From a virus: a stretch of DNA of 38,056 nucleotides. Under the pieces are notes generated by a model. That model had not been told where the DNA came from and did not search any database. It saw nothing but the letters and a program-made list of their open reading frames with translations. Position 1 is the first letter of the stretch; each line of letters starts with the position of its first letter. Below, in pieces: positions 1 through 38,056 of the stretch. The stretch is taken from positions 1 to 38,056 of IMG/VR virus record IMGVR_UViG_3300032046_000087. One strand, given 5' to 3'. The position numbers and the translations under genes were made by a program.

Positions 1-1
1 G

Positions 2-277
2 ATGGAACGGCGATTTGAAAGAACGACCCGTCGAGACGAGGAGGGATTAGTCCTATTCGATGAGATTGTTTTACCGACGTCGATGTTGAGGGAGTTGGGA
101 CGGAGGGCCAGCCCCGCGCTTGCTGACCTGCTGACCAGCGAAGAGGCGATGGAATTGGTGATGCGATTACCAGCATGTGCTTTCGGACGCGGCGCCTTTG
201 AACATCTTCAACGACGGGACGGGCAATGCGAGGTCACAGGCCAAAGAGTCCCGGAGGTAGCCGATGAAACGCCATAA
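2..277 (+). CDS. hypothetical protein, 91 aa
   Basis: An ATG at the second base of the window opens a 91-residue, Arg/Glu-rich reading frame. It shows no membrane segment and no recognised domain. Its 3' end overlaps the next gene by 14 nt, as is usual in this genome. Upstream sequence is missing, so the true start could lie further left. If the two ends of the window are joined, the ATG follows GGAAAACG and overlaps the end of the last gene, which suits translational coupling. Function unknown. Confidence 0.5.
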   Translation: MERRFERTTRRDEEGLVLFDEIVLPTSMLRELGRRASPALADLLTSEEAMELVMRLPACAFGRGAFEHLQRRDGQCEVTGQRVPEVADETP

Positions 278-425
278 GCCGTGCAAGTGGCGACTTAGCG
301 TCAGATATCGAGATCTGAAAGTAATTGCGAAAAGGGATTGTCTGTGTCCGGAAATGCGTCCGGTTAAGCCCTGCGTTCTACTCGCACCGAAGCGGCAGAC
401 CTGCAAGTGGTATGAGGGAACATGA
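264..425 (+). CDS. Cys-containing mini-protein, paralogue of the one at 1646-1798
   Basis: This 53-residue protein starts at an ATG preceded by GGAGGT five bases upstream. It has four cysteines. Its C-terminal half, with PCVLLAP followed by a spaced C-K, is nearly repeated in the 50-residue protein at 1646-1798. Four cysteines in a small basic protein suggest a zinc knuckle, but this is inference. It overlaps genes on both sides, the downstream one by ATGA. I do not recognise a named family. Confidence 0.6.
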   Translation: MKRHKPCKWRLSVRYRDLKVIAKRDCLCPEMRPVKPCVLLAPKRQTCKWYEGT

Positions 426-499
426 CACACGCTGAACTTGTGAAAGTGGCCGCGACATGGCTTAAAAGGAAAGGGAATTATCACCTTGAAGCAGAATGA
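422..499 (+). CDS. 25-aa peptide, possibly a truncated phage protein
   Basis: The ATG overlaps the stop of the preceding gene (ATGA) and encodes a 25-residue peptide beginning MTHAELVKVAATWLKRKG. Longer phage proteins with this type of start (MTHAEL, then a helix, WL, basic residues) are familiar to me, so this may be the 5' remnant of one. The frame ends at TGA 497-499, and no continuation was recognised in other frames. No function is assigned. Confidence 0.35.
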   Translation: MTHAELVKVAATWLKRKGNYHLEAE

Positions 500-522
500 T
501 GTAATTGGAGAGGAGAATAAGT

Positions 523-813
523 ATGGGTTGGTTTAGGACCTATCTCGATGGTTTGAGAGCCGTCTTTTCATGGCCTCCTTCATGGCATTTTGTCGTGTTT
601 CTTCTGGGGTCATTGGTAGGCGCTTTTCTCGGATTTTTGATATCACGTCCGTTAGTCGCCTACGCGAAGAGTCACGGTCATAAGTCTCCGGCAGCCTTTT
701 TCTTCCATGTCGCTGCCAGAATATGTGGAAACGCCTTTGCCAAGGTGGCACCAAGGTTGGGAAAAAGACCATCACGATTACGGTCCCAACAAGAATTGCA
801 GCGAGGGAAATGA
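523..813 (+). CDS. alternative plus-strand ORF, membrane-like; conflicts with the minus gene 533-829
   Basis: The ATG at 523 follows GAGGAG with a 7-nt spacer. It would encode 96 residues with a hydrophobic stretch at about residues 20-48. The strand agrees with most neighbours. However, it is almost wholly antisense to 533-829, which also has a good ribosome site and carries a motif found elsewhere in this genome. A 124-nt gap would then follow before the next + gene. Purine-N-pyrimidine codon counts by eye do not separate the two strands. I rate this as the less likely reading. Confidence 0.3.
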   Translation: MGWFRTYLDGLRAVFSWPPSWHFVVFLLGSLVGAFLGFLISRPLVAYAKSHGHKSPAAFFFHVAARICGNAFAKVAPRLGKRPSRLRSQQELQRGK

Positions 814-829
814 GAAACAAAGCTAACAT
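533..829 (-). CDS. small membrane-anchored protein with AMKEAM motif
   Basis: This 98-residue protein has an N-terminal hydrophobic segment (about residues 1-30), then a basic region and a C-terminal helix containing AMKEAMKRRL. Two head-region proteins at 11041 and 11375 carry AMKEAMIRKL and AMKEAMLRRL, which would be an odd coincidence for an antisense frame. The start has AAGGAG upstream and lies 6 nt after a 14-codon ORF on the same strand. It probably sits in the inner membrane. The function of the shared motif is unknown. The opposing ORF at 523-813 is the competing interpretation. Confidence 0.55.
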   Translation of the reverse strand: MLALFLISLAAILVGTVIVMVFFPTLVPPWQRRFHIFWQRHGRKRLPETYDRDSSRRRLTDVISKIREKRLPMTPEETRQNAMKEAMKRRLSNHRDRS

Positions 830-835
830 AGGACA

Positions 836-880
836 TCATCTCCTTCGATACAGCTTAGCAAGTTCGATTAAGCTCGTCAT
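836..880 (-). CDS. 14-aa peptide ORF preceding the minus-strand membrane gene
   Basis: The ATG follows AGGAGG with an ideal 7-nt spacer and encodes MTSLIELAKLYRRR, then TGA. The next minus-strand ATG begins 6 nt later, and its ribosome site AAGGAG lies inside this ORF. The layout suits translational coupling or a leader peptide controlling the downstream membrane protein. The peptide could form a short amphipathic helix with a basic end. The ribosome site is clear, but expression is inferred. Confidence 0.4.
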   Translation of the reverse strand: MTSLIELAKLYRRR

Positions 881-937
881 TTCTTGGCCTCCTGTGTCGT
901 TTTCCCTTGACAGAAGGTCCAAGATTAGGGAGAAGTT

Positions 938-1342
938 ATGAGTTATTGTCGTTTTAGCAGCATGGATTTCGGCTGTGATCTTTACTGCTTTGCTGATTGT
1001 GCGGGTGGGTACACGACCTACGTGGCTGCTAACAAGATCGTTGGCGAAGTTCCGAAAATACCCGAATTCCCGCTGGGAAAGCAAGACACCCCGGAATGGA
1101 AAGCATGGGGGGTGGCGTACAAGGTACAGATGGATTTCCTCAAAACAGCCAAGCATCTTCCCATCGGCTTACTCTATGATGGAGAACGGTTCAACGATCT
1201 CGACCTCGAATCGTTTTTAGCAAGACTGCTGATGCTTCGAGAACGGGGATATAGGTTTCCAGACTATGTACTTGACGACGTACGAACCGAAATCGAGGAA
1301 GAAAGGAAATCGCATGAAACCAAAACCCAAAGTCGTGATTGA
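938..1342 (+). CDS. conserved phage hypothetical protein, Cys-rich N-terminus
   Basis: The ATG is preceded by GGGAG. The 134-residue protein opens with MSYCRFSSMDFGCDLYCF and then GGYTTYVA, an N-terminus I recognise from unnamed proteins of many tailed phages. Four cysteines occur in the first 21 residues and could bind a metal. The remainder is mixed helix with an acidic, basic C-terminal tail. It overlaps the next gene by 29 nt. It belongs to a run of early or accessory genes. The molecular role is unknown. Confidence 0.8.
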   Translation: MSYCRFSSMDFGCDLYCFADCAGGYTTYVAANKIVGEVPKIPEFPLGKQDTPEWKAWGVAYKVQMDFLKTAKHLPIGLLYDGERFNDLDLESFLARLLMLRERGYRFPDYVLDDVRTEIEEERKSHETKTQSRD

Positions 1343-1649
1343 ACTACTCCAGCGCGGAGCCGAACTCAAGGGCCGCGTGGTGAGGATGGATGAGAAGCTA
1401 AGGGGCACAGAGACACTCGCGGAGGCGGTCGATTGGACGCTTTATAGTGAAGTCTGCCCCGAGCTTATGGGTGAGGACAAGATACTATGTATCGGTGGGC
1501 GTAACAAGAAACGAGACAAGGACACATTTCGGTTTCGATTCGAGAATGTCACAGCCGCCTCTCTCGCCGTCGTCGCTATCCGCGCCCTGCTCGATAAGGT
1601 CAACGGCATAAAGCCGCCGAAGGCAAGCAAATGGGTGAAGGTGATATGA
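1314..1649 (+). CDS. hypothetical protein, 111 aa
   Basis: The start at 1314 follows GAAAGGA and gives MKPKPKVVIELLQRG; an ATG at 1266 in the same frame would overlap the previous gene far more. The protein is soluble and basic, with an internal segment DTFRFRFENVT that looks like beta strand and a helix near the end. It ends in ATGA overlap with the next Cys mini-protein, so the two are probably translated together. No family recognised. Confidence 0.7.
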   Translation: MKPKPKVVIELLQRGAELKGRVVRMDEKLRGTETLAEAVDWTLYSEVCPELMGEDKILCIGGRNKKRDKDTFRFRFENVTAASLAVVAIRALLDKVNGIKPPKASKWVKVI

Positions 1650-1798
1650 GGGGCCCTAAACCGCAGAAAGGTAGGGCGTGCCAGTCTTATGTAACCAATG
1701 GCCGGAACCTGCGGTATTGTCTTCGGTCGATGCAACCTTGTGTCTTACTTGCGCCGAGACATGAGAAGGTATGCAAGGATTTCAAGGAGGATAGATGA
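1646..1798 (+). CDS. Cys-containing mini-protein, paralogue of 264-425
   Basis: This 50-residue basic protein has cysteines at positions 12, 25, 32 and 43. The segment PCVLLAPRHEKVCKDF matches PCVLLAPKRQTCKWY of the protein at 264-425, so the two are paralogues. Both ends overlap neighbouring genes (ATGA upstream, ATGA with the resolvase-like gene downstream), which supports real translation. A zinc-binding adaptor is plausible but unproven. Confidence 0.65.
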   Translation: MRGPKPQKGRACQSYVTNGRNLRYCLRSMQPCVLLAPRHEKVCKDFKEDR

Positions 1799-2190
1799 AG
1801 CGTAAGCATGGCAACTATGCTTCCGGCGCACAGGCCGAGCGCGACTTCCTCAATGCACGGATTGCTGAAGGCTGGCTTGGAAGCAGGAGCGCGGGGAGCA
1901 AGGGGGTTGCAGATGTGTGGTTGCTGAATCCTAGAGAGGAATGCTGGTTTGTCGGCGGCGGAACATGGTTTGTTGCCGATCCAGAGGAACATAGCGTCAC
2001 CGATTGCATCAAACAGCCGCAGTTCATGCCTGACCTTATTTATTTCTGGTCGGTTGCAATCCAACTCAAGTCCTCTCGCGCTCTCGCTCTCAAAGCCGCA
2101 TGCGACTGGGCCTCGGGCAAGACACAACGCGACTGGCGCGAGCGATGGGAGCGCAAGCATAAGAAGGTGATGGAGAAAACAGTTGAATGA
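1795..2190 (+). CDS. Hjc-like Holliday junction resolvase / PD-(D/E)XK nuclease
   Basis: Residues 10-41 (GAQAERD, RSAGSKGVAD) match the conserved start of archaeal-type Hjc resolvases, which cut four-way DNA junctions. E15, the RSAGS loop at 31-35 and D40 fit the family. A strand ending IQLK (residues 89-92) replaces the usual I-E-x-K, so Gln stands where a catalytic Glu is common. About 50 residues separate D40 from that strand, much longer than in Hjc. Its role would be junction resolution during recombination or before packaging. The start is ATG with AAGGAGG upstream. Confidence 0.75.
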   Translation: MKRKHGNYASGAQAERDFLNARIAEGWLGSRSAGSKGVADVWLLNPREECWFVGGGTWFVADPEEHSVTDCIKQPQFMPDLIYFWSVAIQLKSSRALALKAACDWASGKTQRDWRERWERKHKKVMEKTVE

Positions 2191-2392
2191 GTTGGCTTTA
2201 TTTGCCGGAGCGGGTGGCGGACTCCTTGCGAGCAAGTGGCTTCTCGGATGGATCGCGGGCGTTGTCGTTGCTTTCATGGTGTGCGAACCCATGTATGTGT
2301 GCGGTGAGGGCGACGATCGGGACACGGTGGGAGAGAAGTTGCTTGGATGTGAAAACTCCCACGTGAGGTCTAGGCCGGCAAAATCTTCTTGA
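2183..2392 (+). pseudogene. 5' remnant of a C5-cytosine DNA methyltransferase
   Basis: A TTG start with GGAG upstream, overlapping the previous stop, gives MNELALFAGAGGGLLASKWLLGW. The pattern ELALFAGAGG is motif I (the AdoMet-binding loop) at the N-terminus of Dcm-type methyltransferases. After about residue 24 the similarity stops. No Pro-Cys catalytic motif follows in any frame, and the ORF ends at 69 residues in low-complexity sequence. I read this as a truncated, inactive copy. The alternative ATG at 2187 in another frame gives no recognisable protein. Confidence 0.6.
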
Positions 2393-2417
2393 CACGCCGC
2401 GAGGGTTGACGTATGGT
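2389..2417 (+). promoter_or_regulatory. sigma70-type promoter
   Basis: TTGACA at 2389-2394 is a perfect -35 box. It is separated by exactly 17 nt from TATGGT at 2412-2417 (4 of 6 matches to TATAAT). It lies just after the methyltransferase remnant and about 28 nt before the 36-aa ORF, and so would drive that ORF and the replication-initiator-like gene at 2560. Confidence 0.65.
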
Positions 2418-2444
2418 GGCGCGCGAAAGGAGAGATTCGACGCG

Positions 2445-2555
2445 ATGAGACAAAAGAATAGATTGAAGGCAGAAGCAAGGGGCTATCAAGTTCCTTTCGA
2501 TTCGCGTCGAGACTTGATGGCTTCTTTGTTTTCTGCCGATTCACGAGGTCACTAG
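2445..2555 (+). CDS. 36-aa leader-type ORF
   Basis: An ATG follows AAGGAGAG with a rather long spacer of about 11-12 nt. It encodes a basic 36-residue peptide and ends 4 nt before the start of the replication-initiator-like gene. It would be the first ORF on transcripts from the promoter at 2389. A leader ORF coupling translation to the larger gene is possible. No domain is visible. Confidence 0.4.
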   Translation: MRQKNRLKAEARGYQVPFDSRRDLMASLFSADSRGH

Positions 2556-2559
2556 AACA

Positions 2560-3711
2560 ATGGGGGCTGACCACAGAGAGTATTGGTTCGCCATGACGGG
2601 CTGGAGTCTCCGGCCTGAGTTCAAACCACAAGCAGGTGCTGATGGGCCAGAGGCGATGCAAAAACAACTCTACAACTTAGCTTTTTGGTATTGGGCGTAT
2701 GACCGAATTTGCGAGCTGGGCCATGACGGTTCAGTTCAGCTTTCCGTGTTACGTGGAGAGTGGTTTGCACAGTTTGGGGTAGTTGGAGATCAGCTTTGCG
2801 AAACTTTCGAGCAGCTTTTGGAAACTCAAAGGAAACTCAAAAGAATGTATGTTCATCGAGAACATGTGCGTGTTACAAAATGGCAACAGCATAAACTCAA
2901 GGGACTCCGACCGATAGAACAATTGATTCAAGAGCGCAATCGTAAGCGTTTGGGACGTAAGCGTGACACGGACGTGACAGAAACGGGACAATCCCGTGAC
3001 CCTCGCGCGCGCGCGCCTACTCCTACTCCTACTCCTACTCCTGACACCAGACTCCAGACTCCTACTATTGACGCATCGGCGGGAAAACCGCCTCGCGTCG
3101 CTGACCCTCGAATCAAGATTCTTATCGACTACCACTTTGAGAACTTCAACAAACACCAGCCCGGGAAGAAATACTTTGTGGAAGGAAAGAAGGATGGGTC
3201 TCTACTGGCCAACCTCCTAAAGACCTACACCGAAGATGAGATCAAGCGTGCCGATGACAATATGTTCGCATCCGAGGACGAGTTTATCAAGGCTTCCGGC
3301 TATACGATCGGCGTCCTCTACGGATGCTTCAACAAGCTTCAACTTGGTGGAACGACAGAGGAGCCGATTCTATCCCCAACCGAACTGAAAAGGAGAGAAG
3401 AAATTGTTAGACGATGGAGAGAAAATCAAGAAGCTCACAGACTCGCTCAAGAAAAAATGGTGTCTCGTAATAATCCCGGGCAAGGTCTTGGGGAATCTGG
3501 AGACCGATCAGGTGAAGATAATCGGAAAGCTTCCAGTAATGGAGAGAATGGGGCCGCACGAGATCGTTTGTCTGCGCTGCATGGCGCGGTTCACGCACTT
3601 TCGGAGGGCGACAAAAGTAGAGGAGGCGGCTTTCAACCTGCAGGAGATACCCGAGTACTCAGGCGGCTTGCTAGTGGCTCCAAAGATGATACTGGGGAAG
3701 CTATCGACTGA
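2560..3711 (+). CDS. replication initiator/replisome-organizer-like protein
   Basis: The N-terminal 120 residues look like a helical DNA-binding domain. They are followed by a basic linker and a Thr-Pro repeat (residues 153-161, TPTPTPTP). Residues about 182-262 (ILIDYHFENF, GKKDGSLLANLLKTYTEDEI, GYTIGVLYGCFNKL) resemble the C-terminal domain of phage replication organisers of the O/DnaD kind, which load host helicase. From residue about 281 the frame overlaps the next gene by 308 nt, and the protein becomes Gly/Asn/Ser-rich, so the natural end may be earlier. The promoter at 2389 lies upstream. Confidence 0.6.
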   Translation: MGADHREYWFAMTGWSLRPEFKPQAGADGPEAMQKQLYNLAFWYWAYDRICELGHDGSVQLSVLRGEWFAQFGVVGDQLCETFEQLLETQRKLKRMYVHREHVRVTKWQQHKLKGLRPIEQLIQERNRKRLGRKRDTDVTETGQSRDPRARAPTPTPTPTPDTRLQTPTIDASAGKPPRVADPRIKILIDYHFENFNKHQPGKKYFVEGKKDGSLLANLLKTYTEDEIKRADDNMFASEDEFIKASGYTIGVLYGCFNKLQLGGTTEEPILSPTELKRREEIVRRWRENQEAHRLAQEKMVSRNNPGQGLGESGDRSGEDNRKASSNGENGAARDRLSALHGAVHALSEGDKSRGGGFQPAGDTRVLRRLASGSKDDTGEAID

Positions 3712-3892
3712 GGCTTTTCGCTGTTCATGCGTCGTTGGCGGTACTCTATCGCCGGTGATACGCCTCTACGATACGCAGCCCGAGGCAGACAAAAACGCCA
3801 CGCAGTTTGAGCTAACGGCGATGATTCAAAAACTGCAAGGGGACCTTCAGGGGAAGGAAGCCCCGCCAGACGGATCCAGCGGGGCTACGTAG
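3404..3892 (+). CDS. hypothetical protein, overlaps replication gene by 308 nt
   Basis: A TTG start follows AAGGAGAG with a 7-nt spacer, a strong ribosome site. The 162-residue product has a basic helical start, a CLRC pair at residues about 57-60 and a CSC pair near residue 108, which could form a zinc site. Composition in the overlap looks more protein-like here than in the tail of the upstream frame. Either this is a true nested gene or a frameshift separates the two. The function is unknown. Confidence 0.6.
   Translation: MLDDGEKIKKLTDSLKKKWCLVIIPGKVLGNLETDQVKIIGKLPVMERMGPHEIVCLRCMARFTHFRRATKVEEAAFNLQEIPEYSGGLLVAPKMILGKLSTEAFRCSCVVGGTLSPVIRLYDTQPEADKNATQFELTAMIQKLQGDLQGKEAPPDGSSGAT
3859..3886 (+). 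terminator. hairpin between convergent genes
   Basis: AGCCCCGC (3859-3866) and GCGGGGCT (3879-3886) form a perfect 8-bp stem with a 12-nt loop. The hairpin sits at the very end of the rightward gene (stop 3890-3892), four bases from the end of the leftward gene at 3896. The location is ideal for a two-way terminator. Neither side has a U run, so termination strength is uncertain. Confidence 0.45.
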
Positions 3893-3895
3893 CAG

Positions 3896-4141
3896 CTATT
3901 CAGGGAACGAGTGCGCGCCACCACCCAGGCAATCGGGTATCGAACCTACCGAACACCCATCAATCGCAGCCTCAACCTCCCCGCGAGTAATACCGCAGCG
4001 CTTGCAGACCTCAAGGCGTCGTTGAGATTCCGATCTTTCCGTGGCGTAGCCAACGCAGATGTACGTGTTGAGGCAAGGCCAGGGGTAAGAGCTGATGTAC
4101 CCGCAATTGCCCTCTTCGTCCTCGTGTATGCACGGCTTCAC
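3896..4141 (-). CDS. Cys-rich hypothetical protein
   Basis: The GTG start overlaps the stop of the upstream minus gene (GTGA), and GGAGGAGG lies just upstream. The 81-residue protein has seven cysteines, including CKRCG at residues about 46-50, which suggests a zinc-binding fold. It is the last gene of a three-gene leftward operon. The opposing plus-strand ORF (3911-4309) lacks a ribosome site and looks like a shadow. Its role may be regulatory, but nothing in the sequence proves that. Confidence 0.65.
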   Translation of the reverse strand: MKPCIHEDEEGNCGYISSYPWPCLNTYICVGYATERSESQRRLEVCKRCGITRGEVEAAIDGCSVGSIPDCLGGGAHSFPE

Positions 4142-4272
4142 GGCTTCCTCCTCCCGGACCTGTCAACAGCCCTGTCCTGCCACAGATCAAGCTTGTGCGC
4201 CAGCGCTATTGTTGCCGGATCAGGCTCCCAAGCACGGCGAATGAGTTCGATGAGTACGGCGAGCAGTTTCAT
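4138..4272 (-). CDS. small hypothetical protein, 44 aa
   Basis: The start at 4272 has an excellent site, AAAAAGGAGG then TTTGCC and ATG. It encodes MKLLAVLIELIRRAWEPD and a basic tail. The same frame stays open to an ATG at 4422, which overlaps the stop of the upstream gene and would give 94 residues. The strong ribosome site favours the short form. A TATGCT box about 30 nt upstream on this strand could be a weak internal promoter. Function unknown. Confidence 0.55.
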   Translation of the reverse strand: MKLLAVLIELIRRAWEPDPATIALAHKLDLWQDRAVDRSGRRKP

Positions 4273-4418
4273 GGCAAACCTCCTTTTTGGGGTTCGGATG
4301 GTAGCATAGAATCGCGCTCCGCTAAAGCAGACCCCAGAAAGCGACGCGATGTGGTATGACCCTATGGCATGGTACTCGCTCATGGCAGATCGTCGATCCT
4401 GGGGCTTCCTGTGCGTTT

Positions 4419-4562
4419 TCATTTTTGCGCCTTCCACGTGAGATAATCCTGGACGCTCTCAAAGCAGTGATACCCGCCCTCAACCTTCACGATCTTCGCG
4501 GCCCAAGGACAGGTCTTTAGAGCTTGCGCCCTCGTCTTCACCTCAACAAAACTCTGTCTCAT
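4419..4562 (-). CDS. small phage protein with VKVEGGYHCF motif
   Basis: AAGGAGGTGAAACAC precedes the ATG on the minus strand. The 47-residue protein ends with KIVKVEGGYHCFESVQDY and TWKAQK, a pattern I have seen in small unnamed phage proteins. It is the first gene of the leftward operon and its 5' side faces the C-rich region at 4581-4730, where the operon promoter should lie. No catalytic motif is visible. It was found by direct translation and is shorter than 60 codons. Confidence 0.65.
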   Translation of the reverse strand: MRQSFVEVKTRAQALKTCPWAAKIVKVEGGYHCFESVQDYLTWKAQK

Positions 4563-4580
4563 GTGTTTCACCTCCTTGTC

Positions 4581-4730
4581 TAAAACCAACCACTAACACT
4601 TGCACAACCCATGCCAACCCTAAACCCTTACACAACAACAACCCAAGACCCGAACCCAACGCAAAACGCAATACCCGCAACCCCAAAACGCAACCCCCCA
4701 ACCTAAACTATTTTCAACAAAACAAAGATT
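4581..4730. other. strongly strand-asymmetric intergenic region, G-quadruplex potential
   Basis: By direct count the + strand has 59 C and only 9 G in these 150 bases. There are nine C runs of three or more between 4608 and 4699, including CCCCCC at 4694-4699, so the minus strand could form one or two G-quadruplexes. No convincing ORF or ribosome site lies within it. It separates the leftward operon from the rightward packaging genes. An origin, pac/cos-adjacent element or divergent control region are all possible. Confidence 0.6.
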
Positions 4731-4837
4731 TCTCTTGACTTTTTATGACACGTCTGAAAAACTGTCCCCACAACATCGGGGGCGGTCGGGTGGGGTCAGC
4801 GGACCACAACCCCCAGGAACAAAGGATACGAAAGACG

Positions 4838-5833
4838 ATGAGCGAAGACAATGGCGGCAATGGACGTGAACCCTTAGAAACGATCGAGGCAAAGATAAGG
4901 GCGGCACAGGCAAGGGCAAGAGAAAAACGGCTAGACGTATACCAGCTTGGACGAAACCGAACATTCGAAGGCTTGAGGCGTCGCGAAGCCGGACTTCTCG
5001 AACTGGATGCGAGATATACTTTCGATCTTATAGCCAAGGAAAAGGCTGCGCTGCTTGGGGTTGGGCGTTCTACTGTGTTCGATATTCGCAAGCGAATCCC
5101 GGACTGGGACGAACGTGTGGCTAATCGTAGTCGCGAGGTTGTGCTAGAATACGCACCCGAAGCCGTGGCAGACCTTGGAAGGCGATTGCGCGACCCAGAC
5201 CCGGACGTACGAAGGCAGGCGGCAGAACAGACTTATAAGCTCCTGGGTTGGATCAGTACCGGTGGGGTGAACGTGACCATGTCTCAGAACCAAGGCCAGC
5301 AAGCGCCAGCGCTATCCGCCGATCTCCTGACCGCAGCTCTCTCGACGCTTCTTCAGAGCCTACCAGATTCCGATAAGATGTTGATAGCAAAGCAACTTGC
5401 GAGCGGACTATCACAGACGTCGCATAACAACGATTACGTAAACCACACTCAACTACAACTACCGGAAGCAGTTACAGTGATTGACGCTCAAGTCGTGCCT
5501 CAGCCTGTTGAGACCCGTGCTCTTGATTCTCCCGTCGTGGAGCAGCACGGAGAGCGAAGGCCGGGGCCCTTAAGCAGCCCGCAGCGAGACGAACGAGGAC
5601 GCTTTGAATCGCCAGCGGTCATGGTGCCGGTCCCTGCGCTCGAACCGAAAGCAGAGGACCGGGCACCAACTAGGGGTAGGGGCAACGACATGAAGGCCGC
5701 GCGCGCAGCTTTAGCTGCCATGCGAGCTGCCAAGAAAGCCAGGCTTGAGGCCAGGACAGCGGAGACACCGGAGGGGGATAACCAGCCTAGCACACCTCCA
5801 TGTGACAAGGCCGCGATGCCCGACGAACCTTAA
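4838..5833 (+). CDS. putative terminase small subunit / HTH DNA-binding protein
   Basis: The 331-residue protein begins at ATG 4838 (weak AAAGGA upstream; the ORF stays open to 4745 but that extension looks non-coding). Residues about 60-90 (FDLIAKEKAALLGVGRST) form a helix-turn-helix of the kind that starts many small terminases. Residues 105-137 resemble a HEAT-like helix pair (APEAVADLGRRL). The C-terminal half is long, Pro/Gln-rich and probably disordered, with a basic Ala-rich helix near 312-335 of the ORF. It lies upstream of terL, the usual place for the packaging-site recognition subunit. A transcription regulator is the alternative. Confidence 0.6.
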   Translation: MSEDNGGNGREPLETIEAKIRAAQARAREKRLDVYQLGRNRTFEGLRRREAGLLELDARYTFDLIAKEKAALLGVGRSTVFDIRKRIPDWDERVANRSREVVLEYAPEAVADLGRRLRDPDPDVRRQAAEQTYKLLGWISTGGVNVTMSQNQGQQAPALSADLLTAALSTLLQSLPDSDKMLIAKQLASGLSQTSHNNDYVNHTQLQLPEAVTVIDAQVVPQPVETRALDSPVVEQHGERRPGPLSSPQRDERGRFESPAVMVPVPALEPKAEDRAPTRGRGNDMKAARAALAAMRAAKKARLEARTAETPEGDNQPSTPPCDKAAMPDEP

Positions 5834-6082
5834 CCGTCCCCCTTTGGGACTCCGCTTCTACGAAGGTTAAAGAGGGTAAATAATGGAAGCTCTCTCCCTT
5901 GCTTGCATCCCTAAAAATTCCCATATATTTTCTCCCCGTTCCTTTCCACATCTGTGTTCGTTCTCGATCCAGGATTGTTTTACGGAGACGGGGGAGCCTC
6001 GGGTGTGTCTATCACCGGAGGTTTTGTATCTTTTATCGTGTAGTGTGCCGTGTGTTGTTTCACCTGGAACCTTGGAGGGGTC
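5834..6082 (+). other. intergenic region with a doubtful 67-aa ORF
   Basis: This gap holds pyrimidine-rich sequence (about 5890-5970). An ORF from ATG 5883 to 6086 has GAGGG upstream but a Cys/Pro/Ser-rich product with no recognisable pattern, so I do not call it. Short arms AACCTT (5826-5831) and AAGGTT (5863-5868) could pair weakly at the left edge. A promoter for the following genes may lie here, but no good -35/-10 pair was found. Confidence 0.35.
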
Positions 6083-6289
6083 ATGAAGACTCTGGTAGTT
6101 CTTGTTTTGGTGTTTGCGTTGTCGTTGTTTCTTTTTGTATCGTTTGCGCCGGCTAGGGTGACTGTGGATATGCGGATTGATGACGTAGGGGCGGCGACGG
6201 ATGGTAGGATTGATGACGTAGGGGCCGTGGTACGTGGTGTGGTGGGTGGTGTGGTGTTGCCGGTGGTATTCGTGGTTTGTGGTTTGTAG
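6083..6289 (+). CDS. small exported or membrane protein with internal repeat
   Basis: The ATG at 6083 follows GGAGGGG. The 68-residue product starts with MKTLVVLVLVFALSLFLFV, a strong signal anchor. It then has two copies of RIDDVGA spaced 11 residues apart, and ends in a Val/Gly-rich hydrophobic stretch. The coding strand is very G/T-rich (69 G and 18 C in 6141-6290), unlike neighbours. Its membrane location is supported by the segments, but the role is unknown. Confidence 0.55.
   Translation: MKTLVVLVLVFALSLFLFVSFAPARVTVDMRIDDVGAATDGRIDDVGAVVRGVVGGVVLPVVFVVCGL
6174..6225 (+). repeat. 19-bp direct repeat, two copies
   Basis: GGATTGATGACGTAGGGGC occurs at 6174-6192 and again at 6207-6225, 33 bp apart and in the same reading frame. 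It encodes the repeated RIDDVGA of the small membrane protein. The copies contain TGATGACGTA, so a protein-binding role at DNA level is also possible. Confidence 0.7.
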
Positions 6290-6431
6290 ACTTTTTGAGG
6301 GACCGACTTCTGCCGACGAGAGCGTCAAGGGGGACGGGTAAAAACGTGATAAGCGAGAAACCCCAACTGATTGCTGGGTAGGGCCAGCGGCGCGGGCAGG
6401 TACCGGCCTAGGGCGGGAGTCGGTTCGTCTA

Positions 6432-6656
6432 TTGGAGCAAGAGATAAGGAAGGATCAGGATTTCGTAAGGGAGCAGTTGGCGATAGATGCGGGGCATGAT
6501 CCGTACGAGGCGGAGATTGAGCGCGTGATACCGTTAGGGGATGGCTCAGAGTTGTGGTTTCCTAAACGTCCGAATCCTGCGAAGCACTACGAACCCGACG
6601 AGTCGCTGGCGTTTTTGGTATTCGGCGACGTTGAGCAAAAGAAGGAGCCTATATGA
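6432..6656 (+). CDS. hypothetical protein, 74 aa
   Basis: The only in-frame start is TTG 6432; the frame opens at 6342 with no ATG or GTG. The ribosome site is weak (GGGAG about 14 nt upstream). The acidic protein contains DAGHDPYEAEIERV and ELWFPKRPNP, and its end is coupled by ATGA to the next gene. Coding is likely from composition and coupling. The 140 nt before it are G-rich with no clear gene. Function unknown. Confidence 0.5.
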   Translation: MEQEIRKDQDFVREQLAIDAGHDPYEAEIERVIPLGDGSELWFPKRPNPAKHYEPDESLAFLVFGDVEQKKEPI

Positions 6657-6904
6657 TTGGTTGGTATTTTGACAAGGGCAGTGTGAGGTGGGATGAGGCG
6701 GAGAAGTGCTTTATAGCGATGTTGAGGCAATTTGAGTTAAAGGGGCCGAGGGCGTTGGCGCATGCGGCTGATTACCCTATAGCGCCCATGCGTGAGGAGT
6801 TTACGGGAGAGGTTGCGTTCGTCCAGTTGCCAGTGGTCGTAGTGACGGGCAAGGCCATGCCCTCCACGCCGGAGACGAGGGCAACGAAGAAGGCCAAGAC
6901 GTGA
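6653..6904 (+). CDS. hypothetical protein, 83 aa
   Basis: AAGGAG lies 5 nt before the ATG, which overlaps the preceding stop. The protein opens MIGWYFDKGSVRWDEAEK, contains a Val-rich strand FVQLPVVVV, and ends in a basic Lys-rich tail. It is one of three small genes between the small- and large-terminase positions. No family is recognised. It ends in GTGA overlap with the next gene. Confidence 0.6.
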   Translation: MIGWYFDKGSVRWDEAEKCFIAMLRQFELKGPRALAHAADYPIAPMREEFTGEVAFVQLPVVVVTGKAMPSTPETRATKKAKT

Positions 6905-7119
6905 GGTTACGGATAGAGATCGGTTCATTCGTATTCGATACGGTTCTAGGGCGTCCTAGGGCCCATAAGAGCATAGAGGCATCGTTAAAGGAAATACGTG
7001 CAAGGCCGCGCGTGCTGGGCGTTGGAGTGATGGACGAAAGGCGTGAATGGGAGATTGAGCAACAGGAAATCGCCGCTCGGAAAGGTAAGTCTGGAGGATT
7101 CGGGTCTCCAGGTAGTTAG
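6901..7119 (+). CDS. hypothetical protein, 72 aa
   Basis: A GTG start overlaps the upstream stop (GTGA), with GAAGAAGG upstream. The product begins with beta-like RLRIEIGSFVFDTVLG, has a helix rich in Arg/Glu, and a Gly/Ser end. Its last 77 nt overlap the terminase frame, so the terminase may be translated by coupling. The function is unknown. Confidence 0.5.
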   Translation: MRLRIEIGSFVFDTVLGRPRAHKSIEASLKEIRARPRVLGVGVMDERREWEIEQQEIAARKGKSGGFGSPGS

Positions 7120-8629
7120 GGAAGCGGGGTTAAAAAGCCTCTTTTTCTTTGCAAAGCACGTTCTGGGGTATAAGTGGCTACAGGAAGTACCTCACGGACG
7201 TCTTTGTCATAAATTGGAGGTTTTGACGGCGCATTTGAGGCCTGGGACCGGAGTCGAACCCCCGCCCGCACCGCTAAAAAAGGTTATCTTAGAACCCCGG
7301 AAATGGTCGAAAACGACCGTCTGCGCGCATTCTCTGCCTCTGTGGTTGGCGTTGCATAACCCAAACATCAGGTGTCTACTTCATTCCGAGACTATGGAGA
7401 AGCAGGCAGAACCCATGTTGAGGGTTTTGCGCGACCACATAGAGAACAACGCGCTCTTCCGTGGTCTTTATGGGAACCTCCGAGGTGACGCGAAGAGTCT
7501 CAAGTGGGAAAACAAGCAGTTGATCATCGCTTCGCGCACCGCCGTAGGTATGAGGGAGGCTACGTTTACCGCAGGAGCCATCGGAACGACGGAAACGGGC
7601 GGGCATTTTGATTTGATAGTCTCCGACGACCCCGTGAGTGAACATAACACCGAGACCTTAGAGCAGAACCTGAAGGTCCTGGACGACCATCGCCAGTTAT
7701 CAGCCTTCCTAGACAAGGCAAGCGTTATGATCTTAGACGGAACGCGCTACGCATTTGGCGATCTGTACGGATACGTACTCGATCACCCGACTGGATGGGA
7801 CGTCGAGGACGTACACTCGGTCGAAACGGCGGACTACGACAGTTTCTATACGCCGGAATACCTCGAGGCGGAACGCGACGCCCAGGGAGCCGATAGATTT
7901 GCAAACTGGTATCGGAACCTCGTGATTGACCCGGAAACGGCGGTATTCAAGGGCGAATGGTTTGAGACGTGGAGTGGCGAGTTCGACGATCTCCCCGCAA
8001 AAACGGGTATTGTGGCTGCTTTCGACCCCGCCGTGGGCGAGAAACGAAATTCGGATAAGGTCGGCCTTGTCATACTTGCTCGTGCAGGTATCGGACCGTG
8101 CCAACTCTTGGAAGCGAAGGGGATGAGAATAACCCCAACGCGCCTCATAGAGGAGATTTTCAGGGTTCAGGCACAATACGGCCCCATGGGGTTAAAGAGA
8201 ATCGGCATCGAGCTCGTCGGCGGCTTCAAGGTACTTGAGTACTGGCTACGCGAAGAGGAAAAGCGTAGAGATACGTACGTCGTGAGAAAGGAACTTAAAC
8301 CTGGGACATCGGCAGACGCCAAACGAGCGCGCATAAGACTCCTTGCACCCAGATACGAAGCGCGACAGATAAAACATAGGGTCGGAATGACGGATTTGGA
8401 GGAACAGGCCCTACGATTTCCGCTGGGCGACGACGACATCATCGACGCTCTGGCCTTTGCAGTGGAGATGTCGAGGGGGCTATCGCGTGAGAGTAAGGTT
8501 GTGAGCGAAGAGGAAGCGCGACAGTTGGAAAGGGACGCGGCAATTCTCGCTATGAGGAAATCGAAGCCCGGGGAGTTGGTTTTGCCGGGTAACTTCCGTA
8601 GAAACGAGGGGACGTGGTATGACCTCTGA
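7043..8629 (+). CDS. terL: terminase large subunit
   Basis: The 528-residue protein carries a packaging ATPase and nuclease. A Walker-A-like EPRKWSKTT is at residues 84-92 and Walker B (FDLIVSDD) at 189-196. The C-terminal RNase-H-fold nuclease begins near GIVAAFDPAVG (D328), with a late acidic motif DDDIIDALAFAVEM near the end. It cuts concatemers and pumps DNA into the procapsid through the portal. The start is GTG 7043 with GAAAGG upstream; it lies inside the preceding gene, so the first 20 or so residues are less certain. Confidence 0.93.
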   Translation: MNGRLSNRKSPLGKVSLEDSGLQVVREAGLKSLFFFAKHVLGYKWLQEVPHGRLCHKLEVLTAHLRPGTGVEPPPAPLKKVILEPRKWSKTTVCAHSLPLWLALHNPNIRCLLHSETMEKQAEPMLRVLRDHIENNALFRGLYGNLRGDAKSLKWENKQLIIASRTAVGMREATFTAGAIGTTETGGHFDLIVSDDPVSEHNTETLEQNLKVLDDHRQLSAFLDKASVMILDGTRYAFGDLYGYVLDHPTGWDVEDVHSVETADYDSFYTPEYLEAERDAQGADRFANWYRNLVIDPETAVFKGEWFETWSGEFDDLPAKTGIVAAFDPAVGEKRNSDKVGLVILARAGIGPCQLLEAKGMRITPTRLIEEIFRVQAQYGPMGLKRIGIELVGGFKVLEYWLREEEKRRDTYVVRKELKPGTSADAKRARIRLLAPRYEARQIKHRVGMTDLEEQALRFPLGDDDIIDALAFAVEMSRGLSRESKVVSEEEARQLERDAAILAMRKSKPGELVLPGNFRRNEGTWYDL

Positions 8630-8870
8630 CAGTAAGGACGGTGAACCACAGGTACTCGTCCACCCAATGCAAATGGGACTCAAGAGCAAGTGGTACACAT
8701 GCCGAGTATGTAAACAGCCGATGGTTCTCATGGGCGATCCCGCGATTCCGGACGAGGCATGGCCCAAGGAAAACGAGATGCTGTGCCCCAAGTGTAACGA
8801 AGCGAGAGCCAACTGGGGCGATAAACAAGCGGACTTCGAACGTCGTAGTCCAGACCTCTTTGGTAAATGA
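8619..8870 (+). CDS. zinc-ribbon protein
   Basis: The ATG lies within the end of terL (11-nt overlap). The 83-residue protein has CRVC at residues 28-31 and CPKC at 56-59, a classic zinc ribbon, and a helical C-terminus. The position between terminase and portal suggests a morphogenesis or packaging accessory role, but regulatory functions are equally open. The next gene is coupled through ATGA. Confidence 0.7.
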   Translation: MTSDSKDGEPQVLVHPMQMGLKSKWYTCRVCKQPMVLMGDPAIPDEAWPKENEMLCPKCNEARANWGDKQADFERRSPDLFGK

Positions 8871-8962
8871 AAAAGACCTGGTTGGAAATACTCGGTATCA
8901 TCGCAGTGGCAACGTTGGCGACTTTGATACTCCAGTTCCTTGCGAAAAGGTTTGGTTGGTGA
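8867..8962 (+). CDS. 31-aa single-span membrane peptide
   Basis: The ATG overlaps the upstream TGA. The peptide is MKKTW, a hydrophobic helix of about 22 residues (EILGIIAVATLATLILQFL), then KRFGW. Positive residues on both sides mark a single membrane span. The gene is too short for routine gene calling but its packing between two overlapping genes supports it. Its function is unknown. Confidence 0.55.
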   Translation: MKKTWLEILGIIAVATLATLILQFLAKRFGW

Positions 8963-8963
8963 T

Positions 8964-9326
8964 ATGCCGGTCTACAGTTACGAGTGCAAGGATTGCGGGG
9001 AGTTTGACGCGTACCGGAGGGTCGACGACAGGGCGAACGCCGATTGCCCGACGTGTAAGAAACCCGCACGTAAGGTCCCATTCGTTCGTCAAACGCAGAT
9101 AACGCCTGAGTTCAAGGCCGAATGGTACTATCCGTTTGGGAAGTTCATAGGATCGCGTCGAGAAAGACTTGAAGAGATGAAACGCACGGGAGCGTGGGAA
9201 CCTGGAGACCTAACCCCAAAGGACAACCGGAGGGCGTCACTCGTAGACGCGTGCGAAGACGATTTCTGCGAACAGATAATCGCAGCAAAGAAGAAGGGGG
9301 AATTGAGGAGGCCGGATGGCGGATAA
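8964..9326 (+). CDS. FmdB-type zinc-ribbon protein
   Basis: The N-terminus MPVYSYECKDCGEFDAYRRV with CPTCKKPARKV at about 33-43 is the FmdB-like putative regulatory zinc ribbon. The 120-residue protein then has a helical, charged C-terminal part. The ATG at 8964 is preferred over the frame's earlier start at 8940, which lies inside the membrane peptide. Phages commonly place FmdB-like genes next to terminase and portal. The precise role is unknown. Confidence 0.75.
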   Translation: MPVYSYECKDCGEFDAYRRVDDRANADCPTCKKPARKVPFVRQTQITPEFKAEWYYPFGKFIGSRRERLEEMKRTGAWEPGDLTPKDNRRASLVDACEDDFCEQIIAAKKKGELRRPDGG

Positions 9327-11040
9327 GATTGCGGACAACGTACAGGAACTCTACGAAGTAGCGAGAAATAAGGCTGACACGAACTTCCGTGCCGACTACG
9401 ATCTTTACTGGTCGTACTACATGGCTCGTCAGTGGCCTGGGGACAGAGCGTCTTACAGGTCTGACATCGTACCCAACCTATCCTTTTCCAACATCGAGAC
9501 CATAAAGCCCATACTTACCGATAACAGACCGAATTTCATGGTCATGGGACGTGGTGGAGACGCGGGGGACAGGGTAAAGGCGAAGATCGGGAACGCAATC
9601 TTGCGTTATCTCTGGGACGTGACGAACATGGACTTGAAACTCCCCGAGGGACTCACAAGTGGACTGGCCTTGGGTACGGCCTTTTGGATGATCTATTTCG
9701 ATAGATCGTTAAACGGCGGTCTTGGGGAACTCAATATCGCCCCTATACACCCGAAATTCAATCATCCCGATCCGGCTGCGACCTCGATGGAAGATTCAAG
9801 ATACAACATAGTCGAGTCTATGGTGCCACTTTCGATATTGAGAGAAACCTACGGCGCCGCTGCGGCAGAAGTCAAATCCGACGTCTCACTTGATGATCTG
9901 TACTCGCGTATGGATTCTTCGCAACTTCAAGAGGCAACGGCGCAGGGGCTTCCATCATACGCAGTGGGTACGACGCCGCCCACAAGTTCCGTGCCTTACG
10001 GTAGAACGAACATGGGGGACGGTGGCGGGGACTTGGTAAGGCTCCTACGATGCTGGGTTAGGCCTGGGGGAGCCTTAGACAACGCTAAGGGGCCGCGTAG
10101 CCCTGGCGGTAGGCTCATACACGTTGCAAATCACGTTACGTTGCGTGATGTACCGAACCCCTTTTCCTGGTGTCCCGTCGTGAGGTTTGTCGATCACGTT
10201 CTGCCATCCTGTTTTTGGGGTATGGGCGAGATACAGGAAACGATAACGATACAAAAGGCCTTGAACATGCAGATCGCAAGGCTTGCAGATCACTCAGCCC
10301 TGTGTAGTAACCCCAGGATGCTCTGCGATGCGTCGATCTACGAGGACGTTAAGGATAAACTCACAAACAAACCGGGCCAGATACTGCCCATAGAGAACCC
10401 CGACGGACGGCCCCTGGACTCCCTCATACACTGGCAGGTGCCGCCAAGCATACCACTTTACACCATGCGTCTTATAGAAATCTATCAGCGTTTGTTCGAG
10501 ATCGTTAGCGGCATACACGACGTTACGCAAGGCCGTGCGCCCGCGGGCATCGAGGCGGGGATTGCGATAGAGGCCCTGCAAGTCGAGACGAAGCGCAGAA
10601 TAGGACTTAAAGTCAGAAACATGGAAGCATCGTTAAAACAACTCGGGAAACTACTCCTGAGCGGCGTTGAGACCTTCTGGAGTACGGAGAGGTTAATACA
10701 GGTAAGCGACGCGGAAGAACCCATGAGCGTCACGAAAGATATGTTCAAGGATTTCGAGTATGACGTCAAGGTCGAAGCGGGATCGAGTCTGCCCGTGGAT
10801 AAGGCGGCAGTAGTGATGGAAGCGGAGAACTTAGTCAAACTCGGGGTCTACGACGAGGAACAGTTACTTGAGATCAAAGACCCGCCGAATAAGGAAGAGT
10901 TAAAAAAGCGTATGGGTCCCCTATGGGCACTGAAAAAGGCTGTGATGATGGCTGGACTACAGAAACAACTTGAAATAGCGAGTCAGCCGATGCCGCCGCC
11001 AGGTACGGGCGGTCCAGGCGGACCGGGAGGAGGGATGTAA
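9316..11040 (+). CDS. portal protein, P22-like
   Basis: The 574-residue protein starts at an ATG with GAGGAGG upstream. Recognisable portal features are DYDLYWSYYMARQW near the start, SNIETIKPILTDNRPNF, a wing with IAPIHPKFNHPDP, and the stem-crown region GIHDVTQGRAPAGIEAGIA followed by long helices. The tail is Pro/Gly-rich. It forms the dodecameric channel that docks the terminase and later the tail. The type fits a podovirus-like virion. Confidence 0.88.
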   Translation: MADKIADNVQELYEVARNKADTNFRADYDLYWSYYMARQWPGDRASYRSDIVPNLSFSNIETIKPILTDNRPNFMVMGRGGDAGDRVKAKIGNAILRYLWDVTNMDLKLPEGLTSGLALGTAFWMIYFDRSLNGGLGELNIAPIHPKFNHPDPAATSMEDSRYNIVESMVPLSILRETYGAAAAEVKSDVSLDDLYSRMDSSQLQEATAQGLPSYAVGTTPPTSSVPYGRTNMGDGGGDLVRLLRCWVRPGGALDNAKGPRSPGGRLIHVANHVTLRDVPNPFSWCPVVRFVDHVLPSCFWGMGEIQETITIQKALNMQIARLADHSALCSNPRMLCDASIYEDVKDKLTNKPGQILPIENPDGRPLDSLIHWQVPPSIPLYTMRLIEIYQRLFEIVSGIHDVTQGRAPAGIEAGIAIEALQVETKRRIGLKVRNMEASLKQLGKLLLSGVETFWSTERLIQVSDAEEPMSVTKDMFKDFEYDVKVEAGSSLPVDKAAVVMEAENLVKLGVYDEEQLLEIKDPPNKEELKKRMGPLWALKKAVMMAGLQKQLEIASQPMPPPGTGGPGGPGGGM

Positions 11041-11373
11041 GTGATCGAACAAACGAAGGCATGGGCAATGAAAGAGGCTATGATCCGAAAACTCAACGAG
11101 AAGGCAAGGGGAATGCGGGAGAAAAGGAAAAAGGCTGGGTGGTTTACGTCGCAAACCCCGTACGGGCAACGGCCAAAACCAGTGCCGACAAACGTAGGTG
11201 AGGAGATCGTCTCGCCGTACGGCGGCGTCGTGGGTTCACGTATGAGACGATTCAACGTCGGTAAGGCCGAACCCTCTCTCGGGGCCTTGACGACTGGAAC
11301 CGGGGTTCTCGCCGAGCAGGCGAGAAGGGATAGGCAGGAACTCTCGCGCTTAAGGAAGAAAAGGAAGTGGTAG
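11041..11373 (+). CDS. basic head-region protein with AMKEAM motif
   Basis: A GTG start directly after the portal stop has GGAGGAGGG upstream. The 110-residue, very basic protein begins with KAWAMKEAMIRKLNEKARG, and ends in RRDRQELSRLRKKRKW. The motif is repeated in the next gene and, in variant form, in two others. Charge suggests nucleic-acid or scaffold contact inside the head. No family recognised. Confidence 0.65.
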   Translation: MIEQTKAWAMKEAMIRKLNEKARGMREKRKKAGWFTSQTPYGQRPKPVPTNVGEEIVSPYGGVVGSRMRRFNVGKAEPSLGALTTGTGVLAEQARRDRQELSRLRKKRKW

Positions 11374-11374
11374 A

Positions 11375-11596
11375 ATGCGAGTGAAACCCTGGGCGATGAA
11401 AGAAGCGATGCTGAGACGCCTTAAACCCAAAGGGAAGCGCGGACGTACAATGGTTGGGAAGTTACACCGCACGTACAAGACCGGAGTGTTCCAGCAGATT
11501 GTAGAAAGCGCAAGAGGTAGGGGCGGAAAACCCCTCAGTCTCGAAAGACGGAAGGCAATCGCTGGATCGGTTTTCTGGAAGAAGGCTAGAGCGTAG
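11375..11596 (+). CDS. basic head-region protein with AMKEAM motif, 73 aa
   Basis: The ATG follows GGAAGTGG. The protein starts with KPWAMKEAMLRRLKPKGKR, closely matching the start of the preceding protein (KAWAMKEAMIRKL). The remainder is basic, with LSLERRKAIAGSVFWKK. A tandem duplication of the N-terminal segment is the simplest explanation. It ends in a 1-nt overlap with the next gene. Function is unknown; virion location is inferred from neighbours. Confidence 0.65.
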   Translation: MRVKPWAMKEAMLRRLKPKGKRGRTMVGKLHRTYKTGVFQQIVESARGRGGKPLSLERRKAIAGSVFWKKARA

Positions 11597-11787
11597 TGCC
11601 GTATCCGACGAATGAGAGTCTACCCGAAAGGGTGAAGAAGCGCCTTTCCTCTGCGAAGGCAAGGCGTATGTGGAGACACGTGTGGACATCCGTAAGGGCG
11701 TCCACGGGTGATGAAGGCAGAGCCTACGCAGCCGCTAACTCTAGAACACGCGGCTACAAAGAGGCTATGCAGAGAAAACTTAAATAG
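11596..11787 (+). CDS. ChaB-like small protein
   Basis: The 63-residue protein starts at GTG with its first base shared with the previous stop. MPYPTNESLPERVKKRLSS followed by a Trp-centred helix and AYAAANSRTRG resembles the ChaB fold (Y, LP, V-K, then an Ala/Trp helix). The last residues GYKEAMQRKLK repeat the K-E-A-M motif of the two preceding genes. ChaB-like genes occur near capsid genes in other phages. This match is weak to moderate. Confidence 0.55.
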   Translation: MPYPTNESLPERVKKRLSSAKARRMWRHVWTSVRASTGDEGRAYAAANSRTRGYKEAMQRKLK

Positions 11788-11831
11788 GGGGCAACGTCGA
11801 AAGGCGCCCTCCAAAAGAAGGAGATCGGAAG

Positions 11832-12575
11832 ATGACCGAACCAAACAAAGGGCAACAGCCAAGCGGCAACCCAGGGGAGCCCGCAACGCCGCCCCCGAGC
11901 GAGGAAACCATCAAGGCAGTAATTGACGGGGAGATGAGGGAGATTCCCATGAGTAAAGTCGTGGATTTGGTCTCTAAGTCTGCAAAGGCTGAAGAGCAAT
12001 TCCGTGACGCAAAACTCACAAGGGAAGAGGTTGCGACTTTAGGTGGCATGGAAAGAGTGAGGGAACTCGCAGAACTCGGAACCTTGCTGGACGAAAACCC
12101 AGACTTAGCCGAGAATCTCGCGGCAGCAATACAGGAAAAGTTCAAGACTCCGGGTGGGAGACGAGAAGGTGAGTTCGATCCGGCAGCGATGGAAGAGACC
12201 GTAGTCAAAACCGTGCGTCAGGAGATGGAGGCTCGTAGAGGCGAAGAGGAAATGGAACGCACCCTTGAGGAACTCCACAAGGAACACGGGGACTTTGACG
12301 ACCAGGCGGTGATCGCACACGGAGCGGAACGCGGTATCTGGAACGTCAAGGCCGCCTTCGAGGACTTGAACAAGACAAAACTCCTGGAAGCACGCGATAA
12401 ACGAGTACGTGAGGAAACGGTTAAGGCCATTAAGGAAGGCCGTGACCTTGGCGAACCCGGCGCATCGCCACCACAGCCACCAGGCCCTGTCTCCACCGAA
12501 GGGATGAGTGTTGACCAGCTTGCCGATGCGATATTGCAGGATGCAAAGCGCGGTACGTTGGTCCCAAAGAAATAA
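11832..12575 (+). CDS. capsid scaffolding protein
   Basis: The 247-residue protein lies between portal and capsid genes. It is acidic and almost fully helical, with a Pro-rich disordered start, IDGEMREIPMSKVVDLV, long charged helices and a short C-terminal helix (MSVDQLADAIL) ending in basic KRGTLVPKK. This is typical of scaffolds, whose basic C-terminus binds capsid subunits. The ATG has AAGGAG upstream. Confidence 0.8.
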   Translation: MTEPNKGQQPSGNPGEPATPPPSEETIKAVIDGEMREIPMSKVVDLVSKSAKAEEQFRDAKLTREEVATLGGMERVRELAELGTLLDENPDLAENLAAAIQEKFKTPGGRREGEFDPAAMEETVVKTVRQEMEARRGEEEMERTLEELHKEHGDFDDQAVIAHGAERGIWNVKAAFEDLNKTKLLEARDKRVREETVKAIKEGRDLGEPGASPPQPPGPVSTEGMSVDQLADAILQDAKRGTLVPKK

Positions 12576-12592
12576 AAAGGATGTGAAGACAG

Positions 12593-13579
12593 TTGCCTGC
12601 TTTTACCTATACGGAAATGGATGCCATTTCCAATAAGTGGATCCGTCCGAAGGCCAGCGACCAGTTCTTCAAGTCAAGTGCGGTATGGGTTAAGATGAAC
12701 GCCATGTCACGGGTAAACCGCAGAGGCGGAAACCCGCTGACCGTGCCCGTGGTGTACGCGCAGAACCTATCTGGCGGATACTACCTGGGGGACGAGACGC
12801 TCAACACCGCACGTGGGAAGAAATGGAACGCTGTGCCTTTTGACTGGAAGCAGTATTACGAGGCGTTGGGACTCGTCGAAAGAGACAGACTTCTACAGTC
12901 GGAGCAAGGTCAGATCAGAATGCAGGTGATCGAAGAGGAAGTCTGCATGAAGACCATGCTGAAGAGACTTGCAGAGGCCCTGTACGGCGACGGGACGGGG
13001 GGATCGTACCTTGACGATCTGTCTGTTACCCGCTACAAGGCGCTTGATGGGCTAAAGCCCGGAACGGGGGCCTGCGGTACGGGGGTTTACCCGCCGAGCA
13101 TCGGATGGAGTCCCGCAGTCGTTCCCACATGGCAATCGGGCGAAGACGGAACGGGTGTGGATTCTACGTCTGTAGCCATTAGCCCAGCCCTCATCAGTAA
13201 GATGATGGTTAAACTCACCTACCAGAATCAGGGGCCGACGATGGTTGCTACCACAAAGGCGCTCTGGTCGGTTTTGTGGTCACACCTACAGCCGCAACAG
13301 CAACTCGCAGTTGACGCCGATCTGGCCAAGGCTGGGTTCCAGCAGATAATGCTGGACGGAAAGCCCGTGGTGTTTGACGACTACTGCACGACTCTCTACT
13401 GCTACGTGCTTAACTTGAATGGCTTTGAACTCTACATACATCCTGACAGAGACTTTTCCAACGAGCCTTGGACAAAGCCTCAGACACAGGACGTAGTGCA
13501 GAGTAAGAAATGGTTTCTAGGCAATCTAACGTGCAACGACCGTAGAGGACAGGGTGTCTTTACGGCGCTAGCTGGATAA
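12593..13579 (+). CDS. major capsid protein
   Basis: A TTG start after AAAAAGGATGTG gives a 328-residue protein. Its position after the scaffold, length, and sequence (FFKSSAVWVKMNAM, then KKWNAVPFDWKQYYEALG, and the end WFLGNLTCNDRRGQGVFTALAG) fit an HK97-fold capsid subunit. The segment WKQYYEALGL would match the long spine helix region. No N-terminal scaffold domain is fused, consistent with the separate gene upstream. Confidence 0.85.
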   Translation: MPAFTYTEMDAISNKWIRPKASDQFFKSSAVWVKMNAMSRVNRRGGNPLTVPVVYAQNLSGGYYLGDETLNTARGKKWNAVPFDWKQYYEALGLVERDRLLQSEQGQIRMQVIEEEVCMKTMLKRLAEALYGDGTGGSYLDDLSVTRYKALDGLKPGTGACGTGVYPPSIGWSPAVVPTWQSGEDGTGVDSTSVAISPALISKMMVKLTYQNQGPTMVATTKALWSVLWSHLQPQQQLAVDADLAKAGFQQIMLDGKPVVFDDYCTTLYCYVLNLNGFELYIHPDRDFSNEPWTKPQTQDVVQSKKWFLGNLTCNDRRGQGVFTALAG

Positions 13580-13594
13580 GGGGGTGAGTGATAG

Positions 13595-14083
13595 ATGTTC
13601 CCGACTTTTGCAAAGACACAGCAAGGTTGGTGGCTAGGGGTTCACGACGCCACCTACGGTATGAAATTCTATCGCTGCCTCTACAACAGCCACTCGACGA
13701 CAAGGGCTGTTGGTTACGCCTGCTACGTCAACTGGGCTGCGGCAACGTATCCCGGTCTTGAAGTGCAGCAAGCGGCGACCAATAACTTGAACGCGATGGC
13801 TGGCGTACACAGCGAAGCAGTTGCAACGGCAGCGTGGGGATGGGTTCAAATCCAGGGCTACCACGCATCAGTTCTCACAACGCGCACTGGGGCAGATTCC
13901 GATACAGCCGCCGCGATGGGGCAGATTATGAAGGGGTCGAACGGAGTGGATCAGTTGATCTACGCCGCCGCCCTGGCTGCGGCTCCGACCTATCCGTCGT
14001 ACATCGTGAGACTAACTACCGGAGCCGCCGGAGTAACGACTATAACGGCTGCCGGCGCGGGCTGGATACACTGTAATCTCTAG
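13595..14083 (+). CDS. putative minor head or decoration protein
   Basis: The ATG at 13595 lies 15 nt after the capsid stop with a GGGGGTGAG site. The 162-residue product is rich in Ala, Thr, Tyr and Trp with no charged helices, as expected for a beta-rich virion surface protein. Its place directly after the capsid gene suggests decoration or head completion. No specific family recognised. Confidence 0.6.
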   Translation: MFPTFAKTQQGWWLGVHDATYGMKFYRCLYNSHSTTRAVGYACYVNWAAATYPGLEVQQAATNNLNAMAGVHSEAVATAAWGWVQIQGYHASVLTTRTGADSDTAAAMGQIMKGSNGVDQLIYAAALAAAPTYPSYIVRLTTGAAGVTTITAAGAGWIHCNL

Positions 14084-14108
14084 TCCGTTTGGAGGACTCT
14101 AACAATCG

Positions 14109-14136
14109 GGTGGGGGGCGGTCGCTGACCGCCCACC
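14109..14136 (+). promoter_or_regulatory. strong intercistronic hairpin
   Basis: GGGCGGTC (14115-14122) and GACCGCCC (14126-14133) form a perfect 8-bp stem closed by a GCT loop. It is extended by GGT (14109-14111) with ACC (14134-14136) across a GGG bulge. There is no U run, so it is unlikely to be a strong terminator. It may stabilise or mark a processing point between head mRNAs. Confidence 0.5.
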
Positions 14137-14161
14137 TGCTCGCAAACAGGGGGAATAGAAA

Positions 14162-14443
14162 ATGGCAGCTACTTGCACAGTCATCGAAAGGGAACCGCTA
14201 CGCAGATGCCGGTCGGTTATCATATCGGTCTTGACTGACGCGACCACGGCACTCGTGCCGACGGGGCTCGTGACGGTTAAAGGGGCGTGGCTGGAGACAC
14301 TTGACGATACGACGACCGATCCGGAAAACATTCTCGTAGCACTTAACAGTAACAACGGGACCGAAGGGACGGCGATGGGGAGCATCTATCTTACCACGGT
14401 AACAAGTGGGAAGATTTACAGGGTTCTCGCCATCGGATTCTAA
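14162..14443 (+). CDS. hypothetical virion-region protein, 93 aa
   Basis: CAGGGGGAATAGAAA precedes the ATG. The 93-residue protein is Thr-rich and beta-like (VIISVLTDATTALVPTGLVTVKG), ending in KIYRVLAIGF. Similar short beta proteins follow capsid genes in other phages and may be head-completion or decoration subunits. I cannot name a family. A stop and GGGAGGA lead into the glycosyltransferase fusion. Confidence 0.6.
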   Translation: MAATCTVIEREPLRRCRSVIISVLTDATTALVPTGLVTVKGAWLETLDDTTTDPENILVALNSNNGTEGTAMGSIYLTTVTSGKIYRVLAIGF

Positions 14444-14453
14444 GGGAGGATGA

Positions 14454-15857
14454 GTGGTCGAGAAGGCAAAACTCCAAACCATGATACAGCCCAACTGGGG
14501 CGAGACGGATAAACGCGAGAAGAAGGCGGGATGCCTGATTGTGATACCCTCCAGAACGGATAAAAACAAGATCGCCTGGTGGCCGTCACAATTCGGCATC
14601 TCGCTTTCCACTCAGCAAACGCCTATGAACTTCTCGACGTGTATGTTCACCATCGAGAATCAAGAAATCGGGGACGCAAGAAACGCCGCCGTAGACTACG
14701 CCTTGAAGTCCGGTGCGGAGTATATCTTCTTCCGCGACAACGATACGTTTGCGAGGCCCGAAGCGCTTGCGACGCTTTTCTCTTTGAGGGCGGACATCGC
14801 AGGGGGAATCTACTACAACAAACAGTGGCCGTCGGAACCTCTTGTGTTCAAGTACCCACAGATGGGCGGGTATAAAGACTGGCGTTTTGGTGACGTTGTG
14901 GAATGTGATGCCATCGGTATGGGGTGTTGCCTCGTGAGGACGGAAGTGTTCGAGAAGATACCGCCGCCGTGGTTCAGGACCATAAGGGGGGCAACGGAGT
15001 TTGCCGTGGAGCCCGTAATGGACTGGGCGAAAAAGCAGATGGACGCACTCCTAAGTCCGGACAATATACACGGGGACATGACTGAGGACATCTACTTTTG
15101 TCTCAAGGCTAGGGCTGCGGGTTTCAAGGTTTACGCGCACGCGGGAGTCCAGTGCGCGCATCTCGATACCTCGACGGGGATTCTCTACGGCCACGAGGAG
15201 AAATTCGGGGATGTGGTGATGATACTCCCAGATCACCGCGTACTGTTCCACCCAAAGGCCGATTCTCCCTACTGGAAACCGCCGGAGGGAGAGGCGGAGT
15301 TTAAGCGCGATGTGGTGAAATTGAACTTAGGGGCAGGAGGCGAACGCCTGGACGGGTACATAACCGTCGACTTGTTCGACCCCCAGGCTGATGAGCAATG
15401 CGACGCGAGTGACCTGAGACTCGTAGTGGAGAAGTACGGTAGGGCTGACGAGATACGGGCGTCGCATCTCCTTGAACATCTGCCACACGTGGATACGATG
15501 AGAGTCTTGCGCAACTGGGTATGGGCATTGAAGCCAGGCGGATTGCTCAGTCTTGCGATGCCCGACCTGGAATGGTGTTTGAGGAATTGGCTTAATGCGC
15601 CAGAAGACGACGAGAAAAAGTACGGGTTCTGGCTATGGACGATATATGGCACTCAGGAAACGCCAGGGCAATACCACAAGAGCGGACTAACGAAGAATCT
15701 GTTGGAAGTCTACCTCTCTAAACTCGATCTTGAGGATATTAGGGTATGGACGGAAATGAAGGAGGAATACAGTCACGGACAACTATTTGCAGAAGCTAGG
15801 AAAAAGGCTGAGCCTTGCGGTTTGCCTACTGATCCTGTGCCTAACGTCACCGGCTAG
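14454..15857 (+). CDS. GT2-like glycosyltransferase fused to SAM methyltransferase
   Basis: The 467-residue protein has two domains. Residues about 25-260 look like a GT-A/family-2 glycosyltransferase: ENQEIGDARNAAVDYAL, the metal-binding FRDNDTF (93-99), MGCCLVRTEVF and a TED acidic motif (210-212). Residues about 287-460 look like a Rossmann methyltransferase: KLNLGAGGERLDGYITVDL (AdoMet loop), HLLEHLPH and LKPGGLLSLAMPDLE. It probably adds and methylates a sugar on virion proteins or host glycan. It starts at GTG after GGGAGGA and overlaps the next gene by 71 nt. Confidence 0.82.
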   Translation: MVEKAKLQTMIQPNWGETDKREKKAGCLIVIPSRTDKNKIAWWPSQFGISLSTQQTPMNFSTCMFTIENQEIGDARNAAVDYALKSGAEYIFFRDNDTFARPEALATLFSLRADIAGGIYYNKQWPSEPLVFKYPQMGGYKDWRFGDVVECDAIGMGCCLVRTEVFEKIPPPWFRTIRGATEFAVEPVMDWAKKQMDALLSPDNIHGDMTEDIYFCLKARAAGFKVYAHAGVQCAHLDTSTGILYGHEEKFGDVVMILPDHRVLFHPKADSPYWKPPEGEAEFKRDVVKLNLGAGGERLDGYITVDLFDPQADEQCDASDLRLVVEKYGRADEIRASHLLEHLPHVDTMRVLRNWVWALKPGGLLSLAMPDLEWCLRNWLNAPEDDEKKYGFWLWTIYGTQETPGQYHKSGLTKNLLEVYLSKLDLEDIRVWTEMKEEYSHGQLFAEARKKAEPCGLPTDPVPNVTG

Positions 15858-16572
15858 TGCCACAACTACAACCATTTACGCAACGGCCAACCGCACAGGT
15901 TGGTTGCAATGGTACTCCCCTACTGCCGATGTTTGCGACGCACCGTGGTCAACCAATGTTGCTGTAAATAGTGCCATCGTCCATATCGGAATGGAAAACG
16001 ACCAGGGCGACGGAGACCCAGAGGAACCGAGTTATTGGAACATTTATCAGGGCGTTTATAGTTATCCCCTGAGTACTCTCACCGGTACATTGGATTCAGC
16101 TCGTGTCTACATGACTGGCATAACCAAATCCGTGGCTTGCACGGGCGATCCGTATATCAACGTCTACACGGGCGACTGCCAACTTGGAGGTCAGACCTGC
16201 ACGACTACCGTAGTGATGGGCGACACAGCTAACTGCACGACGCTGAGGCGGAGGTACAAAGTCTCTGAATGGCCGACGAACGCGAGTTTTACCATGCGGG
16301 TTGACTCTTGCATCACCATCGGCGGCACTCACACTCTTGACATCCGTTTTGCCTGCGCAGTCAATCCCTTCAAGACGACTGGCGTTTGTGAATGTACTCT
16401 CGATAAGGACAACGAAATCTCGATGGTTGGGGCAACGGCGGTGAATAAACCATATCTTGTGGTCTATACGACTGAGGTCGGTGGCCGTAAACGCACGTCG
16501 GGACACGTCGTTACGGATAGGCCTGACGTGTGGCCCCTGCGAAAACAACTGATATACGGAGATGGGGAATGA
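15787..16572 (+). CDS. exported DNRLRE-like beta-sandwich protein
   Basis: The 261-residue protein begins with a Sec signal peptide (KLGKRLSLAVCLLILCLT, cleavage near SPASA). The mature part is Cys/Thr-rich with YATANRTGWLQW, YPLSTLTGTLDSARVYM and KPYLVVYTT, matching the layout of DNRLRE-type carbohydrate-binding-like domains. It is paralogous to 27915-28688. The TTG start lies inside the fusion gene; GGAGG is too far upstream to be ideal, so the exact start is uncertain. A cell-surface or fibre role is inferred. Confidence 0.65.
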   Translation: MQKLGKRLSLAVCLLILCLTSPASATTTTIYATANRTGWLQWYSPTADVCDAPWSTNVAVNSAIVHIGMENDQGDGDPEEPSYWNIYQGVYSYPLSTLTGTLDSARVYMTGITKSVACTGDPYINVYTGDCQLGGQTCTTTVVMGDTANCTTLRRRYKVSEWPTNASFTMRVDSCITIGGTHTLDIRFACAVNPFKTTGVCECTLDKDNEISMVGATAVNKPYLVVYTTEVGGRKRTSGHVVTDRPDVWPLRKQLIYGDGE

Positions 16573-17957
16573 GACCAAAGCATCAAACAATCATCATGCT
16601 TGCCGCCTTCGCGGTGCTGGCCGTTGCGACTCTCATATTACTTGCCCGGATGGGATGCGAACCCAGTAAGGCAACGGCGTATCTAGGCTCATGTGCTCCT
16701 ACGGATACACTCCATTGGCACTATGCAGTTAATGACAGCCAACCTTCCCCGCAGAACCCGACAACCGTCGTTGCCTACTTCTATATGAATGGGACACTCT
16801 ATGACAGTACCGGGATGAGCGGGAGTACCGTTCGCTACTGGTTCACGAGACCTGGAAGAGTGAATGGCAAGGTGAATGCGAGTAGCGGAGGCACGACCTA
16901 CGGATTTGGTGAAGTTTTGTACAAGACCACGATCCAAGGTCTCACGATAGTGACCAGCGACTCGTGGACGGTTGACTCTTTGCATACCGCGGATGGGAAT
17001 ATCAGGAATCTTGACGGCTCTGTTTCGGCGGCAAAGACACTCACGACTACGGAACGACAGGCGATTAGGGATACGATTTACCACGACTATCCGACGAGAA
17101 GCGCGGGGTACAGCGATCTTGCAGAAAGTCTCTGGATAGGTTACGTGACCAGAGTTGTAACCGGCATACCCGCCGGTACCCTTACGGTAGACGAAAGGAT
17201 GGCGATAAGAGACACGGTATGGAAGGATGGCAGGGCCGATACGGTCGGAATCCACGTGTGGAACGTGGCGACGAAGGCCGTGACCAGCATACCGGCGGCG
17301 ACGTTGACCGGGGCAGGAAGTGACAGCGTTGGCGTCCATGTCTGGAATAACCCGACACGTACGTTGACAAGTATCGCGGCGGTGACGCTTACCGAAGGCG
17401 AGCGTCAGGCAATCCGTGACTCCACCTGGTTGAGTGCACGGGCCGACAATAACCGGAACGCACAGGCGGAAAGCGTGTGGGTCGCCTACGCCACAAGAAC
17501 GCTCACGGCAAGTCCGTTCACGTCTACAAACGCAGCCCTGATCGCAGATAGTCTCGTGGCGCACGCAATCGGGGATTCGACGATGGAAGGGTATCTCCTG
17601 TTCCTCGGAACGACGGTAAGCGGCGTCCCACAGTTGACGGATACGGTCTACGCCATAGCAGTCAATATGGTGGACTGCGATACGGTCGTGTGCTCGACGG
17701 TCGTGGACACGGTATTTGCCTACGCAGAACTCGATACGATGGTTTATGAACTTGTGAGACGGATGGTCGGCCTTACGAATGAGAACTACTATATGGACGA
17801 CCTTGAGTTTACAGGTGGTCTGATGACGAGCGCAAGGATAAGACTTTACTCAAGCGCCGAGAACGTCGGGACGGAGTACGACGTCATTGCCACGTACAGG
17901 ATAACGGCTGAGTATGAGGGCAACAACCTTTTGACATATAAGGTAGTGCGTGAATGA
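16569..17957 (+). CDS. membrane-anchored or exported repeat-containing fibre-like protein
   Basis: The ATG at 16569 overlaps the previous stop. The 462-residue protein has an N-terminal hydrophobic helix (TIIMLAAFAVLAVATLILLA). It then has repeats built on ERQAIRDT and VW-x(3-5)-TRTLT-x-IPA, and a beta-rich C-terminus ending in EGNNLLTYKVVRE. Such VW..TRTLT repeats are common in phage fibre or tail proteins. A signal anchor on a fibre-like protein is unusual. It may be displayed on the host surface rather than packed in the virion. Confidence 0.6.
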   Translation: MRPKHQTIIMLAAFAVLAVATLILLARMGCEPSKATAYLGSCAPTDTLHWHYAVNDSQPSPQNPTTVVAYFYMNGTLYDSTGMSGSTVRYWFTRPGRVNGKVNASSGGTTYGFGEVLYKTTIQGLTIVTSDSWTVDSLHTADGNIRNLDGSVSAAKTLTTTERQAIRDTIYHDYPTRSAGYSDLAESLWIGYVTRVVTGIPAGTLTVDERMAIRDTVWKDGRADTVGIHVWNVATKAVTSIPAATLTGAGSDSVGVHVWNNPTRTLTSIAAVTLTEGERQAIRDSTWLSARADNNRNAQAESVWVAYATRTLTASPFTSTNAALIADSLVAHAIGDSTMEGYLLFLGTTVSGVPQLTDTVYAIAVNMVDCDTVVCSTVVDTVFAYAELDTMVYELVRRMVGLTNENYYMDDLEFTGGLMTSARIRLYSSAENVGTEYDVIATYRITAEYEGNNLLTYKVVRE

Positions 17958-18265
17958 GTCCGCCACGGGGGACGACGTTAAGAGCAACTTTGGGGAGAAC
18001 GCCCGTACCGACTGGCGTCGGAATCGCCGGGCGTGGATTCTTGCAAAAGGGGAAAACAACGTGGAGTACGGAGACGACGCCCGTGCCAACGGGAACGCCG
18101 CATACACCTACGGAGTGGACCCCAGTGGCTCGGCGCAAGACGCGATGGACGAGTGAGTTCGCGGGGGCGGTTCCTGCGGGTATAGGTGGGATTACAAACC
18201 CCAGCGGGTTGCCGTACACAAGATGGACGCTAGAAGTTAAAGGAGTTTCAGGCCATGACAGTTGA
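17954..18265 (+). CDS. hypothetical protein, Thr/Pro/Trp repeats
   Basis: The ATG overlaps the upstream stop. The 103-residue protein repeats TPVPTG twice with intervening TTWS/TEWT/TRWT patterns, suggesting a short beta or polyproline-like structure. It overlaps the adaptor gene by 11 nt. An alternative frame from 17950 to 18156 is open but ends earlier and has no coupling to the next gene. No function can be assigned. Confidence 0.5.
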   Translation: MSPPRGTTLRATLGRTPVPTGVGIAGRGFLQKGKTTWSTETTPVPTGTPHTPTEWTPVARRKTRWTSEFAGAVPAGIGGITNPSGLPYTRWTLEVKGVSGHDS

Positions 18266-18866
18266 CCAGATACTTGCGCAGGTGCGTGGGCGCGTGTTCG
18301 ATTCTACGACCACAAAAGACTTTGGGGACGCGGATATCGTAGCGTGGATCGACGCCGCGCAGTTGGAGTTTGCGTGCAGGACTAAGTGCCTGGAGGAAAT
18401 CGGAACGACTGACATAGTGAGTGGCGTGAGCGAGTATGATCTCCCCTGGAACTGTCTCGTGGTCGTGAGGGTTGGTGCGCCTGCTGGAAAAGTGGACGAG
18501 GGGACACTTGCCGAGTATGACAAATGGGTTGAGGAACACACGTCCTACGATACGACGATCTCCAGGTATCTCGTCTGGAACGACATGATAAGGGTGTGGC
18601 CTGCCCCTAATGAGGATGTTGCGGCGGGGCTCAATCTCCATTATATCCGACGGCCTGAAACCCTGGCTCTCGGGGCAACGCCTGAGATACCGACTGAGTA
18701 CCACGATGCTCTGAGCTCCTACGCCACGGCAAGGGCAAAGATGAACGATGGCGAACTTGCAGAGGCAGCTACCTATCAGGGGCAGTTCGAGGCGTGCGTC
18801 AGGCGATTCAAGAGCGAGAAGCGGAAAACCTCCGATGGTACGGCACAGATAAGGGACGTTGAATGA
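18255..18866 (+). CDS. head-tail adaptor/connector protein
   Basis: AAGGAG lies upstream of the ATG. The 203-residue protein has DFGDADIVAWIDAAQLEFA near the start, YDLPWNCLVVVRV, and a helical end (YHDALSSYATARAKM). Adaptor proteins of P22 gp4 or lambdoid gp6 type show this order: helix bundle, beta insert, C-terminal helices. It would extend the portal ring and receive the tail nozzle protein encoded next. Coupled by ATGA to the nozzle gene. Confidence 0.7.
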   Translation: MTVDQILAQVRGRVFDSTTTKDFGDADIVAWIDAAQLEFACRTKCLEEIGTTDIVSGVSEYDLPWNCLVVVRVGAPAGKVDEGTLAEYDKWVEEHTSYDTTISRYLVWNDMIRVWPAPNEDVAAGLNLHYIRRPETLALGATPEIPTEYHDALSSYATARAKMNDGELAEAATYQGQFEACVRRFKSEKRKTSDGTAQIRDVE

Positions 18867-20767
18867 GGGACTTGCAGGTACTTACACTTGATAGATTTGC
18901 TGGATTGTATACGGGCGGCGGCTCGGAAGTGCCAACGAACTCCCTAAGCGAACTCAAGAACTGCGAAATCGACGAAACGGGTCGCATTGTGCAAAGGCGC
19001 GGGTTTACTAGGATCGGGGCGGATCCACTTGGCGGGCACGCAAACGCCGTTACGGGACTATGGCGGTTTAGGAAGGCGAGCGGGTGGAGACAATTTCTAG
19101 GTACGTGCTACGATGCCCTGTTCAAGTGCACGAACGAAGGCGCGGGAACGTGGGAAGCGATCCCGGGAGCGACTATCGAAGTAGACGCGCAGGTAGGATT
19201 TGCCCAGTATGGGGACACGCTTTACTTCAGCGGCCCGACCGTAGGGCCATTCAGGTATGACGGTGTGGCAGTATATCCGGCAGGGTTGCCCGCGCCTACG
19301 GACGGGCCAGGGATCAGCGGGTCATCGTTCGGGAATGGTTCCCTTACGGCTGGAAAACACAAATGGAAGATGACGTACGTATACGGGATTTATGGGGAGA
19401 GCGAAGGGGGGCCCGAGTCGATCACGTACACGGCGACGGGGGATGACGCGAAGAGACTTACCGTGCCGACAAGTGTGCGTGGCGACGTTACGGCGATAAG
19501 ACTCTACAGAACGGACAAGTTCACAAACGACGACGACCCCGAGGCGTTCATTTTCTACAGGGTTCTTGACTTATGGACTGACGTAATATCAGAGGTATCC
19601 TACGGCGACGAAATCAAGGTTACAGGTGGAGTACCTGAGCGCACGAGCGTAGCGGATCATATAAATGACGACGATCTTGGAGGAGAGATGCAGGGCGACA
19701 AGGGTATGCCGCCCGCAGGTTCGATCCTTACGGTGTGGAACGAAAGACTATGGGTCGCTGGTTCGGCGGCGTATCCCGAACGACTGTGGTTTTCGGATAT
19801 AGGCACTGACGGTATCCCGCGGCCTGACGTTTTCGTGGACGGATATTTTAAGGACGTTACGAGCAAATACGGAGACGCCATTACGGGACTCCACGCAGTG
19901 CCCGGGGCCCTTCTCGTGGTCAAGCGGAACTCGATCTGGACTCTGACGGGAGAAGGGGTGGACACGTACTCACTGAGACAGGGCCAGGACGGAGTTGGGT
20001 GTGTCGCCCCGCGTTCTTTGGCGACCTATCGTGGTGGGGTGATCTTCCTTGGTGCTGACGGCGTGTACTCCTTTGACGGCGTTTCGGCGCAGAGGTTGAG
20101 TAAGGCCATCGAGGACGTGTTCAAGGGCCTGGAAGAGTCCGTGGTGCGCGTAGCGGCAGGCGTTGTGTACGGGCACAGATATTTTCTCTCGTACCCATCC
20201 GGGGCGACTCCGGTAAACGATTCCTACGTCTGCTTGGATTTGGACACAGGAAGATGGTCCAGGGGCGATGCTCTGGCCGCTTCGTGTTTTTGCGTGTGGA
20301 CGACCGAAGGCGATAGACGTTACATGTGGTTTGGGCACGCATCCAACGGGCACGTGTACCTAGCGGATCTCGGCGTGTACGACGATGTTACGGACGAAAT
20401 AGTGTCCGAGGTAGCGACGCAAGACCTTGATATGGGCGTGGAAGACAGGTACAAGGAATTCAGGCGTGCGTGGATCGACGCAGAGGCGTTGGACCCACTT
20501 ACCGTCTCATGGGAGTTGGACGGTATTCTGGCGAGTGGAACCGCGCAGGTTCTGGGTGACGACGTGGGGGACGATTGGGACGACTTCGATTGGGACGATG
20601 GATACTGGGGTGGCGCCATGGCCGGAGTCACGACGTTCAGGTTCCCACCGGGAACGGTTGGAAGGAAACTCAAACTCAAGATAGGTCATACCGGACAGGT
20701 GGCACCGTGGAAGGTGTCGTCTCTACGTATTGGGTTCAAAGTTAAGGAGCGTTGGAGAGGATTATGA
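18863..20767 (+). CDS. tail nozzle/stabilisation-like protein (P22 gp10 type)
   Basis: The 634-residue protein begins with DLQVLTLDRFAGLYTGG, SLSELKNCEIDETGRIVQRRGF, a pattern seen at the start of podovirus nozzle and stabilisation proteins. The bulk is beta-propeller-like with repeated strand pairs (LFSGPTVGPFRYDG style), including VWNERLWVAGSAAYPERLWFS and KRNSIWTLTGEG. It probably plugs the portal-adaptor channel and carries fibres. Very acidic loop DDWDDFDWDD near residue 575 may bind cations. Confidence 0.75.
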   Translation: MRDLQVLTLDRFAGLYTGGGSEVPTNSLSELKNCEIDETGRIVQRRGFTRIGADPLGGHANAVTGLWRFRKASGWRQFLGTCYDALFKCTNEGAGTWEAIPGATIEVDAQVGFAQYGDTLYFSGPTVGPFRYDGVAVYPAGLPAPTDGPGISGSSFGNGSLTAGKHKWKMTYVYGIYGESEGGPESITYTATGDDAKRLTVPTSVRGDVTAIRLYRTDKFTNDDDPEAFIFYRVLDLWTDVISEVSYGDEIKVTGGVPERTSVADHINDDDLGGEMQGDKGMPPAGSILTVWNERLWVAGSAAYPERLWFSDIGTDGIPRPDVFVDGYFKDVTSKYGDAITGLHAVPGALLVVKRNSIWTLTGEGVDTYSLRQGQDGVGCVAPRSLATYRGGVIFLGADGVYSFDGVSAQRLSKAIEDVFKGLEESVVRVAAGVVYGHRYFLSYPSGATPVNDSYVCLDLDTGRWSRGDALAASCFCVWTTEGDRRYMWFGHASNGHVYLADLGVYDDVTDEIVSEVATQDLDMGVEDRYKEFRRAWIDAEALDPLTVSWELDGILASGTAQVLGDDVGDDWDDFDWDDGYWGGAMAGVTTFRFPPGTVGRKLKLKIGHTGQVAPWKVSSLRIGFKVKERWRGL

Positions 20768-21432
20768 GCACTATAGTACCGGACCTGAGTTCGATTGTCG
20801 CGCACAGTAAGGCCCTGGCAGCAGCGGTCAAGGCGGCCTTCGAGACGATTTACGCCGATTACAACGGCGGGATTACGGATGTCAACTGCGCTGCGGGTAT
20901 GGGACTACAGGGGTCGAAACTCGCCGATGATACGGTTACGGGACCGAAGTTGACTGACGACGCCGTAACAAGTGATAAGGTGGCAGACGACGCAATAACG
21001 ACGGCGAAGATCGTGGACGGAGCGGTGACGGACGATAAACTTGGGGCCAACTCGGTTACGGCAACCAAGATAGGGCCGGAGGCCGTACAGGACTCGCATA
21101 TGGACTACGCCAGTGTGAAGGTGCCGCAAACGCCCGGAGTGGGAGGCAAGATGGCGTGGGGTGTGATTACTGGGTACTCTCTCGCCCAGTCCACAGAAGG
21201 GGCGATCGGTTGCACGTTTGCGACGGGGGCGGTCGGAGGGGATCCGGCTTTCAAGTCGGGGGAGACGGTCGTCGTTGTCCCAACAGCGCTTTTTGATTCG
21301 GCGGGAGGCCATTGGGTTGATCTTCAGGTGACGACACTAGACCACGATGGGTGGACTGGTGTAGCGAAAAATTCCGGTGTGGGCACTACATCTTTCTCAG
21401 TTTATTGGGTGGCGATTGGAAAGGCCGAATAG
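20764..21432 (+). CDS. tail fibre-like protein with short tandem repeats
   Basis: The ATG at 20764 overlaps the nozzle stop. The 222-residue protein has a helical N-terminus, then pentapeptide-like repeats at about 55-110 (LADDTVTGPKLTDDAVTSDK) that are typical of trimeric fibre shafts, and a beta-rich C-terminal domain (about 125-222). It resembles fibres or fibre-attachment subunits of short-tailed phages. Host receptor binding is plausible. The next gene is encoded 18 nt downstream. Confidence 0.7.
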   Translation: MSTIVPDLSSIVAHSKALAAAVKAAFETIYADYNGGITDVNCAAGMGLQGSKLADDTVTGPKLTDDAVTSDKVADDAITTAKIVDGAVTDDKLGANSVTATKIGPEAVQDSHMDYASVKVPQTPGVGGKMAWGVITGYSLAQSTEGAIGCTFATGAVGGDPAFKSGETVVVVPTALFDSAGGHWVDLQVTTLDHDGWTGVAKNSGVGTTSFSVYWVAIGKAE

Positions 21433-21450
21433 CCGAAGGAGAAGCGACAG

Positions 21451-21678
21451 ATGCCTAAAGTTGGGTCACTGACGAGGCTTGATAGGCCGGAAGACGTCGC
21501 AGTCCTAAACAGGGTGCTGGATGACGTGTACGCGACTTTGGAGGCAACGCACAAGAAGTTTACGCCGGGTGACGCGCCGAAGGAGCCCAAGGGCGTTACC
21601 CTTTACTACGATAGTGCGAGTGGTAAGTTTAAGTTTACCAAACCGGATGGGACTACGGAGACGATAACAAGTTCTTAA
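21451..21678 (+). CDS. small virion-region protein, 75 aa
   Basis: AAGGAGAAGCGACAG precedes the ATG. The helical N-terminal half (DVAVLNRVLDDVYATLEATHKK) is followed by a beta end VTLYYDSASGKFKFTKPDG. The latter recalls the short Y-D..G strand pair that ends many fibre accessory proteins. It could be a fibre chaperone or linker. No family can be named. Confidence 0.6.
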   Translation: MPKVGSLTRLDRPEDVAVLNRVLDDVYATLEATHKKFTPGDAPKEPKGVTLYYDSASGKFKFTKPDGTTETITSS

Positions 21679-21691
21679 GGAGGCGATTCTG

Positions 21692-22279
21692 ATGGCTTTG
21701 CCGTGGTGGTTACAAGGCGCTGCTGGAGCGATCTACCAACCCAAGGACGTTACTGGGCAAATGGCCGAGTGGGAAAAATCCGTTGACCCGTACTACTCGG
21801 CGGCGGCTACGCGCATGCGTAGAGCGATGGAAAAAAACCTTGGGTCGCAGCGCAGGTACCTGGGCGAGAACTTCGCTGCCAGAGGTATGTACGGCGCTGG
21901 TATGTACGGTCGTGCCCAGGAGAGACAGGGGGCGGAAGCATACGGGCAACTCGGGCAGCAGATGGGTAGCCTCGAAGAGGAACGGATGCGTGCGGCGATG
22001 CAGAGACGTATGGGTTTGGAGGACGTCGAAAGCCAGAGGGGTTACGAATCGTGGACCAACTGGCAGAAGGCGATCAGGGACTACGCGATGCGTAAAGAAG
22101 ACGAAAGGGCGCGTGCCCGAGCGGCCAGGAGCCAGATGTGGGGTTCGGCGGCGAAGGCGATCGGAAGTGCTGGCGCTATGTTCATTCCGGGAGCGGGCCC
22201 GGCCATTGCAGCGGGCATCCAGGGCGTACCGACTGGGCAAGCGGAAGAAGATTGGTACAACCCAGAGTACTACGCTTAA
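21692..22279 (+). CDS. putative internal virion/ejection protein
   Basis: AAGGAGGCGATTCTG precedes the ATG. The 195-residue protein has Met/Arg/Gln-rich amphipathic helices (MRRAMEKNLGSQRR, MRAAMQRRMGLEDVE) and a C-terminal Gly/Ala hydrophobic segment (IGSAGAMFIPGAGPAIAAGI, about 158-177). This combination is typical of small podovirus ejection proteins that leave the head first and enter the host envelope. Two more ejection-type genes follow. Confidence 0.65.
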   Translation: MALPWWLQGAAGAIYQPKDVTGQMAEWEKSVDPYYSAAATRMRRAMEKNLGSQRRYLGENFAARGMYGAGMYGRAQERQGAEAYGQLGQQMGSLEEERMRAAMQRRMGLEDVESQRGYESWTNWQKAIRDYAMRKEDERARARAARSQMWGSAAKAIGSAGAMFIPGAGPAIAAGIQGVPTGQAEEDWYNPEYYA

Positions 22280-22298
22280 TGTTAGGCGGTGATACGAA

Positions 22299-23180
22299 GT
22301 GGCTACAAACGTAGATGATGTTCTAGCGATACTCGCCGGCGGCGTAGGTGCAGGTTTCCAAAGTTACGTCCAGGCGCGCAAGGAACGCGAACAGGAAGCG
22401 TACGAACGCGCCATGCGTGAACGTCTTGAAACTGCGCGAGAGACGCAGAGGAACCTAGAGAACGAACGCGCACGGCGTGAGATGGAAATGCGCGAAAGTG
22501 CGGAAAAGCGGGATCAGGCTCTTTACGAAGCGGGACAACCAGAACGGGAATTCCATGAGTGGTATTACAAACCGCAAGTGCCTCAAGGGGCGCCGTGGGG
22601 GATACCAGTACCAAGTCCAAGGGTAGAGGAATACCGATACGGCCAAGAGGCTCTACGTGAGAAGGGAAGGCTAGCGGGGGAAGAGACTCAAGCGCAGATA
22701 CGGGAACGTGAGGCGCATGAGAGACTCTACGGAGCGCAGGCGGCATACTACGGGAGGAGACCCGGGACGACGGCGGCAGGAGGAGCAAAACCGCCAAACC
22801 CACAGGCGCAGATCAATACCCTGGGTGACGATAACCGTGCCATCAACACAAGACGGCAACAGTTGAGAAAGGACTACCCGCTTGAGGCGCTAACGACACC
22901 CGTTGAGCCGGACGAGGTGGACGCAAGCGAAGAGTACAAACAGTTGGGGGCTGATCTCCTCTACAATATGGCGGAAGTCGGTAGACTGAGAAAAGAGATC
23001 GGCCAGGCCCCGGAGACGAAACCCACGGGCAACATCACCGATGAACTGATCACGGAGTTCGCAAAGTATCCGGACAAACAGAGTGCACTTGCGGACTATC
23101 ACGCGAAGAAAGGCGACATGGAAGGGCGAGGGGCGGACGTGAAACGCATCAGAAAGAGTATAGAGAAACGATTCAAGTGA
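22299..23180 (+). CDS. coiled-coil internal virion protein
   Basis: The GTG start follows a weak GGCGGTGAT. The 293-residue protein begins with a Gly/Ala segment, then a long Glu/Arg coiled coil (about 28-75), a Pro-rich stretch, and helical C-terminal parts. It sits between two ejection-type genes and ends coupled by GTGA to the 1318-residue protein. Together they resemble the three-component ejection set of short-tailed phages. Confidence 0.6.
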   Translation: MATNVDDVLAILAGGVGAGFQSYVQARKEREQEAYERAMRERLETARETQRNLENERARREMEMRESAEKRDQALYEAGQPEREFHEWYYKPQVPQGAPWGIPVPSPRVEEYRYGQEALREKGRLAGEETQAQIREREAHERLYGAQAAYYGRRPGTTAAGGAKPPNPQAQINTLGDDNRAINTRRQQLRKDYPLEALTTPVEPDEVDASEEYKQLGADLLYNMAEVGRLRKEIGQAPETKPTGNITDELITEFAKYPDKQSALADYHAKKGDMEGRGADVKRIRKSIEKRFK

Positions 23181-26100
23181 GTATAGACGACGTTCTTAAA
23201 AAGTACGGGCCGGAATCGGAACCGACGTCGATGCCGAAATCAGGCGTTGACGCGATTCTGGCCCGATATCCCGAAACTAGAAAGCCACGGAAACCCTGGT
23301 ACGCGGGGATTGGCACCGCCATCGAGACGACGAGAGCTGTAACGCCAGGTTTGCCACCGCCCAGTTGGGCGCGGGCGGGCGGCACAGCGGAACTTAAGGT
23401 GGGGATTGAAGGCATCGAACCTGCCGTAACGCGTGGAATGTCGAAGGTGATGGCAGTCTATCAAAGGCAGATGGAAAGAGCGGGCCGAGTACCCGTGATA
23501 GGGTCGATGGCGCGACTTGCCGAACGCGAAAGGGTAGGGGTTGAGGACGTGAACACCCTCATAGCCGCAGGGTTTGCATTGGCTGACTACGCGGGCAAGA
23601 AGGGCATGACGAAACTCGCAGAGGCGATCACGCAGCAGACGATACGTGGAAAGATGAGGCCCGAGAGCGTCACGGAACTCGCTGGACTTCTTGTGGGCCG
23701 ACCCATAGAGGAACCACGGTTGCCCATGATTGGGAAGTTGACGTCGCCCGTCAACCTGGCGTTTATTGCCGCCGGTGGCCTCGAGGCCATGAGGCATGGA
23801 GATATCGCCGAGGCGACGCGCATCAGGGCAAAGGCTGCACAGAGAAGGGCGGCAAAGATGGAAGCCGCGACTGGGGCTGCGGAGAGGTTAAGAGCTGGTG
23901 GGTTTAGGCCGACACCGACGGGGGTACAACCAGAGGCGTTGGGCCTACCTCCGGGAACCCCGATGGAGGCGTTACCCGCGAGGCAGGTGGGACCCGTTGC
24001 CGCAAAGACCTTGACCGAGGCACTCAAGGTCGTGAGAGAAACGAAGGCACGCGAACTCGTCGAGACCGTGGGGCAAGAGCAAAAACCAGAACTATACAAA
24101 GAGGTCCGGAGACTACTTGGGAAGGTTGAGAAGGCCGAGAAGAAGGCTAAACCAGGAGTCCCCACGCGACAACTACGAACGATTCCGGGTTACGGCGAAG
24201 AGACATTTAGACGCGGGTTAGGAGCGCGGGTCATTCCGCCAGAAGTACCAGGCCCCGAACCAGTAACGGCGGGACCGTCTATTCCCGTTCCTGTTGAGGC
24301 ACCGCGAGTGATCGAGGCGCCGGTAGGAACACGCGAGGCGATCCTTGGGTCTGAACGCGGGGCAATCCGTGCAGGTCTGCCGTCACGTGCCGAACGCGTT
24401 GCCGCAAGGTTAGGCAAGACCGAAGCGGAAGTTAGAAGAATAGAGGCGGAAATTCAAGGGGAAAGTCGCGGAGCAACACAACCCACCGTCAAGCAAGTCG
24501 AATTCCTACGCAGGTTCATCCGGGCAACCGAACAGGCCGTGGAACGAGGCGCACCGTCAGGCGTAAAAGATGTACTCAAAACTCTACGGGAGGAAAGGGG
24601 CGAATTCACTTTGTCCCCGTGGATGGCGGGAAGAATTGCGAGAGAGAAGGGATTGACGGCGCCGAAGATCGAGAAGGTAGTCGAGAGACTCAAGAAGGCG
24701 CAGAAGGAAGCCGGGCCGCAACCGCTACCTGGTGGACCCAAAAAGCCGCCGACTGACATCGAACGCGTCGTCACGTGGCTACGGAGCGAGAAAGGTGCGG
24801 TGGGTGGCGGAGGTCGTTCGGAACGAGCGATCAGGATTGCCATGAAAGAAGGCGGGTTGAGTGAGGTCGAAGCGCGTACGGCATTGAACGCACTCAAAAG
24901 AGAAGCGAAAGCCCTAGAGGCCGAGAAGTGGTTGACCCCAAGTCAGGCACGAGGGATCAAGCGTGCAGTTACCGCTCAGGAACTTGAAGGACTTACCAAA
25001 GGTGAGGTCAGCCAGGCACAAGTCAATAAGCTAATCAGGATGCTGCGCACACGCGCTAAGACGGGCGCGGCACAGAAGATAATAGAGAAAAGAACGGGTG
25101 CGAGAACTATAGGGAAGGAAGTAAGTTTCGAGGATCGTAAACTCATCGCTTCCGACCTACTCCAGGGCATTCCCGAAGGGCATAGACCGAACCTTCTCGC
25201 AAAGGCACTGGGTAAGGCCAGCATGAAGGAGATGGGGCCGGAGGAGATCGCGGGATATATCGAGAAACTCAAACGGATTCCTGGTATGGAGCGTTTGAAT
25301 CCCGTGGAGATGCTTATGGGTAGCCCGTACCGCATCTGGCCGCAGTTAGGGGAGAAGGCGTACGAAGCACAGAGATTGACACGGCAGTTCTTGGAGTCTG
25401 TGGATACGCGCGCACGTGAGGCGATGAAACCTATGAAGGGTGCGATGACTGACGAACGCAGGGGAGCGATATTCGATGCGATAGAGCACACCCTGAGAAC
25501 CGATCAGCCGTTGACACCGCAGTTGTTAAAGAGGATTGGAGAAGGGGCCGAGCCGTTTGTCAAGTTTGCGCGTGAACTCGGGGATGAGCTTTTCGGGATG
25601 ATGAAAGCCGTCAACCCGAGTATGAAATATAGGTACGGTCATATACTCCATTATTGGAAACGCACTGGATTCATAGACAAACTTCTGGGGCCAAAGAAGG
25701 GCGAATTAAAGCCCTGGGAGACAAGGTTCGAGCAGATGCCCGAGGGGTTGCCCGTTGGGACGACGATACGAACCGCTGGCGAAATGCCGCGAAAGGGGGC
25801 CCCCGGATTTGTGCGCGATCCGTTCGAGGCACTGAGGGCTGAGACTGCGCGCGTGGCCTTCAAGGTGCATTGGGAACCCGTACTGAGGGACTTCCGTGCT
25901 GCAATCGCCGAAGCCCCCCCGACGCACAAGATGGCTTTAGAGCAATGGATGGGATCACTTAAAGGACGTGAAGGGACAACCGACTGGGCGGTGCGTAACG
26001 GCCTACAGTGGATTTACGATAACGTCGGGTTGAAACGTCAGGCACCGTATAAACCCCTAACCCGTGGCGGGCGAAACCTGGTGGCGTTAAGATACAACGC

Positions 26101-27133
26101 CGTCCTATCCATGAATCCCGGCCCTATAGTCAAAAACTTCTTCCAACGGATCAATACTTTTGCAGAGTTTGGGGACGAGCCACGAGCGTATGCGCGAGGG
26201 CTTAGGAAGGCGCTTACGGGCGAGAGACTAAAACTTGCTAAGGAGCACGGAGTAATCGAGGACTTCGAGGCCAGGGAACTTTTACAGTCTTTCCGTGCAG
26301 GCGTCTTGGCAAAACTTCAGTCGGCGGGCATGAAGGGGTTCACATTGATGGAACGCTGGAACCGCGCCGAGGCGTTTAGCATCGGTTACGAATGGGGATT
26401 GGCAAAAGGAATGACGCCAGAGATGGCGGTGAAGGCAGGATTGAAGGGCGTTGCGGATACGCAGTTCCTCTACGGGAAGATCGGTATGCCAGCCGCCTTC
26501 AGGAATCCCGTTGGCCGCGTACTGCTACAACTTGGGTCGTGGCCCGTGAAACAAAGTGAATGGGCTTTGAGGCACGCTTCTGAAGCGATCAAGGCTGGAC
26601 AGGTGGGCGATACGAAGGAGGCTTTACGGCACTGGGGAGTGCTTGGTAGATACGCAATGCTCAACGCGGGCATCATAGTAGCGGCTGAGAAGGCCGGGCT
26701 CGATGTGCGAGACTTTCTGGGTTTAGGGCAGTTTGACTTTAGGAACCCGATGTGGTTAAAGACCCTGTGGACGGCAAAGAACCTTCCCACGAGTCCTGTC
26801 GCTCGCTACGAGTTTCTGCGCGAGCTCAAGACAAGTTGGCCCCCTGCGGGGGTAGCGATCTCAAAGGCCGTGAAGGTCGTGAGTGCGCCTACAACGCCAA
26901 GCCAGAAGGTTCTAGCGGTATTATCGGTGAGGACGAAGGAAAAGGGCCAGTTATCGAGGCTCTACGTACAGCGCAAACGCCTTCAGGAAAGGCAAGAGGT
27001 GTTCGGAAGAGAGAGACGCGCTGGAAAGGAAGTGGACCGACGTGCGGAAAGGTACGTTAGGATAGACTTGAGAAGAATCAACAGAGACATAGAGGAACTC
27101 CAATCGGAGACCGGAAAGCCGAGGGGACGATGA
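23177..27133 (+). CDS. large ejection-type internal virion protein
   Basis: The 1318-residue protein is the largest in the window. The N-terminal 450 residues have Pro-rich linkers between helices, and the middle is charged and helical. The C-terminal third contains RYNAVLSMNPGPIVKNFFQ and the block ERWNRAEAFSIGYEWGL, TQFLYGKIGMPAAFR, VLLQLGSWPVKQSEW, a pattern I know from large phage ejection or polyvalent proteins. No lytic transglycosylase motif was seen. It starts at GTG in GTGA overlap. It probably helps convey DNA through the host envelope. Confidence 0.7.
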   Translation: MSIDDVLKKYGPESEPTSMPKSGVDAILARYPETRKPRKPWYAGIGTAIETTRAVTPGLPPPSWARAGGTAELKVGIEGIEPAVTRGMSKVMAVYQRQMERAGRVPVIGSMARLAERERVGVEDVNTLIAAGFALADYAGKKGMTKLAEAITQQTIRGKMRPESVTELAGLLVGRPIEEPRLPMIGKLTSPVNLAFIAAGGLEAMRHGDIAEATRIRAKAAQRRAAKMEAATGAAERLRAGGFRPTPTGVQPEALGLPPGTPMEALPARQVGPVAAKTLTEALKVVRETKARELVETVGQEQKPELYKEVRRLLGKVEKAEKKAKPGVPTRQLRTIPGYGEETFRRGLGARVIPPEVPGPEPVTAGPSIPVPVEAPRVIEAPVGTREAILGSERGAIRAGLPSRAERVAARLGKTEAEVRRIEAEIQGESRGATQPTVKQVEFLRRFIRATEQAVERGAPSGVKDVLKTLREERGEFTLSPWMAGRIAREKGLTAPKIEKVVERLKKAQKEAGPQPLPGGPKKPPTDIERVVTWLRSEKGAVGGGGRSERAIRIAMKEGGLSEVEARTALNALKREAKALEAEKWLTPSQARGIKRAVTAQELEGLTKGEVSQAQVNKLIRMLRTRAKTGAAQKIIEKRTGARTIGKEVSFEDRKLIASDLLQGIPEGHRPNLLAKALGKASMKEMGPEEIAGYIEKLKRIPGMERLNPVEMLMGSPYRIWPQLGEKAYEAQRLTRQFLESVDTRAREAMKPMKGAMTDERRGAIFDAIEHTLRTDQPLTPQLLKRIGEGAEPFVKFARELGDELFGMMKAVNPSMKYRYGHILHYWKRTGFIDKLLGPKKGELKPWETRFEQMPEGLPVGTTIRTAGEMPRKGAPGFVRDPFEALRAETARVAFKVHWEPVLRDFRAAIAEAPPTHKMALEQWMGSLKGREGTTDWAVRNGLQWIYDNVGLKRQAPYKPLTRGGRNLVALRYNAVLSMNPGPIVKNFFQRINTFAEFGDEPRAYARGLRKALTGERLKLAKEHGVIEDFEARELLQSFRAGVLAKLQSAGMKGFTLMERWNRAEAFSIGYEWGLAKGMTPEMAVKAGLKGVADTQFLYGKIGMPAAFRNPVGRVLLQLGSWPVKQSEWALRHASEAIKAGQVGDTKEALRHWGVLGRYAMLNAGIIVAAEKAGLDVRDFLGLGQFDFRNPMWLKTLWTAKNLPTSPVARYEFLRELKTSWPPAGVAISKAVKVVSAPTTPSQKVLAVLSVRTKEKGQLSRLYVQRKRLQERQEVFGRERRAGKEVDRRAERYVRIDLRRINRDIEELQSETGKPRGR

Positions 27134-27918
27134 GAACGCGAGCGTTACTGACCTTACTGGCGTTACTGACGTTTGCCGCATGTCCCGCGTGGGCGGTCAA
27201 GGAGCGCATCTACCTCCAGCGGCCCAACAGAACGACGTGGGTAGGGGCAAACGTGAGAGCGTACCCGTGCGGAGATAGTTGCGGGACGTGCCTAACGGGC
27301 GGACTGGCAGCGCATGAGGACGCAGTGAAGAACGGAGTCTACTACTGGAGTGGTATAGACACCGTGGCGTGCTACGACGTGTACGCAAATGGGGTCTTGA
27401 TTCTCGACTCAACGGCTATAGGTACGGTCTACGGAGCGGGGGTGGGGCCATACATCGACCCGGACTCTGCACACATCGGCGTTGCGAGGATTGATACGCT
27501 CTACGTCATCCACGCCGAGATCGACACGGTGTACCTCACGTACGGCTTGGGCATATCGTTCAAAGCCGATACGATCTGGGCATTCAAGTACTTACGGTCG
27601 GACGATTCGGTTGTGGTTAAAGGCGGTATGACGATCTTAAAAGACCTACTCGTATCGGAAGACATAGGCGCACATGGGGTTGCAAGCGATTCGGCCACTG
27701 TCGCTACGTGGTTCGACCTTAATGGTTCAGGCGACGTGGCGGGAACACTGACGGGCAAGAGGGTGTGGCCTGACACCGTAAGAGTCAACTACAAATTCGT
27801 TGTGCCGGTTTTTGCAGGCGATCCTGGAGACCTGATCGTGGGTATGTTGTGGTACAATAGCACGGCACAGAGATTGTCATACTACGATGGCGCCGTGAGG
27901 AGACTCGAACAGGAATGA
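27130..27918 (+). CDS. exported protein with LSYYDG C-terminus
   Basis: The ATG overlaps the previous stop. A signal peptide (MRTRALLTLLALLTFAACPAWA) precedes a beta-rich, Tyr/Asp/Thr-rich 240-residue mature part. FAAC could be a non-ideal lipobox. The C-terminus MLWYNSTAQRLSYYDGAVRRL shares WYN-x(2-3)-A-x2-LSY-x-DG with the next protein, a motif seen at the ends of phage fibre-like proteins. It may be a fibre-like lipoprotein placed on the host surface. Translational coupling links it to the next gene. Confidence 0.65.
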   Translation: MRTRALLTLLALLTFAACPAWAVKERIYLQRPNRTTWVGANVRAYPCGDSCGTCLTGGLAAHEDAVKNGVYYWSGIDTVACYDVYANGVLILDSTAIGTVYGAGVGPYIDPDSAHIGVARIDTLYVIHAEIDTVYLTYGLGISFKADTIWAFKYLRSDDSVVVKGGMTILKDLLVSEDIGAHGVASDSATVATWFDLNGSGDVAGTLTGKRVWPDTVRVNYKFVVPVFAGDPGDLIVGMLWYNSTAQRLSYYDGAVRRLEQE

Positions 27919-28688
27919 GAAAGGTGGCATTGATCCTCGCCCTGCTGTTGATTCCCACCCTGGGTTATGGGGCTGAACACTACTACGCGATCGCGGCGAC
28001 TGCCACGCGCACGGGATACGTCTACAACAGCGACCCCAACTGGGACAACACGTGTGCGCTCACAAGTCGGTCGGCTTGGAATTCCAACGATCCAGGTGTG
28101 GCTAGGATTCGTGCAGGGTTACCATCGGCTCGCGTCGCCGTCCACAGGGGCTACGTTAGTTTTCCACTCGGCGCAATCGGGGCAGGCGAGATCGTCAAGT
28201 GGGCTCAGGTGAGACTTACGGTCGATGAGGTTGCGGATACGTTCCACACAGGAGACGTTCTTTTCTATCGTGATACGTGCTGCATCGGGACGTCGTGTTC
28301 GGGCGCCCTGGCAGCGTCGGACTCGAACCAATGTACGAATTACCTGACAACGGTTGCGTGGGGCGATCTGCCAATGGCTGGAGATTCCTTGAGGATCGAC
28401 GTCCCCGCTACCGCGATCCTTTTTGGCCCAGCCAATACGTTCGACTTGAGGATGGTAGGAAGCCGGGAGGCGGATATCTGCGATTCGAGCGAAGTCTACA
28501 AGGTGGGGACTGACCGCGTGAGGTTTAACGGAGCCCAAGAGGATACGGTGAGCAAGCGGCCCGTACTCTACGTTACGACCGTTGACGGCCCTGAGTGCGT
28601 TGAACCCGGCAGAGTGTGGTACAATGCCGCAACGGGCCAGTTGTCCTATTGCGACGGATACTTCATTTGGAGACTCAAAGAAGAATAG
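27915..28688 (+). CDS. exported DNRLRE-like protein, paralogue of 15787-16572
   Basis: The 257-residue protein has a clear signal peptide (MRKVALILALLLIPTLGYG). The mature region carries TATRTGYVYNSDP, GYVSFPLGAIGAG and KRPVLYVTT, matching the layout of the protein at 15787. It is Cys-rich in the middle, which suits an oxidising compartment or virion exterior. The last 27 residues (RVWYNAATGQLSYCDG) repeat the end of the preceding protein, so the two may share a partner. The start overlaps the preceding stop. Confidence 0.65.
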   Translation: MRKVALILALLLIPTLGYGAEHYYAIAATATRTGYVYNSDPNWDNTCALTSRSAWNSNDPGVARIRAGLPSARVAVHRGYVSFPLGAIGAGEIVKWAQVRLTVDEVADTFHTGDVLFYRDTCCIGTSCSGALAASDSNQCTNYLTTVAWGDLPMAGDSLRIDVPATAILFGPANTFDLRMVGSREADICDSSEVYKVGTDRVRFNGAQEDTVSKRPVLYVTTVDGPECVEPGRVWYNAATGQLSYCDGYFIWRLKEE

Positions 28689-28704
28689 AAACGGAGGTGA
28701 TCTC

Positions 28705-29295
28705 GTGAGAAAGATTCTTATGATTGCGGTCTCCCTGGTACTCGTGGCGACGGTGGTCCAAGCGAAAGTTTTGACGTATCAGGTTGGCGGCAGGGCGAGT
28801 TCGAGTGCTGACCAGAAGTGGAAGGCGATGCTGCTTACTTGGACGACCGGTGGGCTGGACTCGACAGTAATTTCCGTGCTGAGTGATACGACGGCGGCTG
28901 ATGAGGACACGACAAACGCCTTTGATGTAGGCGGGCTTTTTGCAGGGTCGCCAAGGGATACCGTTGGCCTTCTTTTCTTTCATACGGTTGCCGATACCGT
29001 GATTGACAGCCTTCGTTTTGCCGTGGACTACTCGATTGATGGGACGACCTGGATTGCAGGCACGTACTGTGCATACTTCTCTGCCGCCACGTATAACGGC
29101 GCGACGGGTGTAGCCGATAGCACGGTGGCTAAGTACGTTCTGGGGAATCCTGGTGTGGCTGGTGGTATGCAGATATTTGCACCACTGCACAGGGTGAGAG
29201 TGAGTTGTCCCGTTCAGGTAGCTGGGATCGGGGTGACGCTCCAGGACAAGAAACTCAAGGCGTTGACGGTAACCGCTTTCTTCGGCGGGAGGTGA
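28705..29295 (+). CDS. exported beta-rich hypothetical protein, 196 aa
   Basis: The GTG at 28705 has a near-perfect GGAGGTGATC site, so it is chosen over the upstream frame opening at 28582. MRKILMIAVSLVLVATVVQA is a Sec signal peptide. The mature part is Thr/Asp/Val-rich, likely beta sandwich, and ends VTAFFGGR. It is the third exported protein in a row. Function unknown. Confidence 0.65.
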   Translation: MRKILMIAVSLVLVATVVQAKVLTYQVGGRASSSADQKWKAMLLTWTTGGLDSTVISVLSDTTAADEDTTNAFDVGGLFAGSPRDTVGLLFFHTVADTVIDSLRFAVDYSIDGTTWIAGTYCAYFSAATYNGATGVADSTVAKYVLGNPGVAGGMQIFAPLHRVRVSCPVQVAGIGVTLQDKKLKALTVTAFFGGR

Positions 29296-29305
29296 GTAAA
29301 ACTCG

Positions 29306-29593
29306 ATGGAGAAATGGGGGATACCCGCACTCACGTGTCTCCTGGGTTCCGTAGGGACGTTCGCCGTTTTCATTTCCGCCCTTAGAGAGCGAGTGCGCGC
29401 GTGCGAGAAGGACGATAAGGCCATGAAAGAGAAGTGCGCTGAAATCCAGGAACGGAAAGAGACCGAACGGGTGGAACTCAAGGAGACGTTGGAGAAACTC
29501 GCGGGGAACGTGGGAGATCTGAAAACCGACGTAACGAAGCAGATCAGCGACCTCACACTCGAAGTGCGGTTGATGAACGGAAAGGGGCGATAA
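29306..29593 (+). CDS. membrane-anchored coiled-coil protein, lysis-region
   Basis: The 95-residue protein has one N-terminal transmembrane helix (about 6-24) and a long charged coiled coil (about 30-85). This architecture is shared by inner-membrane spanins and by small holin-associated proteins. It sits directly upstream of the amidase. GGAGGTGAG lies about 13 nt before the ATG, a longer spacer than usual. A spanin role is inferred from shape and neighbours only. Confidence 0.6.
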   Translation: MEKWGIPALTCLLGSVGTFAVFISALRERVRACEKDDKAMKEKCAEIQERKETERVELKETLEKLAGNVGDLKTDVTKQISDLTLEVRLMNGKGR

Positions 29594-29596
29594 CCC

Positions 29597-30115
29597 ATGC
29601 CACTCGTAATAATCCCTGATAGAGGCAAGAGCCACCACATCGGGGAGAATAAGATCAAGGCGGTGGCGCTACACCATAGCCTCACGACTGATGGCGTGAC
29701 CCTGACCAAGGACGACATCACGGTGGACCACATGGGGCTCGTCCCCTGGTCGCGTTGGTTGGCTCACCCGATGGACCTGGACGGGTACCACGCCTACTGT
29801 GAACTCGTGGATCGCTATTATGAGATCATCGTGGGGCGACCGGAGACGTGGGTGGGCGGTCACTGTCCGCAGGGCGACATGAACGATAAAAGTTTTGGAC
29901 TTTGCTTCATCGGGAACTTTGATCTGGCGCCGCCCCCAGACTTGCAGTTGCTCGTGGCTATCCGAAGGATAATCGTGCCGGTAATGTACCGGTACGACTT
30001 GAGCATAGACGCGGTTAAGGGGCACGCGTACTATGCCAACGATGGAAGGACGTGTCCCGGTAAACTCTTCCCGTGGGATCGGTTCTACGGGATGATAGAG
30101 GAGGAGATCGGATGA
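29597..30115 (+). CDS. N-acetylmuramoyl-L-alanine amidase (endolysin)
   Basis: The 172-residue protein matches the Amidase_2/PGRP fold (T7 lysozyme type). Expected zinc ligands are H26 (in AVALHHS), H143 (in KGHAYYAN) and C153 (in RTCPGK). The core strand SFGLCFIGNFD is at 99-109. It cuts the amide between muramic acid and the stem peptide of murein at lysis. No signal peptide is present, so a holin is required; a holin-like gene follows. Confidence 0.88.
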   Translation: MPLVIIPDRGKSHHIGENKIKAVALHHSLTTDGVTLTKDDITVDHMGLVPWSRWLAHPMDLDGYHAYCELVDRYYEIIVGRPETWVGGHCPQGDMNDKSFGLCFIGNFDLAPPPDLQLLVAIRRIIVPVMYRYDLSIDAVKGHAYYANDGRTCPGKLFPWDRFYGMIEEEIG

Positions 30116-30666
30116 CTAGAACGATTCTTGTGGCCGTGATTTTGCTTTTGGTGACGATGCCGTGCTGCGCAAGCCAGAAAGCGCTTACGGTTGGCGCAAG
30201 TCTAAGTGGCGTGGCTACGAACGGAACGGTGACGAGTACCAGCACCAGCATCGACCTGGGAACGCTCATATACACGGAAAACTGGTTGTTCAACATGGGA
30301 ACCCAATTCCCGTTGGCGACGGGGGATCCCCTAGAACCATCACCATCCCACGGAGCATTTGGTGTGGGGTATATGTTCGGAAGGAACGCGCTTTTGCCGA
30401 GGCCGTTTATCATGGCTGGAGCCGACGCGATTGCCCTAGACGACGTGATTCACGGGGGCCCGAAACTTTCAGCGGGACTCTCGAAACCCATCGAGGACGC
30501 AACGCTCTTGACGGTTGGGCCTTACGTATCGTACATACCAGCGACAAAGCAGATGTTCTACGGGATCGTGGCTCAACTGTACGTCAAACTAGGCGCATCG
30601 ACGGCACTGCCCACGCGTGCAGGAGCTGGCGGACAAACGCCGAGAGGACTTTTCCCAGCGAACTAG
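30112..30666 (+). CDS. exported protein between amidase and holin
   Basis: The ATG overlaps the amidase stop and follows GAGGAGGAGATC. The 184-residue protein has a signal peptide (MTRTILVAVILLLVTMPCCAS). The mature part has alternating beta segments (GYMFGRNALLPRPFIMAG, LYVKLG), which suggests a beta-barrel or periplasmic beta protein. A role in outer-membrane disruption is plausible from position. The double Cys at the cleavage region makes a lipoprotein possible, though the lipobox is poor. Confidence 0.55.
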   Translation: MTRTILVAVILLLVTMPCCASQKALTVGASLSGVATNGTVTSTSTSIDLGTLIYTENWLFNMGTQFPLATGDPLEPSPSHGAFGVGYMFGRNALLPRPFIMAGADAIALDDVIHGGPKLSAGLSKPIEDATLLTVGPYVSYIPATKQMFYGIVAQLYVKLGASTALPTRAGAGGQTPRGLFPAN

Positions 30667-30808
30667 AGTAGAATCGCCGTAGACGCACAGGGGAGGCTTA
30701 GGAGACACTCCAAGGTTTCCCAGGTCTATGCCTCAAACGAAGGCCGGATCGCCTACGCTGGGCGGCTGGCCTTTACTGGAGCGTGACAATCGACGAGGGG
30801 GTGAGATC

Positions 30809-31018
30809 GTGAGCGCAGGAATTCAGACAAGCGAGTTTTGGGTAACCTTGGTGATCGCGGTTATAACTGTCGCGGGAGCCACAGCGGGATTGCTAACGGG
30901 CAAACTCACCGCGGAACAATGGCTGATGGCAATGGGTTTTGTAACCGGCGGCGGTGGCGTGTACGCCCTTGCCAGAGGCATAGCCAAGACTAACGGCGGG
31001 GAGGCGATCGGAAAATAA
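30809..31018 (+). CDS. holin-like membrane protein
   Basis: The GTG at 30809 has GGGGGTGAGATC upstream and is preferred over ATG 30728 in the same frame. The 69-residue product has two hydrophobic segments (VTLVIAVITVAGATAGLL and MGFVTGGGGVYALA) around a short loop, and ends in RGIAKTN. This matches small phage holins that open the inner membrane for the amidase. The 140 nt upstream contain no clear gene. Confidence 0.7.
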   Translation: MSAGIQTSEFWVTLVIAVITVAGATAGLLTGKLTAEQWLMAMGFVTGGGGVYALARGIAKTNGGEAIGK

Positions 31019-31022
31019 CCCC

Positions 31023-31051
31023 TTGACAACCGTCGTGGCTCCGACTATAAT
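31023..31051 (+). promoter_or_regulatory. perfect consensus sigma70 promoter
   Basis: TTGACA (31023-31028) and TATAAT (31046-31051) both match the consensus fully and are separated by exactly 17 nt. Transcription should begin near 31058. This is the strongest promoter seen in the window. It begins a second block of rightward genes, right after the late (lysis) block. Confidence 0.9.
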
Positions 31052-31057
31052 GGAAGT

Positions 31058-31181
31058 GTAAAGGGGGCCATGACGTGAACAGAGCAACATCAAAATCGAA
31101 GACCAAGGCAAAGGCCAGAGGGCCGGATACTTCCACGGTTCACGGTGTGGTCCCCATCCGGCCTTTTCCTTTGCCGTTTTT
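31058..31181 (+). ncRNA. candidate small RNA or attenuator leader with intrinsic terminator
   Basis: A transcript from the consensus promoter would end in a long hairpin. Outer stem: GGCAAAGG (31107-31114) with CCTTTGCC (31168-31175). Inner stem: GGCCGGAT (31121-31128) with ATCCGGCC (31156-31163). AGAG/TTTT pairs join the two, leaving only a CC bulge. GTTTTT follows at 31176-31181. The result is a roughly 125-nt terminated RNA, or a leader that regulates read-through into the downstream genes. Promoter and hairpin are seen; the RNA is inferred. Confidence 0.65.
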
Positions 31182-31203
31182 GTTTGGAGGAGATCGTGAT
31201 TGA
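31075..31203 (+). CDS. doubtful 42-aa ORF across the terminator hairpin
   Basis: A GTG start follows AAGGGGG and ends at TGA 31201-31203, overlapping the next gene by 8 nt. The product is basic at the start (SKSKTKAKARG) and Pro/Phe-rich at the end. The frame spans the whole terminator hairpin, so translation would interfere with hairpin folding. That could make it a leader peptide, or it could be a chance frame. Confidence 0.3.
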   Translation: MNRATSKSKTKAKARGPDTSTVHGVVPIRPFPLPFLFGGDRD

Positions 31204-31405
31204 GACGTGGATCGTGATTCGCCTGCTTGGACGGAGTGGTAAACCTAGGTCGGTAAGGAGAAAATACTGGGGCAGAGGCAAGACACTCAACGGTACCGGG
31301 GTACACATCATTGAGGAACCCGGTGCGGTCCGCGAACCGCCACTCGTCCTGACCGACGCCGAGTTCACCGTACGTTTTGTCTGTTTTGAGGCGGAGAAAA
31401 CATAA
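31196..31405 (+). CDS. hypothetical protein, 69 aa
   Basis: GGAGGAGATC precedes the GTG start at 31196, which fixes it over the longer frame from 31145 that overlaps the hairpin. The basic protein begins IETWIVIRLLGRSGK and ends FTVRFVCFEAEKT, with beta-like strands. It is the first clear gene after the consensus promoter and terminator. Function unknown; early expression is inferred. Confidence 0.65.
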   Translation: MIETWIVIRLLGRSGKPRSVRRKYWGRGKTLNGTGVHIIEEPGAVREPPLVLTDAEFTVRFVCFEAEKT

Positions 31406-31599
31406 TGTTACATGGGAAGCAAAATGGGCCGCCCGCATCCTACCTGGGTGCTTCTCACCCAACGCATCTTGCCTGTCAGCCGCGCCACGGGGACAAGGAC
31501 ACCGCAGGACCAACGAAACCGTGGCGTCGAATCACTACGCGGGCGGCCATAATAAGGAGAGAGAATGAAAGAGAACAAACCGAGGCTAGAGATTGTTGA
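31405..31599 (+). CDS. doubtful 64-aa ORF overlying a structured RNA element
   Basis: An ATG overlaps the previous stop and follows GGAG. The product is rich in His, Pro and Arg, looks unstructured, and coincides with the inverted repeats of 31427-31548. It also overlaps the next gene by 35 nt. I think the RNA structure, not this protein, explains the sequence. Confidence 0.25.
   Translation: MLHGKQNGPPASYLGASHPTHLACQPRHGDKDTAGPTKPWRRITTRAAIIRRENEREQTEARDC
31427..31548 (+). ncRNA. candidate structured RNA, three perfect helices
   Basis: GGCCGCCCGC (31427-31436) pairs perfectly with GCGGGCGGCC (31539-31548) and encloses two more helices: GGGTG/CACCC (31446-31450 with 31456-31460) and CGCCACGG/CCGTGGCG (31483-31490 with 31519-31526). 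The result is a three-way-junction-like fold of about 122 nt. It ends 16 nt before the ATG at 31565. No tRNA, hammerhead or known riboswitch pattern was matched by eye. It may be a cis-acting leader or an RNA-processing site. Confidence 0.55.
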
Positions 31600-31768
31600 G
31601 TGGCCTACGGGGGCTATGAAGTTTAGTGATGAACCCATAACAACGGTAACGTTGCGGAAACCTGGATTGTCTGGACCAATTTTGGGGATCACGTGCGCGG
31701 TCTTTGGAGCTGTATGCGGCTGGATCGCGCATGGCCTTCTTACTGGTGGCCACACGTTTTGGAACTGA
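31565..31768 (+). CDS. small membrane protein, 67 aa
   Basis: AAGGAGAGAGA precedes the ATG. The N-terminal 35 residues are soluble (LEIVEWPTGAMKFSDEP). A Gly/Ala hydrophobic segment then follows (ILGITCAVFGAVCGWIAHGLL, about 40-60), probably one membrane span with the N-terminus inside. The gene directly follows the three-helix RNA. Unknown role, perhaps superinfection exclusion or membrane remodelling, which is a guess. Confidence 0.65.
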   Translation: MKENKPRLEIVEWPTGAMKFSDEPITTVTLRKPGLSGPILGITCAVFGAVCGWIAHGLLTGGHTFWN

Positions 31769-31775
31769 GGTGAAC

Positions 31776-32072
31776 ATGAGGAACGCAAGGATCATCAGAA
31801 GAGTCGTAGATACACCGTCAATCGAAATCGGGTCAACAAAGGGTGTCGGGACGCTTACCCAGCCAGAGATAGTGGAGTCTCTAACGATTGAGGCCCCGCG
31901 TTCCCCCCTCAAGGTTGAAGTCCGGGGAGAACGGGACAGACGCGGGATTGTTCTGGAGTTCGACTCCGAGAACTGTCTAGCAGACCTTCTTCTTGACTGT
32001 TGGGACGCGATGACCCCAAAGGCACGTACGAGTGTCTTGGCACAGATGAGGAACGAAGCCGGGCAGACGTAA
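31776..32072 (+). CDS. hypothetical protein, 98 aa
   Basis: GAGGTGAAC precedes the ATG at 31776; the longer frame from 31704 overlaps the previous gene. The protein opens MRNARIIRRVVDTPSIEIG, has a beta-like centre and an acidic stretch (LEFDSENCLADLLLDCWDAM). It lies between the membrane gene and the HNH gene. No family recognised. Confidence 0.6.
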   Translation: MRNARIIRRVVDTPSIEIGSTKGVGTLTQPEIVESLTIEAPRSPLKVEVRGERDRRGIVLEFDSENCLADLLLDCWDAMTPKARTSVLAQMRNEAGQT

Positions 32073-32084
32073 AAAGGAGATGTA

Positions 32085-32567
32085 GTGGAACTTGAGAAGC
32101 GATTTTGGCGAAACGTCAAAAAGACAGAAACGTGTTGGATCTGGACAAGTCGACAGACTTCAGACGGATATGGGCATCTGAAGATCAATGGAAAAGAAAG
32201 GCGTGCCCATCGTGTCGCGTGGGAACTATGTATTGGAATAATCCCGAAATATCTCTTGGTCTGTCATCGTTGCGATGTCCCTCTTTGTGTGAACCCGGCA
32301 CATCTTTTTTTAGGTACGAATGGCGACAATGTACGAGATTCAATAGCTAAGGGACGATGGGGCCATGATCCATCTACTCGCATACAAAAAGAGAACTATC
32401 GTAAGGTCGGGAGGGAAGAAGTGAAGGAAATCCGCCAGTCTGGAGAATCTAATAGAATCCTTGCTAGACGATTTCGAATAAGTAATCAGCAGATTTCCAA
32501 GATCAAACTTCGTCAACAATGGAAATGGGTAGATTCAAACAGACCTAGCGGCGAGGATAGCCGCTGA
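32085..32567 (+). CDS. HNH homing endonuclease with C-terminal HTH
   Basis: The 160-residue protein has the HNH_3 layout: W-I-W at 18-20, H42, then CHRCDVPLCVNPAHLFLGTNGDN (60-82). The C-terminal 50 residues (EEVKEIRQSGESNRILARRF, ISNQQISKIKL) form a helix-turn-helix. It is a free-standing mobile endonuclease that cuts DNA and promotes its own spread. Codons here are more A/T-rich than in neighbours, which fits recent transfer. The start is GTG after AAAAAGGAGATGTA. Confidence 0.85.
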   Translation: MELEKRFWRNVKKTETCWIWTSRQTSDGYGHLKINGKERRAHRVAWELCIGIIPKYLLVCHRCDVPLCVNPAHLFLGTNGDNVRDSIAKGRWGHDPSTRIQKENYRKVGREEVKEIRQSGESNRILARRFRISNQQISKIKLRQQWKWVDSNRPSGEDSR

Positions 32568-32569
32568 AC

Positions 32570-32612
32570 GCTCGTGGTCGCTTTGTAACAAGGCGTCAGG
32601 GCGACCACGGGC
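32570..32612 (+). promoter_or_regulatory. 12-bp intercistronic stem-loop
   Basis: GCTCGTGGTCGC (32570-32581) pairs with GCGACCACGGGC (32601-32612) over 12 bp with one U-G wobble and a 19-nt loop. It lies between the HNH gene and the annealing-like gene, 18 nt before the latter's ATG, where no Shine-Dalgarno is visible. It shares outer GCTCG/CGGGC pairing and a following AAC with the stem at 35232-35303. Confidence 0.55.
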
Positions 32613-32629
32613 AAACATGCAGGCAAACA

Positions 32630-33601
32630 ATGAACGAGAAAAAAACGAAAGAACTAACAGAGCGCGGTGAGTCGTTGTTGCCGTTCCTCCTAATGGACGC
32701 GGCGGATAATGACATCATTGTTGCCCAGCTCAAGGGACAGGTGGTGGAACATCTTGCCTACGAGTTTGAGGACAAGACTACCGGCAAGCCGGTGCGCGGT
32801 CTGGCAAAAACCGGCGTCGACGAGGCTTGCCGGATGATGGCGACAATGGTTGGGAAAATGGAAGTGATACGCGAGCTAGAGTTCTCGCCGCCAGTTTTCA
32901 AAGACAAGGATGCGCTGTTCACCGTCAAGGCCGGTCGCTTTCTTTTCAACAAGGACACCAATGAGTTCGTTTGCCTTGAGACCGTGTTCGGGGCCAAACG
33001 TCAAGCGTTCCAAAAGTGGTCGAAGAAGCGAGGAGCATTTATCGATGATCCCTTCTGGTTTGAAGAAGGCATGATGAAGGCTGCGCGGAATGCTCGCATG
33101 AGACTACTCAGCGAAGAGCTCAAGGCAAAGATAATCGAGGAGGCGGTAAAAGCCAAGAAGGTCTTGACCGTCAGGGCCGAAGATAGAGATGATACGAAAG
33201 AGAACGGAGACGCAGAGAAGACTGAGGTGCCCGTATGCCCTGACTGTAGGCGGCCTGGTGTCAAGAAGCAGGTATCGGATAAGCCAAACAAAGACGGGAA
33301 GCTCTCGCCCAACGTTGGCAAGTGGTTCTATCGCTGTGAGAGATGCAAGGACGCGAAGAACCCACAATTCAACCTGTTCATCATGTGGGAGGACGATTGG
33401 CTCACGCTTTTGAAGGATGAGAAGCAAGAGGAAACATCCGCAACAAATGAAGATCCTACGGGCGATAAGTTTCCCCTATGCGAAACGTGCGGGGCGGCAC
33501 TCATCAAAAATGCTAGCGGGCAAATGAGTTGTGTCGTTTGCGACGGCAAGCAAAGAGAAAAAGAACTGAAAGGCGCGCAGCAACACGGGAAGGTTCTATG
33601 A
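32630..33601 (+). CDS. putative single-strand annealing / recombination protein with zinc ribbons
   Basis: The 323-residue protein begins with an alpha/beta region (DNDIIVAQLKGQVVEHLAYEF). Its core ends in MMKAARNARMRLLSEELKAKIIEEA, a motif reminiscent of the A-x-R-N-A-x-R pattern near the end of phage annealing proteins (Rad52/Erf-like). Two zinc ribbons follow: CPDC...CERC (about 202-240) and CETC...CVVC (about 287-306). The role would be strand annealing in replication-linked recombination. No Shine-Dalgarno is visible, only the hairpin upstream. The identification is tentative. Confidence 0.55.
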   Translation: MNEKKTKELTERGESLLPFLLMDAADNDIIVAQLKGQVVEHLAYEFEDKTTGKPVRGLAKTGVDEACRMMATMVGKMEVIRELEFSPPVFKDKDALFTVKAGRFLFNKDTNEFVCLETVFGAKRQAFQKWSKKRGAFIDDPFWFEEGMMKAARNARMRLLSEELKAKIIEEAVKAKKVLTVRAEDRDDTKENGDAEKTEVPVCPDCRRPGVKKQVSDKPNKDGKLSPNVGKWFYRCERCKDAKNPQFNLFIMWEDDWLTLLKDEKQEETSATNEDPTGDKFPLCETCGAALIKNASGQMSCVVCDGKQREKELKGAQQHGKVL

Positions 33602-33837
33602 CCCCCGAGCTTGCCAACAAACTCTTGCGTGAACACGGCTGGGATTGGAACGTGGTATACTATGCAAGCGAAGCCGATTGCCCGCATTGCAAGGAACGAA
33701 TGGATAGGGGGCAAGTGACCGACGGCACACAACGGTGGTACTGGTATTGCAAAAACGATCACTGTGTGGCGGAGCATCACGGCGGCTGGAGAGGGTGGTG
33801 CAAGCCACCGGAGGAAGGCGAGATCGAGGATGAATGA
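33598..33837 (+). CDS. zinc-ribbon mini-protein, 79 aa
   Basis: The ATG at 33598 overlaps the previous stop and follows GGAAGG. The protein contains CPHCKERM at about 28-35 and CKNDHC at about 51-56, a four-Cys zinc site, followed by a Trp/Gly-rich stretch. It is Trp/Tyr-rich overall. It precedes the Ala/Trp repeat gene with an 8-nt overlap. Function unknown. Confidence 0.65.
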   Translation: MTPELANKLLREHGWDWNVVYYASEADCPHCKERMDRGQVTDGTQRWYWYCKNDHCVAEHHGGWRGWCKPPEEGEIEDE

Positions 33838-34600
33838 TGACATCGAAATCCTTGCATGGCATTTTAGCGCTGATGACGGGCGCCTCAATTTCGGCGAGCG
33901 TCCGAAAGTTATAGTCGGCGAATGGATGCGCGCTGAAGGTCCGCTCATCATGTGCAGGAACGGCATGCACGCATCCCGCGACCCGTTCGGTGCTCTCCAA
34001 TATGCGCAAGGATCGCTCCTCTCACACGTGGAATGTCGGGGAGAGATCGAGGAGGAGACGGACAAAATCGTGTGCCGTGAACGCAAACATCTCTGGCAAT
34101 ACGATGCAACGAAAGAATTGCGGCTTTTCGCCTGTTGGTGCGTGCGAGAAACGCCGCTCCATGACAGCCGAAAGGTGTGGAATTTGCTCACGGATGAGCG
34201 CAGTCGAAACGCCGTCATCGCAGCGGAAAGATTCGCGCAAGGCCAGGCTACAAGGGAGGACCTGGCTTCGGCTAAGGCTGCGGCTTGGGCTGCGGCTAGG
34301 ACTGCGGCTTGGGATGTGGCTTTGGCTGCGGCTTGGGATGCGGCTTCGGCTGCGGCTAGGACTGCGGCTTGGGATGTGGCTTCGGCTGCGGCTAGGACTG
34401 CGGGTTGGGCTGCGGCTTCGGCTGCGGCTTGGGATGTGGCTTGGGATGCGGCTTGGGATGCGGCTTGGGATGTGGCTTCGGCTGCGGCTAGGGATGCGGC
34501 TTGGGATGTGGCTTGGGCTGCGGCTTCGGCTGCGCAGAAAGCGCGGTTCAACGAAATCGTTGCGAAAATCGCGGAAGAAATGGAGCCCGAGCATGGGTAA
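33830..34600 (+). CDS. phage protein with C-terminal Ala/Trp tandem repeats
   Basis: The ATG at 33830 gives a 256-residue protein. The first 120 residues have IMCRNGMHASRDPFGALQYAQG and a D-K-I-V-C element; I have seen this type of domain in unnamed phage proteins ending in Ala-rich tails. Residues about 145-235 are Ala-rich repeats such as AAWDVA and AASAAAR, probably a long amphipathic helix or solenoid. Repeat number should vary between relatives. The function is unknown. The gene overlaps both neighbours. Confidence 0.65.
   Translation: MNDDIEILAWHFSADDGRLNFGERPKVIVGEWMRAEGPLIMCRNGMHASRDPFGALQYAQGSLLSHVECRGEIEEETDKIVCRERKHLWQYDATKELRLFACWCVRETPLHDSRKVWNLLTDERSRNAVIAAERFAQGQATREDLASAKAAAWAAARTAAWDVALAAAWDAASAAARTAAWDVASAAARTAGWAAASAAAWDVAWDAAWDAAWDVASAAARDAAWDVAWAAASAAQKARFNEIVAKIAEEMEPEHG
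34263..34535 (+). repeat. degenerate tandem repeat, 6/12-bp units (GGCTGC/GGCTTC/GGATGC)
   Basis: About 270 bp consist of imperfect six-base units such as GGCTGC, GGCTTG, GGATGT and GGCTAG arranged in higher-order 12-36 bp blocks. They encode the Ala/Trp/Asp/Val repeats. All other frames stay open too, creating long artefactual ORFs on both strands. Repeats of this type expand or shrink through slippage. Confidence 0.85.
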
Positions 34601-34727
34601 CCTTGTCTTTTGTACGATCTGTGGCGCGCCGCTTGATCCGGCAGATGCAATTGAAGTTAATGGCAAGTGGTATTGCGACGAACATGAACCATCCCCAGAC
34701 GACGTGTATGATGAGCGTGATGTATAG
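34593..34727 (+). CDS. zinc-ribbon mini-protein, 44 aa
   Basis: The ATG overlaps the end of the repeat gene by 8 nt with GGAG upstream. The protein has CTICG at residues 7-11, WYCDEH at 27-32 and an acidic tail. C-x2-C then C-x2-H is a compact zinc site. It overlaps the following small ORF by 17 nt. Function unknown. Confidence 0.6.
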   Translation: MGNLVFCTICGAPLDPADAIEVNGKWYCDEHEPSPDDVYDERDV

Positions 34728-34809
34728 GTTGGTTCCCCCGGGGCCAGAGGACCCTGACTTTGACGCATTGCGAGATGAGTACGAAACAAGGCAGGAGGCG
34801 ATGGATTAG
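34711..34809 (+). CDS. 32-aa acidic mini-protein
   Basis: ATG 34711 (or 34720) opens a frame encoding YRLVPPGPEDPDFDALRDEYETRQEAMD, with no visible strong ribosome site. The acidic, helical C-terminus and placement between overlapping genes support it modestly. It is too short for standard callers. Function unknown. Confidence 0.4.
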   Translation: MSVMYRLVPPGPEDPDFDALRDEYETRQEAMD

Positions 34810-34811
34810 CA

Positions 34812-35228
34812 ATGAAGATTAAACGTGTCAACCGATATTACTGTGATTTCTGCAAGAAGTCAGGATGTTCAAAGGCGGCAATGCAAAAGCATGAGCATCA
34901 TTGCACCATGAATCCTAACCGCATCTGTCGGATGTGTTTGTTACTAGGATTGGAACAAAAACCAATGAGCGACTTACTTCTATTGCTTCCGAACCCGAAA
35001 GATTTTGAAGGGACAGACGAACCTGCCTGGACTGATACTAGCCCTCTTGCGAAGACGGTGAATGCTTCGATGAAATCTCTACGAGATGCGACAGGTGGTT
35101 GTCCCATGTGCATTCTCAGTGCACTCAGACAAAGCGGTATACCAGTGCCAATGGCCTCATCGTTCAAGTTCAACCAAGAGTGCGATGAGATATGGGCAGA
35201 GCAGAATGAGGAACATTCCCAGGGATAA
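34812..35228 (+). CDS. zinc-finger protein, 138 aa
   Basis: The N-terminus has YYCDFCKKSGCSKAAMQKHEHHC, a C2H2-like finger at about residues 11-31, followed by CRMC (39-42) and a later CPMC (about 98-101). The rest is helical. An AGGAGG lies about 14 nt upstream of the ATG, a long spacer. It could bind DNA or a host protein. The gene ends 4 nt before the stem-loop at 35232. Confidence 0.65.
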   Translation: MKIKRVNRYYCDFCKKSGCSKAAMQKHEHHCTMNPNRICRMCLLLGLEQKPMSDLLLLLPNPKDFEGTDEPAWTDTSPLAKTVNASMKSLRDATGGCPMCILSALRQSGIPVPMASSFKFNQECDEIWAEQNEEHSQG

Positions 35229-35231
35229 CTG

Positions 35232-35303
35232 GCTCGCCCGTTGGTCAAGGGGCCATAGTGCTTCGACAGAATTCCATATGGTGAAGCAAGACGGCGGGCG
35301 GGC
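35232..35303 (+). ncRNA. candidate structured RNA element between genes
   Basis: GCTCGCCCG (35232-35240) pairs with CGGGCGGGC (35295-35303) over 9 bp with one U-G wobble. Inside, TGCTTC (35259-35264) pairs with GAAGCA (35283-35288) around a loop containing CATATG. The element fills the gap between two genes and ends 22 nt before ATG 35326. Its outer GCTCG/CGGGC pairing and following TAAC match the stem at 32570-32612. An ATG at 35206 leaves a frame open through it, so coding is an alternative. Confidence 0.5.
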
Positions 35304-35325
35304 TAACAAGAAAAGGGGCGATGAC

Positions 35326-35715
35326 ATGCCGAAAGATATCAAGTCGATAAAGGAGTGGACGCAGATTGAGGTCGCGGGATCCACCTTCATCCCTTTCAAG
35401 TGGCGCGACGATACGCCCGGCGGGAGCAATCTGGGACGCGCAGAGTTTCAAGTTTGCCTAAAATTCAAGCGCGGAAAAGTCTCAGAATTTTGGGTATATC
35501 CGCGCCAGCAAAGAGATGCGACCACCTGTTGGCATATCATCACAACATATCAGGATTTTCACATATCAAGCTATGAGGGGTTGGAACGCACCAGCGCCTG
35601 GCTGCTTTATTGGTGCAAAGAACACAAGACGGTTTCGTTCTCCATCTATGTTCCTCCCGAGAGTCATTTCATGGAAATCGGTTATAACGGTATTTCATTC
35701 TGGCGTACCTCATGA
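35326..35715 (+). CDS. hypothetical protein, 129 aa
   Basis: AAAAGGGGCGATGAC precedes the ATG at 35326. The protein is beta-rich (WTQIEVAGSTFIPFKW, FQVCLKFKRGKVSEFWVYP, SFSIYVPPESHFMEIGY). The frame is open to ATG 35206, which would add 40 residues covering the RNA stem, so the start is uncertain. No family recognised. The next gene encodes an exported protein. Confidence 0.6.
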   Translation: MPKDIKSIKEWTQIEVAGSTFIPFKWRDDTPGGSNLGRAEFQVCLKFKRGKVSEFWVYPRQQRDATTCWHIITTYQDFHISSYEGLERTSAWLLYWCKEHKTVSFSIYVPPESHFMEIGYNGISFWRTS

Positions 35716-35728
35716 AAGGCGGTGTGTC

Positions 35729-36109
35729 TTGAAACTTCTCCTAATCCTTCTGGCTCTGATTCTCCTAGCGGCAACGACTAGTGAAGCTGCGCCGATTTCT
35801 GTCATGCGACACTGGACGTGTCCGTATGACAACGTAGGCGTGGTGCAATACAAAATGCATTGGAGCCGAACGCCCGCGGGAGCAGATACGCTTGCTTGGT
35901 GGCGTGCTTGCGAAGATAGCCTTACATGGTCTTGCTCCGCAATCGCTGGCGCTCTAGACTCGGTCAGCGTGAATGTCTCGACGCTTGGTACTTGGTATTA
36001 CAATATCGTGAGTCGTGATGCAATGGGGAACCAGTCAAAATATAGCAATATGTGGATGGAGGTTTTGGCGGACACGCAGATACCCTTTCCGGTCACCACT
36101 TTGCATTAG
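35729..36109 (+). CDS. exported FN3-like protein, N-terminal part of a frameshifted gene
   Basis: A TTG start after GGCGGTG gives a signal peptide (MKLLLILLALILLAATTSEA). The mature part has an FN3-like strand set ending GTWYYNIVSRDAMGNQSKYS. The frame stops at TAG 36107-36109, just where the next frame continues with RVYPNPVTG. Omitting one base near 36104 would give VTTL-IRVYPNP, a typical linker into a type IX sorting domain. So this is probably the first part of a roughly 229-residue secreted protein, broken or programmed to shift. Confidence 0.6.
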   Translation: MKLLLILLALILLAATTSEAAPISVMRHWTCPYDNVGVVQYKMHWSRTPAGADTLAWWRACEDSLTWSCSAIAGALDSVSVNVSTLGTWYYNIVSRDAMGNQSKYSNMWMEVLADTQIPFPVTTLH

Positions 36110-36419
36110 GGTTTATCCCAATCCCGTGACGGGGAAAACATTCTACGTGGAGGTGAGAGATGGCGCTTGCGGCATTGATAGTGGCGGTCGTGGCGTTGAC
36201 GGTAAGTTCTGTGGCGTTTCTAGGTGGCGTAGCTCTCAACAAGGAGATAGAGAACCTGAAGGGAAGATAGCCCTATTCGATATCCGTGGGCGTTTGGCAT
36301 GGCAACGGCGTGTGTTCGCTACGGATGACCTCCACGTCTTTGAATGCCAAGCACCCGGAGCCGGGATATGGTTCGTGTGTCTGGACGGCAACTGCGTGAA
36401 GTTGGTTTCGCTCAAATGA
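36105..36419 (+). pseudogene. C-terminal type IX (Por) sorting-domain-like segment, out of frame
   Basis: In the frame from 36105, RVYPNPVTGKTFYVEV, then GKIALFDIRGRLAWQ and a late GIWFVCLDGNCVKLVSLK, follow the pattern of C-terminal sorting domains of type IX-secreted proteins of the Bacteroidota and related phyla. It has no ribosome site of its own, so it needs a frameshift from 35729. Between the first and second strand lies an extra stretch of about 33 residues that overlaps the nested gene 36160-36270. Host-derived cargo is likely. Confidence 0.6.
36160..36270 (+). CDS. nested 36-aa membrane peptide
   Basis: GGAGGTGAGAG directly precedes this ATG. The product is a 23-residue hydrophobic helix (MALAALIVAVVALTVSSVAF...) and a charged tail NKEIENLKGR. 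It lies inside the sorting-domain segment in another frame, exactly over its unexpected insertion. Small single-span peptides of this shape are common in phages. The strong ribosome site argues that it is real. Confidence 0.6.
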   Translation: MALAALIVAVVALTVSSVAFLGGVALNKEIENLKGR

Positions 36420-36429
36420 GGAGAATGCG

Positions 36430-36750
36430 ATGGAAGAGACACTAGACAAACTGGTCGGCGAAGACGACATTGAAACTATAACGAGAACAAGGAAACGACG
36501 TGTGTGTGAGATTTGCGGTGAACCTGCGCATTATCGGGTCACGTTCCTTCTGCTGCATGCACGGTCAAATATGGACTCGAAGGCATTTGGGCGCGACGAT
36601 TGCTCCTTTTGTGCCGATGCCGAACTGTTCGCTTGCCGAGAACATCAGGAGGAGGTCGAAAGCCACCCGCCAGAGGGCATGAGTTATTGCTCTACCTTTT
36701 CTGCAAGTGCTAGATTTGCACACATGTTTCTATACTGGGTAAACCAGTAG
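36430..36750 (+). CDS. zinc-binding protein, 106 aa
   Basis: GAGGAGAATGCG precedes the ATG. The protein has CEICG at 26-30, CSFC at about 58-61 and CREH at about 69-72, which suits a treble-clef or RING-like zinc site. The N-terminal 20 residues are acidic. It is part of the dense run of small zinc proteins at the right end. Function unknown. Confidence 0.65.
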   Translation: MEETLDKLVGEDDIETITRTRKRRVCEICGEPAHYRVTFLLLHARSNMDSKAFGRDDCSFCADAELFACREHQEEVESHPPEGMSYCSTFSASARFAHMFLYWVNQ

Positions 36751-36758
36751 GAGTCCCC

Positions 36759-36974
36759 ATGCAAATAACTGACGCCGAGTTGGGAGCTGCGCTGAGACGA
36801 CTTAAAGACAGAGATTTCTGTTGTTATCGGCATTTATGTGGTGGTGTTTGTTGGGCAGACGGCTTTGAGAAAATAGATGTGCATTGTCCTAGTTCCAATA
36901 TATCGGCGGTTATACGTGAGGCCCGCCGCGCAAAAGGCGGATTCACGCCAGAAATCAGCAAGGCGATAGGATAG
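36759..36974 (+). CDS. small protein, N-terminus shared with next gene
   Basis: GTAGGAGTCCCC precedes the ATG. The 71-residue protein starts MQITDAELGAALRRLK and has four cysteines in its centre (CCYRHLCGGVC) plus CPSS. The first residues resemble MRITDSELVPRY of the next protein, so they may share an ancestor or a binding partner. No known family. Confidence 0.6.
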   Translation: MQITDAELGAALRRLKDRDFCCYRHLCGGVCWADGFEKIDVHCPSSNISAVIREARRAKGGFTPEISKAIG

Positions 36975-36979
36975 TAACC

Positions 36980-37216
36980 ATGCGAATAACTGACAGCGAG
37001 CTGGTGCCGCGCTATACCGCTGGAGAACTTAGAGCATGGCACAGGGGCTATCGGGCCTACGTGATGGATCGCCCGTACAAATGTTATAGTCAGGATGCAA
37101 ACTACATAGCGGCATGGCGAGCAGGTTGGTTCAGTGCCATGAAGAGAGAGATCAAAGAATCAGAGGAAGCCCGCCGCCTCAAGGCTCTTGAGCGTGCGCA
37201 GAAGGGGAAGCGATGA
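36980..37216 (+). CDS. ribosome-modulation-factor-like protein
   Basis: The 78-residue basic protein contains WHRGYRAYVMDRPYKCYS, then IAAWRAGWFSAMKRE. RMF, which dimerises and silences ribosomes, has the same G-Y-x-A ... C-x-Y ... W-x2-G-W-x2-A-M layout. The ATG follows AGGATAG. The long basic C-terminus could bind RNA. If active, it may alter host translation. The similarity is by pattern only. Confidence 0.55.
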   Translation: MRITDSELVPRYTAGELRAWHRGYRAYVMDRPYKCYSQDANYIAAWRAGWFSAMKREIKESEEARRLKALERAQKGKR

Positions 37217-37383
37217 GAGCGATAACGTGGAAAGGTAAAACGCTTGACGATGAACGAATAATTTACCGACTGAAGATTCTGAAGAATGGTCGATGCACAC
37301 TGACGGCTAGGACGCGTTTCGGTGTCGAGACAATGTGGCTTGACCCCGAACCCGCCAAGCCGCAGCCGCACGGCGCAAACTAG
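37213..37383 (+). CDS. hypothetical protein, 56 aa
   Basis: The ATG overlaps the preceding TGA and has AAGGGGAAGCG upstream. The basic protein MRAITWKGKTLDDERIIYRL continues with a strand-rich centre and a Pro-rich end. Coupling suggests it is translated with the RMF-like gene. Function unknown. Confidence 0.6.
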   Translation: MRAITWKGKTLDDERIIYRLKILKNGRCTLTARTRFGVETMWLDPEPAKPQPHGAN

Positions 37384-37423
37384 TGGCGGCGATAGAAGGA
37401 TTGCCGAAAAGGAGGAGAAGATA

Positions 37424-38056
37424 ATGAAAGGCCACGAACGACACTACGAGAACACAGACAAAGAAATCTGGCGAAGGGTGCCTGACGATTATTACTCGCC
37501 TTCAATTCATGTCACGGAAAGTGGGAGTATTGGCATCAATGTCGGTGGAACTGTAATCGTGGCTGCCGTTGAAGAGTGGTTTGCTGCCAAAACCCGCGCC
37601 GCGCTGTTCACCGCTGAGATTGCGAAGCAGCTACGAAGATTTGCAGGAAGGCTTCCCACCGCGCTAGTAGCCCTCGATTATCAGATGCTTGCCTTCGCTG
37701 ACCGCATCGAGATGGAAGGGAAACTTGCTGCCATTGAATCGGTGGCGGGAATGTTGACGGCGGGCGAAGCGGCCATGATTGAGGCGGAACCGACCACCCC
37801 CACACTTGCCGAGTCACGACCGCCATACGAAGGTGTGTTCCCACAACCCGAGATCGAGCGTGGCCGCGTCAAGGGGCCGGAGGTGCCCTACGACGAGGGC
37901 ATTGTATCGCGTGACAACCCGAGGCTGCGCGATCTGCTGACGCCGGAGTATGCGACCTATCTACTTGACCGGATATGTGACGGGCAATCGAGCCCCCCGT
38001 GGAGTGACTGTATGAAGGGCGGATGCGACCAATGTGACGGCCCCGGGACGGAAAAC
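37424..38056 (+). CDS. hypothetical protein, runs off window end
   Basis: GGAGGAGAAGATA precedes an ATG that opens 211 codons with no stop before the window ends. The product starts MKGHERHYENTDKEIW, then beta-like INVGGTVIVAAVEEW, long helices, and a Cys-containing C-terminal part (CMKGGCDQC) that could bind metal. If the window is circular, the frame continues into base 1 and stops at TGA 16-18 after five more codons. Function unknown. Confidence 0.65.
   Translation, partial: MKGHERHYENTDKEIWRRVPDDYYSPSIHVTESGSIGINVGGTVIVAAVEEWFAAKTRAALFTAEIAKQLRRFAGRLPTALVALDYQMLAFADRIEMEGKLAAIESVAGMLTAGEAAMIEAEPTTPTLAESRPPYEGVFPQPEIERGRVKGPEVPYDEGIVSRDNPRLRDLLTPEYATYLLDRICDGQSSPPWSDCMKGGCDQCDGPGTEN

Follow-up and report, generated by a model that had tools for sequence, protein, structure and literature searches.

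What does a perfect sigma70-type promoter do when it stands directly before a strong hairpin in the genome of a tailed phage? It might produce a short terminated RNA that acts on its own, or it might head the genes that follow. The preliminary description of this locus offered three options, namely a regulatory sRNA, an anti-host RNA, and an attenuated leader of the second gene block.

The genome and its relative

The window, that is, the whole stretch of DNA analyzed, is the entire IMG/VR record IMGVR_UViG_3300032046_000087 (38,056 bases). All of its convincing genes lie on the + strand. Genes for tail and internal virion proteins, together with the following, identify it as the genome of an uncultured, tailed, P22-like phage.

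7043–8629, terminase
9316–11040, portal protein, P22/SU10-like
12593–13579, major head protein
29597–30115, amidase endolysin

No polymerase, helicase, or repressor gene was recognizable among the ORFs scanned in the window. The terminase has only ~25% identity to those of cultured phages. Its top match among the annotated-phage matches listed was from ANMV-1 virus, associated with an uncultured methane-seep archaeon (26.5%), and the next matches listed were from Vibrio and other phages (~24%).

The locus is covered in one close relative, IMGVR_UViG_3300035659_000058 (37,150 bases, portal 96% identical), hereafter the relative. The two genomes share the same gene order, and the relative ends at a different point, its first bases matching position 28,768 of the window. 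Because the ends are shifted within the same gene order, both genomes look near-complete, each a circular permutation of one and the same genome. Searches with portal, capsid, and terminase found no further relative covering the 31-kb locus, and protein searches with queries from the locus itself returned this relative only. When IMG/VR was scanned for exact patterns of the hairpin, the leader, and an element at 31.4 kb, this relative was again the sole match. The leader pattern had no match in prokaryote genomes, and a DNA search of annotated phages gave a 25-bp chance match only.

Promoter and hairpin at 31 kb

The locus consists of a compact cassette followed by a gene.

31012–31190, + strand, cassette of promoter, leader, hairpin, and U run, 91% identical to positions 2224–2401 of the relative
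31023–31051, + strand, sigma70-type promoter TTGACA-17-TATAAT, 12/12 match
31107–31175, + strand, 20-bp hairpin of 8 + 12 bp with a CC bulge and an apical loop of 27 nt
31177–31185, + strand, U run UUUUUGUUU; UUUUGUUU in the relative
31196–31405, + strand, first gene after the leader (69 aa, function unassigned), GTG start

The promoter had been described as perfect, and it matches at all 12 positions (−35 TTGACA at 31023–31028, 17-nt spacer, −10 TATAAT at 31046–31051). A base-composition model covering both strands and spacers of 16–18 predicts about 0.006 perfect sites in the window by chance. The aligned site in the relative, at its position 2235, is TTGACA-17-TATACT (11/12). With both sequences of the genome alignment scored, this was the only aligned site with at least 10/12 in window and relative, and is thereby the only predicted strong sigma70-type promoter common to the two ~37–38 kb genomes. 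From the promoter, transcripts are predicted to start at ~31058–31060.

The hairpin begins 49 nt past this expected start, in agreement with the earlier account of a ~20-bp helix with one CC bulge and a U run, ~50 nt past the start. Its outer stem pairs 31107–31114 with 31168–31175 (8 bp) and its inner stem 31117–31128 with 31156–31167 (12 bp), with the CC bulge at 31115–31116. The folding energy is −39.4 to −39.7 kcal/mol, the fourth most stable among 72-nt + strand hairpins of the window, and the 126-nt transcript as a whole has a fold z-score of −2.7 (2/200 shuffles as good). Directly 3' of the stem the letters are G UUUUU G UUU. As in an intrinsic terminator, a G+C-rich 20-bp stem is thus followed at once by GUUUUUGUUU, and the layout is the same in the relative. 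The U run is present on the + strand side only. An apical loop of 27 nt is unusually large for an intrinsic terminator, and a terminator-pattern scan of the window did not list the 31-kb hairpin because the scan takes loops of ≤8 nt.

The relative preserves every hairpin pair, with none broken. It differs in the bulge and apical loop and at the weak A-U/G-U pairs beside the bulge, and no compensatory changes occur in this comparison with one relative. Avoidance of paired positions by substitutions was considered and dropped as not significant (paired versus unpaired, Fisher p = 0.14, one relative). Rfam gave no matches in the window at the gathering threshold; under permissive settings the best was ctRNA_p42d, with 16.4 bits versus 50 needed (E = 2.8).

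A predicted competing fold between leader and loop

The leader upstream of the hairpin can pair with the hairpin's own apical part. We term this pairing fold A, and the terminator hairpin fold T.

31063–31080, + strand, 5' strand of fold A, GGGGGCCAU (SD) and CGUGAAC (GUG start)
31138–31155, + strand, 3' strand of fold A, GUUCACG..GUGGUCCCC, the apical part of the hairpin
31075–31203, + strand, 42-codon leader ORF, GTG start, SD GGGGG, TGA stop

Fold A comprises 16 bp (31063–31071 with 31147–31155, and 31074–31080 with 31138–31144), and the SD and GUG of the 42-codon ORF lie in its 5' strand. This strand is identical in the relative, and both pairing strands are invariant. The leader:loop pairing energy is −31.6 kcal/mol in the window and −30.2 kcal/mol in the relative, ranking 1 among 70 and 59 + strand hairpins, respectively. 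Only 0 to 3 of 5000 leader shuffles were as good as −31.6 (shuffle means −16.6 to −17.5), and 0/2000 in a repeat test for window and relative each, figures that are somewhat optimistic because the complementarity was noticed before it was tested. In a plain genome scan with the same geometry, 0.6% of places match the leader:loop energy. The leader:loop complementarity at 31 kb exceeds chance.

By prefix folding, fold A is the minimum-energy structure at ~90 to 120 nt and fold T at 125 nt. The two are near-equal in energy in the window (A −39.7 vs. T −39.4), the values in the relative being −35.3 and −39.3. For longer transcripts of the window, the minimum is A at some lengths and T at others, and the energy model therefore leaves the outcome unfixed. 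The direct path between A and T has a barrier of ~30 kcal/mol (findpath, an upper bound). Because the 3' strand of A runs straight into the 3' arm of T, the full helices could, on geometric grounds, hardly coexist. A and T would then be mutually exclusive and competing folds, both conserved, as in an attenuator. A home-made simulation of co-transcriptional folding had A dominant in both genomes, but its leaderless control formed no terminator; the method was therefore discarded and supports nothing.

A covarying sister module at 2.4 kb

No other copy of the 31-kb cassette was found by sequence in the genome, and one structural sister is present at 2.4 kb. Its hairpin was found through a scan for strong hairpins.

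2389–2417, + strand, promoter-like TTGACA-17-TATGGT, weaker and poorly kept in the relative
2424–2555, + strand, sister module with the same layout as at 31 kb
2437–2445, + strand, leader strand UCGACGCGA, ending at the AUG of a 36-codon ORF
2445–2555, + strand, 36-codon ORF MRQKNRLKAEARGYQVPFDSRRDLMASLFSADSRGH, ATG start, SD AAAGGAG
2468–2537, + strand, long hairpin within the 36-codon ORF, with a 25-bp stem and an apical hairpin
2502–2510, + strand, apical-loop strand UCGCGUCGA, partner of the leader strand

The 36-codon ORF stops 4 nt before the next ATG (2560). Its leader strand (2437–2445) is perfectly complementary to the loop strand (2502–2510). The corresponding strands of the relative are UCAGGAUGA and UCAUCCUGA, with five of the nine pairs changed on both sides and all of them Watson–Crick. 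When the whole genome alignment was searched for complementary 9-bp segments, 20–130 nt apart, that stay paired through four or more two-sided changes, this helix was the only such case among 125,542 placements. The change in the loop is shared in part with a small apical stem, and the leader strand lies outside that stem. By energy alone the sister leader:loop pairing is weak (p = 0.03 and 0.14). The hairpin itself has two-sided changes in 6/30 pairs between window and relative, with 98% of cells paired.

This covariation is the strongest evidence that leader:loop pairing is under selection in this phage. Like the elements of the 31-kb cassette, their conservation, and the near-equal energies of the two folds, it is directly observed. 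Covariation in the stems had been put forward earlier as a check on the 31-kb hairpin, where the one relative offers neither a compensatory change nor a broken pair; it is found instead in the sister module, which had gone unmentioned.

No U run follows the sister hairpin, and termination would accordingly be peculiar to the 31-kb copy rather than a feature of both modules. RNase III sites lie between T7 early genes, and the 31-kb hairpin could have a similar role, being cleaved by RNase III or stabilizing the 5' end of an early mRNA, instead of terminating transcription. Such a role would suit the bulged stems of 20 and 25 bp in the two modules, the 2.4-kb hairpin that has no U run, and the further hairpins between genes of the same block. 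It is nevertheless quite unlikely in our estimation, given the U run directly 3' of the 31-kb stem in both genomes and a cleavage reaction that does not need leader:loop pairing.

The leader ORF and the start of the next gene

A 42-codon ORF crossing the hairpin had been reported, and we find it to extend from GTG 31075 to TGA 31203. The SD GGGGG is followed after 7 nt by the GTG, a good distance. At its 3' end the ORF extends over the GTG (31196) with which the next ORF starts. Its counterpart in the relative has 41 codons and the same GTG (2287–2412), and ends in ATGA on the start of an inserted gene. Compared with the relative, the window has one base missing before the inner stem and one extra in the 3' arm; this −1/+1 pair of indels leaves the register intact, and in both genomes the frame runs out on the next start. 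Between the indels the peptides are unrelated (RGPDTSTVHGVVPIR vs. SRAGYLHGSRCGPHPA), and no conservation is seen past codon 14. The leader peptide had no Pfam or PHROG match, and tblastn gave matches at E 6–8 only. With no family match, the idea that it is a known protein was dropped. This pattern fits an ORF for which translation itself may matter and not its product, or one that is open by chance.

The same evidence bears on whether the promoter serves a stand-alone regulatory or anti-host sRNA of ~125 nt, with a terminator of full strength and an incidental ORF. Such an RNA would explain the perfect promoter and the strong hairpin with its U run, as well as the conservation of the cassette as a unit though neighboring genes change. 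It would not explain why, in two genomes, a well-spaced SD and start open a frame whose end falls on the following start codon, or why the U run and the next gene's SD adjoin in each of them, and it would leave the downstream genes without any other strong conserved promoter. With no Rfam match either, we consider a stand-alone sRNA unlikely. The free sRNA and anti-host RNA of the preliminary description are less likely, with neither a homologue nor a family found, and its attenuated leader of the second gene block is the best supported of the three options on the strength of the promoter, the position before the block, the ORF overlap, and the competing pairing. We therefore favor, at a probability of about one half, a leader switch (a translation-coupled attenuator) that heads the downstream block rather than a free sRNA.

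Borders of the cassette

Directly upstream of the cassette, a small membrane-protein ORF is swapped for an unrelated ORF in the relative. Directly downstream, the relative has an inserted 115-nt gene (41-codon ORF), the SD of which begins immediately past the U run. In the window it is the SD of the 31196–31405 gene (GGAGGAG) that adjoins the U run, so that the U run abuts the next SD in both genomes. Since the neighbors differ on both sides, the unit that has been kept is the promoter, leader, hairpin, and U run. It is located after the lysis genes and before a variable + strand block, which probably consists of early genes. The coincidence of its borders with gene replacement bears on how genes are swapped around fixed regulatory units in small phages.

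Promoter-early stem-loops (PeSLs) of T4-like phages (Arbiol et al. 2010, Comeau et al. 2014) are, as described where they are cited in PMC4503421, a host-type promoter and a terminator stem-loop at places where close relatives swap genes. The 31-kb cassette resembles them in this respect, having a strong sigma70-type promoter and a terminator-like stem-loop; in the only relative, the gene on one side of it is replaced and a gene has been inserted on the opposite side. It could accordingly be an insulated, recombining boundary of exchangeable genes, at which termination is constitutive and read-through unregulated. PeSLs, however, occur as many similar, mutually recombining copies. The strong promoter at 31 kb is the single one of its kind, the sister having only a weak promoter match, and the phage is an unrelated one with a small genome; the resemblance is one of anatomy. 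Also unlike PeSLs as described there, the cassette has a predicted translated leader ORF and leader:loop pairing, and an insulated boundary would leave this pairing and its covariation in the sister module unexplained. We regard such a boundary as quite unlikely.

Proposed mechanism

For the leader switch, we infer promoter use, termination, read-through, switching, translation, and coupling from the sequences of the two genomes. The perfect sigma70-type promoter would start the variable block and yield a leader with two competing folds. Fold A would be possible first, with the SD and GUG paired over 16 bp to a segment ~75 nt downstream. Fold T would need 20 nt more, and the partner segment of A would then become the apical loop of the terminator hairpin. 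While it lasts, A would conceal the leader start and impede T, favoring read-through; T would release the leader start and favor termination near 31177–31185. Given time, or a ribosome or other factor occupying the leader strand, the hairpin would form and the polymerase may stop. A ribosome already within the hairpin would again prevent it from forming. Ribosome loading on the leader ORF or transit through the hairpin would in this way shift the balance between A and T, and the overlap with the next start would couple translation of the leader to that of the next gene.

Ribosomes have little effect on a terminator that lies no more than 100 bp into a coding region, which loses ~10% of its efficiency when translated (PMC4824070). 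Plain translation coupling therefore probably does not explain everything, and the switch between start codon and loop becomes the more interesting part. If the mechanism is correct, the phage would gate its main gene block by RNA alone from one strong host-type promoter, with the leader itself choosing between stopping and continuing transcription. A terminator whose apical loop pairs with the start codon of its own leader would depart from the usual attenuator logic. The covarying second copy makes this a testable design and not a one-off hairpin.

We classify the cassette as a novel variation on phage leader/attenuator RNAs. A bolder proposal, which we hold tentatively and rate somewhat below even odds, is that it belongs to a new class of phage cis-acting RNA switch with at least two members in this genome, in which a short leader ORF holds a long hairpin, the apical loop pairs with the ribosome-binding site and start codon of that ORF, and the timing of the nascent RNA together with leader translation gates the downstream genes.

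Comparison with known leaders

As in the trp and pyrBI attenuators, the latter mentioned in PMC4824070 as a ribosome-mediated transcription attenuator, the first gene at the 31-kb locus is preceded by a promoter, a short leader ORF, competing folds, and a terminator-like hairpin with its U run. Unlike in trp and pyrBI, the 5' strand covers the leader's own SD and start and pairs with the apical loop rather than with a terminator arm, and no amino-acid control codons are evident in the leader.

Leaders of plasmid rep genes have an ORF that overlaps the next start, a large stem-loop, and a loop that pairs elsewhere in the same mRNA. The 31-kb leader shares its ORF overlap, large stem-loop, and loop pairing within the mRNA with the IncI repY/repZ pseudoknot and R1 tap/repA leaders, both named in titles that PMC10724649 cites. 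It differs from the plasmid leaders in that no antisense promoter or RNA was found at 31 kb, in that its loop partner is the start of the leader ORF itself rather than that of the downstream gene, and in being from a phage.

The put RNA of HK022 has two stem-loops, binds RNA polymerase, and acts far downstream (PMC9378689). Similarly, the 31-kb leader is a structured RNA right after a phage promoter that is probably early, where it would decide between termination and read-through; the likeness is by position only. A ~70-nt RNA of two stem-loops after an early promoter, as in put, is not what we find at 31 kb. The leader instead has a single long hairpin followed by a U run, and it matches nothing in Rfam.

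Other structured elements nearby

Several other segments near the cassette are conserved or structured. Positions 30712–30808, which are nearly unchanged in the relative and contain a hairpin (GAAGGCCGGAUCGCC/GGCGGCUGGCCUUU), directly precede the small membrane-protein gene for which the relative has a different one. The ~130 nt at 31427–31556, before the ORF at 31565–31768, are ~94% identical to positions 2749–2876 of the relative despite frame-breaking indels. A 10-bp closing helix (GGCCGCCCGC/GCGGGCGGCC) and inner hairpins are predicted there, which suggests another structured RNA; this segment has no match in Rfam.

Further downstream, an intergenic hairpin of 16 bp at 32545–32617 (−41.6 kcal/mol) is conserved, with pairs swapped between G-U and A-U in the relative, which lacks the HNH endonuclease gene (32085–32567) that immediately precedes the hairpin. 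Lastly, the ORF at 33764–34600 (DUF7666 match) has internal repeats at 34264–34534, which give rise to several shifted alignments with the relative and to very stable hairpins.
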